From Alicyclobacillus contaminans DSM 17975 (GTDB lineage Bacteria > Bacillota > Bacilli > Alicyclobacillales > Alicyclobacillaceae), in contig NZ_AUCA01000013.1 in assembly GCF_000429525.1 (NCBI RefSeq), positions 1-64,000 on the forward strand: DNA of 64,000 nucleotides, written 5' to 3'. Both the position numbers and the translations under genes were made by a program. The notes beneath the pieces were generated by a model that did not search any database, was not told the origin of the DNA, and saw only the letters and a program-made list of their open reading frames with translations. This document shows, piece by piece, positions 1 to 64,000 of this stretch; the first letter of the stretch is position 1; each line of letters begins with the position of its first letter.

Positions 1-145
1 AGGGTACCTTGGAGAAAGGATGTAGCGTGAGCGCAGGGCGGAATGCAAAGCAGAAGCCCAGGCAATCACGATACACATAGAGGTTCGCGGGGTGTCTGCG
101 AACGGCTCGCTTGAGCGCAGGAGTGAGCAGACACCCACGAACCGG
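1..145 (+). other. rRNA operon spacer upstream of 5S rRNA, with processing-type hairpin
   Basis: This stretch lies directly upstream of the 5S rRNA and has no coding character. I do not recognise the conserved 3' end of 23S rRNA in it, so it is probably the 23S–5S spacer, with 23S lying off the left edge. Positions 82–99 can pair with 127–143: GGTTCG pairs with CGAACC, and GGGTGTCTGC pairs with GCAGACACCC. This makes a long stalk closing just before the 5S, consistent with a structure used in precursor rRNA processing. The processing role is inferred. Confidence 0.6.
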
Positions 146-263
146 GTCTGGTGGCGATAGCGGAGGGGAAACACGCGTACCCATCCCGAACACGACCGTT
201 AAGACCTCCAGCGCCGAGGATACTTGGGGCGGGAGCCCCTGGGAACGTAGGACGCTGCCAGGC
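146..263 (+). rRNA. rrf: 5S ribosomal RNA
   Basis: The sequence has the 5S core, including the CCCATCCCGAACACG block near 180–195 and the GGGCGGGAGCCCCTGGGA-like block near 228–245. The ends pair as helix I: GTCTGGTGGC at 146–155 pairs with GCTGCCAGGC at 254–263, allowing G-U pairs. The length of about 118 nt fits bacterial 5S. It is followed ten bases later by a strong terminator, so it ends its rRNA operon. Confidence 0.95.
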
Positions 264-273
264 GAAGGAACAT

Positions 274-310
274 GAGCCCAACAGGTCTTCACCTGTTGGG
301 CTCTTTGTGT
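274..310 (+). terminator. Intrinsic terminator of the rRNA operon
   Basis: A perfect 13-bp stem (GAGCCCAACAGGT at 274–286 with ACCTGTTGGGCTC at 291–303) closes a CTTC loop and is followed by TTTGTGT. It sits right after the 5S rRNA. Confidence 0.93.
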
Positions 311-405
311 GTTCAAGTGACCAAAGTGTTCCGCCCGCTCATCCAAAATTGGGCCGAGGGTTACAACGGGCGAATCGAATCGGCGCGGATGGCGCTGCTG
401 CGCCT

Positions 406-993
406 TCACGGCCGGTCAGACTCTGCCTTGAGCAGGCCGTTCAGAAACAGTGACGAAAAGACTTCGGCCACCTCTTCTGCGGAGAGCTGTCCGTCTGGAT
501 TGAACCACCGGTAGACCCAATTGCACGAGCCGAGGATGGCCAGTGCCGTAACTTTGGGATGGGTGACTTGAAACTCTCCATTGGCATTGCCCTCTTCGAG
601 GATGCGGGTCCACAGGTCCACATATTTGTCCGTGAGATCTTGAATCATCTGATGTTGGTTTTCACCCAAAGAAAACGCTTCTCGCAGCAATACGGTCGTC
701 GTCTGCAGATTCGACACAGAGACGGTCAGATGGTTCGCAATCGCTTGAACCAGCTTTTGCTTCGCCGACATATTCGTTGCAAGGGTTCGTTCGAGGCGCT
801 GATTGAATTCTGAAATGGCCTGATGCGCGATTTGCAGCAGCAGATCCTCTTTGGAGTGAATGTAATGGTACAAGCTGCCCTTCTGCAGACCGACCGCATC
901 CGCGATATCCTGCACGGAAGTGGCATGGTAGCCCTTCTGTTCGAAAAGCTTCACCGCCGCTAACGCAATTTCCATGTGTTTATTGGAAGGCAT
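406..993 (-). CDS. TetR/AcrR-family transcriptional regulator
   Basis: This encodes a DNA-binding repressor-type protein of about 195 residues. The N-terminal 50 residues form a TetR helix-turn-helix; SVQDIADAVGLQKGSLYHYI is the recognition segment. The C-terminal half is a ligand-binding helical domain. A motif near the end (W-x-Y-R-W-F-N-P-D-G with L-x-x-E-E-V) resembles regulators of acyl-CoA or fatty acid metabolism such as KstR2 or FadR types, but the ligand cannot be told. I chose ATG at 993 over TTG at 1002 because AGAAAGG (1003–1009) lies nine bases before the ATG and directly abuts the TTG. The gene diverges from ctsR and shares its 272-bp upstream region. No target gene is adjacent, so it may regulate itself or distant genes. 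Confidence 0.9.
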   Translation of the reverse strand: MPSNKHMEIALAAVKLFEQKGYHATSVQDIADAVGLQKGSLYHYIHSKEDLLLQIAHQAISEFNQRLERTLATNMSAKQKLVQAIANHLTVSVSNLQTTTVLLREAFSLGENQHQMIQDLTDKYVDLWTRILEEGNANGEFQVTHPKVTALAILGSCNWVYRWFNPDGQLSAEEVAEVFSSLFLNGLLKAESDRP

Positions 994-1144
994 TGTGGAC
1001 AACCTTTCTGTCTGACGAGTTCAAATGGCTTTCATTGTGCTATTAATCAAGAAGTGTAGACGGAATCGTCCCTTCGGTCAACGAACCCTGTGAACCGCAA
1101 GAATCCGGGCCGCGCGGTTTGGTCATCATAGTACAAGCGGACGA

Positions 1145-1173
1145 TTGCATTTTGACGGCGTGTGGAGTAATAT
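1145..1173 (+). promoter_or_regulatory. SigA-type promoter of the ctsR-mcsA-mcsB-clpC operon
   Basis: TTGCAT at 1145–1150 and TAATAT at 1168–1173 are separated by 17 bases. The CtsR heptads begin immediately after the -10, so bound repressor would cover the transcription start. Confidence 0.65.
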
Positions 1174-1206
1174 AGTCAACAAACATCAAGGTCAACAAAA
1201 GTCAAA
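1174..1206 (+). promoter_or_regulatory. Tandem CtsR operator
   Basis: The known CtsR box is a direct heptad repeat, (A/G)GTCAAA-NAN-(A/G)GTCAAA. Here GGTCAAC-AAA-AGTCAAA lies at 1190–1206. A second, weaker pair, AGTCAAC-AAA-CATCAAG, lies at 1174–1190 and overlaps it by one base. A further GTCAAGG follows at 1207. The position just downstream of the -10 fits autorepression of the operon. Confidence 0.88.
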
Positions 1207-1265
1207 GTCAAGGAGCTTATTGCCCGAGAGGGACGGCATCGTTTGGAGTAACGGAGGAGGAGTTC

Positions 1266-1739
1266 ATGGGTAACAACATCTCAGATTTTATCGAGAGATA
1301 TCTGAAGCAGATCTTGCAGCAGAGCCAGACCGGCGTTGTGGAACTGCAACGGAGTGAACTCGCCGAGTTGTTTCAATGTGTGCCTTCCCAAATCAATTAC
1401 GTCATCAGCACACGTTTTTCGGTTGATCACGGCTATATGGTGGAGTCTAAACGCGGCGGCGGCGGGTACATCCGGATTCGGCAGATCCGGCTCGACCAAA
1501 ACGAGCCCTTGCTGCGCGTGGCGCAATCGGTTGGCAACGCGGTCAGTCAGCGTGAAGCCGAGGGCATGATTGATCGGTTGCGCCGCGAGGATGTCATCAC
1601 AGACCGGGAAATGGCCATGTTGAAGAGCGCGGTGAGCAGAGAAGCGCTTCCCGTCGATCTACCGCTTCGCGACGAGTTGCGCGCCCGTCTCGTGACGCAG
1701 ATGCTTGTGGCTTTAGCCGGGGCGCGCAAGGAGACTTGA
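1266..1739 (+). CDS. ctsR: CtsR, repressor of class III heat-shock genes
   Basis: CtsR is a dimeric winged-helix repressor of clp genes that loses DNA binding on heat shock and is removed through McsB and ClpCP. The 157-residue product has the family N-terminus (N-I-S-D-F-I-E-x-Y-L-K) and the glycine-rich wing KRGGGGYIRI, around residues 61–70. In B. subtilis this glycine loop is the thermosensor. The ATG is preceded by GGAGGAGGAG. It is the first gene of the operon and is preceded by its own operator. Confidence 0.97.
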   Translation: MGNNISDFIERYLKQILQQSQTGVVELQRSELAELFQCVPSQINYVISTRFSVDHGYMVESKRGGGGYIRIRQIRLDQNEPLLRVAQSVGNAVSQREAEGMIDRLRREDVITDREMAMLKSAVSREALPVDLPLRDELRARLVTQMLVALAGARKET

Positions 1740-1760
1740 GGTGACAAGGAGGGAGCCGAA

Positions 1761-2273
1761 ATGCTCTGTCAGAGATGTCATGAGCGACAGGCGACCGTTC
1801 ATTTGAAAAAGGTTGTCTCGGGAGAAGAAACCGAGTACCACCTGTGCGAAGTTTGCGCAATGGAGCAGGGAGATTGGATTGCAAAAGCGATGAAGGCGTT
1901 CGACTTCAACCACCTTCTCAGTGGGCTTTTGAACACCGATTCATCACCTGGAATCCCCTCTCAGGTTCAGGCTCCGTTGCGTTGCGATGTCTGCGGTATG
2001 ACGTATCAGCAGTTCACGGATGTGGGGCGATTTGGCTGCCCGCACTGTTACAAGAGCTTTGCGCCCAGACTGAACGCGTTGTTGCGGCGGATTCAGAGCA
2101 GCACGACGCATACGGGGAAAGTTCCGAATCGTGCGGGCGAAGCCGTGCAGCGGCGACGGCGGTTGGAGCAGCTGCGAAAGCAACTCAATCAAGCCATTGC
2201 TGCGGAACGGTACGAGGAGGCCGCACACTTACGGGATCAAATTCGTCAACTGGAGCAGGCGTCCGGCCACTGA
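1761..2273 (+). CDS. mcsA: McsA, zinc-binding activator of McsB
   Basis: McsA is the partner of the McsB arginine kinase in CtsR control and Clp-dependent quality control. The 170-residue product carries four CxxC pairs (CQRC, CEVC, CDVC, CPHC) for zinc. A C-terminal UVR-type helical motif covers about residues 133–167 (R-R-L-E-Q-L-R then A-A-x-x-R-D-x-I). Start ATG follows AAGGAGGG. It lies 21 bp after ctsR and 43 bp before mcsB. Confidence 0.96.
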   Translation: MLCQRCHERQATVHLKKVVSGEETEYHLCEVCAMEQGDWIAKAMKAFDFNHLLSGLLNTDSSPGIPSQVQAPLRCDVCGMTYQQFTDVGRFGCPHCYKSFAPRLNALLRRIQSSTTHTGKVPNRAGEAVQRRRRLEQLRKQLNQAIAAERYEEAAHLRDQIRQLEQASGH

Positions 2274-2316
2274 GTGTGGAATGGTTGTACTGCCCTGGAA
2301 AGTGAGGCGAAGAACG

Positions 2317-3390
2317 ATGTCGCTCAGCGATTTCATGCAGCAAGCCATGAGCCGCTGGATGAAAGGAGGCGGGCCGCAGGACGACATCATCCTGTCCAGC
2401 CGCATACGGATTGCGCGGAATCTGCAGGACCTGCCGTTTCCCATCCTTCAGACGGACGTGCATGCGGAGCAGGTCATCTCCGATGTCCAGAACGCCATGG
2501 CACACCCTGATGTGCAAAAACTAGGTACGTTTGAATTTGCGCGCTGCCGTGAGATGTCCCAGTTGGATCGGCACGTATTAGTAGAAAAACACCTCATCAG
2601 CAAGGACTTGGCAGATCAGGTTCGTCACGGTGCGGTCGTTTTGCGGAACGACGAAGTGATGAGCATTATGATCAATGAAGAGGACCATCTTCGCATACAG
2701 GTGATCATGCCCGGTTTTCGCCTGACGGAGGCTTGGCAACTCGCGAATGCTATGGACGATGCCCTGGAGGGGCAACTTCCCTACGCCTTCGATGATACGC
2801 TGGGCTACCTGACGGCCTGCCCGACCAACGTCGGAACGGGCATTCGAGCATCCGTGATGATGCATCTGCCCGGATTGGTTCTGTCAGGACAGGTGAATCG
2901 CATGCTGTCCGCCGTCTCTCAGGTCGGGCTGACCGTGCGCGGCCTGTACGGCGAGGGGAGTGAGGCGGCCGGCAATATCTTTCAGGTTTCAAACCAGGTC
3001 ACTTTGGGCGAATCTGAAGAAGAGATCATCAACAACCTGTCGAGCGTGGTGCAGCAATTGATTGATCATGAGCGCGCGGCGCGACGGGCGCTCCTGCAGC
3101 AAAACCGCGAGGTGTTGGAGGACAGGGTGTGCAGATCCTTCGGTATTCTCGCCTACGCGCGTCGGATGGATTCCAAGGAATCGCTGCAGCGCCTGTCCGA
3201 TGTTCGCCTGGGGATTGATCTCGGGATCATCAAGGGCGTCTCCGCTGGAATCCTGCAGGAACTCACAGTCATGACGCAACCGGCGTTCTTGCAGAAATAC
3301 TATGGACAAGAATTGGGACCTAGTGAACGAGATATCCGTCGCGCCACTTTGATTCGCGAACGCTTGCGATTAGATACGGAGGTGCGTTGA
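2317..3390 (+). CDS. mcsB: McsB, protein arginine kinase
   Basis: McsB phosphorylates arginine residues on proteins and so tags them for ClpCP. The 357-residue product has a phosphagen-kinase-like fold with the signatures [10 protein letters not shown] near the N-terminus, NEEDHLRIQ, and [13 protein letters not shown] around the nucleotide site. I chose ATG at 2317, which gives the usual MSL start followed soon by the SSRIR motif. An in-frame ATG at 2281 would add 12 unlike residues and has a weaker ribosome site. The stop overlaps the ribosome-binding region of clpC. Confidence 0.96.
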
Positions 3391-3392
3391 CT

Positions 3393-5819
3393 ATGTACAC
3401 CCGCTTCACGGAACGTGCGCAAAAGGTGCTCGCATTGGCTCAAGAGGAGGCGTCTCGACTGCACCACCCCGGCGTTGGCACCGAGCATATCCTGCTCGGT
3501 CTGGTCCGCGAAGGTGATGGCATTGCGGCCAAGGCACTGTCTTCGTTGGGTGTCAGCGCCGAGAAGGTTCAGCAGGAAGTGGAAAAAATCATCGGTCCCG
3601 GTCAGAGTCAAACCAGCGCCATGACGTACACCCCCCGCGCCAAAAAGGTGATTGAGCTATCCATCGACGAAGCGCGCAAGCTCAATCACACTTACGTCGG
3701 CACCGAGCACATTTTGTTGGGGCTAATTCGTGAAGGCGAGGGTGTGGCGGCACGGGTGCTGGCCAACCTGAACATCAGCCTCAACAAGGCGCGTCAACAG
3801 GTTCTGCAGTTGCTCGGTGGCGAGCATGTGGATGCGGGTGGAGACAAGGACTCGGCGGCGGGAACGCCCACGTTGGATTCGCTCGCCCGAGACTTGACTC
3901 AAATGGCGCGGGACGGCAAGCTCGATCCGGTGATTGGCCGCAGCACTGAGATTGAACGCGTCATCCAGGTTCTGTCCCGACGCACCAAAAACAACCCTGT
4001 GCTGATTGGCGAACCGGGGGTTGGGAAAACGGCGATTGCCGAAGGTTTGGCCCAGCGCATTGTGGCAGGAGACATTCCGGAAACCCTGCGCAACAAACGG
4101 GTTATGGTGCTGGACATGGGAACAGTGGTGGCCGGCACCAAGTACCGCGGTGAATTTGAAGATCGGCTGAAGAAAATCACGGAAGAGATCCGTCACGCCG
4201 GCAATGTGATTCTGTTTATCGATGAACTGCACACACTGATTGGCGCTGGAGGCGCCGAGGGGGCCATCGATGCGTCCAACATTCTGAAGCCCGCGTTGGC
4301 CCGCGGCGAACTGCAGTGTATCGGCGCGACGACGCTGGACGAATACAGGAAACACATTGAGAAAGACGCAGCGCTCGAACGTCGTTTCCAACCCATCACG
4401 GTGGATCAGCCGTCACCGGAAGAAGCGGTGTTGATTCTAAAAGGTCTGAGGGACCGGTACGAAGCGCATCATCGCGTGAAAATCACGGATGAAGCGCTGG
4501 AGTCGGCGGTGCGCTTGTCCGACAGGTACATCACGGATCGGTTCTTGCCGGATAAAGCGATAGATCTGATTGACGAAGCGGCCTCGCGCGTCCGTCTGCA
4601 GAGCCATACGGCACCGCCGAATCTAAAGGAACTGGAAGCGCAGTTGGAAAAGGTCCGCAACGAGAAAGACGCGGCGGTGCAGAGCCAGGAGTTTGAGAAG
4701 GCGGCGGCGATGCGGGACCAGGAGCAGAAGTTGAAACAGGAACTGGAGTCCCGCAAGAACGAGTGGAAACGAATGCAGGACGACAACGACATCAAGGTCA
4801 CGGCGGAAGATATCGCCCACATCGTGGCCGCGTGGACGGGCATTCCCGTCAAGCAATTGGCCGAGGAAGAATCGGAGCGGCTGCTCAATATGGAAAAGAT
4901 TCTTCACGACCGGGTGATTGGCCAGCAGGAAGCGGTGCAGGCGGTGTCCCGGGCCATCCGTCGGGCGCGGGCCGGGCTGAAGGATCCGAAGCGCCCCATC
5001 GGATCATTCATATTCCTCGGGCCCACGGGCGTTGGCAAGACCGAGTTGGCGCGTGCCCTAGCGGCTGCCATGTTCGGGGATGAGGACGCCATGATCCGGA
5101 TTGACATGTCGGAATACATGGAGCGTCATACGACCTCCCGCTTGGTCGGGGCGCCTCCTGGTTACGTGGGCTATGAGGAAGGCGGACAACTCACGGAGAA
5201 AGTTCGCCGTAAGCCGTACTCCGTTGTGTTGCTGGACGAGGTGGAAAAGGCGCATCCCGAGGTGTTCAACATTCTCCTGCAAGTGTTGGATGACGGGCGG
5301 TTGACCGACGGGAAAGGCCGTACCGTGGACTTCCGGAATACGGTGATCATCATGACGTCCAACGTCGGTGCGGAAATGATTCGCAAAGGCAGCAGTCTCG
5401 GCTTCAGGCCAGACACCGCCAACCAGTACGACGACATGAAAACGAAGGTGATGGACGAACTGAAAAAGTCATTCCGGCCCGAGTTTCTCAACCGGATTGA
5501 CGAAATCATTGTGTTCCATCCGTTGAACGAGTCGGAAATTGGAGAGATTGTCGATCTGCTGGTGCGCGAATTGCAAAAGCGTCTGGAGGAACAGGATATT
5601 CGCTTCCAATTGACCGACAAGGCCAAGGCGTTCCTGGCCAAAGAAGGTTTTGACCCGCAATACGGTGCGCGGCCGCTGAAGCGCGCCATTCAGCGCCACA
5701 TCGAAGACAAGTTGTCCGAGGCGCTGTTGGCGGGGAAGGTGAAGCGCGGCGACCGGGTGACCATCGACGCAGACGATACGGGCTTGGTGATTCAGCCGGC
5801 AGCCGTGCAGGCCACCTGA
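3393..5819 (+). CDS. clpC: ClpC, AAA+ unfoldase of the ClpCP protease
   Basis: ClpC unfolds substrates, including arginine-phosphorylated proteins and CtsR, and feeds them to ClpP. The 808-residue product has two N-terminal Clp repeats (about 1–145). The D1 AAA+ domain has Walker A GEPGVGKT near 206 and Walker [14 protein letters not shown]-domain coiled coil lies around 420–460. The D2 domain has GPTGVGKT near 543 and a typical C-terminal small domain. Start ATG at 3393 has GGAGGTG eight bases upstream; TTG at 3387 lies too close to it. It starts 2 bp after the mcsB stop and ends the operon before a strong terminator. Confidence 0.97.
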
Positions 5820-5840
5820 CCGTCTCTCGGTGTCCGTTGA

Positions 5841-5876
5841 AATCCGCAGTGGACTTCGTTTCCACTGCGGATTTTT
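5841..5876 (+). terminator. Intrinsic terminator after clpC
   Basis: AATCCGCAGTGGA (5841–5853) pairs perfectly with TCCACTGCGGATT (5861–5873) across a seven-base loop and runs into a T tract. Confidence 0.93.
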
Positions 5877-5955
5877 AACACCTGACGATGTCCATTCGGG
5901 CGAAGATTCGGTATGATGGTGCATACAACCAAGCACGGACAGGTGGGGAATCAGG

Positions 5956-7317
5956 TTGGCCAAGTTGTCCACGAAGTTTGTCTGCCAAGAGTGCGGTTAC
6001 GAGTCCGTTAAGTGGAACGGTCGCTGCCCAGGGTGCGGCCAGTGGAACACGTTCGTCGAAGAAGTGGCGGCTCCCCGCGCTCGAGCCCATGCGGCGGAGA
6101 ACCAGGCGGTGCGTGTGCACCCGCTGCCGATAGGGGATATTCCGTCTCAGCAGGAGCGAAGGTTCACGACAGGGATGGCGGAGACCGACCGGGTGCTCGG
6201 AGGCGGCGTGGTCGCCGGGTCGCTGGTGTTAATTGGCGGGGATCCCGGTATCGGGAAATCCACGTTGCTGTTGCAGCTGTCACATCATCTGGCGGCAGCA
6301 GGCAAGAAAGTGTTGTACGTTTCGGGGGAAGAGTCCGCAACGCAGTTGAAATTGCGCGCGGAGCGCCTGCAAACGATGCATGACAATATCTACGTGTTGG
6401 CGGAAACGGACTTGGATGCGGCGATGTTTACGGTGGAACAGATGAAACCGGAATTTCTGATTGTGGACTCCATTCAGACCGTGTATCGACCCGCCATGAC
6501 GTCGGCGCCTGGAAGTGTGTCGCAGGTCAAGGAATGCACCGGCCTGCTGCTCAGGACCGCCAAGTCGCTGAACATTGCCACGTTCATCGTGGGGCACGTT
6601 ACAAAGGAGGGCAATCTGGCGGGCCCGCGAATGCTGGAACACATGGTTGACGCGGTGCTATACTTTGAGGGGGAGCGGCACCATACGTATCGAGTGCTGC
6701 GCGCTGTCAAGAATCGATTTGGTTCAACGCATGAGCTGGCGATTTTTGACATGGTTGAAGACGGTCTCCGAGAAGTCTCCAATCCGTCGGAGATGTTTCT
6801 GTCAGAGCGTGCGGACATGTTGCCGGGATCTGCTGTCGTGGCGGCGATGGAAGGATCTCGGCCATTGCTGTTGGAAGTGCAAGCGCTCGTGGCGCCGACC
6901 ACGTTCGCCACGCCGCGGCGGATGGCGACCGGCGCTGACCCAAATCGTGTCAGTTTGATCATGGCAGTGCTCGAAAAGCGGCTGGGGCTGCGTTTGCAGG
7001 CGTTGGATGCGTATGTCAACCTGGCCGGAGGTGTGCGTATCGACGAGCCGGCGTTGGATTTGGGGGTGGCGATGGCCATCGCGTCCAGCCTGCGGGATGT
7101 GCCTCTGCCTGCCGGAGATGTGTACATTGGGGAAGTTGGATTGACAGGCGAGGTTCGGTCGGTGTCCAAGTTGGAACAGCGATTAAAGGAAGCGGAAAAA
7201 CTGGGGTTCAGCCGCTGCATTGTGCCTGCGTACAGTCTGCGCGGGCGGCGACGGCCGGGGAACATCGACGTTGTCGGGGTGCAATCAGTGGCGGAGGCTA
7301 TGGGAATGGTCATGTAG
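5956..7317 (+). CDS. radA: RadA, DNA repair and recombination ATPase
   Basis: RadA is a RecA-like hexameric motor acting in branch migration of recombination intermediates. The 453-residue product has an N-terminal zinc finger (C-x-x-C near residue 10 and C-x-x-C near 27) and Walker [12 protein letters not shown] at about 94. The RadA-specific KNRFGS motif is followed by a C-terminal Lon-like domain ([11 protein letters not shown]). Start is TTG with AGGTGGGG seven bases upstream. It is followed ten bases later by disA, a neighbour and functional partner in many Bacilli. Confidence 0.96.
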
Positions 7318-7327
7318 GGGTGTGCGC

Positions 7328-8407
7328 ATGAGGGACGACACGAAGCGGGAAACGACCATTAACAAAATTCTGAGAATGGTGGCGCCGGGCACGGTGCTTC
7401 GCGAGGGCATCGAAAACATCTTGCGTGCCAAGACCGGCGGGTTGATTGTTGTGGGCGCCACGGACGCGGTGCTCAGCATCGTGGACGGAGGGTTTACGAT
7501 TCAGTGTGATTTGACGCCATCCCACCTCTACGAATTGGCCAAGATGGATGGCGCCATCGTCATCAGCGAAGATCTCAAAAAAGTGTTGTACGCCAACACG
7601 AACTTGAATCCAGATCACACCATTTCGACGTCGGAAACGGGAACGCGCCATCGCACTGCGGAGCGTGTGGCCAAGCAGACCGGACAGCTGGTCATCTGTA
7701 TTTCACAGCGACGCAATGTCATCACGCTGTACCAAGGCAACTTCAAGTACAGCTTGAAGGATATCGGTGTGATTCTAACCAAGGCAAATCAGGCGATTCA
7801 AACCCTGGAAAAATACAAAGCCGTTTTGGATCAGGGTCTGACCAATCTGAGTGCCCTGGAGTTTGAGGAATTGGTGACGCTTCAGGAGGTCACCCTGGTT
7901 CTTCAACGTTTTGAAATGGTGCTTCGCATTAAATCGGAGATTCGGCGATATATTACCGAATTAGGCAGCGAAGGTCGGCTCATCAGCATGCAGTTGGATG
8001 AGTTGGTGGCCCGTGTGGACGAAGAGGCGTACCTGTTGGTCAAAGACTACGCCAGGTTGGATGCGGATCAGACGCCGCACCAAGTGCTCTCCGCGATTCA
8101 CGAGCTCTCGTCAGAGGAGCTGTTGGACGGTGCGACGTTGGCGAGAATTTTGGGGTATCCCAACACCACCAACATTGGCGACGAGCCGGTGGCGTCGCGG
8201 GGGTATCGGATCTTGAACAAGATTGCGCGCCTGCCGCAACCGGTCATTGAGAATTTGGTCGAGCACTTTGAAACGCTGTCCAACGTGTTGTCCGCGACCA
8301 TTGAGGAATTGGACGCGGTGGAAGGTATCGGTGCGGTGCGCGCCCGGGCGATTCGCGACGGATTGAAACGAATTCAGGAACAGGTGTTTGTAGACAGGCA
8401 TATCTAG
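7328..8407 (+). CDS. disA: DisA, DNA-scanning diadenylate cyclase
   Basis: DisA makes cyclic di-AMP from two ATP and scans DNA for damage before sporulation. The 359-residue product has a DAC domain with DGA at 74–76 and [14 protein letters not shown] from about 106. A helical spine follows, then a C-terminal helix-hairpin-helix DNA-binding segment ([12 protein letters not shown]). ATG at 7328 is preceded by AGGGG. It is co-directional with radA, ten bases downstream. A second cyclase, cdaA, lies at 58214. Confidence 0.97.
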
Positions 8408-8482
8408 CACGAGGAGTGGAGTGACAAGAAGAGTTCGGCGCACAGAGCATGGTTTGCGTTGCATCTCAAGGGGGATTTTCTC

Positions 8483-9208
8483 ATGATAACGAAAGCCGTC
8501 CCGAGTCTGTTGACTGTGGCGAACCTGGTTCTTGGACTCATTGCCTTGATCTTATCGTACCAGGGTTTCACCGCAAACGCTGCGCTGTTGGTTGTGATTG
8601 GCATGGTGCTGGATGGTATGGACGGCCGGGTGGCCCGCTGGTTGCACGCGGAAAGCCTGTTCGGCAAAGAGCTGGATTCGCTGTCCGATATCGTCACGTT
8701 CGGTGTGGCGCCGGCATTCATCATGTACAACACCTCGCTGCACTACGAGGGATGGATGGGGCTCTTTTTGACCGTGATGTTTCCCGTCTGCGGGGCGCTC
8801 CGGTTGGCTCGCTTCAACCTGCAGACCAAATCCACGAATTATTTCGTCGGACTACCCATCACGGCTGCGGGGGGTATCCTCGCGACCATGGCGCTGTACC
8901 ATGGTTTGCTGAATCAGGCAGACATCATCCTGCCACTGGCCATGCTGGTGCTGGCCTTACTGATGGTGAGCCAAGTTCGGTATCCGAACTTTAAGAAGGT
9001 CGCCTTTCCAAAGTCGGCGGTGGTGGTGGTTCCACTGCTCGCGATCTTGGTGTTTGTGGTCTTCCGCTATCACCACTCGGCGGTCAATCGATTGATTTTC
9101 ATTCCCCTCGCCGTCTACGCGCTGTACGGTATCCGGCGCATGTTCAAGAAAGGCAAGTTGGCCGACGATGAAGCAGATGCGCAGATCTATAAGACAAGCA
9201 TGAAGTAA
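8483..9208 (+). CDS. pssA: CDP-alcohol phosphatidyltransferase, probably phosphatidylserine synthase
   Basis: This integral membrane enzyme transfers a phosphatidyl group from CDP-diacylglycerol to an alcohol. The 241-residue product contains the family motif D-G-x-D-G-R-x-A-R followed by G-x-x-x-D-S-x-x-D at about residues 44–70, plus several hydrophobic helices. Length and the V-T-F-G-V-A-P segment after the motif fit PssA (serine as acceptor) better than PgsA, but the acceptor is inferred. ATG at 8483 has AAGGGGG upstream. It is inserted between disA and yacL, which are adjacent in B. subtilis, and ends before a terminator. Confidence 0.85.
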   Translation: MITKAVPSLLTVANLVLGLIALILSYQGFTANAALLVVIGMVLDGMDGRVARWLHAESLFGKELDSLSDIVTFGVAPAFIMYNTSLHYEGWMGLFLTVMFPVCGALRLARFNLQTKSTNYFVGLPITAAGGILATMALYHGLLNQADIILPLAMLVLALLMVSQVRYPNFKKVAFPKSAVVVVPLLAILVFVVFRYHHSAVNRLIFIPLAVYALYGIRRMFKKGKLADDEADAQIYKTSMK

Positions 9209-9223
9209 GCGTATCTGTGATGT

Positions 9224-9252
9224 AGCCGCCGATAGGCGGCTTTCATACTTTC
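9224..9252 (+). terminator. Intrinsic terminator after pssA
   Basis: AGCCGCC (9224–9230) and GGCGGCT (9235–9241) form a 7-bp stem with a GATA loop, followed by TTCATACTTTC. The T tract is interrupted. Confidence 0.7.
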
Positions 9253-9261
9253 TGAGACCTT

Positions 9262-9290
9262 TTGACGGTTTCTCGGGCGGATGTTACACT
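9262..9290 (+). promoter_or_regulatory. SigA promoter of yacL
   Basis: TTGACG (9262–9267), a 17-base spacer and TACACT (9285–9290) with a TG at 9282–9283 give an extended -10 promoter. The leader to the yacL start is about 165 nt, long for a housekeeping gene. Confidence 0.75.
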
Positions 9291-9405
9291 AGGGGCACTA
9301 CACCAGAAATTGTTAGACTTTATCGGGCGCGTTATGGTTTCTACGAGAATTGGGTTCGTCCTGATTTGCGCTCACGGGCTGCGTGTTCAGCGGAGGCAAT
9401 GAGGG

Positions 9406-9441
9406 TTGAAGTTTGGTTGTGTTGGTGATTGCCCATACTAG
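9406..9441 (+). other. Possible 11-residue leader peptide upstream of yacL
   Basis: TTG at 9406 opens a frame reading [11 protein letters not shown] and stopping with TAG at 9439–9441. GGAGG at 9392–9396 sits nine bases before it. It lies inside the yacL leader. Short frames with ribosome sites arise by chance, so this is only a candidate. Confidence 0.22.
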
Positions 9442-9464
9442 TACCAGGAGGTGACGGTGTCATT

Positions 9465-10541
9465 ATGGTACGAAAAATGGTTCAGCTATTTTTTGCGGTC
9501 ATTGGGGTGGTTCTTGGCTATGAGTTCTGCCCGGACTTATTCCGCCTTCTTCACCTGGATTATCCACCGTTCAGTTACCGATGGTTTGGCGCCCTCCTCG
9601 GGGGCAGTGTGTTCGTTTTATGTACCTTTTGGTTGGTCAACTACACCACCACGCTCATCAAATGGGTGGAAGAGAAACTGTTGAAGACGCCGGTGGCGGA
9701 CATTCTGTCGGGGACCATCGGAATGGTCATCGGCCTTTTGGTCGCCTATCTGTTTGCGCCGGCGATTCGGGTCATCCCCGTGGTGGGGCTGCCCATTCAG
9801 TTTTTCGTCAGTATTCTTTTGGCATACCTGGGTTTGCGGATTGGATTCACCAAGCGTGGGGATTTACTGGCCCTGTTCTCGGGGAAACTGTCGTCCAAGG
9901 AGAAGGACAAGGACAAGAAAGGATTCCGGGCCGGTGAGGCCAAACTGCTGGATACCAGTGTGATCATTGATGGGAGAATTGCGGACCTGGTGCAGACCGG
10001 CTTTCTTGACGGCACACTGGTGATTCCGTCGTTCGTCCTCGAAGAACTGCAGCATATCGCTGACTCATCGGATGTTCTCAAGCGGAATCGAGGACGCCGC
10101 GGGCTGGACGTCCTGAATCGCATCCAGAAGGAATCGAAAGTCAAGGTGCAGGTCTACGAGATTGACTTCGATGACATTCAGGAAGTCGATTCGAAGTTGG
10201 TGCGCCTGGCCAAACAGATCCACGGGAAAGTGGTGACCAACGACTTCAACCTGAATAAAGTGTGCGAGCTGCAGGGGGTCTCCGTGCTCAACATCAACGA
10301 TTTGGCGAACGCCTTAAAACCAGTGGTTCTCCCAGGAGAGGAACTGAACGTCCAGGTCATCAAGGACGGAAAGGAACAAAACCAAGGCGTGGCGTACCTG
10401 GATGATGGCACCATGATTGTCATCGAAGGGGGACGGGATTATATCGGCGGTCGGGTGGATGTGCTGGTGACCAGTGTGCTGCAAACGTCCGCCGGGCGGA
10501 TGATTTTTGCGAAGCCCAAGCTGCTGGAGAAAGCACTGTGA
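9465..10541 (+). CDS. yacL: YacL-type membrane PIN/TRAM domain protein
   Basis: The 358-residue product has four hydrophobic helices in the first ~135 residues. A PIN nuclease-like domain follows, with D-T-S-V-I-I-D-G-R near 167 and a later acidic segment T-N-D-F-N-L. It ends with a TRAM domain (V-Q-V-I-K-D-G-K then [10 protein letters not shown]). PIN domains are usually RNases; the substrate of YacL is not known to me. I used ATG at 9465 with AGGAGGTGA upstream; the 13-base gap is slightly long. It has its own promoter and terminator and precedes ispD, as in B. subtilis. Confidence 0.92.
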
Positions 10542-10557
10542 CCAAGAGGAATGGAAC

Positions 10558-10588
10558 GGGACCGGTGGAGTGCACCGGTCCCCTTTTT
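10558..10588 (+). terminator. Intrinsic terminator after yacL
   Basis: GGGACCGGTG (10558–10567) pairs with CACCGGTCCC (10573–10582) and is followed by CTTTTT. Confidence 0.93.
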
Positions 10589-10645
10589 ACAACCTGCTTG
10601 CAATTGAAGGCTGGGCGTGGTGTGATGTAGAACGGGTGAAGTCAC

Positions 10646-11338
10646 GTGGTGCATGGCATTGTGGTTGCGGGCGGGCAAGGGACCCGCATCGGTTTTCAGA
10701 AGCAGTTCGCGCAACTGGCCGGCAAAGCCGTGTGGCGCAGATCCGCTGAGGCGTTGCGTGCCGGCGGCGTGGCGCGTATTTGGCTGGCCGTACCGGAAGC
10801 GGATGTGGAGCGTTTGTGCCAGGAGATCTCATCGTCGGCGGATGCGGCGTGGCTTACCGTCACAGCCGGTGGCAACAGTCGGTTTGAGTCGGTGCGCAAC
10901 GCCCTCGCCGCATTGCTGCAAGATGACGAAGGTGCGCGCTGCGACTTCGTGGCCGTGCACGATGCGGCTCGTCCGTTTGTTCACCCCGACGACGTGCGCG
11001 CGGTGATTGCCGCCGCGAGATCATGTGGTGGGGCCATTCTGGCCGTGCCGTCACCCGACACGGTGAAATCGGTTCGCGACGGCCGAGTGGTTCACAGCAT
11101 TCCGAGGGAACAGGTGTGGCTTGCGCAAACGCCGCAGGTGTTCGCGTTGGAGTGGATGCGGAGCCGGTATTTTTCGACGGAGCCTTCCGCCGCGCTGACC
11201 GATGACGCGTCGCTGTTTGAAAATGCGTCGCACGAGATTCACGTCGTTCCGGCAACCCAGGAAAATCGAAAGATCACCACGCCCGCGGACTGGGCGTATG
11301 CGCAGTGGCTGGCTGCGCAGCGGTGGGGAGGTGTGTAA
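10646..11338 (+). CDS. ispD: IspD, 2-C-methyl-D-erythritol 4-phosphate cytidylyltransferase
   Basis: IspD catalyses the CTP-dependent third step of the MEP isoprenoid pathway. The 230-residue product shows the nucleotidyltransferase loop (V-A-G-G-Q-G-T-R then K-Q-F) near the N-terminus and the VHDAARPFV motif around residue 105. The start is GTG; two GTG codons in tandem (10646 and 10649) are possible. The ribosome site is weak (GGGTGA). Its stop touches the ispF start, so the two are translationally coupled. Confidence 0.95.
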   Translation: MVHGIVVAGGQGTRIGFQKQFAQLAGKAVWRRSAEALRAGGVARIWLAVPEADVERLCQEISSSADAAWLTVTAGGNSRFESVRNALAALLQDDEGARCDFVAVHDAARPFVHPDDVRAVIAAARSCGGAILAVPSPDTVKSVRDGRVVHSIPREQVWLAQTPQVFALEWMRSRYFSTEPSAALTDDASLFENASHEIHVVPATQENRKITTPADWAYAQWLAAQRWGGV

Positions 11339-11833
11339 ATGGACAGAGTGGGACTGGGGTTTGATGTCCATGCGTTCGCGCCCGACCGCAGATTGGTTCT
11401 CGGCGGTGTGGAAATTCCATTCACACACGGATTGGCCGGGCATTCGGATGCGGACGTGGTGCTGCATGCGGTCATGGACGCGTTGCTTGGCGCCCTGGCA
11501 TTGGGGGACATCGGGCAACACTTTCCAAACACCGATGAGCGCTATCGAAACGCCGACAGCAAGCTGCTGTGCGAGCAGGTGTACGCGATGATTCGCAGTC
11601 GGGGCTATCAGGTGGGGAATATTGACGTTATGATCATGGCGGAACAGCCGAAGATTGCGCCGCACACCACGGCGATGCGCGCGTGCATCGCTGAGTTGGT
11701 TGGATGCACCATGGACGCCGTCAGTGTCAAAGCAACGACCATGGAAAAAATGGGGTTTGTCGGCCGACGGGAGGGCATTGCCGCGCAGGCCGTGGTGCTG
11801 CTGACGCCAAGCGGGAAGGATGTGCATCAATGA
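11339..11833 (+). CDS. ispF: IspF, 2-C-methyl-D-erythritol 2,4-cyclodiphosphate synthase
   Basis: IspF makes the cyclodiphosphate in the MEP pathway as a metal-dependent trimer. The 164-residue product begins with GFDVHAF, where D9 and H11 are metal ligands, and continues with LAGHSDADVVLHA and GDIGQHFPNTD. GGGGAGGTG precedes the ATG, which abuts the ispD stop. The end overlaps the gltX start by four bases. Confidence 0.97.
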   Translation: MDRVGLGFDVHAFAPDRRLVLGGVEIPFTHGLAGHSDADVVLHAVMDALLGALALGDIGQHFPNTDERYRNADSKLLCEQVYAMIRSRGYQVGNIDVMIMAEQPKIAPHTTAMRACIAELVGCTMDAVSVKATTMEKMGFVGRREGIAAQAVVLLTPSGKDVHQ

Positions 11834-13284
11834 CAGTACGGGTTCGGTTTGCCCCGAGTCCGACGGGACACTTACATATTGGCGGTATTCGCACCGCGCT
11901 GTTCAACTATCTGTACGCGAAGCACCACCATGGGCAGTTCATCCTGCGGTTCGAGGACACCGATTTGGAGCGGAATATGCCCGGTGCGGAAGAGGAAATT
12001 CTGGAGGGATTCCGCTGGCTCGGATTCACCTGGGACGAAGGTCCTGATGTGGGCGGAGAACACGGTCCCTATCGTTGTACGGAACGTCTGGAGATTTACC
12101 AACAGTATGCGGACAAGCTGCGCGCTGAGGGCCGCATCTACCCCTGTTTCTGCACGCCTGAGGAGTTGGAGGCGGAACGCGAACAGGCGCAGCGGGAGGG
12201 GCGCATGCCGCGCTACAGTGGCAAGTGCCGACACCTCTCGGAGGCAGAACGGGCAGCCAAACTCGCGGAGGGGCGAGTGCCCAACTGGCGATTTGCCATA
12301 CCCGCCCACCAGGAGATTGCATTCCATGACTTAATTCGCGGCGACGTCCAGTTCCACACAGACGACATGGGGGACTTCGTCGTCGTCAAGTCCAACGGGA
12401 TCCCGACCTACAATTTCCAGGTGGTGATTGACGACGCGCTGATGGGGATCACGCACGTCATTCGGGGAGAGGAACACCTGTCCAACACCCCGCGCCAGCT
12501 GCTGATTTTCCGCGCCCTCGGCTGGGATGAACCGCAGTTCGCACACCTTCCGCAGGTGCTGAACACGGACCGGAAGAAGTTGAGCAAGCGCGATCCGAAC
12601 GTGATGCCGGTCGCCGCGTATCGCGAGAAGGGCTATCCGCCTGAGGCCATCGTCAACTTCCTGGCACTGCTCGGATGGTCGCCGGGCGGGGAAGAAGAGA
12701 TCATGAGTCTGGAGGAAATCGCCGAACGCTTCGACCTGGACCGAGTCAGTCGAAGCGGTGCGGTCTTTGATGCCGACAAACTTCGGTGGATGGCTGGACA
12801 GTACATCAAACGGATGCCCTTGGCGACCCTGGTGGAAAGCGTATCGCACCAATTGCAAGCGCATGGAATCTCCATTCCGGCGGGCAGGGATGAGCATTGG
12901 CTGGATCACGTGGTCTCGTTGTATCAGGAACAGATGAGCTGTGCGGAAGAATTTGTGTCGCTCGCTCGCCGGTTCTTTACTCCGGATGTGACATGGAGCG
13001 ACGAGGCCACAGCGGTGCTGCGGGAACCGGGCGCGAGCGCGGTGGTGGCCCGCTATTTGGATCTGGCCAAAGCGGACAGCGAGTGGACCGCGGATGCGAG
13101 TCGGGCGCGATTCAAAACGATTCAACAGGAACTGGGCGTGAAAGGCAGACAGCTGTACATGCCGGTTCGCGCAGCGGTGACCGGAGAAGTTCACGGGCCG
13201 GACTTACAGTTGTCCATCGCCTGTCTGTCGAAGGACTGGGTGCTGCGCCGGCTCCAGGCCGCCTTGCAACGAGCCGCTGAGTGA
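11830..13284 (+). CDS. gltX: Glutamyl-tRNA synthetase
   Basis: GltX is a class I synthetase charging tRNA-Glu; in Bacilli it usually also misacylates tRNA-Gln for the amidotransferase route. The 484-residue product has RFAPSPTGHLHIGG (HIGH motif, about 6–19) and KKLSKRD (KMSKS, about 247–253). ATG overlaps the ispF stop as ATGA. In B. subtilis cysE follows; here a cysteine T-box and cysS follow directly. Confidence 0.97.
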   Translation: MTVRVRFAPSPTGHLHIGGIRTALFNYLYAKHHHGQFILRFEDTDLERNMPGAEEEILEGFRWLGFTWDEGPDVGGEHGPYRCTERLEIYQQYADKLRAEGRIYPCFCTPEELEAEREQAQREGRMPRYSGKCRHLSEAERAAKLAEGRVPNWRFAIPAHQEIAFHDLIRGDVQFHTDDMGDFVVVKSNGIPTYNFQVVIDDALMGITHVIRGEEHLSNTPRQLLIFRALGWDEPQFAHLPQVLNTDRKKLSKRDPNVMPVAAYREKGYPPEAIVNFLALLGWSPGGEEEIMSLEEIAERFDLDRVSRSGAVFDADKLRWMAGQYIKRMPLATLVESVSHQLQAHGISIPAGRDEHWLDHVVSLYQEQMSCAEEFVSLARRFFTPDVTWSDEATAVLREPGASAVVARYLDLAKADSEWTADASRARFKTIQQELGVKGRQLYMPVRAAVTGEVHGPDLQLSIACLSKDWVLRRLQAALQRAAE

Positions 13285-13410
13285 GACGTTCCGCGATACA
13301 TTTCTTAGCGGCCACAGCAGCGGGTTGCATCCGATGGGCGTACGGTTTGACAAAACGGCCGCCTTTTGCACAAAATAACGTGTGAGCCAGCGTGGAGATT
13401 CCTCTGCGCT

Positions 13411-13650
13411 TGATATCATGAACGGCAAGGCACTGGGCGGGAGAAATCGCGGGGAACGCGTAGGGTACAGAGAGAGGACGCCGGAGGACCCCGGCTGCAA
13501 GCGTCCTTCCCTGCGTTCGCGACGTGCGCCCGTCCGCTTCGGAAGGAACCATCCACCGCGCGGCGGATGCAGTAAAATCCGACGGAATGGCCCCGTTATC
13601 GGTCACGTGAGCGGCTGCCCTTGGCAGCAATTCAGAGTGGAACCGCGGTC
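13411..13650 (+). promoter_or_regulatory. Cysteine-specific T-box leader of cysS
   Basis: An extended -10 (TGATATCAT, 13411–13419) may start this leader. Stem I can be drawn from GGGC (13435–13438) with GCCC (13528–13531), TCGCG (13447–13451) with CGCGA (13518–13522), and AACGC/AGGG with CCCT/GCGTT. The apical part has the T-box signatures AGAGAG and GGCTGCAAG. The specifier loop presents TGC (13525–13527), a cysteine codon. The T-box core AGAGTGGAACCGCGG lies at 13634–13648; its TGGA would pair with a tRNA ending UCCA, as expected for tRNA-Cys. Uncharged tRNA-Cys would favour antitermination and cysS expression. Confidence 0.9.
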
Positions 13651-13683
13651 AACACCGTCTCTGTTGGAGAGACGGTGTTTTTT
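13651..13683 (+). terminator. T-box regulated terminator upstream of cysS
   Basis: AACACCGTCTCT (13651–13662) pairs perfectly with AGAGACGGTGTT (13668–13679), followed by a T run. It lies immediately after the T-box core, so it is the conditional terminator. Confidence 0.95.
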
Positions 13684-13739
13684 CACAAGACAGTATCCGG
13701 CCATGTTTGTGGGACTGACAGGTGAAGGAAGGGTTGCGT

Positions 13740-15158
13740 ATGACCATACAGTTGTACAATACGCTCACAGGGAAGAAGGAGCCGCTGCAGACGTTGGAAC
13801 CGGGCAAGGTTCGGTTCTACGCCTGCGGGCCTACGGTCTACAACTATTTTCACGTGGGCAATGCGCGGATGTTCGTCGTGTTTGATACTGTCCGACGGTA
13901 TCTCGAATACCGCGGTTACGATGTCACGTTCGTGCAAAATTTCACGGACGTCGACGACAAGATTATCCAGCGGGCGATTGAGACAGGCAGCGATGTGCGC
14001 AGTGTGGCCAACCATTACATCCAGACGTACTTCGAAGACGCCGATGCGCTCGGCATCCGCCGAGCGACCGTTCATCCCCGTGTTACGGAATGCATTCCGG
14101 ACATCATTCAATTCATTCAGGATCTGATTGACTCCGGTCATGCATACGTGCGGAATGGAGACGTGTACTTCGATACCTCGTCGTTCCCGGAGTACGGCAA
14201 GCTGTCCGGCCAGTCTCCCGAGGATCTGCGCGCGGGATTTCGGATTGAGGTGAATGAAGAAAAGGACGATCCCACCGATTTCGCCCTCTGGAAAGCGGCC
14301 AAACCGGGCGAAGAGTTCTGGGAGAGCCCCTGGGGGCCGGGGCGACCGGGATGGCACATCGAGTGCTCGGTGATGAGTCAGAAGTATTTGGGGAAACAGA
14401 TTGATATACACGGCGGTGGCCGGGATCTCGTTTTCCCGCATCACGAAAACGAGATTGCTCAGAGCGAAGCCCACTCCGGGACCTGGTTCGCGCGGTACTG
14501 GATGCACAACGGGACGCTCAACATCAACGGAGAAAAAATGTCGAAGTCGCTAGGGAATTTTATCATGACTCGGGATTTGTTGGCGCAGCGGCCGGCGCGG
14601 GCGGTTCGGTTCTTCCTGCTCAGCGCACAGTACCGACATCCCCTGAACTACACGGAGGAGGCCATGGACCAGAGCGAACAGGCCATGGAGCGAATAGATA
14701 GGGCGCTCCGGAATCTGTCGTACCGCCGGCAGGTCCTTGAACAGGCCGCAGGCGGATTTCCGCAGGTGGACGACGCTGCGGAACAGCGGGCTCTGGTGGA
14801 GGAGGTTCGGCAGCAGTTCATCTCCGTGATGGATGACGATTTCAACACCGCGGACGGCATCTCTGCATTGTTTGAGGGCGTGCGTCGCGCGAACACCTAT
14901 CTGGCGCGGGATGCGGTATCCACGCAGGGCTTGGACATCTGGGCCGCTTTAATCCGAGAACTGCTGGATGTCCTCGGATTGTCGGCCCCTGCAGCCGAGA
15001 ATGACCTCACGGCGGAAGTGGAACGGTTGATAACAGAACGCAACGAGGCCCGCAAGCGCCGCGACTTCGCCCGCGCGGATGAAATTCGCCAGCAGCTTCA
15101 GACTTGGGGCATCGTCCTGGAGGACACCGCCCAGGGAACGAGATGGTACAGGCGATGA
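13740..15158 (+). CDS. cysS: Cysteinyl-tRNA synthetase
   Basis: CysS is a zinc-dependent class I synthetase. The 472-residue product has C29 in YACGPTVYNYFHVGNAR (HIGH-type motif), further zinc-site residues in G-W-H-I-E-C-S and H-H-E-N-E-I, and EKMSKSLGN (KMSKS) at about 265. I chose ATG at 13740, with GAAGGAAGGG upstream, over GTG at 13722. It is controlled by the upstream T-box. It overlaps mrnC by 16 bases. Confidence 0.97.
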   Translation: MTIQLYNTLTGKKEPLQTLEPGKVRFYACGPTVYNYFHVGNARMFVVFDTVRRYLEYRGYDVTFVQNFTDVDDKIIQRAIETGSDVRSVANHYIQTYFEDADALGIRRATVHPRVTECIPDIIQFIQDLIDSGHAYVRNGDVYFDTSSFPEYGKLSGQSPEDLRAGFRIEVNEEKDDPTDFALWKAAKPGEEFWESPWGPGRPGWHIECSVMSQKYLGKQIDIHGGGRDLVFPHHENEIAQSEAHSGTWFARYWMHNGTLNINGEKMSKSLGNFIMTRDLLAQRPARAVRFFLLSAQYRHPLNYTEEAMDQSEQAMERIDRALRNLSYRRQVLEQAAGGFPQVDDAAEQRALVEEVRQQFISVMDDDFNTADGISALFEGVRRANTYLARDAVSTQGLDIWAALIRELLDVLGLSAPAAENDLTAEVERLITERNEARKRRDFARADEIRQQLQTWGIVLEDTAQGTRWYRR

Positions 15159-15550
15159 CCTCCTGGCAGCCTGGTGTGCTCTCCCCGCTGGAACTGGCGT
15201 TCATCGGGGACGCGGTGTGGGAACTGTATGCCCGCAACCATGTCCTCGGAAAGGGTGTGCGGCGCCCTGGACAACTGCACCGGGAGACCACGCGCTACGT
15301 TCGGGCGGATGCGCAGGCTGCCGCTGCCGCAGCGCTGTGGGATGACCTGACCTCGGAGGAACAGGCGATTGTGCGCAAAGGTCGTAACGCCAAGTCGGGA
15401 ACTGTCCGCAAGAACGCGGCGGTGCTCGATTATCGACACAGCACAGGGTTTGAGGCGTTGATTGGATATCTGTATGGACAGGCGGATCGAACGCGTTTGG
15501 ACGAGGTGTGTGCTCAAGCGCTGAAGTATCTCGACAATCGGGAAGGATGA
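15143..15550 (+). CDS. mrnC: Mini-ribonuclease III (MrnC)
   Basis: MrnC is an RNase III catalytic domain without a dsRNA-binding domain that matures the ends of 23S rRNA in Bacilli. The 135-residue product has LELAFIGDAVWELYAR with the catalytic acidic residues and a second helix (G-F-E-A-L-I-G-Y-L-Y-G) typical of the family. ATG at 15143 has AGGGA upstream; ATG at 15155, overlapping the cysS stop, is an alternative. It sits between cysS and rlmB, as in B. subtilis. Confidence 0.94.
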   Translation: MVQAMTSWQPGVLSPLELAFIGDAVWELYARNHVLGKGVRRPGQLHRETTRYVRADAQAAAAAALWDDLTSEEQAIVRKGRNAKSGTVRKNAAVLDYRHSTGFEALIGYLYGQADRTRLDEVCAQALKYLDNREG

Positions 15551-15555
15551 TGCAG

Positions 15556-16455
15556 ATGCCGCGTGGAGGCAGAATTGCAAAGGCCGGAGGGAGGTCCGGT
15601 CGAAACGCGGGGGAAGACCGCCGGCGTGGCCGAAAGCTTGAAGATCCGGGAGCGAACCGGAAACGACTGGGTGCGGTGCGAACGGCACCGGCGCAGATGG
15701 ACGGGCGAGGGACGGCGGAGGCGACTTCACCCCGCGCCAATCTGGTGCACGGACGCCATCCGGTGTTGGAAGCGTTGAAAGCAGGGCGCCCTATCAACAA
15801 AATTCTCGTCTCCGACGCGTCGGAAGGCGGAAGTTTGCTTGAAATCCTCGGGAAAGCGCGTGCCGCTGGCGTGGTGGTCCAAACGGTTCCCAAGGCACAC
15901 CTGCAGAAAGTGGCGGGAGAAAACCACCAGGGCGTGGTCGCGTTCGTGGCGCCGCGAGACTACGTGGAGCTCGACGACCTGGTGGCTCGCGATACGGGAC
16001 AGCAGCCCCTCATCCTGTTGTTGGATGAAGTGTCCGATCCGTACAACTTTGGCGCCATCCTCCGCACCGCGGAAGCGGTCGGCGCGCAGGGGGTGGTGAT
16101 TCCCAAGCGGCGGGCCGTGCCGTTGACGGAAACGGTGGCCAAAGCCGCCGCGGGCGCGGTCGAATACGTGCCGGTGGCGCGCGTGTCCAATCTCGTGCAG
16201 GCCATCGAGCGTCTTCAGAGTGCCGGATATTGGGTGGTCGGCGCCGACGTGGCGGGGGAGTCTCTGTATACGGACGTGGACTATCGCGGGGCGATTGCGG
16301 TGGTGATTGGCGCGGAAGGCAAGGGGCTCAGCAGACTGGTGAAAGAGCGCTGCGACTACTTGGTGAAGTTGCCCATGCACGGCAAGCTGCAGAGCCTGAA
16401 CGCGTCTGTCGCGGCGGGCGTGTTGTTGTATGAAGTGGTCCGGCAGCGCGGATAA
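15556..16455 (+). CDS. rlmB: 23S rRNA (guanosine-2'-O-)-methyltransferase RlmB/TrmH family
   Basis: This is a SPOUT-class RNA 2'-O-methyltransferase. The C-terminal ~230 residues hold the substrate-binding N-domain (N-L-V-H-G-R-H-P-V-L-E-A-L) and the SPOUT motifs D-P-Y-N-F-G-A-I-L-R-T-A, V-I-G-A-E-G-K-G-L-S and L-N-A-S-V-A-A-G. About 60 N-terminal residues are rich in Arg, Gly and Ala. Start is uncertain: ATGs at 15547, 15550 and 15556 are in frame; GGAAGG at 15541–15546 is best spaced for 15556. Confidence 0.93.
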   Translation: MPRGGRIAKAGGRSGRNAGEDRRRGRKLEDPGANRKRLGAVRTAPAQMDGRGTAEATSPRANLVHGRHPVLEALKAGRPINKILVSDASEGGSLLEILGKARAAGVVVQTVPKAHLQKVAGENHQGVVAFVAPRDYVELDDLVARDTGQQPLILLLDEVSDPYNFGAILRTAEAVGAQGVVIPKRRAVPLTETVAKAAAGAVEYVPVARVSNLVQAIERLQSAGYWVVGADVAGESLYTDVDYRGAIAVVIGAEGKGLSRLVKERCDYLVKLPMHGKLQSLNASVAAGVLLYEVVRQRG

Positions 16456-16471
16456 GCGTCGGAGGCGCGGA

Positions 16472-16978
16472 TTGGCCTGTGTGATTGTGGATGGATACAA
16501 TGTCCTCCCGCACTTGTTTCAATCCGCGCTGGACACTCTCTCGAACATCGAAGAGGCCAGAGGCGAATTGTTGGAGTGGTTGAAAGAATACCGGGCATTC
16601 TCAGGGCAGGATGTCATGGTGGTGTACGATGCGCATCAAACCAAGCAGCCCGGATCAGACGAGGACATTGGCGGGGTTCGCGTCATCTTCACGGCCTATC
16701 AGGAAACGGCGGATGAACGGATTGAACGCTTGGTCTATGAATTGAGGGATGCGTATCGGAACATCACGGTGGCGACGTCTGACTTGGCAGAACAGCAGGT
16801 CGCGTTTGGCGGTGGCGCGCTGCGCATTTCTTCGCGGGAGTTCGCACAGCAGTTGCGGGCGATGAAACAGTCCATTCGGGGGGTGGTCGAGGGGCAGCAT
16901 CAGCCGCTCCGCAATCCATTGTCTGACAGCGTCCGACAGGATATCGCAAAGATTCTCGAAAAATGGCGGCGGGGGTAA
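16472..16978 (+). CDS. rae1: Rae1/YacP, NYN-domain ribosome-associated endoribonuclease
   Basis: Rae1 (YacP) is a PIN/NYN nuclease that in B. subtilis cleaves mRNA in the ribosomal A site. The 168-residue product begins with IVDGYNVL, carrying the first catalytic Asp. Acidic positions follow in D-V-M-V-V-Y-D-A and V-A-T-S-D-L-A-E-Q. I chose TTG at 16472, six bases after GGAGG, giving the usual family length. It is the last gene before the sigH promoter. Confidence 0.92.
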   Translation: MACVIVDGYNVLPHLFQSALDTLSNIEEARGELLEWLKEYRAFSGQDVMVVYDAHQTKQPGSDEDIGGVRVIFTAYQETADERIERLVYELRDAYRNITVATSDLAEQQVAFGGGALRISSREFAQQLRAMKQSIRGVVEGQHQPLRNPLSDSVRQDIAKILEKWRRG

Positions 16979-16986
16979 TCGATAGA

Positions 16987-17016
16987 TTGACCTTCGTAGA
17001 TTACATAATGTATAAT
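16987..17016 (+). promoter_or_regulatory. SigA promoter of sigH
   Basis: TTGACC (16987–16992) and a perfect TATAAT (17011–17016) are separated by 18 bases. This places the start of transcription near 17023 and rules out an ATG at 17015 as the sigH start. Confidence 0.85.
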
Positions 17017-17050
17017 GCTCACATCGCGACAGCCGATTCGGGGTGATTCC

Positions 17051-17695
17051 GTGACAACTCAGACAGAAATGTTGAAACATGTTCCTGCCCTTGAGGATCG
17101 CACCGACGAAGATCTCGTTGAAGCTGTTCGGAATGGAGATAACGAGGCGCTGGAGTACCTCATTCACAAGTACCGAAATTTTGTTCGTGCGAAGGCGAGA
17201 GCCTATTTCCTGATAGGTGCCGACCGCGAAGATATCGTTCAGGAAGGCATGATTGGACTCTACAAGTCCATCCGTGATTTTCGAGAGGATAAGTTGACGT
17301 CGTTTAAGGCGTTTGCTGAATTGTGCATCACGCGTCAAATCATCACCGCCATCAAGACGGCGACGCGGCAAAAACACATTCCGCTCAACTCCTACGTGTC
17401 ACTGGACAAGCCCATCTACGACGAAGATTCGGATCGGACACTGCTGGACATCATTTGCGCAGCGCGCGTGACAGATCCGGAGGAACTCATCATTCACCAA
17501 GAAGAGTTTGATGACATCGAGGTCAAAATGTCCGAATTATTAAGCGACTTGGAGCGCAAGGTCTTGATGCTGTACTTGGATGGGCGTTCCTATCAAGAAA
17601 TCGCGGTGGACTTGGATCGGCATGTGAAGTCGATTGACAACGCGTTGCAGCGCGTGAAGCGAAAATTGGAGAAATATTTGGCTGGTCGAAGGTGA
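17051..17695 (+). CDS. sigH: RNA polymerase sigma-H factor
   Basis: SigH directs transition-state and early sporulation genes. The 214-residue product has sigma-70 region 2 (D-R-E-D-I-V-Q-E-G-M-I-G-L-Y) and region 4 with a helix-turn-helix (S-Y-Q-E-I-A-V-D-L then K-S-I-D-N-A-L-Q-R). The GTG start at 17051 has GGGGTGATT just upstream and lies downstream of the promoter. Position between rae1 and rpmG-secE-nusG is the conserved Bacilli order. Confidence 0.96.
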   Translation: MTTQTEMLKHVPALEDRTDEDLVEAVRNGDNEALEYLIHKYRNFVRAKARAYFLIGADREDIVQEGMIGLYKSIRDFREDKLTSFKAFAELCITRQIITAIKTATRQKHIPLNSYVSLDKPIYDEDSDRTLLDIICAARVTDPEELIIHQEEFDDIEVKMSELLSDLERKVLMLYLDGRSYQEIAVDLDRHVKSIDNALQRVKRKLEKYLAGRR

Positions 17696-17707
17696 ACTGA
17701 ACACTTC

Positions 17708-17737
17708 TTGACACGGCGCGGGTCGCTGTGCTACTTT
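17708..17737 (+). promoter_or_regulatory. Probable SigA promoter of rpmG-secE-nusG
   Basis: TTGACA (17708–17713) is followed after 18 bases by TACTTT (17732–17737). The -35 is perfect and the -10 is fair. Confidence 0.55.
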
Positions 17738-17804
17738 TAAAAAAGTGTATGGGGGTCGAACCCCTTTTATTTATGATGTTGCCCTTTTGAGGGAGGTGTG
17801 CCTG

Positions 17805-17954
17805 ATGCGCGTCATTATTACCCTTGCTTGCACGGACTGCAAACAGCGGAACTATACCACGACGAAGAACAAGAAGAACGATCCGGACCGGATTGAACTG
17901 AAGAAGTTCTGCCGTTACTGCAACAGCCATACGGTTCATCGTGAAACCCGCTGA
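17805..17954 (+). CDS. rpmG: 50S ribosomal protein L33
   Basis: This is a small protein of the large subunit, 49 residues. Two pairs, C-T-D-C and C-R-Y-C, make it the zinc-binding (C+) form. GGGAGGTG precedes ATG at 17805. It stands upstream of secE and nusG, the usual place of the rpmGB copy. Confidence 0.96.
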
Positions 17955-18019
17955 ACGCGAGGCGCCGTTGCCTGTGTCTCGCGACGAGCGCTCAGGGTAG
18001 GAGAAGTGAGGTAGGAGTC

Positions 18020-18247
18020 ATGGCAAAGCCGAACGAAAAAGTCGTTGAACGCAAGGGGAAGCGCGCGGGCATCGCGGCCTTTTTTGTGGAAACGTATCAC
18101 GAACTGCGCCGCGTGCGTTGGCCGGGGCGCAAAGAGGTCGTGAATCTGACGACCGCTGCCTTGCTCGTGTGCTTTGTCATGGGGCTGCTGGTCTGGGCGT
18201 TTGACTTGGGCGTCGCGAAACTGCTGTCTTTGATTGGGTTGATTTAG
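18020..18247 (+). CDS. secE: SecE, preprotein translocase subunit
   Basis: SecE clamps SecY in the Sec translocon. The 75-residue product has a basic N-terminus, the amphipathic helix with the family motif E-L-R-R-V-R-W-P-G-R-K-E, and a single membrane helix at about 45–68. AGGTAGGAG precedes the ATG. It is followed by nusG. A small AAACGG/CCGTTT hairpin lies at about 18249–18268. Confidence 0.96.
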   Translation: MAKPNEKVVERKGKRAGIAAFFVETYHELRRVRWPGRKEVVNLTTAALLVCFVMGLLVWAFDLGVAKLLSLIGLI

Positions 18248-18343
18248 GCTCGGTCAAACGGGGAATACCGTTTACTGAAATGCGGTCTCTGTGCGGCCGG
18301 CGCAAAGTTGAAGTCGGGGGGTGCGGGGCATTCCGCCCTCAAC

Positions 18344-18889
18344 ATGGATAACCTTGAGAAACAGTGGTATGTGATTCACACGTACTCCGGTTATGAGAAC
18401 AAGGTCAAAAACAATCTGGAAAGCCGCGTTCAGACCATGGGCATGGAGGACAAGATCTTCCGTGTGCTCGTACCAACCGAGGAAGAGTTGGAGGTCAAGA
18501 ACGGCAAGAAAAAGGTCGTTCAGCGCAAGGTGTTTCCCGGATACGTCCTCGTGGAAATGATTATGACCGACGACTCTTGGTACGTCGTGCGCAATACGCC
18601 CGGTGTAACGGGGTTTGTGGGGTCCGCTGGCGGTGGCTCCAAACCGGTTCCTCTGCTGCCGAACGAGGTTCGCGACATTCTGCGGTCTACCGGCAAAGAG
18701 GAAGTGCGGACGCGAGTCGACTACGAGGTTGGGGAAGTTGTGCGCATTGTGGAGGGTCCGTTCGCGGATATGGTTGGCAATGTTGAGGAGATTCACGCGG
18801 ACCAGCAGAAACTGCGCGTGTTGGTTTCCATGTTTGGCCGCGAGACACCCCTGGAAGTCGACTTCTCACAGGTCGAGAAGCTGTCATAG
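18344..18889 (+). CDS. nusG: Transcription elongation and termination factor NusG
   Basis: NusG binds RNA polymerase and affects pausing. The 181-residue product has the NGN domain (QWYVIHTYSGYENKVK near the start) and a C-terminal KOW domain (V-R-I-V-E-G-P-F-A-D-M-V-G). ATG at 18344 was chosen by family length. No good ribosome-binding sequence is visible before it, which is odd for this operon; an upstream in-frame TTG at 18308 is less likely. Confidence 0.95.
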   Translation: MDNLEKQWYVIHTYSGYENKVKNNLESRVQTMGMEDKIFRVLVPTEEELEVKNGKKKVVQRKVFPGYVLVEMIMTDDSWYVVRNTPGVTGFVGSAGGGSKPVPLLPNEVRDILRSTGKEEVRTRVDYEVGEVVRIVEGPFADMVGNVEEIHADQQKLRVLVSMFGRETPLEVDFSQVEKLS

Positions 18890-19061
18890 CTTGAATGCGG
18901 CAGATCATAGGGGGAGCAGACTGCTTTCGCCTATTTTCTGTGACGCCCGTTGGGCGTCCATATAGCAGTGCTGTCGTTGGTCGCGAGATGGTCGCGGCGA
19001 ACGGCGAGTGGGAGGGCGAATGCCCGAAATAACCACGTTACGTGGCAGGGAGGTGGACGTG

Positions 19062-19490
19062 TTGCCGAAGAAGATTATCAAGGTTGTCAAACTGCAGATT
19101 CCTGCAGGGAAGGCCACCCCAGCGCCGCCGGTCGGTCCGGCTCTCGGTCAAGCGCAAGTCGGTAACATCATGGGTTTTTGTAAGGAATTCAACGCGCGCA
19201 CGGCAGATCAGGTCGGCCTCGTAATTCCTGTTGTGCTGTACGTTTACGAGGACAGGTCCTACACCTTTGACCTGAAGACGCCGCCGGCTGCGGTATTGCT
19301 GAAGAAGGCTGCCGGGATTGAGTCCGGTTCGTCCGAGCCGAACAAGAAGAAGGTTGCGACCGTGAAGCGCGCCAAAGTGCGCGAAATCGCGGAACAGAAG
19401 ATGGCAGACCTGAACGCGGCGACCGTGGAAGCAGCGATGCGGATGGTCGAAGGCACCGCCCGGAGTATGGGTATTCTGATTGAAGACTGA
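19062..19490 (+). CDS. rplK: 50S ribosomal protein L11
   Basis: L11 forms the GTPase-associated centre with 23S rRNA. The product, about 142 residues, has [19 protein letters not shown] and the C-terminal RNA-binding domain ending in [11 protein letters not shown] at 19062 has GGAGGTGG upstream and gives the family start; GTG at 19059 is nearly equivalent. A farther in-frame ATG at 19020, with GGAGGG upstream, would add 14 residues beginning MPEITTLRG. The 170-bp region from nusG holds a GACGCCC/GGGCGTC hairpin (about 18942–18958). Confidence 0.96.
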
Positions 19491-19548
19491 CGCGGCAGCG
19501 TCAGGCGTGGGAGGCCTCGTGCCGCTCAACCACATGGAGGTGGAAAGA

Positions 19549-20253
19549 ATGGCTCGTATTTCTAAGCGCCGGGCGGCGGCGGAGAAGCTGGTGGACAAGA
19601 ACAAAATCTACGATCCCGCCGAAGCCATGGCCCTCGTAAAGCAGACGGCGTCTGCGAAGTTCGATGAGACCGTCGAGGTCGCCGTCCGTTTGGGCGTTGA
19701 CCCGAAAAAGCAAGACCAACAGATCCGCGGTGCGGTGGTCCTGCCGCACGGAACGGGGAAGACGGCACGCGTCCTGGTTTTCGCAAAAGGCGAGAAGGCA
19801 AAGGAAGCGGAAGCGGCTGGTGCCGATTATGTCGGCGATGACGACTACATTCAAAAGATTTCGCAGGGATGGTTTGATTTTGACGTGGTCGTCGCAACGC
19901 CGGACATGATGGGCGCTGTGGGGCGCCTTGGTCGGGTGTTGGGTCCGAAGGGCCTGATGCCAAACCCGAAAACCGGCACGGTCACCTTCGAGGTGGCGCG
20001 CGCAGTGTCGGAAATCAAAGCCGGTAAGATTGAGTATCGCGTGGATCGGCAAGGGAATGTCCACGCACCGATTGGCAAGGCTTCGTTTGAAGCCGAGCAG
20101 TTGCTGGAGAACTTCCGCACGCTGATAGATGCGTTGCAGAAGGCGAAGCCGGCTGCAGCCAAGGGGACGTTCTTCCGGAATGTGAGCATTTCCACAACGA
20201 TGGGCCCTGGCATCAAGGTGAACCCGTTGCGTGTGAGTGCGATTGCGGAGTAA
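19549..20253 (+). CDS. rplA: 50S ribosomal protein L1
   Basis: L1 builds the mobile stalk at the E site and often represses its own operon. The 234-residue product contains the family pattern [14 protein letters not shown] near residue 125–140. GGAGGTGG lies before ATG at 19549. It follows rplK by 58 bp. Confidence 0.97.
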
Positions 20254-20269
20254 TCCTTGATTATGGAAC

Positions 20270-20298
20270 TTGACGACAGCTGTGCAGTCCGTTAGGAT
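20270..20298 (+). promoter_or_regulatory. SigA promoter of rplJ-rplL
   Basis: TTGACG (20270–20275) and TAGGAT (20293–20298) are 17 bases apart, just upstream of the L10 leader. Confidence 0.6.
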
Positions 20299-20304
20299 AA
20301 CGGT

Positions 20305-20392
20305 ATTGCATAGATAAGGATGAACCAGAGACAGTAGGTCCAGCGATGGATAATGGGAGACCGCCTACCGAGGTTCGCGACGATAGATGGAT
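20305..20392 (+). promoter_or_regulatory. L10 leader RNA (autoregulatory)
   Basis: The sequence has the conserved L10-leader blocks ACCAGAGACAGTAGGT (20323–20338) and CCTACCGAGGTT (about 20364–20375), which pair around an internal loop. In Firmicutes, L10(L12)4 binds this RNA to control rplJL. A terminator follows, so control is likely by attenuation. The 5' end is inferred from the promoter. Confidence 0.9.
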
Positions 20393-20430
20393 ATGTCGCG
20401 CCCTCCGGTTGGAGTGGCGCGACATTTTTA
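20393..20430 (+). terminator. L10-leader attenuator terminator
   Basis: ATGTCGCGCC (20393–20402) pairs with GGCGCGACAT (20416–20425), and inner CTCC pairs with GGAG around GGTT. A TTTTT run overlaps the end. It lies between the L10 leader and rplJ. Confidence 0.92.
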
Positions 20431-20481
20431 TCGGGAAGGTTCATCCGAAGAGAATGGAAAACGGGAGGTGCGTCCACAGGC

Positions 20482-20982
20482 ATGGCAGTTCGCGAGGAAA
20501 AGCAACAACTGGTCCGGGAAATTGCGGATCGACTGACGCGAAGCAAGGCCACCATCGTCACTGACTATCGCGGTCTGACGGTGGCCGAAGTCACTGAACT
20601 CCGCAAGCAGTTGCGCGAGGCAGGCATCGAGTACCACGTGTACAAGAACACGCTGACCCGCCGCGCTGCAGCGGAAGCGAATGTGGAAGGCATTGATCAA
20701 TACCTCACAGGTCCGTCCGCCATTGCGTTTGGATTTGACGATGTGGTGGCTCCGGCGAAGGTTCTGTTCGACTTTGCCAAGAAGCATAAGGCGCTCGAAC
20801 TGAAGGGCGGTATTGTGGAAGGTCGGGTTGTGACGGCGAAGGAAGTGGAGAGCCTCGCCAGCCTGCCGTCCCGCGAAGGGCTGCTGTCCATGCTGCTCAG
20901 CGTCCTGCAGGGGCCGATGCGGAATTTTGCCTACGCGGTCAAGCAGGTTGCAGAAAAGCAGGAAGGTGCCGCCACCGAGTGA
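20482..20982 (+). CDS. rplJ: 50S ribosomal protein L10
   Basis: L10 anchors L7/L12 dimers to the ribosome. The 166-residue product shows the family start [11 protein letters not shown], the TDYRGLTV segment, and a C-terminal helix binding L12. GGGAGGTG precedes ATG at 20482. Control is through the L10 leader; rplL follows. Confidence 0.97.
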
Positions 20983-21029
20983 GATTGCGGTTTGAAACTT
21001 TGGAACGAACATCATAGGAGGCGTTGATA

Positions 21030-21407
21030 ATGGCAAACGAAAAAGTTGCAGGCATTCTGGAAACCATCAAAGGCATGTCTGTTTTGGAACTGAACGACCT
21101 GGTCAAGGCCATTGAAGAGGAATTCGGCGTAACGGCGGCTGCTCCGGTGGCTGTGGTTGGCGGCGCTGCAGCAGGCGGCGACACTGCGGATGAGCAGACC
21201 GAATTCGACGTCATTCTGGCGAACGCGGGCGCGTCCAAGATCAATGTCATCAAGGTTGTCCGCGAGATCACCGGTCTCGGCCTGAAGGAAGCCAAGGAAT
21301 TGGTCGATGGCGCGCCGAAGCCGTTGAAGGAGAAGGTTGCGAAGGAAGAGGCGGAAAGCATCAAGGCGAAGCTCGAAGAAGCTGGCGCGACCGTCGAAAT
21401 CAAGTAA
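21030..21407 (+). CDS. rplL: 50S ribosomal protein L7/L12
   Basis: This is the acidic stalk protein that recruits translational GTPases. The 125-residue product has the N-terminal dimerisation helices, an Ala/Gly/Val-rich hinge (about 38–52), and the C-terminal domain with [26 protein letters not shown] precedes ATG at 21030. A terminator follows. Confidence 0.97.
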
Positions 21408-21426
21408 TCAAGCTTCCACACCATTG

Positions 21427-21453
21427 GGCACCCTGCGGAAGGGTGCCTTTTCT
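21427..21453 (+). terminator. Intrinsic terminator after rplL
   Basis: GGCACCCT (21427–21434) pairs with AGGGTGCC (21440–21447), followed by TTTTCT. Confidence 0.9.
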
Positions 21454-21506
21454 GTATCGGCGCAGAGCCCGCCGACTTGACCGTTCATCAGAAATGAGGG
21501 ATTGGC

Positions 21507-22112
21507 ATGGATGGGAACCACTACTATTCCACAAACCCGAGTTCAGACCGGCGCCCGGGACAGATTTCTGTACGGGTGCGCGGTGTGTCGCTGACGCTGC
21601 ACACGGACGCGGGCGTGTTCAGCCGCCGGGGGTTGGATTTCGGGACCCGGCTGTTGTTGGAAACTGTGGATCTGGATGCGGCGAGGGAGGTTGTGGACCT
21701 CGGCTGCGGCTATGGCGTGGTGGCGGCGGTGCTCGGCCGCGTGTATCCAGAGACACACTGGACATTGGTGGATGTGAATGCCCGCGCGATTGAACTGGCG
21801 GAGCAGAATACGCGGCATCTGGGGGATCGGCGTTTGGTGGTGCAGAGCGACGGATTCGCGGAACTGCCTGGGCTGATGGTCGATGCGGTGTTGCTGAATC
21901 CCCCCATCCGGGCGGGGAAAGCCGTAGTATACAGATTGTTTGAGGAAGCGAAGGCGCATTTGGTGGACGGTGGGAGTCTGTGGATTGTCATTCAGAAGAA
22001 GCAGGGGGCGCCGACAGCGCAGCGGAAGTTGGAAGAACTGTTTTCGGACGTCACCCTGGTGGAGCGCGCATCAGGCTATCACATTTTTCGCGCCGATAAA
22101 TTGCGCCCTTGA
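21507..22112 (+). CDS. ybxB: YbxB-like class I SAM-dependent methyltransferase (RsmC family)
   Basis: The 201-residue product has SAM-binding motif I VVDLGCGYGVVAAVL at about 62–76 and the nucleic-acid N6/N2-methyltransferase motif N-P-P-I-R near 132. This places it in the RsmC/RlmG-like group that methylates rRNA guanines. The target here is inferred. Position between rplL and rpoB is conserved in Bacilli. The stop overlaps the -35 of the rpoB promoter. Confidence 0.9.
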   Translation: MDGNHYYSTNPSSDRRPGQISVRVRGVSLTLHTDAGVFSRRGLDFGTRLLLETVDLDAAREVVDLGCGYGVVAAVLGRVYPETHWTLVDVNARAIELAEQNTRHLGDRRLVVQSDGFAELPGLMVDAVLLNPPIRAGKAVVYRLFEEAKAHLVDGGSLWIVIQKKQGAPTAQRKLEELFSDVTLVERASGYHIFRADKLRP

Positions 22113-22137
22113 CAGTCTTGAAGCCCTTTGATAAAGT
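22109..22137 (+). promoter_or_regulatory. Probable SigA promoter of rpoBC
   Basis: TTGACA (22109–22114) and TAAAGT (22132–22137) are 17 bases apart. It would give a leader of about 157 nt before rpoB. Confidence 0.6.
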
Positions 22138-22159
22138 TATTCAATGCAAACTCATTTGT

Positions 22160-22199
22160 AGGTGAAGGAATGAATAAAAATCCTCCACTTTGGCGATAG
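22160..22199 (+). other. Possible 9-residue leader peptide in the rpoB leader
   Basis: ATG at 22170 reads MNKNPPLWR and stops with TAG at 22197–22199. AGGTG at 22160–22164 gives a usable ribosome site. The ribosome site (22160–22169) can pair with TCCTCCACTT (22181–22190), with one mismatch and one G-U, so start access may be structure-dependent. A terminator hairpin follows 24 bases after the stop. Translation is not shown. Confidence 0.35.
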
Positions 22200-22222
22200 G
22201 TGAATAGTACTGCGTTTTCTGA

Positions 22223-22260
22223 AAATGTGGTTCCGCTGCGGCCTCATTTCTTTTTTGTTT
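22223..22260 (+). terminator. Terminator or attenuator inside the rpoB leader
   Basis: AAATG-T-GG-TT-CCG (22223–22235) pairs with CGG-CC-T-CATTT (22239–22249): ten pairs, a T·T mismatch and a TT bulge. It is followed by CTTTTTTGTTT. It lies downstream of the likely rpoB promoter and 42 bases before the rpoB start, so it must be conditional or leaky for rpoBC. Confidence 0.75.
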
Positions 22261-22301
22261 GATCCTATAGACATTTCAACTTCACATGAGGGGTGACGTA
22301 T

Positions 22302-25300
22302 TTGCAGGGACACATGGTCAAGTACGGGTGGCGTGAACGGCGCTCCTATTCGCGCATCCGCGAAGTGCTGGATCTGCCCAACCTCATTGAAATCCAGCAG
22401 AAGTCCTACGAATGGTTCCTTCGCGAAGGGCTGCGAGAGATGTTTGCAGACATTTCTCCCATTCAGGACTTCACTGGGAACCTCGTGCTGGAGTTCATTG
22501 ACTACAGCTTGGGAGAACCGAAGTACGACGTGGAGGAGTGCAAAGAGCGCGACGTTACATATGCGGCGCCGCTTCGTGTGAAAGTTCGTCTGATCAACAA
22601 GGAGACGGGCGAGGTCAAGGAACAGGAAGTGTTCATGGGAGACTTCCCGCTCATGACCGAAACGGGTACATTTGTGATCAATGGAGCGGAACGCGTCATT
22701 GTCAGCCAATTGGTCCGTTCGCCAAGTGTGTATTATAACAGCAAGATTGACAAGAATGGCAAGCGTACCTTCGCCGCCACAGTCATTCCGAACCGTGGAG
22801 CTTGGTTGGAGTTTGAAACCGACGCCAAGGATGTGGTGTACGTTCGCATAGATCGGACGCGCAAACTCCCCATCACGGTTCTTTTGCGTGCGTTGGGCCT
22901 CAGCACCGATGCGGAGATTATCAATTTGCTCGGTGAGGATGAGTACCTGCGCAATACGTTGGACAAAGACACAACCGACTCCACGGAACGCGCCCTGGTG
23001 GAGATTTACGAGCGGTTACGTCCCGGTGAACCGCCAACGTTGGAGAACGCTCGGGCGCTGTTGGCGTCGCGTTTCTTTGATCCAAAACGCTACGATCTCG
23101 CCAGTGTCGGCCGCTATAAGATCAACAAGAAGCTGCACATCAAGAACCGCCTGTTGAATCAGCGGTTGGCCGAGACGCTGGTGGACCTGGACTCCGGTGA
23201 AATCATCGCGGAGGCGGGGCAGGTCATCGACCGCCGTCTGTTGGACAAAATCATCCCGGCGTTGGAACGCAACGTCGGCCGTCTGGAGCTGAAGGCTACG
23301 CCGGAATTGACCGAAGACGAGGCGATTCGCCTGCAAATGGTGAAGATCTTCAGCCCGGTGGAGGACGGGAAGGTCATCCATGTCATCGGCAATGGATCTA
23401 TTCCACGCAACGTGAAGCATATCCTGCCTGCTGACATTCTGGCGGCAGTGAGTTATTTCTTCAACTTGCTGCACGGGGTCGGTACGACGGACGATATCGA
23501 CCATTTGGGCAACCGGCGTCTGCGTTCGGTCGGGGAACTCCTGCAGAACCAATTCCGCATCGGGCTGTCGCGGATGGAGCGGGTGGTCCGCGAGCGGATG
23601 TCGATTCAGGATGCCAGTGCCATCACGCCGCAGGCGCTCATCAACATTCGTCCGGTGATTGCGGCCATCAAAGAGTTTTTCGGATCGAGCCAGCTGTCCC
23701 AGTTCATGGATCAGACCAACCCGCTGGCGGAGTTGACGCACAAGCGGCGTCTGTCCGCGCTTGGGCCTGGCGGCTTGACCAGGGAACGCGCCGGTTTCGA
23801 AGTCCGCGACGTGCACTATTCGCACTATGGGCGGATGTGTCCGATTGAAACGCCGGAAGGTCCGAACATCGGGCTCATCAACTCGCTGTCCACGTACGCG
23901 CGGATCAACGAATACGGGTTTATTGAAACACCGTATCGCCGGGTGAATCCGGACACGGGTGAAGTGACGGATCAAATCGATTACCTGACCGCCGACGAAG
24001 AGGAAAACTACATCGTGGCACAGGCGAACGCAAAGTTGACCGAGGACAACTTCTTTGCGGAGCAGGAAGTTGTGGCGCGGTATCGCGGCGACATTCTGTC
24101 CGTGCCGCGGGAGCGGATTGACTACATGGATGTGTCGCCGAAGCAGGTCGTCTCGGTGGCGACGGCGCTGATTCCATTCCTCGAAAACGACGACGCCAAC
24201 CGCGCGCTGATGGGTTCGAACATGCAGCGCCAGGCCGTGCCGTTGCTGGTTCCGGACGCTCCTTATGTGGGCACGGGCATGGAACACCAGGCGGCCAAGG
24301 ATTCCGGGGTTTGCGTGGTGGCGAAACGCGACGGTGTGGTGGAACGCGTCACCGCTCGTGAGATTTGGGTGCGCGCCAAGCATGAAGTGGACGGCAAAGT
24401 GGTCTTGGGCGATTTGGATAAATATCACCTGCTGAAGTTTACGCGCTCCAACCAAAACACGTGCATCAACCAGCGCCCGATTGTGTCCGAGGGACAGGAG
24501 GTCAAGGCGGGCGACATCATCGCCGACGGGCCGGCAACGGACCAGGGCGAACTGGCGCTCGGACGCAACGTGCTGGTCGCGTTCATGACATGGGAAGGGT
24601 ACAACTACGAAGACGCCATCCTTCTATCCGAGAAGGTGGTGAAAGAGGACATCTACACCTCCATTCACATTGAGGAATATGAGTTGGAGGCGCGGGATAC
24701 GAAGCTCGGGCCGGAAGAAATCACTCGCGATATTCCCAACGTGGGCGAGGACGCGCTGCGCAACCTCGACGAACGCGGCATTATCCGGATTGGGGCCGAG
24801 ATCCAGGCGGGCGACATTCTGGTGGGCAAGGTGACGCCGAAGGGCGTGACCGAGCTGACCGCTGAAGAACGGTTGCTGCATGCCATCTTTGGCGAAAAGG
24901 CCCGCGAAGTGCGCGACACGTCGCTGCGGGTGCCGCACGGCGGCGCGGGCATCGTGGTGGACGTGAAGGTGTTCACCCGGGAGAATGGAGACGAGCTGCC
25001 GGCGGGTGTGAACCAACTCGTACGCGTCTACATTGCGCAGAAACGGAAGATTTCCGAAGGTGACAAGATGGCGGGCCGCCACGGAAACAAAGGTGTGGTG
25101 GCGCGGATTCTGCCGGAAGAGGATATGCCGTTCCTGGCCGATGGAACGCCCGTCCAAATTGTGTTGAATCCGTTGGGCGTGCCTTCCCGCATGAATATCG
25201 GGCAGGTGTTGGAAACCCACCTGGGCATGGCCGCCAAGGCGCTCGGAATTCGCATTGCGACGCCGGTGTTCGACGGGGCGCATGCGGAAGACGTGTTCGA

Positions 25301-25832
25301 CACACTGGAGGAAGCGGGGTTTCCGCGGGACGGAAAACAGGTGCTGTACGACGGGCGGACGGGTGAACCGTTCGACAACCGGGTCACCGTCGGATATGTG
25401 TACATGTTGAAACTGCATCACCTGGTTGACGATAAAATTCACGCTCGCTCCACCGGTCCGTACTCGCTGGTTACGCAGCAACCGCTCGGCGGTAAAGCGC
25501 AATTCGGTGGGCAACGCTTCGGTGAAATGGAAGTGTGGGCGCTCGAGGCATACGGCGCGGCATACACACTGCAGGAGATCCTCACCGTCAAGTCGGACGA
25601 TGTGGTGGGCCGCGTGAAGACGTACGAAGCCATTGTCAAGGGCGAGAACGTGCCTGAACCCGGCGTGCCGGAGTCGTTCAAGGTGTTGATTAAAGAGCTT
25701 CAAAGCCTGGGCATGGACGTCAAGATTCTCAGTGAAGATGAGCAAGAGATCATCATGCGGGAGATGGATGAAGACGAGGACGCGGGAGAGAAGCTGAACC
25801 TCAATCTGGAAGCCCACGAGGTGGGAGAGTAA
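22302..25832 (+). CDS. rpoB: RNA polymerase beta subunit
   Basis: RpoB is the beta subunit of the catalytic core. The 1176-residue product aligns by eye to B. subtilis RpoB throughout. The rifampicin-pocket segment ([10 protein letters not shown] then T-H-K-R-R-L-S-A-L) is of the sensitive type. Later motifs include [13 protein letters not shown]. Start TTG at 22302, eight bases after GAGGGG, matches the TTG start and first residues known in B. subtilis; GTG at 22293 overlaps the ribosome site. A terminator-bearing leader precedes it. Confidence 0.97.
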
Positions 25833-25932
25833 CGCCGCGTGAAGGACGCATGATCCTGCACCACGGTCGGCCTGTGGCAAAGCGATAGCGCAGGTTGGAC
25901 GCGCGTGTCTCGCATCAGGATTCCGTCAGGGG

Positions 25933-25963
25933 ATGCCGCCGGCCCAAGGGGTGCGGGCGGCAT
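25933..25963 (+). other. Hairpin in the rpoB–rpoC spacer
   Basis: ATGCCGCC (25933–25940) pairs with GGCGGCAT (25956–25963). It lies 30 bases before the rpoC start and has no T run, so it is not a terminator. An RNA processing or stability role is possible. The rest of the 160-bp spacer shows a weaker CCTGC/GCAGG fold and nothing else recognised. Confidence 0.5.
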
Positions 25964-25992
25964 GCCTGCAGTGATGAAAGGGAGGGTGCCCC

Positions 25993-28900
25993 TTGCTGGA
26001 CGTTAACAACTTTGAGTTCATGAAAATTGGGCTCGCTTCACCGGAGAAGATTCGCTCCTGGTCGCATGGTGAAGTCAAAAAGCCGGAGACCATCAACTAC
26101 CGAACCCTTCGCCCGGAAAAAGAGGGCCTGTTCTGTGAACGCATTTTTGGTCCTCAACGCGACTGGGAGTGTCATTGCGGCAAATACAAGCGCGTGCGGT
26201 ACAAGGGTGTTGTCTGTGATCGCTGCGGCGTTGAGGTGACGCGCGCGAAGGTGCGTCGCGAACGGATGGGGCACATTGAACTGGCCGCGCCCGTTTCGCA
26301 TATCTGGTACTTCAAGGGCATCCCGAGCCGTATGGGTCTCGTCCTGGATATGTCCCCGCGGGCCCTGGAAGAAGTGATTTACTTCGCTTCCTATGTTGTG
26401 ACGGACCCGGGGGATACGCCGCTGGAGAAAAAGCAATTGCTCAGCGAAAAGGAGTACCGCTCCTACCGCGAGAAATACGGATACGCGTTCGAAGCCGGCA
26501 TGGGCGCGGAAGCCATCAAGAAGCTGCTGGTGGATATCGACCTGGACAAAGAGGTCGAGCTCCTGAAGGAAGAACTGCGGACCGCGCAGGGGCAGCGGCG
26601 GAACCGCGCCATCAAGCGGCTGGAGGTCCTCGAAGCGTTCCGGACGTCCGGCAATGAGCCGAGCTGGATGATTCTCGAGGCCCTGCCGGTGATTCCGCCC
26701 GACCTGCGGCCGATGGTGCAGTTGGACGGTGGACGGTTCGCAACGTCCGACCTGAATGACCTGTATCGGCGGGTGATTAACCGAAACAACCGCCTGAAGC
26801 GGTTGTTGGATCTGGGCGCGCCCGACATCATTGTGCAGAACGAGAAGCGCATGCTTCAGGAGGCGGTCGACGCCCTGATTGACAACGGTCGTCGTGGACG
26901 TCCGGTCACCGGCCCCGGCAACCGCCCGTTGAAATCCCTGTCGCACATGCTGAAGGGGAAACAGGGGCGGTTCCGTCAGAACCTGCTCGGTAAGCGCGTG
27001 GACTACTCCGGCCGTTCCGTCATCGTGGTGGGACCGGAACTGCGCATGTACCAGTGCGGTCTGCCGAAGGAAATGGCGCTGGAGCTGTTCAAGCCGTTTG
27101 TTATGAAGGAATTGGTGGCCCGCGGATTGGCGCATAACATCAAGAGCGCGAAGCGGAAAGTGGAGCGTGTGTCGCCGGAAGTGTGGGACGTGGTGGAGGA
27201 TGTCATCAAGGAACACCCGGTTCTGCTCAATCGCGCCCCCACGCTGCACCGTCTGGGTATTCAGGCGTTTGAACCGGTGTTGGTGGAGGGCCGCGCCATC
27301 AAACTGCACCCGTTGGTGTGCACCGCCTATAACGCGGACTTCGACGGGGACCAAATGGCCGTGCACGTTCCGCTCTCCGCGGAAGCGCAGGCTGAGGCGC
27401 GTTTGTTGATGTTGGCGGCACACAACATTCTCAACCCGAAAGATGGCAAGCCCGTGGTCACGCCGACCCAGGACATGGTCCTTGGGCCGTACTATCTGAC
27501 CATCGAAATTCCGGGAGCGAAGGGCGAAGGCAACGTCTATGCCGATCCGGACGAGGTGTTGTACGCCTATCAGCAGGGGCTGATTGACGTTCACGCCCGG
27601 GTCGCTTTGCCGGCTCGTTCTCTCGGGAAGACGTCGTTCACAGCGGCGCAGCAGGATGCCATGCTGATCACGACGGCCGGGAAGCTGATTGTGAACGAAA
27701 TTTTCCCGAAGGACTTCCCGTACCTGCACAGCGGCAGCAAGCAGAACCTGTTGGTTGGCACGCCGGACGAGACGTTTGTGTTTGAGAAGGGTGTCAATCT
27801 GCGGGAGCGCATTCAGCAGCGCCCGATTCCGAAGGCCATCATCAAGAAGGACCTGGGAAATATTCTGGCCGAGTGCTTCCGGAGATATGGCACCACCATG
27901 ACGTCGGAAATCCTCGACCGCGTCAAGCGGCTCGGGTTCCATTACTCCGCGCAGGCGGGCATCACCATCTCCGTCGCAGACATTGTTGTGCCGGAGCAAA
28001 AGGCGACCATCATCGCCGAGGCGGAGGCCAAAGATCGGAAATTGGTCCAACAGTACCGCCGAGGCCTGATCACGGACGAAGAGAAGTACGTCTCGTTCAG
28101 TCAAATCTGGAGCGAGGCGAAGGAACGCCTGTCCGAGACGTTGATGGAAAGCATGGACGAGTTGAACCCGATTTACATGATGGCCACCTCCGGTGCCCGC
28201 GGGAGCAATTCGCAGATCACGCAGCTGGCTGGTATGCGCGGATTGATGGCGAACCCGTCCGGCGAGATCATTCAGATGCCCATTAAGTCCAACTTCCGTG
28301 AGGGTCTGTCGGTGTTGGAGTACTTCATTTCCACCCACGGGGCCCGGAAGGGCTTGGCGGACACGGCGCTGCGGACGGCGGACTCTGGATACCTCACCCG
28401 ACGGTTGGTCGACGTGGCGCAGGACACGATTGTACGCCAGATTGACTGCGGCACCGACAAAGGGCTGCGCGTGGCGGAGATCCGGGATGGTCGAGAGGTC
28501 ATCGAAGATCTGTATGATCGCCTGGAGGGCCGCGTGGCGTTCCAGGATGTGTACCATCCGGAGACGGGCGAAAAACTGGTGTCCAAGAACGAGTTGATTG
28601 ACGCGGCGACCGCAACACGTATCGTGGAAGCGGGCATCAAGGAAGTGTACATCCGCTCCGTGCTCACCTGCCGCACGCGCCACGGCGTCTGCGTGAAGTG
28701 CTACGGCAAGAACCTTGCGACGGGCAAGATGGTGGAAATCGGCGAAGCAGTCGGTATCATTGCCGCTCAGTCCATCGGTGAGCCGGGTACGCAGTTGACG
28801 ATGCGCACGTTCCACACCGGCGGCGTCGCCGGCGACGACATCACCCAAGGTTTGCCGCGTATCCAAGAGCTGTTCGAGGCGCGCAACCCGAAGGGTCAGG

Positions 28901-29616
28901 CCGTCATCGCGGAATTCGACGGTGTCATCAGCGAAATTCGCGAAACCAAGGACAAGCGGGAAATCGAAGTCACCGGCGAATCGGAGACGAAGGTGTACGC
29001 CATTCCGTACGGATCGCGCGTTCGTGTCAGCCTGAACCAGCGGGTGGAGGCGGGCGACGAACTGACGGAAGGCTCGGTGGACCCGAAGGAGATGCTCCGG
29101 GTCAAAGGCCTGCAGGGCGTGCAGAACTACCTGCTGCGCGAAGTGCAGCGCGTCTACCGGCTGCAAGGCGTGGACATCAACGACAAGCACGTGGAGGTCA
29201 TGGTGCGCCAGATGCTGCGCAAGGTGCGCGTGCTCGATGCCGGCGACACCGACCTGCTGCCCGGAACCTATGCGGACCTGTTCGATTATGAAGAGGCCAA
29301 CCGCAAGGTCCTGCTGGAAGGCAAGGAACCAGCCGTGGCCCGTCCGGCGCTGCTCGGTATCACGAAAGCGTCGCTGGAAACCGACTCGTTCCTGTCGGCC
29401 GCGTCCTTCCAGGAGACCACCCGCGTGCTCACGGAGGCCGCCATCAAGGGCAAGGTGGACCGCCTGCTCGGCCTGAAGGAGAACGTGATCATCGGCAAGC
29501 TCATCCCTGCCGGAACGGGGATGTCTCGGTATCGCCACGTGGAGATCACGAGCGAGGACGATCCGCAGCCAAACGCCAACGACGAGGTTTCCGACGAGGC
29601 GGTCACCGTCGAATAA
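25993..29616 (+). CDS. rpoC: RNA polymerase beta' subunit
   Basis: RpoC carries the active-site magnesium. The 1207-residue product starts like B. subtilis RpoC ([17 protein letters not shown]), has zinc site C-H-C-G and C-D-R-C-G near 60–80, the catalytic [12 protein letters not shown], and C-terminal [22 protein letters not shown] start has GGAGGGTG upstream. The tail after [15 protein letters not shown] is acidic. Confidence 0.97.
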
Positions 29617-29648
29617 AAGCATCTGCCTTGGGATCCACCGTTGGCCAG

Positions 29649-29682
29649 GGCCGCCCGGCTTCGGCTGGGCGGCCGCGCTTTG
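29649..29682 (+). terminator. GC-rich hairpin after rpoC, probable terminator
   Basis: GGCCGCCCGGC (29649–29659) pairs with GCTGGGCGGCC (29664–29674) around TTCG. The following GCGCTTTGG is only weakly T-rich, so termination may be partial. Confidence 0.55.
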
Positions 29683-29719
29683 GCCGCCGGTCGGACCGCG
29701 GAAGTTTTACACTTTCAAG

Positions 29720-29749
29720 TTGACAGCCCGTTCTACAGGGTGATAGAAT
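29720..29749 (+). promoter_or_regulatory. SigA promoter of the ybxF-rpsL-rpsG-fusA-tuf (str) operon
   Basis: TTGACA (29720–29725), 18 bases, then TAGAAT (29744–29749) preceded by TGA, an extended -10. Confidence 0.8.
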
Positions 29750-29799
29750 CTTTGAGTGTGCCATGAGCATGGGTGTTTATTCTGGGGGAGGCTTTTGCG

Positions 29800-30051
29800 A
29801 TGTCACTCGATCGCATACGCCTGGCGAAAAAGCGGACGATTGGGACCAATCAAACCACAAAGGCGCTCCAGCAAGCTGCGGCGAAGGTCCTGTACGTTGC
29901 GCGGGACGCGGAGTCGCGGGTGACCACGCCGGTGATCGCATTGGCGCGGGAGCAGGGCGTTGCGGTGGAATGGGTGGACACCATGCGTCAGCTCGGAAAG
30001 GCTTGTGGCATCGAGGTTGGAGCGGCAATGGCTGCCATCATCGAAGAATAA
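29800..30051 (+). CDS. ybxF: L7Ae-family kink-turn-binding protein (YbxF)
   Basis: This is a small RNA-binding protein related to archaeal L7Ae; the B. subtilis homologue binds kink-turns. The 83-residue product has the family pattern of a mixed alpha/beta fold with V-L-Y-V-A-R-D-A-E and W-V-D-T-M-R-Q-L-G-K-A-C-G-I. ATG at 29800 lies eight bases after GGGGGAGG. It opens the str operon, as in Bacillus. Confidence 0.93.
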   Translation: MSLDRIRLAKKRTIGTNQTTKALQQAAAKVLYVARDAESRVTTPVIALAREQGVAVEWVDTMRQLGKACGIEVGAAMAAIIEE

Positions 30052-30186
30052 ACGTCAAACGACGAACGGCGGAGGAACCGGGGCAACCCGTGTTTGTCTA
30101 CTCTTTTTATGCCAAAGTGTGAACCACCAGGCTCTGTGGACTTGATGACATCCGCTGTTCTTGAAATGTTGGAAGGAGGTGCAGTG

Positions 30187-30603
30187 ATGCCGACCATTAA
30201 TCAGCTTGTACGCAAAGGGCGCAAGGCGGTGGAGAAGAAATCGACGGCTCCGGCACTGCAAAAGGGATATAACAGCTTTTTGAAGGATCAGACGGACCTT
30301 CCGTCTCCTCAGAAGCGCGGCGTGTGCACGCGTGTGGGCACGATGACGCCGAAAAAGCCGAACTCCGCGCTGCGTAAGTACGCTCGTGTGCGTCTGACGA
30401 ACCAAATCGAGGTGACTGCGTACATCCCGGGGATTGGCCACAACCTGCAGGAGCACTCCGTGGTGCTCGTTCGCGGCGGCCGTGTCAAGGACCTGCCGGG
30501 TGTTCGCTATCACATTGTCCGCGGGGCGCTTGACACCGCGGGTGTGAAAGACCGGATGCAAGGTCGCTCCAAGTACGGCGCGAAGCGCCCGAAGAAGAAG
30601 TGA
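30187..30603 (+). CDS. rpsL: 30S ribosomal protein S12
   Basis: S12 sits at the decoding centre. The 138-residue product contains [19 protein letters not shown] and [19 protein letters not shown]; the lysines altered in streptomycin-resistant mutants (PKKPNSA and around DLPGV) are wild type. GGAAGGAGGTG precedes ATG at 30187. It is followed by rpsG. Confidence 0.97.
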
Positions 30604-30699
30604 CCACGTTTCAATGAGAAATCCGGTGCAACCGGATGGCGTGCGGACGGCGCGGGGTACGCCCTGCGCTGTACCTTGGTGTGAAAGGAGGCATTTTCG

Positions 30700-31170
30700 T
30701 TGCCACGGAAAGGTCCTGTTCCAAAACGTGACGTGATGCCGGACCCGATTTACGGGAACAAGATGGTGACGCGTCTGATTAACAAGGTGATGCTCGACGG
30801 TAAGCGCGGCACGGCGCAACAAATCGTGTACGGCGCGTTTGATGAAATCCGTCAACGCACCAACAAAGACCCGATGGAAGTCTTCGAAGAAGCGATGCGG
30901 AATGTGATGCCGGTGTTGGAAGTCAAGGCGCGCCGCGTCGGCGGCTCCAACTACCAGGTGCCGGTGGAAGTTCGGCCGGAGCGCCGCATCACACTCGGTC
31001 TGCGTTGGTTGGTGAACTACGCTCGTCTGCGCGGCGAGAAGACGATGGTCCAGAAACTGGCCAACGAGCTGCTCGACGCGGCGAACAACACGGGCGGCGC
31101 TGTGAAGAAGAAGGAAGATACACACCGGATGGCCGAAGCCAACAAGGCGTTCGCGCACTACCGCTGGTAG
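30700..31170 (+). CDS. rpsG: 30S ribosomal protein S7
   Basis: S7 nucleates assembly of the small-subunit head and contacts mRNA at the exit. The 156-residue product begins [16 protein letters not shown] and ends with [15 protein letters not shown], both family hallmarks. The TTG start has AAAGGAGG upstream. It lies between rpsL and fusA. Confidence 0.97.
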
Positions 31171-31200
31171 GACTGCGGGGATCCGGAAGGAGGGTGCTTT

Positions 31201-33276
<2,076 letters not shown>

Positions 33277-33296
33277 GGACAAGGAGTGAATTGTTC

Positions 33297-34484
33297 ATGG
33301 CAAAAGCTAAGTTTGATCGCAGCAAGCCGCACGTAAACGTGGGCACGATTGGTCACGTCGACCATGGCAAGACGACGCTGACGGCTGCCATCACCACTGT
33401 TCAGGCTGCGAAGGGTAAGGCTCAGGCGCAGAAGTACGACGAAATCGACAAGGCTCCGGAAGAACGTGAACGCGGTATTACCATCAACACCGCGCACGTC
33501 GAGTACGAAACCGATGCTCGTCACTATGCGCACGTGGACTGCCCGGGCCACGCTGACTATGTCAAGAACATGATCACCGGTGCTGCTCAGATGGACGGCG
33601 CAATCCTGGTTGTGTCCGCGGCTGACGGCCCGATGCCGCAGACCCGTGAACACATCCTTCTGTCCCGTCAAGTCGGTGTGCCGTACTTGGTCGTCTTCCT
33701 GAACAAGTGCGACATGGTCGACGACGAAGAGCTCTTGGAACTGGTTGAGATGGAAGTTCGCGAGCTGCTGAACGAGTACGAATTCCCTGGCGACGAAGTG
33801 CCGGTCATCCGCGGTTCCGCGTTGAAGGCGCTCGAAGGGGATCCGGAATACGTCAAGAAGATTGAAGAGCTGATGGAGGCGGTCGACAACTACATCCCGA
33901 CGCCGGAACGCGATACCGACAAGCCGTTCTTGATGCCGGTCGAAGACGTGTTCACCATCACCGGCCGCGGTACCGTTGCCACCGGTCGTGTGGAACGCGG
34001 TACGCTGAAGGTTGGCGACGAAGTGGAAATCGTCGGTCTGGCTGAAGAGAGCCGCAAGACGGTTGCCACGGGTATTGAGATGTTCCGCAAGCTGCTCGAT
34101 TCTGCGCAAGCTGGCGACAACATTGGCGCACTGCTGCGCGGTATTGAACGCAAGGACGTAGAACGCGGGCAAGTTTTGGTCAAGCCTGGCTCCATCAAGC
34201 CACACACCACCTTCAAGGCTGAGGTGTACGTGCTGACGAAGGAAGAAGGCGGTCGTCATACCCCGTTCTTCAACGGCTACCGTCCGCAGTTCTACTTCCG
34301 CACCACCGACGTGACGGGCGTTGTCAAACTGCCGGAAGGCACCGAAATGGTGATGCCTGGCGACAACATCACGATGGATGTGGAATTGATTGCGCCGATT
34401 GCGTTGGAAGAAGGTACCCGCTTCGCAATTCGCGAAGGTGGTCGCACGGTCGGTGCGGGCGTGGTCAGCGCCATCACGAAGTAA
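33297..34484 (+). CDS. tuf: Elongation factor Tu
   Basis: EF-Tu delivers aminoacyl-tRNA to the ribosome. The 395-residue product has [14 protein letters not shown] (G1), [12 protein letters not shown] (G3) and NKCDM (G4), followed by two beta-barrel domains. AAGGAGTG precedes ATG at 33297. It ends the str operon before a strong terminator. This is the only tuf copy in the window. Confidence 0.98.
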
Positions 34485-34513
34485 TCCGCAGACGTCAACA
34501 ACTGAATGCGGTG

Positions 34514-34547
34514 AGGGGCAGGGCATTGGCTCTGCCCCTGTTTGTTT
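34514..34547 (+). terminator. Intrinsic terminator after tuf
   Basis: AGGGGCAGGGC (34514–34524) pairs with GCTCTGCCCCT (34529–34539), followed by GTTTGTTT. Confidence 0.9.
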
Positions 34548-34589
34548 GGTGTGATCGAGCGGAGATGACTGCCAGTTGGGGCGCCGCAC

Positions 34590-35053
<464 letters not shown>

Positions 35054-35126
35054 TTGAAGCCGCGCCCAGAGTGACACGCTCGGCGCAGTTGTGATACGTG
35101 TGATGAATGTATGAGGAGGTGCGCAT

Positions 35127-35756
35127 ATGAAAGGCATTCTGGGGCGGAAATTGGGTATGACCCAAGTGTTCACGGAAGACGGGACGGTTATCCCGGTGAC
35201 CGTGATTGAAGCAGGCCCCTGCATTGTGTTGCAGAAGAAGGATGCGGCGACCGACGGTTACACCGCGGTGCAGCTCGGGTTCGGCGACAAGAAGCAGAAC
35301 CGGGCCACCAAGGCGGAACAGGGTCACGCACAAAAAGCCAACACCGCTGCAAAACGCTATGTGCGCGAATTGAGAGACGTCGACCTGACGCAGTACGAAG
35401 TCGGCCAACAGCTGGGTGCTGACGTGTTCGCGGCTGGCGAAATCGTGGACGTCATCGGCACTTCCAAGGGGAAGGGCTACGCGGGTCCCATCAAGCGCCA
35501 TAACCAGGCGCGTGGTCCGATGGCGCACGGTTCGAAGTACCACCGGGGCGTAGGTTCGCTCGGTGCGATTGCGCCGAACCGCGTGTTCAAGGGCCAGACG
35601 ATGGCTGGCCGCATGGGCGGCGTGCGGACGACGGTGCAGAACCTTGAGGTTGTGCGCGTCGACGCGGATCGCAATCTGTTGTTGGTGAAAGGTGCAGTGC
35701 CAGGGCCGAAGAACTCGTTTGTGACGATTCGGTCTGCGGTGAAGAAGAGCAAGTGA
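35127..35756 (+). CDS. rplC: 50S ribosomal protein L3
   Basis: L3 is an early assembly protein near the peptidyl transferase centre. The 209-residue product starts [15 protein letters not shown] and has the extended loop [19 protein letters not shown] precedes the ATG. It lies 73 bp after rpsJ and 29 bp before rplD. Confidence 0.97.
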
Positions 35757-35785
35757 TTGAAGATGGAGAGAAAGGAGGCAGACGC

Positions 35786-36406
35786 ATGCCGAAAGTAGCG
35801 GTTTACAACATGAACGCTGAGCAAGTCGGAGAAATCGAGCTGGATGAACGCCTGTTCGGAGCCGCGATTCGTCCGGATTTGATGCATGACGTGGTTCTGA
35901 TGTATCTGGCTGGGCAGCGGCAGGGCACCCACAAGGTGAAGGGGCGTTCCGAAGTCCGCGGCGGCGGCCGCAAGCCGTGGCGTCAAAAAGGCACAGGGCG
36001 CGCCCGTCAGGGCAGCACACGGGCTCCGCAGTGGGTTGGCGGTGGCACGGTGTTTGGTCCCACGCCGCGCAGCTATAAATACAAACTGCCGAAAAAGGTG
36101 CGTCGGCTGGCGTTGTACAGTGCGCTGAGCTCCAAAGTTGACGCGGGTCGCCTGGTGGTTCTGGAGGATCTGCAGGTTCCGGAAATTAAAACGAAACACA
36201 TGGCTGCGTTGCTTAAGAAATTCAACCTGCAAAAGGCTCTGATTGTAGATGCGGAGAAGCAGGAAAGCGCGGCGTTGTCGGCGCGCAATCTGCCGAATGT
36301 GAAGTACACGGACGCCAACGGTGTGAACGTGTATGACTTGCTGCGCCACGACCATCTGGTCCTGACGACGGCTGCGATTCAAAAGGTGCAGGAGGTGTTC
36401 GCGTAA
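35786..36406 (+). CDS. rplD: 50S ribosomal protein L4
   Basis: L4 lines the exit tunnel. The 206-residue product has the tunnel loop [17 protein letters not shown] near 60–80. AAAGGAGG precedes ATG at 35786. Its stop overlaps the rplW start (TAATG). Confidence 0.97.
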
Positions 36407-36690
36407 TGGATCCGCGTGACCTCATCAAGCGCCCGGTGATCACGGAGCGTTCGACGGAACTGATGGAGCAGGGAAAGTACGTGTTTGAAGTGGACCGGCG
36501 GTCGAACAAGACGGAAATTCGCCAGGCCGTTGAGAAACTGTTCGGTGTGAAGGTGGAGTCGGTCAATACGCTGCGCGTTCCCGGCAAGAAAAAGCGCGTC
36601 GGCCGTCATGTTGGCTACACGTCCGAACGGAAAAAGGCGATTGTCAAACTGACGCCGGATTCCAAGCCGATTGAGATCTTTAATTCGTAA
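36406..36690 (+). CDS. rplW: 50S ribosomal protein L23
   Basis: L23 sits at the tunnel exit and docks trigger factor and SRP. The 94-residue product begins [16 protein letters not shown], the L23 start pattern, and has the basic loop around [18 protein letters not shown]. Its ATG shares a base with the rplD stop, so translation is coupled; GGAGGTG lies inside the rplD end. Confidence 0.97.
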
Positions 36691-36723
36691 TCCTGACTTG
36701 CCAAGGTAAAGGAGGTTGTCCCG

Positions 36724-37554
36724 GTGGGTATTAAAAAATACCGCCCCACCTCTCCTGGCCGGCGCTTCATGTCCGTCTCGACGTTCGAAGAAATCACGAC
36801 GGATCAGCCGGAAAAGTCGCTGCTGGCTCCGCTGCCGAAGCGGGCTGGCCGCAACCACCAGGGGAAGATCACGGTTCGCCACCACGGTGGTGGGCACAAG
36901 CGGCAATACCGCATCATTGACTTCAAGCGCAACAAGGACGGAATTCCGGCCAAGGTTGCGACCATTGAATACGATCCGAACCGTTCCGCGCGGATTGCGC
37001 TGCTGCACTATGTGGACGGCGAAAAACGGTACATCTTGGCGCCTCATACCCTCAAGGTTGGGGACACCGTCATTTCCGGCAGCGGCGTGGATATTCGCGT
37101 GGGGAACGCGTTGCCGTTGGCTGACATTCCGGTCGGTACCACAATTCACAACATCGAGTTGAAGCCGGGCAAGGGCGGTCAGTTGGCACGTGCTGCCGGC
37201 GCGTATGCGCAGCTGATGGCGAAAGAAGGCGCGTATGCGAACATTCGCCTATCCTCTGGCGAGATGCGGCTGGTGCGTTTGGAGTGCCGCGCGACCATCG
37301 GACAGGTCGGCAACCTGGATCACGAAAACGTGAATATTGGTAAGGCTGGCCGATCCCGTTGGTTGGGTCGCCGTCCGACGGTTCGCGGTGTTGTCATGAA
37401 CCCGGTTGACCACCCGCACGGCGGTGGCGAAGGTCGCGCGCCGGTTGGTCGCAAGTCGCCGATGTCCCCGTGGGGCAAGCCGACGTTGGGTAAGAAGACC
37501 CGGAAGAAGAACAAGGAATCCGACAAATACATTGTGCGCCGCCGCAAGAAGTAA
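36724..37554 (+). CDS. rplB: 50S ribosomal protein L2
   Basis: L2 is needed for subunit association and peptidyl transfer. The 276-residue product starts [14 protein letters not shown] and has the C-terminal [12 protein letters not shown] motif with the conserved histidine. The GTG start has AAAGGAGG upstream. Confidence 0.97.
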
Positions 37555-37607
37555 GTGCGGTCTGAAACGGTGTTTGATGGGGATTCACGGTGGAAGGAGG
37601 TCGTATC

Positions 37608-37889
37608 ATGGGGCGTTCGCTGAAGAAAGGCCCGTTTGTGGATGACCATCTCATGAAGAAGGTCGAGGCGCTGAACGCGTCCGGCGAAAAGCGCGTGATC
37701 AAGACTTGGTCTCGGCGTTCGACGATTTTCCCGCAGTTCGTCGGTCACACGTTCGGTGTTCACGATGGACGGAAACATGTGCCGGTATATGTAACGGAGG
37801 ACATGGTGGGCCACAAGCTCGGAGAGTTTGCACCGACCCGTACGTTCAAGGGGCACGCTGGCGACGAGAAGTCCTCGCGTTCCCGGTAA
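37608..37889 (+). CDS. rpsS: 30S ribosomal protein S19
   Basis: S19 binds 16S rRNA in the head. The 93-residue product shows [15 protein letters not shown] and [16 protein letters not shown], both typical. GGAAGGAGG precedes ATG at 37608. Confidence 0.97.
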
Positions 37890-37917
37890 TCACGCCTAAT
37901 GGAAAGGAGGATGTGGC

Positions 37918-38259
37918 ATGGAAGCAACACAAACGCGCGCGCGCGCAAAGTACATTCGCATTGCACCGCGGAAGGTTCGCCTGGTCGTTGACCTGATTCG
38001 CGGCAAGCGGGTTTCGGAAGCGTTGGCGATTCTCAAGCTGACCCCGCGTGGTGCGTCGCCGGTGGTGGAGAAGGTATTGAAATCTGCCATCGCCAATGCC
38101 GAGAACAACCACAACATGGATGTGAATCGGCTGTTCATTAAGGAAATCTACGTGGATCCGGGTCCGACCCTGAAGCGGTTCCACCCACGCGCGCAAGGTC
38201 GTGCGTACAGCATCATGAAGCGTACCAGTCATATCACCGTCGTGGTGGCGGAGAAGTAA
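37918..38259 (+). CDS. rplV: 50S ribosomal protein L22
   Basis: L22 lines the exit tunnel next to L4. The 113-residue product has [13 protein letters not shown] near the start and the beta-hairpin tip [24 protein letters not shown] precedes the ATG. Confidence 0.97.
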
Positions 38260-38274
38260 GGAGGGATAAACGGC

Positions 38275-38940
38275 ATGGGTCAAAAAGTAAACCCTGTAGG
38301 TCTGCGGATTGGCATCATTCGGGACTGGCAGTCCAAGTGGTTCGCTGGCAAAAAGGACTATCAGGACCTGCTGCACGAAGACCTGCAGATTCGCAAGTTC
38401 ATCGCCAATCGGCTGAAGGACGCTGCCGTTGCGCATGTGGATATTGAACGGGCGGCCAACCGCATCAATGTCATCATCAACACCGCGAAGCCGGGTATGG
38501 TCATTGGTAAGGGCGGCGCCGAAGTGGATGCGCTGCGCAATCAACTGAACGCGTTGACCGGGAAGCGGGTGCACATCTCCATATCCGAGATCAAGGCACC
38601 GGATTTGACGGCGCAGTTGGTGGCGGAAAACATCGCAGGGCAGCTGGAACGCCGCGTGTCTTTCCGGCGCGCGATGAAGCAGGCGATTCAACGCACCATG
38701 CGCGCGGGGGCCAAAGGGGTTCGCGTGCAGGTGTCCGGACGCTTGGGCGGTGCGGAAATCGCTCGGACAGAAGGCTATTCCGAAGGGACGGTTCCTCTTC
38801 ACACACTGCGGGCGGATATCGACTACGCGTTGGCGGAAGCGCACACCACGTATGGCCGCATTGGTGTGAAGGTATGGATTTATCGCGGCGAAGTACTTCC
38901 GCAGCGGCCGCGCCAAGGTGCCGAGGAAGGAGGAAAGTAA
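38275..38940 (+). CDS. rpsC: 30S ribosomal protein S3
   Basis: S3 lies at the mRNA entry with helicase activity. The 221-residue product starts [14 protein letters not shown], has a KH domain (V-I-G-K-G-G-A-E-V) and the C-terminal [12 protein letters not shown] motif. AAGGAGG overlaps the rplV stop. Its end overlaps the ribosome site of rplP. Confidence 0.97.
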
Positions 38941-38943
38941 ACC

Positions 38944-39378
38944 ATGTTGATGCCAAAGCGGGTTAAACACCGCAAGGAACATCGCGGACGCATGACGGGC
39001 CAGTCCAAGGGCGGCAATGAAGTGACCTTTGGACAGTATGGCTTGCAGGCGTTGGAACCTGCATGGATTACCAACCGTCAGATTGAAGCAGCCCGTATCG
39101 CCATGACGCGTTACATCCGCCGTGGCGGTAAGGTTTGGATTAAGATTTTCCCGAGCAAACCGGTCACCCAGAAGCCGGCGGAAACCCGTATGGGTAGCGG
39201 TAAGGGCTCTCCGGAAAAATGGGTTGCCGTTGTCAAGCCGGGGCGGATTTTGTTTGAGCTGGCTGGTGTGAGCGAAGAAGTGGCGCGGGAAGCGATGCGC
39301 CTTGCTGCACACAAGCTGCCGATTAAAACGAAGTTTGTTCTTCGTGAAGAGGTAGGTGGTGAGGCGGATGAAAGCTAA
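38944..39378 (+). CDS. rplP: 50S ribosomal protein L16
   Basis: L16 contacts A-site tRNA. The 144-residue product starts [16 protein letters not shown] and has [16 protein letters not shown]. It begins three bases after rpsC and overlaps rpmC by 11 bases. Confidence 0.97.
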
Positions 39379-39565
39379 CGAACTTCGCGGACTGTCGACC
39401 GAGGAAATCGAAAGCCGCATTGATCAGTTGAAAGACGAGTTGTTCAACCTCCGCTTCCAGCTCGCCACCGGTCAGTTGGAGAATCCCATGCGGATTCGCC
39501 AGGTGCGCAAGGACATTGCGCGGGCGAAAACGATTCTCAAGCAGCGTGAATTGGGCATCGGTTGA
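39368..39565 (+). CDS. rpmC: 50S ribosomal protein L29
   Basis: L29 is a small two-helix protein near the tunnel exit. The 65-residue product has [14 protein letters not shown] and the [15 protein letters not shown] motif. ATG at 39368, rather than GTG at 39356, gives the family start and has AGGTGGTGAGG upstream. It overlaps the end of rplP. Confidence 0.96.
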
Positions 39566-39608
39566 GCGTTAAGAGGTGAACGTGGTGAGTCAGGAAGGAG
39601 GTTTTTCG

Positions 39609-39869
39609 ATGGAACGCAACTATCGCAAGGTGCGCGTGGGCAAGGTCGTCAGTGACAAGATGGATAAGACCATCGTGGTAGCTGTCGAGGAGAACGTGAA
39701 GCACCCGCTGTACGGCAAGACGATTCGCCGGACCAAGAAGTTCAAGGCGCATGACGAGAACAACGAGGCGAAAATCGGCGATACCGTGCGCATCATGGAG
39801 ACGCGCCCGCTGAGCAAGGAAAAGCGCTGGCGTTTGGTCGAGATTGTCGAGAAAGCTGTTGTGATTTAA
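39609..39869 (+). CDS. rpsQ: 30S ribosomal protein S17
   Basis: S17 is an OB-fold protein of early 30S assembly. The 86-residue product has [16 protein letters not shown] and the C-terminal [12 protein letters not shown] motif. GGAAGGAGG precedes ATG at 39609. Confidence 0.97.
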
Positions 39870-39897
39870 TCTTCCCGACAGGAAGGAGGCTGCTCCC

Positions 39898-40266
39898 GTG
39901 ATTCAACCTCAAACGAGACTGGTTGTGGCGGACAACACGGGCGCTAAGGAAATCATGTGTTTCCGCGTGCTCGGTGGCTCGAACCGCAAGACGGCGAACA
40001 TTGGCGACATCATTGTCGCATCGGTTAAGAGTGCAACACCCGGCGGCGTTGTCAAGAAGGGCGATGTCGTGAAGGCTGTGATTGTCCGGAGCCGCCGCGG
40101 TGTGCGTCGGAACGACGGCAGCTACATTCGCTTTGACGAAAATGCAGCGGTCATCATTCGAGAGGACAAGAGCCCGCGCGGTACCCGTATCTTCGGGCCC
40201 GTGGCGCGTGAACTGCGCGATCGGGATTTCATGAAGATCATCTCCTTGGCGCCGGAAGTGCTGTAA
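39898..40266 (+). CDS. rplN: 50S ribosomal protein L14
   Basis: L14 bridges the two subunits. The 122-residue product starts [18 protein letters not shown] and has F-D-E-N-A-A-V-I-I and [12 protein letters not shown]. The GTG start follows GGAAGGAGG. The 107-bp gap to rplX is long for this operon. Confidence 0.97.
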
Positions 40267-40373
40267 TTCCCCGGTGTGCGAGGAGTTCAGCCCGCGCGGT
40301 GAGGCGCGCGGCAGATACTGTGTTTCGAGTGGCAGGGGCCTCGAGAGCCCGCGTTGCGAGGAGGTGTCGACAA

Positions 40374-40694
40374 GTGCCGAAGCTACACGTGAAAAAGGGT
40401 GACAAAGTCGTCGTCATTGCTGGCAAAGACAAGTCGAAGACTGGCACCGTGCTCGCGGTGTTCCCGAAGGAACAGCGCGTTCTGGTGGAGGGCGTGAACA
40501 TCGTGAAGCGCCACACCAAGCCGAATCCGGCGAATCCGGAAGGCGGCATTATCGAAAAGGAAGCGCCGATTCACGTTTCAAACGTGTTGCACGTAGATCC
40601 GAAGACGGGAGAGCCGACTCGGATTGGGCGGAAAGTGTTGGAGGACGGTACAAAGGTCCGTTACGCGAAAAAGTCTGGCGAAGTGATTGACTAG
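40374..40694 (+). CDS. rplX: 50S ribosomal protein L24
   Basis: L24 initiates 50S assembly. The 106-residue product has a KOW motif ([17 protein letters not shown]) and [10 protein letters not shown]. The GTG start at 40374 follows GCGAGGAGGTG. The preceding spacer is GC-rich and structured but no known element was recognised. Confidence 0.96.
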
Positions 40695-40719
40695 TAGCCA
40701 GGTGAAAGGAGGGCTCACT

Positions 40720-41262
40720 GTGTCCCGGTTGCAGGAGCACTACAAGAATCACGTGGTGGGGGAACTGATGAAGAAGTTCAACTACACCACTGTGATGCAG
40801 GTGCCTCGAATTGAGAAAGTGGTTGTGAATCTCGGCCTGGGTGAGGCCGTTCAAAATCCAAAGGTGATTGATTCTGCGGTGGAAGACCTGGTGGCCATCA
40901 CCGGTCAACGCCCGGTCGTCACCCGCGCGAAGAAGTCGATTGCGCAGTTCCGCGTTCGCCAGGGGATGCCCATTGGCGTCAAGGTGACACTGCGCGGGGA
41001 GCGGATGTTCCACTTCCTGGACAAGTTGATGAACGTTGCGCTGCCGCGGGTTCGCGACTTCCGCGGTGTATCTCCGAAGGCGTTTGACGGCCGCGGAAAT
41101 TACACGCTGGGTCTGCGCGAGCAGCTGATTTTCCCTGAGATTGAATACGACAAGGTCGACAAGGTTCGCGGTATGGAAGTGGTGGTCGTCACGACGGCCA
41201 ACACCGACGAGGAAGCGCGTGAACTGTTGGCATTGATGGGCATGCCGTTCCGGCAGGCGTGA
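40720..41262 (+). CDS. rplE: 50S ribosomal protein L5
   Basis: L5 binds 5S rRNA and contacts P-site tRNA. The 180-residue product has [10 protein letters not shown] and [11 protein letters not shown] near the end. The GTG start at 40720 lies after AAAGGAGGG. Confidence 0.97.
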
Positions 41263-41294
41263 GAACGCAGATTGAATGTGGGAGGGACGATGAC

Positions 41295-41480
41295 TTGGCG
41301 AAAAAATCCATGATTGCGAAAGCAAACCGGCCCGCAAAGTTCAGCACACGAGCGTACACGCGCTGCCGCATCTGCGGGCGTCCGCACTCGGTGCTTCGCA
41401 AGTTCGGCATTTGCCGCATCTGTTTCCGGAACTTGGCCTACAAAGGCCAGTTGCCCGGCGTGAAAAAGGCGAGCTGGTAA
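41295..41480 (+). CDS. rpsZ: 30S ribosomal protein S14, zinc-binding type
   Basis: The 61-residue product is the short zinc-type S14, with C-R-I-C-G and C-R-I-C-F pairs and the ending [16 protein letters not shown] at 41295 follows GGAGGG by eight bases and gives the family start MAKKSMIAK. Confidence 0.97.
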
Positions 41481-41510
41481 TCCGGCTCGTACGGAAGGAG
41501 GTTACGTTTC

Positions 41511-41909
41511 ATGGTTATGACTGACCCTATCGCCGACATGCTTGCCCGGATTCGCAACGCCAATCTGGTGGGCCACGAAAAGGTCGAGATTCCATCTTCG
41601 AAGGTGAAGCGCGCGATTGCGGAAATCCTGAAGAATGAGGGTTTCGTTCGCGACGCGGAATTTATTGACGACGACAAGCAGGGTGTCATCCGCCTGTTTT
41701 TGAAATACGGCAAGAATCAAGAACGCGTCATCACCGGACTGAAGCGGATCAGCAAACCGGGGCTGCGCGTGTACGTGAACCATGACAACATTCCGCGCGT
41801 GCTGGGTGGTCTCGGTGTGGCCATCATCTCCACGTCGAAGGGGATTGTCACCGACCGGGAAGCTCGGAAGCTGCACGTGGGTGGAGAGGTTCTCTGCTAC
41901 ATCTGGTAA
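41511..41909 (+). CDS. rpsH: 30S ribosomal protein S8
   Basis: S8 organises the 16S central domain. The 132-residue product has [14 protein letters not shown] and ends with the G-G-E-V-L-C-Y-I-W motif. ATG at 41511 lies nine bases after GGAGG; an in-frame ATG at 41517 is possible. Confidence 0.97.
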
Positions 41910-41937
41910 ACACGGGGAACAGAACGGAGGTGTAAGC

Positions 41938-42477
41938 ATGTCCCGTATTGGTAAGAAGCCAATTCCGGTTCCAGCCGGTGTTGAAGTGAAGTTGGACGGT
42001 ACGGCCATCACGGTGAAGGGTCCGAAGGGGACGCTCACCCGCAATCTTCACCCGGACATGAAGGTCACGGTGAACGGACAGGAAATCCTGGTGGAACGGC
42101 CGAGTGATGACAAGCTGCATCGCAGCCTGCACGGCACCACCCGCAGTGTGATTGCCAACATGGTTGAAGGTGTGAGCAACGGATTTTCCAAGAGCCTCGA
42201 CCTGGTCGGCGTGGGTTATCGCGCTGCCAAGAGTGGCAGCACAGTGACGCTGTCGCTGGGATTCTCGCACCCGGTTGTGCTTGAGAACGTTCCGGGGATT
42301 GAGGTGGAAGTACCGGCTCCGACAAAGTTGGTCATCAAGGGCATTGACAAGGAACTGGTCGGCATTTACGCGGCGAAGGTGCGTGCTATCCGTAAGCCCG
42401 AACCGTACAAGGGCAAAGGGATCAAGTACGAAGATGAGGTCATTCGCCGCAAGGTCGGTAAGACTGGTAAGAAATAA
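41938..42477 (+). CDS. rplF: 50S ribosomal protein L6
   Basis: L6 sits near the GTPase centre. The 179-residue product begins [15 protein letters not shown] and ends around the family motif [19 protein letters not shown] precedes ATG at 41938. Confidence 0.97.
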
Positions 42478-42506
42478 GGCTGGTTGAGAGAAAGGAGTGA
42501 CACGGC

Positions 42507-42875
42507 ATGATTACCAAAGTTGACCGGAATGAAGCCCGGAAACGCCGCCACCTGCGGGTGCGCAAGCGTGTTTCGGGGAATGCGGACCGCCCGCGACTGA
42601 ACGTGTATCGTTCGAACAAACACATCTACGCCCAGGTCATCGACGACGTGAGCGGAACCACTTTGGTGAGCGCGTCCACGCTGGACAAGGAGCTGCGCGA
42701 CGCGGTGAGCAACGGCGGAAATGTGGAAGCGGCTCGCAAAGTGGGAGAACTGGTCGCGAAGCGCGCTTTGGAGAAGGGTCTGAAGTCGGTCGTGTTTGAC
42801 CGCGGTGGCTATTTGTACCACGGGCGCGTGCAGGCATTGGCAGACGCCGCGCGCGAAGCGGGGCTGGAATTCTAA
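42507..42875 (+). CDS. rplR: 50S ribosomal protein L18
   Basis: L18 binds 5S rRNA. The 122-residue product has [18 protein letters not shown] and the C-terminal [21 protein letters not shown] precedes the ATG. Confidence 0.97.
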
Positions 42876-42895
42876 TCAGAGAGGAAGGTGTTCTT

Positions 42896-43393
42896 GTGCG
42901 CATAGATCCGAATCAACTCGAGCTGTCTGAGAAAGTTGTGTCGGTCAATCGCGTGGCGAAGGTTGTCAAGGGCGGACGTCGTTTCTCCTTCTCCGCGCTG
43001 GTGGTTGTCGGCGACGGCAACGGTTACGTTGGCGCCGGACTGGGCAAGGCTCAGGAAGTGCCCGACGCCATTCGAAAAGGGATTGAAGACGCGAAGAAAA
43101 ACCTGATTCACGTTCCGATGAAGCACACGAGCATTCCGCATGAGACGCTCGGTCATTTCGGGGCTGGTCGGGTTCTGCTGAAGCCGGCGCCGGCAGGTTC
43201 CGGAGTGATTGCCGGCGGTCCGGTGCGCGCGGTGCTGGAGCTCGCCGGTATCAAGGACATTGCGACCAAGTCGCTCGGATCGAACAATCCCATCAACATG
43301 GTCCACGCGACGCTCGATGCGCTCAAGCAGTTGAAGCGCGCGGAAGAAGTGGCGCGGCTGCGCGGCAAGAGTGTCGAAGAAATTCTCGGTTAG
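42896..43393 (+). CDS. rpsE: 30S ribosomal protein S5
   Basis: S5 affects decoding fidelity at the mRNA entry. The 165-residue product has [16 protein letters not shown] and [10 protein letters not shown]. The GTG start has GAGGAAGG upstream. Confidence 0.97.
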
Positions 43394-43404
43394 GAGGGTT
43401 GAAC

Positions 43405-43596
43405 ATGGCGAAAAAATTGCAAATCACGCTCATCCACAGCCCTATCGGCCGACCGGAAAATCAACGCAAGACGGCGTTTGCGCTGGGCCTCCGGAAGTTG
43501 CATCAAACCGTGGTACGCCAGGACACGCCGGTGATTCGCGGAATGGTGAACCGGATTTCCCATTTGGTGTCCGTTCAGGAAGTAGAAGCAGAGTAA
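43405..43596 (+). CDS. rpmD: 50S ribosomal protein L30
   Basis: This is a small 50S protein of 63 residues with the family pattern [10 protein letters not shown] and [18 protein letters not shown] overlaps the rpsE stop and precedes ATG at 43405. Confidence 0.96.
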
Positions 43597-43617
43597 CCAA
43601 CAAGGAGGTGCGCCAAT

Positions 43618-44061
43618 ATGCAAATCCACGAGTTGAAATCCCCGGCGGGTGCGCGCAAGAGCCGTAAGCGGGTGGGACGTGGCACCAGCTCTGGTCACGG
43701 AAAGACGTCCACGCGCGGGCACAAAGGTCAGTGGGCTCGTTCGGGCGGTGGCGTTCGTCCGGGCTTTGAAGGCGGTCAAACGCCGCTGTTCAAGCGGTTG
43801 CCGAAGCGTGGCTTCACCAATGCGCGGTTTAAGAAGGAATACGCTGTCGTCAACCTCGAACAGTTGAACAACCTGCCGGAGGGTACGGTGGTTACGCCGG
43901 AATACCTGCTGGAGAACCGTTTGGTTCGCAAGTTGCTGGACGGCGTCAAGGTGCTCGGCAAAGGCGAATTGACGAAGAAGTTGACGGTTCGCGTGAACGC
44001 CTACTCCGGCACTGCGAAGGAAAAGATTGAAGCGGCTGGTGGAACTGCCGAGGTGATATAA
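43618..44061 (+). CDS. rplO: 50S ribosomal protein L15
   Basis: L15 is a late-assembly 50S protein. The 147-residue product has the glycine/arginine-rich N-terminus [17 protein letters not shown] and [24 protein letters not shown] precedes the ATG. It ends one base before secY. Confidence 0.97.
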
Positions 44062-44062
44062 G

Positions 44063-45346
44063 GTGGGGCACACCATCGCGAACCTTTGGCGATTGAAACA
44101 TCTGCGGAACCGCATCCTGTTTACACTGTTCGTGATTGCCGTGTACCGGATTGGGACGTACCTTCCGGTACCGGGCATGAACGTGAGCGCCCTGAACCAG
44201 TCGAACACGAACAACGCCCTGTTCAATTTGCTGGAAATGTTCTCAGGCGGCGCGTTTTATCGTTTTTCCATCTTCGCGATGAGCGTGACTCCGTACATTA
44301 CGGCGTCCATCATCGTGCAGCTGCTTCAGTCCGGCGTGGTGCGCCGGTTTGAAGAGTGGCAGAAGGAAGGCGAATCCGGCCGCCGCAAATTGACGCAGGT
44401 GACCCGTTATCTGACGGTGGTGTTCGGGGTGATACAGGCCGCCGGGTTGACCTACACGTTCGCCCGGGAAGGTGTACTTTACACCAACGACTGGTGGACG
44501 TATATTGTCATCGTCATCGCGCTGACGGCCGGAGATACACTGTTGATGTGGTTTGGTGAAATGATCACGGACAAGGGCGTGGGGAACGGGATTTCGGTGA
44601 TCATCTTCGTGAGCATCATCTCCCGTTTCGGCCAACTGATTCAAGAAGTGTACCAGAATTGGTTCTATGGGCATCCTGGAGAACTGTTTCTGGGAATCCT
44701 CAAGGTGATTGCGCTGATTGTGGGGGTTATCGTCATCTTCGCCCTGATTGTCTTTGTACAGCAGGCCGAGCGAAAAATCCCAGTTCAGTACGCAAAGCGT
44801 GTGGTGGGGCGCACGGTGTACAGCGGTCAGCAGACGCACATTCCGCTGAAGGTGAACGCGGCGGGTGTCATTCCGGTGATTTTCGCAACATCGTTGCTGA
44901 TTATCCCATACACCGTGGCGACGTATTTTTCCACGCACACCTGGGCCGAGGTCATCCTTCGCGTCCTGTATCCAAACTCGGTTTGGTACATTGTCCTGGA
45001 AGTCCTGCTGATTGTGGCGTTTACGTTTTTCTATACGCATGTGCAGATCAATCCACAGCAATTGGCGGAACAATTACAGAAGCACGCTGGCTACATCCCA
45101 GGGGTACGGCCGGGTATTGAGACGGAGAAGTACATCATCCGCGTTGTGAACCGGATTACCGTGTTCGGCTCGATATTTCTCGGCGTCATTTCTGTACTTC
45201 CGTTCTTGCTGTTACAGGGCGCCAACTTGACGTCCGTGTATTTCGGAGGCACGTCGCTGCTCATCATCGTGGGGGTTGCGCTCCAGACGTTGCAGCAATT
45301 GGAAGGCCAGTTACTGCAGCGGCACTATCGCGGGTTCATACGTTGA
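44063..45346 (+). CDS. secY: SecY, preprotein translocase channel
   Basis: SecY forms the protein-conducting channel in the membrane. The 427-residue product has ten hydrophobic helices, starting with L-R-N-R-I-L-F-T-L and the signature G-T-Y-L-P-V-P-G. The cytoplasmic loop near P-G-I-E-T-E and Y-I-I-R is typical. The GTG start lies one base after the rplO stop, with GAGGTGAT inside rplO. Confidence 0.97.
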   Translation: MGHTIANLWRLKHLRNRILFTLFVIAVYRIGTYLPVPGMNVSALNQSNTNNALFNLLEMFSGGAFYRFSIFAMSVTPYITASIIVQLLQSGVVRRFEEWQKEGESGRRKLTQVTRYLTVVFGVIQAAGLTYTFAREGVLYTNDWWTYIVIVIALTAGDTLLMWFGEMITDKGVGNGISVIIFVSIISRFGQLIQEVYQNWFYGHPGELFLGILKVIALIVGVIVIFALIVFVQQAERKIPVQYAKRVVGRTVYSGQQTHIPLKVNAAGVIPVIFATSLLIIPYTVATYFSTHTWAEVILRVLYPNSVWYIVLEVLLIVAFTFFYTHVQINPQQLAEQLQKHAGYIPGVRPGIETEKYIIRVVNRITVFGSIFLGVISVLPFLLLQGANLTSVYFGGTSLLIIVGVALQTLQQLEGQLLQRHYRGFIR

Positions 45347-45371
45347 CCCGGACCGTCAGGGAGGAATGGCC

Positions 45372-46022
45372 ATGCAATTAATGCTGTTGGGCTTGCCGGG
45401 TGCCGGAAAGGGGACTCAGGCGGAGCGGATCACAGCGGACTACGGTGTGCCGCACATTTCCACCGGGGACATGTTTCGCAAGGCAATCGCCGCCGGGACG
45501 GAACTGGGCAACGAGGTCAAAGCCTACCTCGACAGCGGGCGTCTGGTCCCGGATGAACTGACCATTCGCGTGGTGCGGGATCGATTGGAACAATCGGACG
45601 CGAAGGACGGGTTTCTTCTGGATGGCTTTCCTCGTACGCTGCCGCAGGCGGAAGCGCTGGATGCAACGCTGGGGTCGATGGAACGTCCACTGAGTGCAGT
45701 GCTCTATATCCATGTGCCGCAAGATGTGCTGTTGGCCCGGCTGACGGGACGCCGCATCTGCAAATCGTGCGGAAGCACCTATCATGTGGTGTTTCAGCCG
45801 CCCGCTGCGGAAGGCGTGTGCGACAAGTGCGGCGGTGAGTTGTATCAGCGATCCGACGATACCGAGGAAGCTGTCGCAACACGCTTGGAACAGTACGCCC
45901 ACACGGCGCCGTTGGTAGGCTACTATCAGCAGCGGGGCATTCTGCATCAGGTGGATGGCACGCGTTCGATTGATGACGTGTACGCCGAGATTCGACAGAT
46001 TCTGTCGCCCCTTCGGCGGTGA
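45372..46022 (+). CDS. adk: Adenylate kinase
   Basis: Adk interconverts ATP, AMP and ADP. The 216-residue product has the P-loop GLPGAGKGTQ (7–16), D-G-F-P-R-T near 84, and a lid with four cysteines (C-K-S-C, C-D-K-C) for zinc at about 130–153. ATG at 45372 is seven bases after GGGAGG; ATG at 45366 is too close. In B. subtilis map follows; here it does not. Confidence 0.97.
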   Translation: MQLMLLGLPGAGKGTQAERITADYGVPHISTGDMFRKAIAAGTELGNEVKAYLDSGRLVPDELTIRVVRDRLEQSDAKDGFLLDGFPRTLPQAEALDATLGSMERPLSAVLYIHVPQDVLLARLTGRRICKSCGSTYHVVFQPPAAEGVCDKCGGELYQRSDDTEEAVATRLEQYAHTAPLVGYYQQRGILHQVDGTRSIDDVYAEIRQILSPLRR

Positions 46023-46031
46023 GGTGTTTGC

Positions 46032-46334
46032 ATGTCTACTCTTCCGACGTTACCGGAGCTGGGGAGAATGGTGGAGATCACGCGTGGACGAGATGCCGGT
46101 CTGGTGTGTGTGGTGATAGGACAGGAGGCGGACCGATTCGTCTACGTGGCCGATGGCGACAAACGTAAGGCGGAGCGACCGAAGAAGAAAAACGTCCTGC
46201 ACGTGCGCAACCTGCCAGCCGTTGCCCACGAGGTGGTTGATGACCTGGCTCGGCACGGCAAGGTGACGAACGCGAAATTGCGTCACGCAGTCCGTGAGTT
46301 CGAACGCGTACGCGCGGAAACGAAAGAAGCCTGA
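46032..46334 (+). CDS. KOW-domain RNA-binding protein between adk and infA
   Basis: The 100-residue product has a KOW-like segment near the start ([20 protein letters not shown]). The remainder is basic. Related small proteins occupy this place in many Firmicutes, where they are annotated as L14e/L27e-like RNA-binding proteins. A role on rRNA or mRNA is inferred. It starts nine bases after adk. Confidence 0.88.
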
Positions 46335-46353
46335 GCGGAAGGGGGCCAGACAG

Positions 46354-46572
46354 ATGGCAAAGGACGACGTCATTGAAGTCGAAGGCACGGTGATTGAGCC
46401 ACTGCCCAATGCCATGTTCCGAGTGGAGTTGGAGAACGGGCACAAGGTATTGGCGCACGTGTCCGGGAAGATCCGGATGCATTACATCAAGATTCTCCCG
46501 GGCGATCGCGTCACGGTGGAGCTGTCTCCATACGACCTCAGTCGTGGCAGAATTACGTATCGGTACAAGTAA
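46354..46572 (+). CDS. infA: Translation initiation factor IF-1
   Basis: IF-1 is an OB-fold factor blocking the A site during initiation. The 72-residue product has [11 protein letters not shown] and [23 protein letters not shown] precedes ATG at 46354. Confidence 0.97.
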
Positions 46573-46657
46573 AACCACCTGGCTGTTTGGACCGAAATTC
46601 GGTATGATAGTCGAATGAGGGTCTGGAGCAAGATGACGTGCGCCGGACCTCAAGTGA

Positions 46658-46783
<126 letters not shown>

Positions 46784-46893
46784 TGGCGTTGCCGTTGTTG
46801 CGCTTGGTCACGGTGCGGCAGCGGCTGGTCCTTTGCGGACGCCGCATCGTGTTGCAATAGATTGAAGGATATCAGTGGAGGTGGATTCCCAGC

Positions 46894-47262
46894 ATGGCTC
46901 GTATCGCAGGCGTTGACTTGCCGCGCGACAAACGGGTGGAGATTGGGTTGACGTACATCTTCGGGATTGGCCGCACGACGGCAAACAAGATCCTTGAAGC
47001 AACTGGAATCAATCCGGACACTCGAGTTCGCGATTTGACGGAAGATGAAGTGATTCGTCTTCGCGACTACATTGACAAGAATTACAAGGTGGAAGGTGAC
47101 CTGCGGCGCGAAATCGCGCTGAACATCAAGCGCCTTGTGGAAATCGGCTGCTACCGTGGCATTCGGCACCGCCGCGGATTGCCTGTGCGCGGACAGCGGA
47201 CGAAGACCAACGCGCGTACTCGCAAGGGTCCGCGTCGCACAGTTGCCGGGAAGAAGAAGTAA
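46894..47262 (+). CDS. rpsM: 30S ribosomal protein S13
   Basis: S13 contacts P-site tRNA and bridges subunits. The 122-residue product starts [20 protein letters not shown] and ends in a basic tail ([12 protein letters not shown]). GGAGGTGG precedes the ATG. Confidence 0.97.
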
Positions 47263-47329
47263 GCAGAAGTGAGCGAGGTGTCCAGCGGACACCCAACGAG
47301 CTCTTCCATGTAAGGAGGGAAAACATTCG

Positions 47330-47737
47330 ATGGCGAAGGCGCAACGCAAAGGCGCGACTGCAACTCGGACACGCCGCCGTGACAGAAAGAACGTCGAAGT
47401 GGGCGTGGCACACATCCGCTCGACGTTTAACAATACCATCGTGACGATTACCGACACTGCCGGGAATGTAATTTCCTGGTCCACCGCGGGCAACGTCGGA
47501 TTTAAGGGCTCTCGCAAGAGCACCCCGTTCGCCGCGCAGATGGCTGCGGAAGCGGCAGCGCGGACCGCGATGGAGCATGGCATGAAGTCGGTGGAGGTCA
47601 ACGTGAAGGGACCTGGCGCAGGACGCGAAGCCGCGATTCGTTCGCTTCAGGCTGCAGGGCTTGAGGTCAGCGGGATTCGTGACGTGACGCCGATTCCGCA
47701 TAACGGCTGCCGTCCGCCCAAACGCCGCCGCGTCTGA
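47330..47737 (+). CDS. rpsK: 30S ribosomal protein S11
   Basis: S11 lies in the platform. The 135-residue product has [14 protein letters not shown] and ends with the typical [22 protein letters not shown] precedes the ATG. Confidence 0.97.
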
Positions 47738-47824
47738 CGCGGTGGTTTGCAACTGTAAATCTACTCACCGCGCTGTGAGTTTCTCGTATCGGGTATAGAC
47801 TGGGTTGGAGGTGTCAAGACTAGA

Positions 47825-48451
47825 ATGGCAAGATATACCGGTTCGGTCTGCCGTTTGTGCCGTCGTGAAGGCACCAAGCTCTATTTGAAGGGCGAGCGTT
47901 GCTACAGCGAAAAGTGCGCGGTGGACAAGAGGCCATTTCCGCCAGGACAACATGGACAGGGGCGCCGGCGGAATTCCGAGTACGGCCTCCAATTGCGGGA
48001 AAAGCAGAAGGCACGCCGCTACTATGGTGTCTTGGAAAAGCAGTTTGAAGCGTACTACGACGAAGCGGCGCGCCGGCAGGGCATCACCGGTGAGAACCTG
48101 CTGCAGATTTTGGAGAGCCGGCTAGACAACGTGGTGTACCGTTTGGGCTTTGCGGCATCGCGGGCCGAAGCCCGGCAGTTGGTGCGCCATGGTCATTTCA
48201 CGGTGAACGGCCGCAAGGTGGACATTCCGTCCTATCTGACCAAGCCGGGTGACGTGATTGCGATTCGTGAGAAGAGCCAGCAGGTTGCCCGAATCAAGTT
48301 CTTGGTAGAGGGTGCGGAAGCGAAGACGATTGCGCCGTGGCTTGAACTGGATGTCGCGAACAAGAGCGGCAAGGTTGTCCGCGTGCCTGCGCGTGAAGAA
48401 ATTGACACGCCTGTGGCCGAGCAGATGATTGTTGAGCACTACTCGCGCTAA
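47825..48451 (+). CDS. rpsD: 30S ribosomal protein S4, zinc-binding form
   Basis: S4 starts assembly of the 16S 5' domain and often represses its own synthesis. The 208-residue product has C-R-L-C near the start and C-Y-S-E-K-C, the four-cysteine form, and an S4 domain ([14 protein letters not shown]). It lies between rpsK and rpoA; in B. subtilis rpsD is elsewhere. GGAGGTG precedes ATG by eleven bases. Confidence 0.96.
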
Positions 48452-48615
48452 TCCGGCCCACGTTCAGGGGAAGGTTGCATGCCGGTCCAAGAGGGGCTCG
48501 GGTACGAGCGGAGAGCCTGTTCGTGCCAGGGTCCGTGTACGCGAAGGGGCCAGGTGGGGGGCGATGACCATCGCCGCCTGTGCCGTGCAGCCCCGCGAAG
48601 CGAGGAGGGTTACGG

Positions 48616-49554
48616 ATGATCGAAATTGAGAAGCCGAAGATTGAGGTCGTCGAGGCTACCGACAATTACGGTAAGTTTGTGCTTGAACCGCTGGAACGTG
48701 GATACGGCACCACGATTGGGAATTCCCTGCGGCGCATCCTGCTGTCGTCGATTCCGGGGGCGGCGGTGCGCTCGGTGAAGATTGAAGGCGTGTTGCACGA
48801 GTTCTCCACCATTCCAGGGGTGAAAGAGGACACGACGGAAATCATCCTCAATCTCAAACGGCTCTCGCTCAGAATACATTCCGACGAAGACAAGGTGCTT
48901 GTCATCGACGCGGAAGGGGCCGGCGAAGTGACAGCCGCCGACATTCGCGCGGACTCCGACGTGGACATTGTGAATACGGATCTTCACATCGCCACGTTGT
49001 CGGAGGGCGCTCGGTTTTACGCGGAATTGGTGGCGGGCCGTGGCCGTGGCTACGTTCCGGCGGATCGGAACAAATCGGGGGACGAGGAAATCGGGGTCAT
49101 TCCCATTGACTCCATTTACTCGCCGATTACCCGGGTCAACTTTTCCGTGGAAAACACGCGTGTCGGGCAGGTCACGGACTACGACAAGCTCACCCTCGAA
49201 GTATGGACCGACGGCAGTATTGCACCTGAGGAAGCGGTGAGTTTGGGTGCAAAGATCTTGACGGAGCACCTGTTCTTGTTTGTTGGGTTGACCGAGCATG
49301 GCAAGGAAGCGGACATCATGGTCGAGAAGGAGGAAACGGCGTTTGACAAGACATTGGACATGCCGATTGAAGAACTCGATCTGTCCGTTCGCTCGTACAA
49401 CTGCCTGAAGCGCGCCGGCATCAACACCGTCGGCGAACTGTGCTCAAAGACCGAGGAAGAAATGATGAAGGTGCGCAACCTCGGGCGGAAATCGCTCGAG
49501 GAAGTGGTCGAAAAGCTGAACGGTCTGGGATTGTCTCTGCGTGAAGAAGACTGA
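48616..49554 (+). CDS. rpoA: RNA polymerase alpha subunit
   Basis: RpoA dimerises to nucleate the enzyme. The 312-residue product has the assembly domain ([11 protein letters not shown]) and a C-terminal domain ([15 protein letters not shown]) that binds UP elements and activators. ATG at 48616 follows GAGGAGGG and gives the family start MIEIEKP. The 164-bp spacer from rpsD is GC-rich without a recognised element. Confidence 0.97.
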
Positions 49555-49595
49555 CCGAAGAATGTTACATCCAAGGCAGAGGAGGGAGAATTCGA

Positions 49596-49958
49596 ATGCC
49601 GTATCGTAAACTGGGACGTACATCCAGTGCTCGCAAGGCGTTGTTCCGGAGCCTGGTAACCGACTTGTTCCTGTATGAACGGATTCAAACCACAGAAGCC
49701 AAGGCGAAAGAGCTGCGCAAGATTGCTGACAAGTTGATCACGCTGGCCAAGCGCGGGGATTTGCACGCGCGTCGGCAGGTGGCAGCGTTCGTCCGCGCGG
49801 AACAGGTGAGTGACGAATCCACGCAGGACGTGGTGCAAAAGCTGTTCACGGAAATTGCTCCGCGTTTCAAGGAGCGCAACGGTGGTTACACGCGCACGGT
49901 GAAAATTGGTCCGCGTCGAGGCGACGCCGCTCCGATGGTGTTGATTGAACTCGTCTGA
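49596..49958 (+). CDS. rplQ: 50S ribosomal protein L17
   Basis: L17 lies near the tunnel exit. The 120-residue product has [15 protein letters not shown] and ends with [20 protein letters not shown] precedes the ATG. It ends the alpha operon; the ecf transporter genes found next in B. subtilis are not here. Confidence 0.97.
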
Positions 49959-50001
49959 TGGGACGGAAATGGTGACGCCGTAACCTGGACGGTGACGCGC
50001 G

Positions 50002-50748
50002 ATGACAAAAATCAAGTTGACCATCGCATATGATGGAACCGACTTCCACGGGTTTGCCCGCCAACGCGGGCTTCGAACCGTGCAGGGGACGTTGGAAAGT
50101 ACTCTGCAGCGGATTCTTCGGACGCCCGTGGAAGTTTTCGGGTCTGGACGCACCGACGCCGGAGTCCATGCCAGGGCGCAGGTGGTGCATTGGACACAGG
50201 CGCAGGGGCCGCCGGCGGACAGGTATCCGTATTTGTTGCGCCGCGCGCTGCCGCCGGATATCGTGCCCATTGAGGCGGTGGAGGTTCCGGACTGGTTTCA
50301 CGCGCGATTCTCGGTCATTCGAAAGACGTACCGATATTGCATCCAGCGGGCTCCGGTGCCCGACGTCTTCACACATCGGTACACTTGGCATCAACCGCAA
50401 CCACTGTCTTTGGAGGCCATGGAACGAGCGGCCGCCGTGCTGGTGGGGACGCATGATTTCACCAGCTTTTGCGCAGTCGCCACGCCCGTGGGGGACAAGC
50501 GGCGAACCATTTACGAAATCCGCCTTGAGGAACGGGGATCGTATCTGGATATCTATTGCACCGGCAATGGATTTCTCCAGTACATGGTTCGCATCATCGT
50601 GGGGACGTTGGTTGACATTGGGCAAGGGCAATTGCGACGGGAGATTGCCGACATCCTCGCCGCGCGGGATCGGACACGTGCCGGTAGAACCGCACCGGCC
50701 AGCGGGTTGACGCTCTGGGATGTGCAATATTCGCTGGAGAGTCCTTGA
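50002..50748 (+). CDS. truA: tRNA pseudouridine synthase A (TruA)
   Basis: TruA makes pseudouridine at tRNA positions 38–40. The 248-residue product has I-A-Y-D-G-T-D-F-H-G-F at the start and G-R-T-D-A-G-V-H-A, with D52 as catalytic aspartate. It follows rplQ by 43 bp and its stop overlaps the -35 of the rplM promoter. Confidence 0.96.
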   Translation: MTKIKLTIAYDGTDFHGFARQRGLRTVQGTLESTLQRILRTPVEVFGSGRTDAGVHARAQVVHWTQAQGPPADRYPYLLRRALPPDIVPIEAVEVPDWFHARFSVIRKTYRYCIQRAPVPDVFTHRYTWHQPQPLSLEAMERAAAVLVGTHDFTSFCAVATPVGDKRRTIYEIRLEERGSYLDIYCTGNGFLQYMVRIIVGTLVDIGQGQLRREIADILAARDRTRAGRTAPASGLTLWDVQYSLESP

Positions 50749-50773
50749 CCGGAGGGCAGGATTGCTATAGAAT
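50745..50773 (+). promoter_or_regulatory. SigA promoter of rplM-rpsI
   Basis: TTGACC (50745–50750) and TAGAAT (50768–50773) are separated by 17 bases. Confidence 0.7.
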
Positions 50774-50790
50774 ATTCGCTAGTGTTTTTC

Positions 50791-50816
50791 TCACTGACCC
50801 CCGTTACAAACAGTGA
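50791..50816 (+). promoter_or_regulatory. Possible L13 leader hairpin
   Basis: TCACTG (50791–50796) pairs with CAGTGA (50811–50816) around a 14-base loop (ACCCCCGTTACAAA), just downstream of the rplM promoter. Bacilli are known to carry an L13 leader here; the assignment rests on position and a simple stem, not on an alignment. Confidence 0.5.
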
Positions 50817-50845
50817 TGAAGAACGTGATTTCAGGAGGGACTCCC

Positions 50846-51286
50846 ATGCGGACGACGTACATGGCTAAGCCAAACGCCGTGGAACGCAAGTGGTATGTGA
50901 TTGACGCAGCGGGCAAGCGCGTTGGCCGTCTCGCGAGCGAAATTGCATCCATTTTACGCGGTAAGCACAAGCCGGAGTTCACGCCGCACGTTGACACGGG
51001 CGATTTCGTGGTCGTTGTCAATGTGGAAAAGGTCGTGTTCACCGGACAGAAGTTATACAAAAAAATCTATCGTCGCCACTCCGGTTACCCCGGGGGACTG
51101 AAGGAAACCCGCGCAGTGGATTTGCTGCAACAGCACCCGGAACGCGTGCTGTACTCTGCGGTGAAGGGCATGCTGCCCCACAATTCGCTCGGTCGGCAGC
51201 AGTTGACGAAGTTGAAGCTGTACGCGGGTCCTGAACATCCACATCAAGCGCAGCAGCCGATTCCGTGGGAATCTGCGAGCAACTAA
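50846..51286 (+). CDS. rplM: 50S ribosomal protein L13
   Basis: L13 is an early 50S assembly protein. The 146-residue product starts [20 protein letters not shown] and has [14 protein letters not shown] and the [11 protein letters not shown] motif. CAGGAGGG precedes ATG at 50846. Confidence 0.97.
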
Positions 51287-51304
51287 CCGAGGAGGGACTT
51301 TGCC

Positions 51305-51697
51305 ATGGCACAATTGCAATATCTTGGCACAGGCCGTCGGAAGCATTCCGTTGCTCGCGTACGGTTGGTGCCTGGTGACGGAAAGATTTTTATTAACCGT
51401 CGCGACATGAATGAGTACTTTGGGTTGGAAACGCTTCGTTTGATTGTGAAGCAGCCGCTTCTCCTGACCGAGACGTTGAATCGCTATGACGTGTATGCCA
51501 ACGTCTATGGCGGCGGTACGGCGGGCCAGGCGGGTGCGATTCGTCACGGCATCGCTCGGGCGTTGCTGAAGGTCGACCCGGAACTCCGCGGTCCGTTGAA
51601 GAAGGCTGGATTCCTGACCCGAGACGCTCGGATGAAGGAACGGAAGAAGTACGGCTTGAAGGCTGCGCGTCGCGCGCCGCAGTTCTCGAAGCGGTAA
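51305..51697 (+). CDS. rpsI: 30S ribosomal protein S9
   Basis: S9 reaches the P site with its C-terminal tail. The 130-residue product has [14 protein letters not shown] and ends with [10 protein letters not shown], the conserved tail. GAGGAGGG precedes the ATG. A terminator follows. Confidence 0.97.
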
Positions 51698-51715
51698 TCA
51701 AAAATCTGGATGTTC

Positions 51716-51744
51716 GATGCCGACGTATGTCGGCATCTTTTTTA
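51716..51744 (+). terminator. Intrinsic terminator after rpsI
   Basis: GATGCCGAC (51716–51724) pairs with GTCGGCATC (51729–51737) around GTAT and is followed by TTTTTT. Confidence 0.93.
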
Positions 51745-51780
51745 TTTCTCCACTTTCATACATGGCGCTGTCCACTTTTT

Positions 51781-51788
51781 CATACACT
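51781..51788 (+). promoter_or_regulatory. Sporulation-sigma-like -10 (CATACACT) before cwlD
   Basis: CATACACT matches the SigE -10 consensus CATACAnT and resembles the SigG one. TTCATACA at 51755–51762 could be a -35, but the 18-base spacing is longer than usual for SigE. cwlD is made under spore sigma factors in B. subtilis. Confidence 0.4.
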
Positions 51789-51824
51789 GTACGGGAACAG
51801 TCACGGTTTGAGTGAGGTGTTCCC

Positions 51825-52550
51825 ATGGTGTGGAAACGATGGGCGGCCGCAGTATCGTGTATGGCCGCGTTTGTGATGATGGGGCTGGGGAGCCAGCCCG
51901 CCAAGGCATACACGCTTTCGGGAAGAGTGGTGGTGGTGGATGCGGGTCACGGCGGTCCGGACGGCGGCGCGCGGACTGCGGATGGGCGTCAGGAAAAGGT
52001 GGTCACGCTGGCGATTGCGAACTGGCTGCGGCAGTATCTGCAGCAGGCGGGCGCGATTGTGTATATGACTCGGGTCACGGATGACGACTTGGCGTCCGAT
52101 GAGGACACGGCCAGCGGCCGGCGTCATCAAACCGATTTGCGGAATCGCACTCGGTTTGTGTTGTCCAAGCATCCGGACGCATTTGTGAGCATTCATTGCA
52201 ATGCCATGCCGTCACCCGTTTGGCGGGGAGCGCACACCATTTATATGGAAGGGAATGCGGAGGGGGAGCGTCTTGCAAAAGAGATGCAGGCTCGCTTCAA
52301 AGAATTGTTGCTCCCGACGGAGCGGGAAGCGGACGATATGGATACGTTGTATCTCTTGAAACGGATCCCGGGGCCCGCAGTTCTGGCGGAGGTGGGATTC
52401 TTGTCGAACCCTGAAGAAGCCGCGGCGCTGCACAATCCCGCGTATCAGCGGCGGATTGCATTCGCCATGTACTTGGCGTTGATGGATGAATTCCAGGCCC
52501 AGCACGTGGATGCGGATCGACCGGATGAGCCACAGGAGACGTCGCCATGA
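51825..52550 (+). CDS. cwlD: CwlD, N-acetylmuramoyl-L-alanine amidase for spore cortex
   Basis: CwlD strips peptides from muramic acid so that PdaA can make the muramic delta-lactam of spore cortex. The 241-residue product has a signal peptide (1–28, ending A-K-A). Its amidase-3 domain has zinc ligands H42 in VVVDAGHGG, E57, and the SIHCNA histidine, and the catalytic glutamate in L-A-E-V-G-F-L-S-N. GTGAGGTG precedes ATG. It overlaps the next gene by four bases. Confidence 0.94.
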   Translation: MVWKRWAAAVSCMAAFVMMGLGSQPAKAYTLSGRVVVVDAGHGGPDGGARTADGRQEKVVTLAIANWLRQYLQQAGAIVYMTRVTDDDLASDEDTASGRRHQTDLRNRTRFVLSKHPDAFVSIHCNAMPSPVWRGAHTIYMEGNAEGERLAKEMQARFKELLLPTEREADDMDTLYLLKRIPGPAVLAEVGFLSNPEEAAALHNPAYQRRIAFAMYLALMDEFQAQHVDADRPDEPQETSP

Positions 52551-53044
52551 GGATGGGCGGTTCTCACCGGTTTCGGCCCCGCGGCGCGAAGCGCGGAGTG
52601 TCCCGCCGTCTCGGATGGGGGGCCGCAATCGCGTTGGCCTTCGCCACAGGGGCTGCCGCAGAATGGGTGCATGCGACGACCTCGACTTCGAGTTCCCAAG
52701 CGGCCCCGGCGGCAACCGCTTCGTCGCCTCCGCTGTCCGTTGAACGGATGTCCGCCACGTGGCACGGGCAATCGGTTTATATGCTGCACAACGAGGGTTC
52801 ATCGGCCATGCAGTATGTCAATGTCTACAGTTGGAGTGAGTCTCTCCTCCCGGTTCTATACGTCGGTGCGCATATCCCCCACGACCTGAATCGTATTTCG
52901 GCGCTGGCTCATCCTCCCTACACGCTGCAGTCTGGTCAGTCTCTCTGGTTTATCGGTCCACCCGACACGAAGGGGCCGTTCACCGTGATATGGCGAACGG
53001 AGGACCGGACCTATTACGCCAGCGTCCGCGAGACGAGCGCCTGA
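52547..53044 (+). CDS. Unknown membrane-anchored or secreted protein downstream of cwlD
   Basis: I do not recognise this 165-residue protein. The first ~20 residues are strongly basic (many Arg and Gly). One hydrophobic segment follows (about 22–40), then a Ser/Thr/Ala/Pro linker (about 43–64). The remaining ~100-residue domain looks beta-rich, with S-V-Y-M-L-H-N-E-G and S-L-W-F-I-G-P-P-D. The start overlaps the cwlD stop as ATGA, so the two are probably translated together and a role at the spore or cell envelope is inferred. It has no cysteine. Confidence 0.8.
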   Translation: MRMGGSHRFRPRGAKRGVSRRLGWGAAIALAFATGAAAEWVHATTSTSSSQAAPAATASSPPLSVERMSATWHGQSVYMLHNEGSSAMQYVNVYSWSESLLPVLYVGAHIPHDLNRISALAHPPYTLQSGQSLWFIGPPDTKGPFTVIWRTEDRTYYASVRETSA

Positions 53045-53118
53045 CGGTGATTTGTCCCCCTTGTCAGATTGAGGTACACTGAAAAGTGTGCGTGATAGCT
53101 TGCTGGGAGGGCCGTTTT

Positions 53119-54204
53119 ATGGTGACCGAAGAACAGGTGCTCGAAGCGTTGAGGGATGTTGAAGATCCCGAGATCCATAAAAGCATCGTTGAGTTGGATA
53201 TGGTGAAAGACCTCAAGGTGGAGGACGGCAAAGTCAGTGTCACCGTGCTTGTGACGATTGCCAACTGCCCTCTGCGAAATACCATCGAACACTCCGTGCG
53301 GGAAGCGTTGGCAAACTTGTCCGGGGTTTCAGAAATTGATCTGACCATTGAGACAATGACCGACGAACAACGCGCGAAGTTTGCCGAAAAACTGCGCGGG
53401 GGAAAGCCGGCGCAGAGCAAACCGCCGATTTTGGACATGGATGATCGCATCCTGTTTCTCGCTGTGGCTTCCGGCAAAGGGGGCGTCGGTAAATCCACGG
53501 TCACGGCCAACCTGGCTGTAGCCTTGGCGCGAGCGGGCCTGCGCGTCGGCGTGGTGGACGCCGATATCTACGGGTTCAGCATCCCGTCCATCTTCGGCAT
53601 CAAGCAGCAGCGACCGACGGTCATCAATGACCTCATCATTCCGATTGAGGTCGAGGGCGTGAAACTGATATCCATGCACTTCTTCGTCCCCGAGAACAAT
53701 CCCGTCGTGTGGCGCGGACCGATGCTTGGGAAAATGCTTCGGAACTTCTTCGGCGAGGTGCATTGGGGAGAGTTGGATGTGATGCTCCTCGATCTTCCGC
53801 CGGGAACCGGGGATGTCGCGATGGACGTTCATCAGCTGCTGCCGAAGAGCAAAGAGTTGATTGTCACGACCCCGCAGAAAAACGCGGCCGAAGTGGCCGT
53901 ACGCGCTGGGGTGATGGGGATCCGCACCAACCACGAAATCGTGGGTGTGGTCGAGAATATGTCTTACTTCGAATGCCCTGGTTGCGGAGAAAAGGCGTAT
54001 CTGTTCGGGCGTGGCGGAGGCGACGAGGTGGCTCAGGCACTGCGCACCGAGGTGTTGGCGCAAATCCCGGTGGCCAGCATGGACGAGGGTCTGCAGCGGC
54101 GGGCGCTGTTTGCCGAAGAGACGCCGCAGGGGCAGGCCTACAGCCGGTTGGCTCGCGAAGTCATTCGCCGAACCGGCCTTCATGCGACCGTTTCGCAGCG
54201 ATAA
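53119..54204 (+). CDS. salA: Mrp/SalA family P-loop ATPase
   Basis: Mrp proteins carry iron–sulfur clusters; in B. subtilis the orthologue SalA also affects scoC expression. The 361-residue product has an N-terminal MIP18/DUF59 domain (1–~85, with I-A-N-C-P-L), Walker A A-S-G-K-G-G-V-G-K-S-T near 117, and a C-terminal E-C-P-G-C-G pair. ATG at 53119 follows GGGAGG. Its neighbours cwlD and gerD match the Bacillus order. Confidence 0.93.
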   Translation: MVTEEQVLEALRDVEDPEIHKSIVELDMVKDLKVEDGKVSVTVLVTIANCPLRNTIEHSVREALANLSGVSEIDLTIETMTDEQRAKFAEKLRGGKPAQSKPPILDMDDRILFLAVASGKGGVGKSTVTANLAVALARAGLRVGVVDADIYGFSIPSIFGIKQQRPTVINDLIIPIEVEGVKLISMHFFVPENNPVVWRGPMLGKMLRNFFGEVHWGELDVMLLDLPPGTGDVAMDVHQLLPKSKELIVTTPQKNAAEVAVRAGVMGIRTNHEIVGVVENMSYFECPGCGEKAYLFGRGGGDEVAQALRTEVLAQIPVASMDEGLQRRALFAEETPQGQAYSRLAREVIRRTGLHATVSQR

Positions 54205-54210
54205 TTCACC

Positions 54211-54252
54211 AAGAAAAACGGATGGCTGTCCCAATCTTGGGTCAGCCATCCG
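54211..54252 (-). terminator. Intrinsic terminator of gerD (minus strand)
   Basis: CGGATGGCTG (54219–54228) pairs with CAGCCATCCG (54243–54252), with an inner CCCA/TGGG pair. Read leftward, the stem is followed by TTTTTCTT. On the plus strand it lacks a T run but could still affect mrp readthrough. Confidence 0.88.
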
Positions 54253-54270
54253 CATTCGGGCCAGCGTGGT

Positions 54271-54933
54271 TCAGCTGCCGCTGCCATCGCCGGATTCGTC
54301 CGATCCGCTCTGGGAACCGCCGCTTTGCTTGTTCTGTTGTCCCTGTCCTTGACCGCCACCGGCTTGAGGCATGGATTCGGCCACCGCGGCTTTCAGAGCG
54401 TCTTGAAACTGCATGCGGAAACTCGGCGTCTGCAGGGCCTCGGTCATGATTTTCATGACCTGACTGCGGAATTGGGGGGTCTGCAGGAGCGATTGAAGCT
54501 GCTGTGTGAACTCGGGCGATTTTAGCAATACCATCATGTCGTTCTGGTATTGCGGGTCTTTCATGAGCTGCTTCTGCAGCTGGACCAAATCCGGCTGCAC
54601 CGCTTTGGCGAGTGCGTTGGCGAACTGCGGATCTTTGGCCGCGTTGCTGAGAAACGACTGGTTTTTGCTGTTTTGCAGCGACTTTTCCACCGCTTTGGTG
54701 ATATCCGTATCCGAAACGACGATTTGCTGTTTCAGGCTGGGATCTTGAAGAATATCGGCGACGGCCTTCTTGCCGTCCGGTGAATGCAAAATATCGACGA
54801 CCATCTGTTTGATTTGTCCGTAATCCTGCTGTTGATTTTGTACGCCGCCTGCTTCGGCCCCCATGCTCCCCTGGCCGCATCCGGAAAGCAGCATGCAGGC
54901 CGCGAGCGAAGGCAACCAAACGCGCATACGCAT
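54271..54933 (-). CDS. gerD: GerD, spore germination lipoprotein
   Basis: GerD is an inner-membrane lipoprotein required for nutrient-receptor clustering (the germinosome). The 220-residue product has a lipoprotein signal with lipobox L-L-S-G-C and lipid cysteine C19. A helical domain of repeated short segments follows (D-P-x-F/Y then L-L/A patterns), then a Gly/Gln/Ser-rich tail (about 190–220). ATG at 54933 has GAGGTG upstream. It converges on mrp and diverges from kbaA. Confidence 0.93.
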   Translation of the reverse strand: MRMRVWLPSLAACMLLSGCGQGSMGAEAGGVQNQQQDYGQIKQMVVDILHSPDGKKAVADILQDPSLKQQIVVSDTDITKAVEKSLQNSKNQSFLSNAAKDPQFANALAKAVQPDLVQLQKQLMKDPQYQNDMMVLLKSPEFTQQLQSLLQTPQFRSQVMKIMTEALQTPSFRMQFQDALKAAVAESMPQAGGGQGQGQQNKQSGGSQSGSDESGDGSGS

Positions 54934-54971
54934 GGCAAGGCACCTCGTTTCGCATACGATTCCCACGGCTT

Positions 54972-55002
54972 GAGTATGCATCCAACGAGGGCGAGATATG
55001 CA
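54972..55002 (-). promoter_or_regulatory. SigG-like promoter of gerD
   Basis: Read on the minus strand, TGCATA (54997–55002) is followed after 18 bases by CATACTC (54972–54978). This closely matches the forespore SigG pattern (GMATR-18-CATNHTA). Confidence 0.6.
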
Positions 55003-55104
55003 GGCGTGTGGGGAACATCCGGCGTTTCCATACGCGAGTCCAGGCATGATTATCTGTATTGCGCGAAGATTGTGCAGTATCATGAAGGCGTGGGGGAGAG
55101 GCCA

Positions 55105-55728
55105 TTGCGGTTAAATCAATTGATTTTTCTCATGGCGAGCACGGTGTTCATCGGGGCTCTTACCGGCGTGGCAACCAGCGCCACGGGATGGTGGATGCAC
55201 ATCCCCTGGTATGTGGGACTGGTATCCGGGGCGTTTTTCGCCACAACCAGTCTGATGGGCTTCTGGGCGTATCTCACGTTGAACTTTGTGGCGCGCATGA
55301 CATTGCCGCGGCGGGTGTGGCGATGGGCGCAGGGCGTGCTGCTCGGATTGGCCACCTATGATATGCTGTGGTGGCGCTACGCGCTGCACGTCAACGCGCC
55401 CGGCGCGGCCATTCCCTACATGACGTACTTTTGGCAGGGGTGTTTGCCTCTGTTGGCGTCCATCGGCGGCGCCATCATCAAGCGGAAGCTGTCCGGGGCC
55501 GGAAGCTTCCTGCCTGCGCTGTTCTTTCTGTACGTGTTCACCATTGTGGACTCATTACCTTTCATCTGGCTTCAGTACGGATGGTCGCAGTCGGGTCCGC
55601 TCGTCAACCAGACGTTGATTGTGATGATGGCGTGCAACCTGTATATCACCTGGATTTACGGAAAACTGTTGACGCCTCCGCTGCGTGCATCGCAATCCAC
55701 GGAAACCGGCGAGCCGTCTTGGTCGTGA
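55105..55728 (+). CDS. kbaA: KbaA, KinB-signalling activation protein
   Basis: KbaA is a small membrane protein needed for KinB activation of the sporulation phosphorelay in B. subtilis. The 207-residue product has about six hydrophobic helices (for example L-I-F-L-M-A-S-T-V-F-I-G and W-Y-V-G-L-V-S-G-A-F-F). Assignment rests on membrane topology, length and position between gerD and pdaB. Start is uncertain: TTG at 55105 (after GGGGGAGAGG) or GTG at 55090. Confidence 0.82.
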   Translation: MRLNQLIFLMASTVFIGALTGVATSATGWWMHIPWYVGLVSGAFFATTSLMGFWAYLTLNFVARMTLPRRVWRWAQGVLLGLATYDMLWWRYALHVNAPGAAIPYMTYFWQGCLPLLASIGGAIIKRKLSGAGSFLPALFFLYVFTIVDSLPFIWLQYGWSQSGPLVNQTLIVMMACNLYITWIYGKLLTPPLRASQSTETGEPSWS

Positions 55729-55738
55729 CGGCTCGCCG
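55707..55738. terminator. Hairpin between kbaA and pdaB, possible bidirectional terminator
   Basis: CGGCGAGCCGTC (55707–55718) pairs with GACGGCTCGCCG (55727–55738). The stem overlaps the kbaA stop. Neither side has a T run, so it would be a weak or factor-assisted terminator for the converging genes. Confidence 0.5.
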
Positions 55739-55766
55739 AACACGCTTGTGGATGGAGGTCGGCAGA

Positions 55767-56498
55767 TCACTGCACTTTGGTCTTCACATCGGCCTGGGAC
55801 AACAGTTCAGACACGGTCACGAAGCGGTACCCCTTGGCGCGAAGGCCGTCGATAATCTGCGGCAGCGCCTGCGTGATTTGTTTGGAGGAATCGCTGGCGT
55901 GCATGAGAATGATGTCGCCAGGAACAGCCCGATGCAGGACACGCTGTGTGATGGCCGTCACGCCGGGATTCTTCCAGTCCAACGAGTCGGTGTTCCATTG
56001 GATGACCGTGTAACCCATTTGATGAAGACACTGAAGTACGCGGGGATTGAAGTCTCCGTTCGGAGTGCGAATGAGCCGTGTTTTGACGCCGGTCACCTGC
56101 TGAATCGCCTTTTCGGACAAGCGCACCTGTTCGGTGATCCAGCTGTTTGGGTAATCGGAAAAATCTTTGTGCAGATTGCCGTGGTTGCCAATTTCAAAGC
56201 CCATGCGGTGAATTCGCTTCACAATATCCTGATGCCGAAGCGTCCAGGGGCCGCTCAGGAAGAAGGTGGCTTTTGTCACTTTCTTCTGTTCAAGAATGTC
56301 CAGAACCGGGTTGGGGACCTTGTCACCCCAGGAAATGTCGAAGGTGAGTGCCACCACTTTCTCGCGAGTGTCCACCTTGTAGATGGCGGACGGTTTCTTT
56401 TCAGCCGCAACTGCGGTTACCGCAGTCGCGGGCAGGATGCATGCGGTCATGATCACCGCTGCAATGGACAAGATGAAACGAAGAGATGTATGTTTCAC
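55767..56498 (-). CDS. pdaB: PdaB, sporulation polysaccharide deacetylase
   Basis: PdaB is a NodB-fold deacetylase needed to keep B. subtilis spores viable after formation. The 243-residue product has a signal peptide (1–~32) and the NodB motifs V-V-A-L-T-F-D-I-S-W-G (Asp 54), H-G-N-L-H near 110, and R-T-P-N-G-D. The GTG start at 56498 follows AAAGGAGG by ten bases. It is transcribed toward kbaA. Confidence 0.94.
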   Translation of the reverse strand: MKHTSLRFILSIAAVIMTACILPATAVTAVAAEKKPSAIYKVDTREKVVALTFDISWGDKVPNPVLDILEQKKVTKATFFLSGPWTLRHQDIVKRIHRMGFEIGNHGNLHKDFSDYPNSWITEQVRLSEKAIQQVTGVKTRLIRTPNGDFNPRVLQCLHQMGYTVIQWNTDSLDWKNPGVTAITQRVLHRAVPGDIILMHASDSSKQITQALPQIIDGLRAKGYRFVTVSELLSQADVKTKVQ

Positions 56499-56531
56499 GG
56501 TGCTGCTGCCTCCTTTCGAACAGTCACTGCA

Positions 56532-56561
56532 AAGTGTGCGCGGCGGGGTGGACGGCTATAC
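56532..56561 (-). promoter_or_regulatory. SigG-like promoter of pdaB
   Basis: On the minus strand GTATA (56557–56561) is followed after 18 bases by CACACTT (56532–56538). The match to the SigG -10 is weaker than at gerD, but the spacing is the same. Confidence 0.4.
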
Positions 56562-56583
56562 CAATCGGAGCAGGAGGGGAACG

Positions 56584-57231
56584 GTGAATCGGATGGAGGT
56601 GCGCGGGACGCTGCGCTGGTTTGTCGGTTTGTCATTGGTGGTATTGGCCATCGGTTTCTTGAGTGGGCTTACACATCCCAGCACCTACGCGCATTCGGTG
56701 GAGGACTCTTTGGATCAACTGCGTCAGTTGGCGCAACAAACAGGCGCTGCCACCCTACGCACGCTGGTGGTGATTTTTGTGCACAACCTGCTCGCGGCAG
56801 CGCTGTTCTTGTTCAGCGGGGTGCTGTTTGGCGTCATTCCCATCACGCTGCTCTGGTACAACGGCGTGTTGATGGGGTATGTCTGCGCCATTGGTGCGGG
56901 AAAATTGCATGTATCGTCAGCCAAACTCTTTTTGTATGCGCTCCTGCCCCACGGCCTGTTTGAGTTATCGGCCCTGGTATGGGCCTGTGGGCTCGGGGTG
57001 AACCTGGGATTCTCGGGATTGTTTTCGCTCATTCGATGGCTTCAGGCTGCCGGTGTGGAATCCAGAGACGATAGAACGGTGTTGGAAGTGCGAACCCTCC
57101 GCGGGACGTTTCGGCAGGTCTGGCGCCATGCGCCCTGGATTGTCGCTTTGTTGCTGGTTGCTGCGGTCATTGAAAGCTACGTCACTCCCGAGATCATGCA
57201 GTGGGGCATTTCCACGGGCAGAGCGGCTTGA
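56584..57231 (+). CDS. SpoIIM-family (DUF95) membrane protein
   Basis: The 215-residue product has about five membrane helices and the family segments V-V-I-F-V-H-N-L, G-V-I-P-I-T-L-L-W-Y-N-G-V-L-M-G, and L-P-H-G-L-F-E-L-S-A. This places it in the SpoIIM/DUF95 family. It is unlike classical SpoIIM of the engulfment complex in detail, so the function is unknown. GTG at 56584 lies after AGGAGGGG; ATG at 56593 is possible. It diverges from pdaB with only 85 bp between them. Confidence 0.85.
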   Translation: MNRMEVRGTLRWFVGLSLVVLAIGFLSGLTHPSTYAHSVEDSLDQLRQLAQQTGAATLRTLVVIFVHNLLAAALFLFSGVLFGVIPITLLWYNGVLMGYVCAIGAGKLHVSSAKLFLYALLPHGLFELSALVWACGLGVNLGFSGLFSLIRWLQAAGVESRDDRTVLEVRTLRGTFRQVWRHAPWIVALLLVAAVIESYVTPEIMQWGISTGRAA

Positions 57232-57351
57232 CAGGACGCACCGGTGAAATGGCGGTGGAGCAGGTTGAATCGCTGTTCGGAAAGACTGTGCTGTAGTGAC
57301 AGTGCAGCCCGGTTCGCCGCGACGCTCCCGGTATCCCGGCATAGACTGGGA

Positions 57352-57411
57352 AAAAACCGGATGGCACTCGGCAGGCGATGCAGCGGCCGTTGTGTCCGCA
57401 GGCCATCCGGC
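57352..57411 (-). terminator. Orphan leftward terminator-like hairpin before the SGNH hydrolase gene
   Basis: CCGGATGGC (57358–57366) and GCCATCCGG (57403–57411) pair perfectly; the 36-base interior has a smaller CGGC/GCCG stem. Read on the minus strand the stem is followed by TTTTTT. No minus-strand gene lies to its right nearby, so its transcript is unknown. The rest of 57232–57431 shows nothing recognised. Confidence 0.6.
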
Positions 57412-57431
57412 CATCGCGGGAGGGGAGATCT

Positions 57432-58100
57432 GTGCTGTACGTGGCGCTGGGAGATTCCATCACCTATGGGTACGATGCGACGGCGCCGCAAGCAGGGTAT
57501 GTTCAGCGCATTGCAGACGGATTGCCGCGCAAAGAAGCGGTGCATGTGTTTCAACAAGCCAAACCAGGCTGGACCTCACGCAGTCTGCTGAAATCTCTGC
57601 GCAAAGTGCCCACCTGTCTGTGGGCGGAGGCCCGCTTGATCACGCTGCTCGTCGGGGGCAACGATGTGCTGCGCGCGGCCCCCTGGCTGCTGAATGGACG
57701 GCATCAGAGCGTGTATCACGTGGCGCAGCGGCTGCAGGACAACCTGGAAGAGATGGTGCAGTTGACGAAGGAGGCCGGATTTTCAGCGTGCATGGTCATA
57801 GGTACGTTGTACAATCCATTTCCCAACTCCGTCCTGGCCGAGTCGTACGTGGAAACGGTCAATCAAGCCATCCTCCATGTCGCGTCCCGGCATCGTCTGG
57901 CGGTGGCCGACATTCGAGCTCGATTTCGTCACCATGAAGCGGAATATATCCACGGCTATAAACAGGGAACGCTTCGAAACATGCGGGTGATTGGCAATCC
58001 GATTCATCCAAACGATGCTGGGCACGCAGCGATTGCGCATGCCTTCCTGCAGGCGTACCGCCGCAGCACGCAACCCCGGCGAAAGCGCCGGAGGGCCTGA
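57432..58100 (+). CDS. SGNH/GDSL-type esterase or lipase
   Basis: The 222-residue product begins MLYVALGDSITYGYD, block I with the nucleophile serine (residue 9). It has the block III G-G-N-D and the C-terminal block V H-P-N-D-A-G-H. There is no signal peptide, so it looks cytoplasmic. The end is very basic (R-R-K-R-R-R-A). The substrate is unknown. GTG at 57432 follows GGGAGGGG. Confidence 0.88.
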   Translation: MLYVALGDSITYGYDATAPQAGYVQRIADGLPRKEAVHVFQQAKPGWTSRSLLKSLRKVPTCLWAEARLITLLVGGNDVLRAAPWLLNGRHQSVYHVAQRLQDNLEEMVQLTKEAGFSACMVIGTLYNPFPNSVLAESYVETVNQAILHVASRHRLAVADIRARFRHHEAEYIHGYKQGTLRNMRVIGNPIHPNDAGHAAIAHAFLQAYRRSTQPRRKRRRA

Positions 58101-58116
58101 AGGGCGCTGCGCCGGA
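58091..58116 (+). terminator. Weak terminator-like hairpin after the SGNH hydrolase gene
   Basis: GAGGGC (58091–58096) can pair with GCCCTC (58117 region, about 58111–58116 allowing shift), with an inner GGCGC/GCGCC. TGTTTG follows. The T tract is poor and the stem has internal loops. Confidence 0.35.
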
Positions 58117-58154
58117 GCCCTCTGTTTGCCTCGACGTCGTCCACTTGACGAAGC

Positions 58155-58183
58155 TTGGGATGTACGGAACAATGGGGTAGAAT
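58155..58183 (+). promoter_or_regulatory. SigA promoter of cdaA-cdaR-glmM
   Basis: TTGGGA (58155–58160) and TAGAAT (58178–58183) are separated by 17 bases. Confidence 0.55.
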
Positions 58184-58213
58184 GGACTGTACCAACGCGT
58201 GGGTGGCGGCGAC

Positions 58214-59038
58214 ATGGAATCCTGGATGAACGTTTTTCGACATTTCACGGTACTCAACCTCATCGATATCCTCATTGTTGCGTTTGTCCTTTACCGGTTG
58301 TTGCTGCTCATTCGCGGAACCCGGGCTGTACAGCTGGTGAAAGGCATCATTGTCATTCTGACGGCAACAGCCATCAGCAATGTGCTGCACTTGAACGAAC
58401 TCAACTGGCTTCTCAACAAAATCATCACCATCGGTATGATCGCCATTCCGGTGGTGTTTCAGCCCGAACTGAGACGGGCGCTGGAACAGATTGGCCGCGG
58501 GGGCTTCTTCTCCCTCACCGCACCGAGTGGGCCCGGCGAAGATCTGCAGCCGACCATTGCCGAAGTGGTGAAGGCGGCGCAGGTCCTCGCGAAAATGAAG
58601 ATCGGCGCCCTCATCGTGATTGAACGTTCGACCGGTTTGTCCGAGTACATCGAGACCGGCACGTATATTGAAGGCATCATCAGCTCTGAACTGCTGATCA
58701 ACACGTTTATTCCAAACACACCTCTGCACGATGGCGCCGTCATTGTGCGCGGAAACCGAATCATCTCCGCGGGCTGCTTTTTGCCATTGACGGAGAACCG
58801 TAATTTGGACAAGAGTCTGGGGACACGACACCGTGCGGGACTCGGTGTGACGGAGCAGTCTGATTGCGTGGCTGTGATTGTTTCTGAAGAAACGGGGCGG
58901 GTGTCGTTGGCTGTTGACGGCGTGCTTCAGGTGGGCCTCGACGAGAGTGCGCTCTATGCTCAGCTGCAGCGATTGTTGGTTCGGCACCGCATGGGTCGGT
59001 TGCCGTTTCTCACCCGAAAGGGGGAGGAGGCGCGGTGA
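58214..59038 (+). CDS. cdaA: CdaA, membrane diadenylate cyclase
   Basis: CdaA makes cyclic di-AMP and is usually coupled to cell-wall synthesis. The 274-residue product has three N-terminal membrane helices (within 1–~82) and a DAC domain with LHDGA at 171–175 and TRHRAG at 204–209. ATG at 58214 follows GGGTGGCGG. It overlaps cdaR by four bases; glmM follows, the standard cda-glm cluster. Confidence 0.97.
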   Translation: MESWMNVFRHFTVLNLIDILIVAFVLYRLLLLIRGTRAVQLVKGIIVILTATAISNVLHLNELNWLLNKIITIGMIAIPVVFQPELRRALEQIGRGGFFSLTAPSGPGEDLQPTIAEVVKAAQVLAKMKIGALIVIERSTGLSEYIETGTYIEGIISSELLINTFIPNTPLHDGAVIVRGNRIISAGCFLPLTENRNLDKSLGTRHRAGLGVTEQSDCVAVIVSEETGRVSLAVDGVLQVGLDESALYAQLQRLLVRHRMGRLPFLTRKGEEAR

Positions 59039-60258
59039 ATCAGTTTTTCCGCAACCATTGGGTGATGCGCATTGCGGCTCTGCTCATGAGTTTTATCATC
59101 TGGCTCATCCTCTCCGTGCCCCAGTCCGATACCGCCGTGGTGACCACAGGCGTGCAAAAGTATCCGTACCCGTGTTCCGTACAGGTATTGGCGAATCCCG
59201 GTATAGTGGTGACGCAGATTAACAATCCGACTGCGGTCATTGAAGTTCAGTCCACCGATCTGAACCTGGCCTCGTTGCCGGCCCAGATGATTGGAGTTAC
59301 GGTGCGCGCCGACGCCCGGGGGCTCGGGCCCGGTGTTCACACCGTGCGACTGAAGGCCATCGGCATGCCGGCGGGGGTGGATTACACCATTCAGCCGTCG
59401 TCGGTCACGGTGACGCTGGCGGGCCAGGGCACCACAACGCGCGATGTGAAGGTTCAGGTGGAGGGGGCGCCGGCGCACGGTTATCAAACAGGCACCCCGA
59501 TGTTGGACATCTCCTCGGTGCGCGTGACCGGTGTGACGGATGTGCTGCAGCAGGTGGCCAGCGTGCAGGCCACGCTGTCGGTGGCCGGAGCGACGCAGAC
59601 GGTCACGCGTGTGGTCAGTCTGCAAGCGGTGGACAGCAACGGTCGCTCGGTATCCGGCGTGACCATCACACCGCCGACCGTGACGGTGACGGTGCCCGTT
59701 CAGTCTCCGCAGGTGAGCGCGTCGTTGACGCCGCAGTTGGTCGGCACACCGGCGGCCGGCTATGCGGTGTCCGCGGTGAGTGTCCAGCCGAAAACGGTAC
59801 AACTGCGCGGAGATGCCGCGGCCATGGCGAATCTCTTGGCCATTTCGGTTCCGGTCGACGTTCAGGGATTGAAGGCGTCCACGGTGCTCCGTGTGGCCAT
59901 CCCGCATCCGACCGGTGTCTCGAGCATGACGCCGAGCACAGTTCGCGTGTCCGTCACCGTGGAACCGGCCGAGACCAAGGAATTTTCCGGGCTGCCGGTG
60001 AAGGTGCAGGATGCGCCGGACGGGACGGGTGTGAAGATTGTGTCTCCGCAAACCGTGGATGTCACGGTCTCCGGGGCGAAGTCGATATTGGACCGATTGC
60101 AACCCCAGGATGTGACGGTGTACGTGGATGCGAGCAATGTGACGGCTGCGGACACCAGCGCTCCGCTCAATGTCGCTATCCCCAACTGGGTTCAGGTGAC
60201 CAACATGTCCGACAGCACCGCGCAAATTCAAGTGACCGAGAGCGGGGACAAGACTTGA
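59035..60258 (+). CDS. cdaR: CdaR, YbbR-repeat regulator of CdaA
   Basis: CdaR is an extracytoplasmic protein that modulates CdaA. The 407-residue product has one N-terminal membrane helix (about 9–27, I-A-A-L-L-M-S-F-I-I-W-L) followed by about four YbbR repeats of ~80 residues, each with a V-x-V-x-V pattern and P-x-x-V-x-V. The GTG start has GGGGGAGGAGG upstream inside cdaA. Confidence 0.94.
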   Translation: MNQFFRNHWVMRIAALLMSFIIWLILSVPQSDTAVVTTGVQKYPYPCSVQVLANPGIVVTQINNPTAVIEVQSTDLNLASLPAQMIGVTVRADARGLGPGVHTVRLKAIGMPAGVDYTIQPSSVTVTLAGQGTTTRDVKVQVEGAPAHGYQTGTPMLDISSVRVTGVTDVLQQVASVQATLSVAGATQTVTRVVSLQAVDSNGRSVSGVTITPPTVTVTVPVQSPQVSASLTPQLVGTPAAGYAVSAVSVQPKTVQLRGDAAAMANLLAISVPVDVQGLKASTVLRVAIPHPTGVSSMTPSTVRVSVTVEPAETKEFSGLPVKVQDAPDGTGVKIVSPQTVDVTVSGAKSILDRLQPQDVTVYVDASNVTAADTSAPLNVAIPNWVQVTNMSDSTAQIQVTESGDKT

Positions 60259-60347
60259 ACGAGTCTGGCTCGCTGTCCGAATACACAGATTGCCCAATAC
60301 GGCTGGCTGTGGCACAATGGGTGTGACTTGAAGGGAGTAGAAAACAC

Positions 60348-61688
60348 GTGGCTCGACTGTTTGGAACGGACGGTGTCCGTGGGATTGCAAACACAGAATT
60401 GACGCCCGAGCTCGCGTTTCGGTTGGGGCGTGTGGGTGCGTACGTCCTGACCAAAGAACGTTCCGGAGCACGGATTGCGATAGGGAAAGATACGCGGATT
60501 TCCAGCGACATGTTGGAAGCCGCGCTGGTCAGTGGAATTCTGTCAATGGGTGTGGACGTACTTCGGCTCGGCGTCATTTCAACGCCGGGGGTGGCACACC
60601 TCACACGGCACCTGCGTGCGGATGCAGGGGTGATGATTTCCGCCTCGCACAACCCCGTGGAGGACAACGGGATCAAGTTTTTTGGCGGCGATGGCTTCAA
60701 GCTGTTGGACGATGTGGAAGACGAGATAGAGAAAATTCTGGCCGACTCCGAGGATACGCTGCCGCGGCCGATTGGCGCGGCGGTTGGACGAATCCACGAT
60801 GCACCGGCGGTGGGGACGTATGTGAAGTTCCTGATGGACACCGTGTCCGAGCGGTTTGAAGGACTGCACATTGTGTTGGACTGCGCCAACGGCGCGGCCT
60901 CCGACATTGCGCCGGAGGTGTTTGAGCGGCTCGGCGCCAAGGTCACGGTCCTGAACGCGCAGCCCGACGGAGTGAATATCAACGTCGGATGCGGGTCGAC
61001 GCACCCGCACGTGGTCCAACGGGCGGTGTTGAACCACGAGGCCGATCTCGGTCTCGCGTTCGATGGAGATGCGGATCGACTGATTGCGGTGGACAGCACC
61101 GGACAGGTGGTGGACGGGGATTTCATCATGGCCATCTGTGCCAGGGCGTTGCACGAAAAGGGATTGCTGCGCAACGACACCGTGGTGGCCACCGTCATGA
61201 GCAACCTCGGTTTCATGAAGGCCATGGAGGAGATTGGGGTTCGCGTGGAGACGACGGCCGTCGGGGATCGGTACGTGATGGAGGCCATGCGCAAAGGGGA
61301 CTATGTCCTCGGCGGAGAGCAGTCAGGTCACATCATTTTCCTCAACCACACGACGACGGGCGATGGCATCTTGACGGCGCTGCAGTTGGTGAATATCTTG
61401 GTCGAAAGCGGGCAGTCCCTGGCGAAGCTGCGCTCGGTGATGAAACGCTACCCGCAAATTCTCGAGAACGTGCGTGTCAGTGACAAGCACGCCTGGCGCG
61501 ATAACGCGAAGATTCAGGCGGCGTTGGAAGAGAGTACCGCCCTGTTGTCCGGTCAGGGCCGGGTCCTGGTCAGGGAGTCGGGGACGGAGCCGATTGTTCG
61601 CGTAATGGTGGAAGGCCCGGATGAACGGCTGTTGGAAACCTGTGTTTCCCACATTGTGAAGGTGATTCGACAGGAGTTGGGTGCGTAG
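60348..61688 (+). CDS. glmM: GlmM, phosphoglucosamine mutase
   Basis: GlmM converts glucosamine-6-phosphate to glucosamine-1-phosphate for UDP-GlcNAc. The 446-residue product has R-L-F-G-T-D-G-V-R-G-I at the start, the active-site loop ISASHNP with S100, the metal loop D-G-D-A-D-R, and the sugar loop G-E-Q-S-G-H. The GTG start follows AAGGGAG. It ends before a terminator that separates it from glmS. Confidence 0.97.
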   Translation: MARLFGTDGVRGIANTELTPELAFRLGRVGAYVLTKERSGARIAIGKDTRISSDMLEAALVSGILSMGVDVLRLGVISTPGVAHLTRHLRADAGVMISASHNPVEDNGIKFFGGDGFKLLDDVEDEIEKILADSEDTLPRPIGAAVGRIHDAPAVGTYVKFLMDTVSERFEGLHIVLDCANGAASDIAPEVFERLGAKVTVLNAQPDGVNINVGCGSTHPHVVQRAVLNHEADLGLAFDGDADRLIAVDSTGQVVDGDFIMAICARALHEKGLLRNDTVVATVMSNLGFMKAMEEIGVRVETTAVGDRYVMEAMRKGDYVLGGEQSGHIIFLNHTTTGDGILTALQLVNILVESGQSLAKLRSVMKRYPQILENVRVSDKHAWRDNAKIQAALEESTALLSGQGRVLVRESGTEPIVRVMVEGPDERLLETCVSHIVKVIRQELGA

Positions 61689-61752
61689 CACGGCGCATCC
61701 GGCGTCTTTCCGCGCAGTCCGCAATCGGGTGAATTGGCGTTTGGAATTGTCG

Positions 61753-61802
61753 AAAGCGGGCTGCAGCGAATAGATTGCTACGTGGCCTCGCTTTTCTTTT
61801 TT
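61753..61802 (+). terminator. Intrinsic terminator after glmM
   Basis: AAAGCGGGC (61753–61761) pairs with GCC-T-CGCTTT (61785–61794), with one bulged T and an inner AGC/GCT. TTCTTTTTT follows. It ends cdaA-cdaR-glmM transcription. Confidence 0.8.
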
Positions 61803-61935
61803 GGAACTGGTAAAGGGGGGATGCTGGCTCAGATGGAGTGGCCGTTCATTTCGCCGAAGAGATCTGATCTAACGGCGGACCATCCGGAACTTTGTCGAGT
61901 CGCGCGGCGTGAAATCTGTTCATCACAGCACGCGC
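61803..61935 (+). other. Upstream region of the glmS ribozyme, possible promoter
   Basis: This stretch holds no gene I can support. TTGTCG (61892–61897) and TCTGTT (61915–61920), 17 bases apart, could be a weak glmS promoter, giving a start near 61927 just before the ribozyme. Nothing else was recognised. Confidence 0.3.
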
Positions 61936-62083
61936 TGGAAGCGCCTGGACTGGCGTCTCGCCAGTTGACGCGGTGGAGGTTGGCGAACCATTCGGCGGAT
62001 GCCTCCCGGCTTGAGACCGAGCCGTCAAGCAACACTCGAAACCCGTTGGGCGACCGACGGAACAGGAGTTCGCAGGTCATGAG
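61936..62083 (+). promoter_or_regulatory. glmS ribozyme-riboswitch
   Basis: The core matches the glmS ribozyme: AGCGCC at 61940 onward, CTGGCG/CGCCAGTTGACG, GGTGGAGGT, CGAA, TTCGGCGGATGCCTCCCGG and the AGCCG closing strand. Cleavage is expected between A61940 and G61941. Glucosamine-6-phosphate acts as cofactor, so high product reduces glmS mRNA. The 3' boundary is approximate. Confidence 0.95.
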
Positions 62084-62098
62084 GAGGAACGACTTTAC

Positions 62099-63931
62099 AT
62101 GTGCGGAATTGTGGGTTACATTGGCCCGCGCAACGTGAAAGACGTTGTGATTGGCGGTTTGGCGAAACTCGAATACCGCGGATACGATTCGGCGGGGATT
62201 GCCACGCTGGACAACGATAAAGTCAGTGTGGTCAAATCCGTAGGCCGATTGTCGAACTTGGAGGAGAAGCTGGAGCGGACGCCGGTCGGTGGCCACCTGG
62301 GCATTGGTCACACGCGCTGGGCGACGCACGGACGTCCGTCGGACGAAAACGCGCATCCGCATCAGGATTGCAGTGGCCGCTTCGCTATCATTCACAACGG
62401 GATCATCGAGAACTACCTGTCCCTGCGTGAGGAACTGCTGGCCAAGGGACACCAGTTCAAGTCGGAGACCGACACGGAAGTGGTTGCGCACTTAATAGAA
62501 GAGCTGTACAACGGTGATCTGTTTGCCACCATGGTGGCTGTCGGCAAGCGGATCAAGGGTGCGTACGCATTGGTGGTGATGACGAAAGATGAGCCGGACA
62601 CCATCATCGCCATGCGTAAGGCGAGTCCGCTAATCATCGGTTTGGGAGACGGGGAAAACTTTATCGCCTCGGACATTCCCGCGGTTCTGGAGTACACGCG
62701 CCGGGTGTACGTCCTGGCGGATGGCGAGATGGCCGTCATTCACCGGAATTCTGTCGAGTGCTTCACGCTGGCCGGAGAAGCGGTCAGCAAGGATGTGCTG
62801 GAAGTCACCTGGGATGCGGTGGCCGCAGAGCGGGGCGGCTACGATCACTTCATGCTCAAGGAAATTCATGAGCAGCCGAAGGCCATTCGGGATACGCTGA
62901 CCGGCCGAATTGCACCGGACTACAGCCGGGTGGTGTTCGGCGAAGAGCTGAGCTGGACGCCTGAATTCGTCCGCTCGGTCGATAGGATCCACATCGTGGC
63001 CTGCGGCACTTCCTGGCATGCGGGGCTGGTTGGCAAGGCGGTCATTGAGCAGTTGGCGCGAATTCCGGTGGATGTGGAGATTGCGTCCGAATACCGGTAC
63101 CGGAATCCGATTCAATCGGAGAATACGTTGATTGTGGTGATCAGCCAGTCGGGCGAGACGGCGGATACCCTGGCTGCGCTGCGGGACGCCAAAGCGCGGG
63201 GACGCAAGGTGTTGGCCATCACCAATGTGGTGGGCAGCTCGGCGGCGCGCGAGGCGGACGACGTCCTGATTACGCGTGCGGGTCCGGAAATCGCCGTGGC
63301 CTCCACGAAGGCATACACCACACAGTTGGTGGTGTTGTATCTGCTGGCCGTGTACTTCGCCCAGGAGCGCGGTTTGTTGGATGACACCCTGATTCGGGAA
63401 CTGCTGACCGGCATGGCCGCGCTGCCCCAGGCCGCTGATCAGGTGCTCGATACCGCGCCGCAGCTGGAACAGTTTGCGAAGGACTGGAGCAAGGTGGAGG
63501 ATACGTTCTTCATCGGCCGCGGCGTGGACTATTATCTGTCGCTGGAAGGCGCGCTGAAATTGAAGGAGATTTCGTACATCCACGCGGAGGCTTACGCGGC
63601 GGGGGAACTGAAGCACGGCACGCTGGCCCTGATCACGGAAGGGGTGCCCGTGATTGCGCTGGTTACCCAGACCGACCTGTACGAGAAAACGTTGAGCAAT
63701 ATCAAAGAGGTCAAGGCGCGCGACGCGTTCGTGCTCGGTGTCACCTTTGTGGGTGACGAAGCGTTGGCGAAGTCGGTGGACCAGGTGATTTATCTGCCGA
63801 AGACCATGCCGTTGCTGTCGCCGATTGTCACTGTGATTCCTCTGCAACTGCTCGCCTACTACGCGGCAGTGGCCCGCGGCAACGACGTGGATAAGCCGCG
63901 CAACCTGGCGAAGAGTGTGACGGTGGAGTAA
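62099..63931 (+). CDS. glmS: GlmS, glutamine–fructose-6-phosphate aminotransferase
   Basis: GlmS makes glucosamine-6-phosphate, the first step of amino-sugar synthesis for peptidoglycan. The 610-residue product has MCGIVGYIG with C2 (the catalytic nucleophile after Met removal), a class II glutaminase domain (1–~230), then two SIS domains with C-G-T-S-W-H and S-Q-S-G-E-T. The end P-R-N-L-A-K-S-V-T-V-E is typical. GAGGAGG precedes ATG. It is controlled by the ribozyme just upstream. Confidence 0.98.
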   Translation: MCGIVGYIGPRNVKDVVIGGLAKLEYRGYDSAGIATLDNDKVSVVKSVGRLSNLEEKLERTPVGGHLGIGHTRWATHGRPSDENAHPHQDCSGRFAIIHNGIIENYLSLREELLAKGHQFKSETDTEVVAHLIEELYNGDLFATMVAVGKRIKGAYALVVMTKDEPDTIIAMRKASPLIIGLGDGENFIASDIPAVLEYTRRVYVLADGEMAVIHRNSVECFTLAGEAVSKDVLEVTWDAVAAERGGYDHFMLKEIHEQPKAIRDTLTGRIAPDYSRVVFGEELSWTPEFVRSVDRIHIVACGTSWHAGLVGKAVIEQLARIPVDVEIASEYRYRNPIQSENTLIVVISQSGETADTLAALRDAKARGRKVLAITNVVGSSAAREADDVLITRAGPEIAVASTKAYTTQLVVLYLLAVYFAQERGLLDDTLIRELLTGMAALPQAADQVLDTAPQLEQFAKDWSKVEDTFFIGRGVDYYLSLEGALKLKEISYIHAEAYAAGELKHGTLALITEGVPVIALVTQTDLYEKTLSNIKEVKARDAFVLGVTFVGDEALAKSVDQVIYLPKTMPLLSPIVTVIPLQLLAYYAAVARGNDVDKPRNLAKSVTVE

Positions 63932-64000
63932 GTCGAACCATGGCCCGTGGTGACATTTGTGTTCGCAAAATGAAGTTCTTCCCTGAGTAAAATAAGTTGT

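Follow-up and report, generated by a model that had tools for sequence, protein, structure and literature searches.

Gene Context of the rpoB Leader

The window (the whole stretch of 64,000 nucleotides of Alicyclobacillus contaminans DSM 17975 analyzed here) contains rpoB behind a leader that measures 158 nt from the predicted transcription start to the rpoB start codon. The features discussed below are as follows.

21507-22112, methyltransferase-like gene, best NCBIfam match RsmC, below the cut-off
22109..22137, + strand, rpoB promoter TTGACA-17-TAAAGT (-35 box 22109-22114, 17 nt, -10 box 22132-22137)
22144..22151, + strand, box ATGCAAAC of the predicted transcription start, exactly 6 nt past the -10 box
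22160..22190, + strand, possible pairing of AGGTGAAGGA with TCCTCCACTT into a stem at the short-frame start, from predicted folds
22170..22199, + strand, short frame ATGAATAAAAATCCTCCACTTTGGCGATAG (MNKNPPLWR*), considered non-functional as a leader peptide
22190..22206, + strand, linear motif TTGGCGATAGGTGAATA (family form TTGGnnATAGGTGAATA), from the family alignment
22209..22231, + strand, antiterminator-like hairpin sequestering the terminator 5' arm, from the fold of the window; not general in the family
22223..22260, + strand, weak terminator-like hairpin AAATGTGGTTCCGCTGCGGCCTCATTT with a mismatch kept in the stem, then an interrupted U tract CTTTTTTGTTT
22288..22296, + strand, rpoB ribosome-binding site GAGGGGTGA
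22302..25832, + strand, rpoB (TIGR02013), TTG start at 22302 chosen by eye behind the ribosome site

For comparison, rpoB was matched in 40 of 41 family genomes, and the upstream region was readable in all 40. These loci were set beside 17 loci of a sister family, 40 class loci from 33 families (out of 108 class rpoB matches outside the family) and 20 phylum loci (out of matches in 77 genomes outside the class), the class and phylum loci being picked for spread and for a strong match. The ranks used here (family, sister family, class and phylum) are those given by the genome search, and all counts below cover related genomes, which are not independent events. The class leader set comprised 38 of the 40 loci (L066 and L088 were left out), the sister-family alignment 15 of the 17 loci and the family alignment 20 of 29 leaders.

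Promoter and Predicted Transcription Start

The promoter that had been proposed at 22109-22137 was borne out, with TTGACA, 17 nt and TAAAGT at the expected places. The methyltransferase-like frame upstream (21507-22112) ends in a TGA that falls within the -35 box, and a stop of the upstream frame inside the -35 box was found in 13 of the 40 family loci by the longest-frame method. In a motif-informed search, the spacer was 17 nt in 40/40 family loci, and (A/T)TGCA stood exactly 6 nt past the -10 box in 40/40. The whole string of promoter and start box had a single occurrence in the window and none across 100 shuffled sequences.

In a motif-blind promoter search, a promoter of score 8 or more was present in 113 of the 117 loci, and the best promoter before rpoB was followed at +7 by the start pattern (A/C/T)(T/C)G(C/T/G) in 105 of the 117 (family 34/40, sister family 17/17, class 35/40, phylum 19/20). 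The same pattern was found in only 11 of 253 shuffled sequences having a promoter (253 of 585 shuffled sequences had one of score at least 8) and after none of the window's 17 other promoter-like sites. The stricter pattern N6-(A/T)TGC was found in 89 of 117 loci, compared with 1 of 253 shuffled sequences. In 10 of the 12 misses, such a start followed a promoter of lower score or fell narrowly beyond the 450 nt searched; L066 and L088 remained without it. Transcription in the window is predicted to start at the ATGC box (22144).

A leaderless frame reading from the +1 ATG (MQTHL* in the window) was considered and set aside, as it does not look conserved: its length ranged from 4 to 97 codons across the 40 family loci, and in the class locus L083 it is, by eye, a start codon followed directly by a stop. 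Despite the unconserved frame, the +1 box may matter as RNA or as DNA.

Short Frame and Its Possible Stem

The short frame at 22170-22199 is present and reads MNKNPPLWR, as originally predicted, and 39 of 57 family and sister-family leaders have a nine-codon frame at the corresponding position. Of these frames, 32 have ATG, GTG or TTG and no internal stop, 3 have an internal stop, and 4 have CTG as the first codon. The stem proposed around the frame start (22160-22169 with 22181-22190) can form with one A.C mismatch, as judged by eye and in agreement with the folds. Of 35 family leaders that could be anchored, 18 were predicted to form it, the window and its same-genus relative among them, a count made without a shuffle control. 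It was missing from the RNAalifold consensus of 26 leaders.

Both the position of the frame and the stem would suit an attenuator in which translation of MNKNPPLWR decides between stems. The codons of the frame, however, changed neutrally: over 50 close pairs, which overlap, 40 changes were synonymous and 179 were not (18.3%, compared with 18.2% expected without selection). In addition, the first codon is GCG in 6 family genomes, the stop has become TAC in 4 sister genomes, and the stop of the same-genus relative lies one codon earlier than that of the window frame (this survey omitted L008-L011, and L052 was mis-anchored). The ribosome site of the frame is weak and erratic, with -6.7 kcal/mol in the window, -1.4 kcal/mol in the same-genus relative and a family median of -4.9 kcal/mol (29 leaders), compared with -10.8 for rpoB and -2.7 for the background. 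The conserved-looking W and stop codons (TGG, TAG) are letters of the RNA motif TTGGnnATAG, and the antiterminator that such a mechanism would use is not general (see below). Together, the neutral codons, the losses of start and stop and the overlap of W and stop with motif letters indicate that the RNA, rather than the peptide, has been kept. The peptide is thus probably not the cause of the conservation of the control region, this part of the original prediction was dropped, and control by translation of the frame is regarded as very unlikely.

Terminator-like Hairpin

The hairpin occupies 22223-22249, directly followed by CTTTTTTG, and the rpoB TTG lies 42 nt past 22260. The terminator that had been predicted at 22223-22260 was thus found as a hairpin with a T run 42 nt before rpoB, but a weak one: its energy was -5.5 kcal/mol (z -0.55 relative to shuffles), its T run is broken by a C, and a terminator scan of the window made no call at 22223-22260. 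The U-tract interruption is present, and whether it is called distal depends on where the stem is taken to end. The leader as a whole folded no better than shuffled sequence (z 0.37; z -0.37 for 22144-22222). The folds of the leader are not beyond chance; its conservation is.

Of 59 genomes of the order, 27 carried the hairpin pattern, each as a single copy lying no more than about 320 nt before the rpoB match, while a reversed-pattern control gave 1 match in the 59 genomes. The original prediction had been staked on conservation in relatives, and this was found for the hairpin, with compensatory changes, and not for the codons of the short frame. As a regular expression, the hairpin matched 27/40 family, 11/17 sister-family, 12/38 class and 8/20 phylum leaders; in most class and phylum leaders it is therefore absent or has another sequence. 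By eye, it was recognized in 30 of 40 family loci, since the expression missed variants, for example in L050-L052 (sister family) and in L004, L031 and L041 (family). The remaining 10 family genomes all belong to one genus of 15 genomes, in which the start box and the 5' half are kept and the leader is longer and without the hairpin. In one genus (L005, L007, L012), about 160 nt of extra sequence lies between the hairpin and rpoB, and this stretch in L007 and L012 contains a further hairpin, TGGGAGACTCCACCC followed by TTTTT.

Pairing was tabulated for 56 of the 58 regular-expression matches (L090 and L109 were dropped). Pair 3 is A-U or G-C, pair 4 is U-A, U-G or C-G, pair 10 is U-A, U-G or C-G, and stem position 6 is unpaired in 47 of 56 leaders. 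Pairs are kept through changes from A-U to G-C and from U-A to C-G, which distinguish AAATG(A/T)GGTT of the window's class from AAGCGAGGTTT of other classes. In the 27 matched family hairpins, the 5' arm AAATGTGGTT is identical and the stem is closed by three A-U pairs and one U-A pair; A-U closing pairs are found throughout the window's class, one leader excepted. In the non-template strand, the element TTnTTT is present in 27/27 family, 11/11 sister-family and 10/11 class hairpins (10.3, 5.3 and 3.9 expected), and thus in 48 of 49 hairpins of the window's class (19.5 expected). The 7 hairpins kept from other classes have strong stems, poor U tracts and no TTnTTT (0/7, 2.0 expected), so that the role common to all these hairpins may be something other than termination.

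The 17 sister-family loci share the start; their 5' end forms a stem of 10 bp with AATATTTCGC, GGCAATAGAAGTATATTACGCG is their version of the linear motif, and most of them have the hairpin. In 15 of these loci, the three stems were 91.0% paired, and 5 pairs were changed on both sides; shuffles had 2.0 +/- 1.0 such pairs, and 5 of 500 shuffles attained the observed number. Two other measures were weaker, as 37 of 500 shuffles attained the covariation score and 93 of 500 the pair types. The 5' end pairs clearly with the rest of the leader in the sister family, but not uniformly so in the window's family.

A hairpin in this position might also serve as the terminator of the upstream rplJL-methyltransferase operon, preceded by the rpoB promoter by chance, since polymerases arriving from upstream must pass it. 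That reading, which the original prediction had allowed for, almost certainly fails: hairpin-bearing loci have the conserved rpoB promoter upstream of the hairpin, which in the window follows the predicted start by about 80 nt, and rplL has a strong terminator of its own at 21426-21448 (-17.6 kcal/mol, z -4.3).

Linear Motifs and Alternative Folds

After the start, most family leaders show GGACGG, ATGAATAAAA, TTGGnnATAGGTGAATA and the hairpin AAATGTGGTT..CCTCATTT in this order, and part of this layout recurs in class and phylum loci. An unbiased search of class and phylum leaders, which before trimming had landed on the terminator 3' arm and U tract, gave GG.AAaAATAg.tAa after trimming, with a log-likelihood of 93.8 compared with 41.6-52.7 in four shuffled sets (100 starts for the shuffled sets, 300 for the real set). 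The ungapped matrix of this motif gave no site above the 99% shuffle level in 40 family and 17 sister-family leaders, and it passed in only 19 of 57 of its own training leaders. A looser pattern, written after the data were seen, was found in 33/40 family (6.8 expected), 9/17 sister-family (2.2), 12/38 class (6.3) and 12/19 phylum leaders (4.6). Homology of the AATAG-type motif between the family and the class and phylum leaders is suggestive only. A possible role of the AAUAG of the leader is binding of NusA, presumably as in the mycobacterial NusA-RNA structure.

The pairing of the antiterminator-like hairpin (22209-22231) had a probability of 0.98 in the window, and exceeded 0.5 in 5 of the 27 family leaders and in none of the 11 from the sister family. 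The window RNA alone prefers this hairpin, whereas 20 of the 27 family leaders and all 11 sister-family leaders prefer the terminator fold, so that a general two-state switch is unsupported.

Linear motifs conserved without evident pairing would be expected of a leader that is bound by RNA polymerase, NusA, a ribosomal protein or a metabolite, with binding to a motif or the hairpin shifting the folding or the translation of rpoB. The strong hairpin and poor U tract of other classes point in the same direction, and CCTCAT of the hairpin 3' arm can pair, by eye, with ATGAGG at the rpoB ribosome site. The failure of the matrix trained on class and phylum leaders in the family and the sister family, however, argues against a leader of this kind, and judged from the sequences such a leader is considered unlikely.

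Relation to Known Leaders

The only relative that Rfam yielded is Lacto-rpoB (RF01709), listed for Lactobacillales (Weinberg et al. 2010, PMC2864571), reported to be expressed in E. faecium in an Enterococcus RNA map (PMC7724050) and also named in PMC6064168. By its name and by its matches here it stands in front of rpoB, as does the window leader. Among the 36 loci scanned, RF01709 (58 positions) matched the class loci L088 (70.3 bits), L087 (34.3) and L085 (30.9; gathering threshold 40), indicating that the model works here; the other 33 loci gave no match at E up to 1, and the window leader (21950-22400) none at E up to 5. The hairpin with a GAAAUAUUGUCC loop of the Lacto-rpoB alignments is, by eye, absent from 22144-22301 of the window. 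L085 and L087 carry the fixed +1 (T)TGC start, whereas L088, the sole match above gathering, is without the start box. Of the 36 loci, 20 from the order and class gave no Rfam match at E up to 1, the three Lacto-rpoB matches coming from the 16 others, and the window leader at E up to 5 gave two sub-threshold chance matches to eukaryotic families, none bearing on rpoB.

The B. subtilis rplJL leader is an L10(L12)4 attenuator (Yakhnin et al. 2015, PMC4538822), and thus an attenuation leader of the same gene cluster. The corresponding L10 leader (RF00557) was matched in the window at 20307-20438 with 44.8 bits, barely over the gathering threshold of 44. It is a different element, lying about 1.7 kb upstream of the rpoB leader, and RF00557 gave no match to the rpoB leader itself.

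In the description of Mandell et al. 2021 (PMC8060035), the NusG-dependent terminators of B. subtilis combine TTnTTT and an interrupted U tract with a weak hairpin that ends in A-U or G-U pairs. The rpoB leader resembles them in its weak stem, A-U closing pairs, interrupted U tract and TTnTTT, and "rpoB" does not occur in the main text of that paper (PMC8060035). A search for literature on rpoB leader attenuation found no description of this leader; most subscription papers lay outside the search, and absence from print is not established. Older work reportedly mapped the B. subtilis rpoB region.

Proposed Function of the Leader

The rpoB leader is a conserved element with an attenuator-like layout. 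The layout had originally been proposed with a leader peptide; promoter, leader and hairpin are kept in both the family and its sister family, as well as in part of the class, and the peptide falls away. That this element regulates rpoBC is what we infer. We consider it somewhat more probable than an even chance that the leader contains a weak, factor-dependent terminator which sets rpoBC output. RNA polymerase would start at the fixed box, ATGC in the window, 7 nt past the -10 box, transcribe about 80 nt holding the conserved single-stranded motif, and then meet the weak hairpin, whose built-in stem defect, A-U closing pairs and interrupted U tract would stop a fraction of the polymerases. 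As the hairpin is weak, this fraction should depend on elongation factors, namely on NusG, reading TTnTTT, and on NusA. By analogy with the B. subtilis terminators, dependence of the rpoB leader terminator on Nus factors is probable, and the state of the transcription machinery would then determine rpoBC output, a feedback that we likewise infer. These bacteria may thus tune the amount of RNA polymerase at the rpoB leader. The fixed +1 box has no account in a mechanism of weak terminator and Nus factors.

The weak hairpin and broken U tract would equally predict steady readthrough, as expected of a constitutive, unregulated partial terminator that only lowers rpoBC output by a fixed amount, and 10 of 15 genomes of one genus manage without the hairpin. 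The identity of the 5' arm AAATGTGGTT among the 27 family hairpins and the conserved motifs upstream of it, however, exceed what such a device would need, and we regard it as a minor possibility.

Returning to the factor-dependent terminator, a broader and tentative proposal, to which we give a rather low probability, is that one ancestral rpoB leader, combining a fixed AUGC-type start with a weak hairpin and a single-stranded motif of the AAUAG type, extends across much of the phylum as an autogenous sensor, in which polymerase and Nus factors would set the amount of beta and beta', Lacto-rpoB being the one branch described so far. The rpoB leader may in this way give the isolated Lacto-rpoB family a broader context. 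To our knowledge, the control of the amount of core RNA polymerase in these bacteria is poorly understood. Should the hairpin respond to Nus factors, the supply of polymerase would be coupled to how the elongation machinery stands, and the fixed start box and, in the window's family, the single-copy weak conserved terminator make the leader a defined element for deletion tests.

Two loci of a genus outside the class (L112, L113) have a leader of about 48 nt, made up of the start box ATGCCAT, AAAAAATAGCGAG and the rpoB ribosome site, without a hairpin. Elsewhere in the window, an S10-Clostridia ribosomal protein leader (RF03136) was matched at 34635-34728 (42.3 bits, gathering threshold 35.1), despite the placing of the genome in the Alicyclobacillaceae, and a glmS ribozyme (RF00234) at 61929-62083 (74.8 bits).
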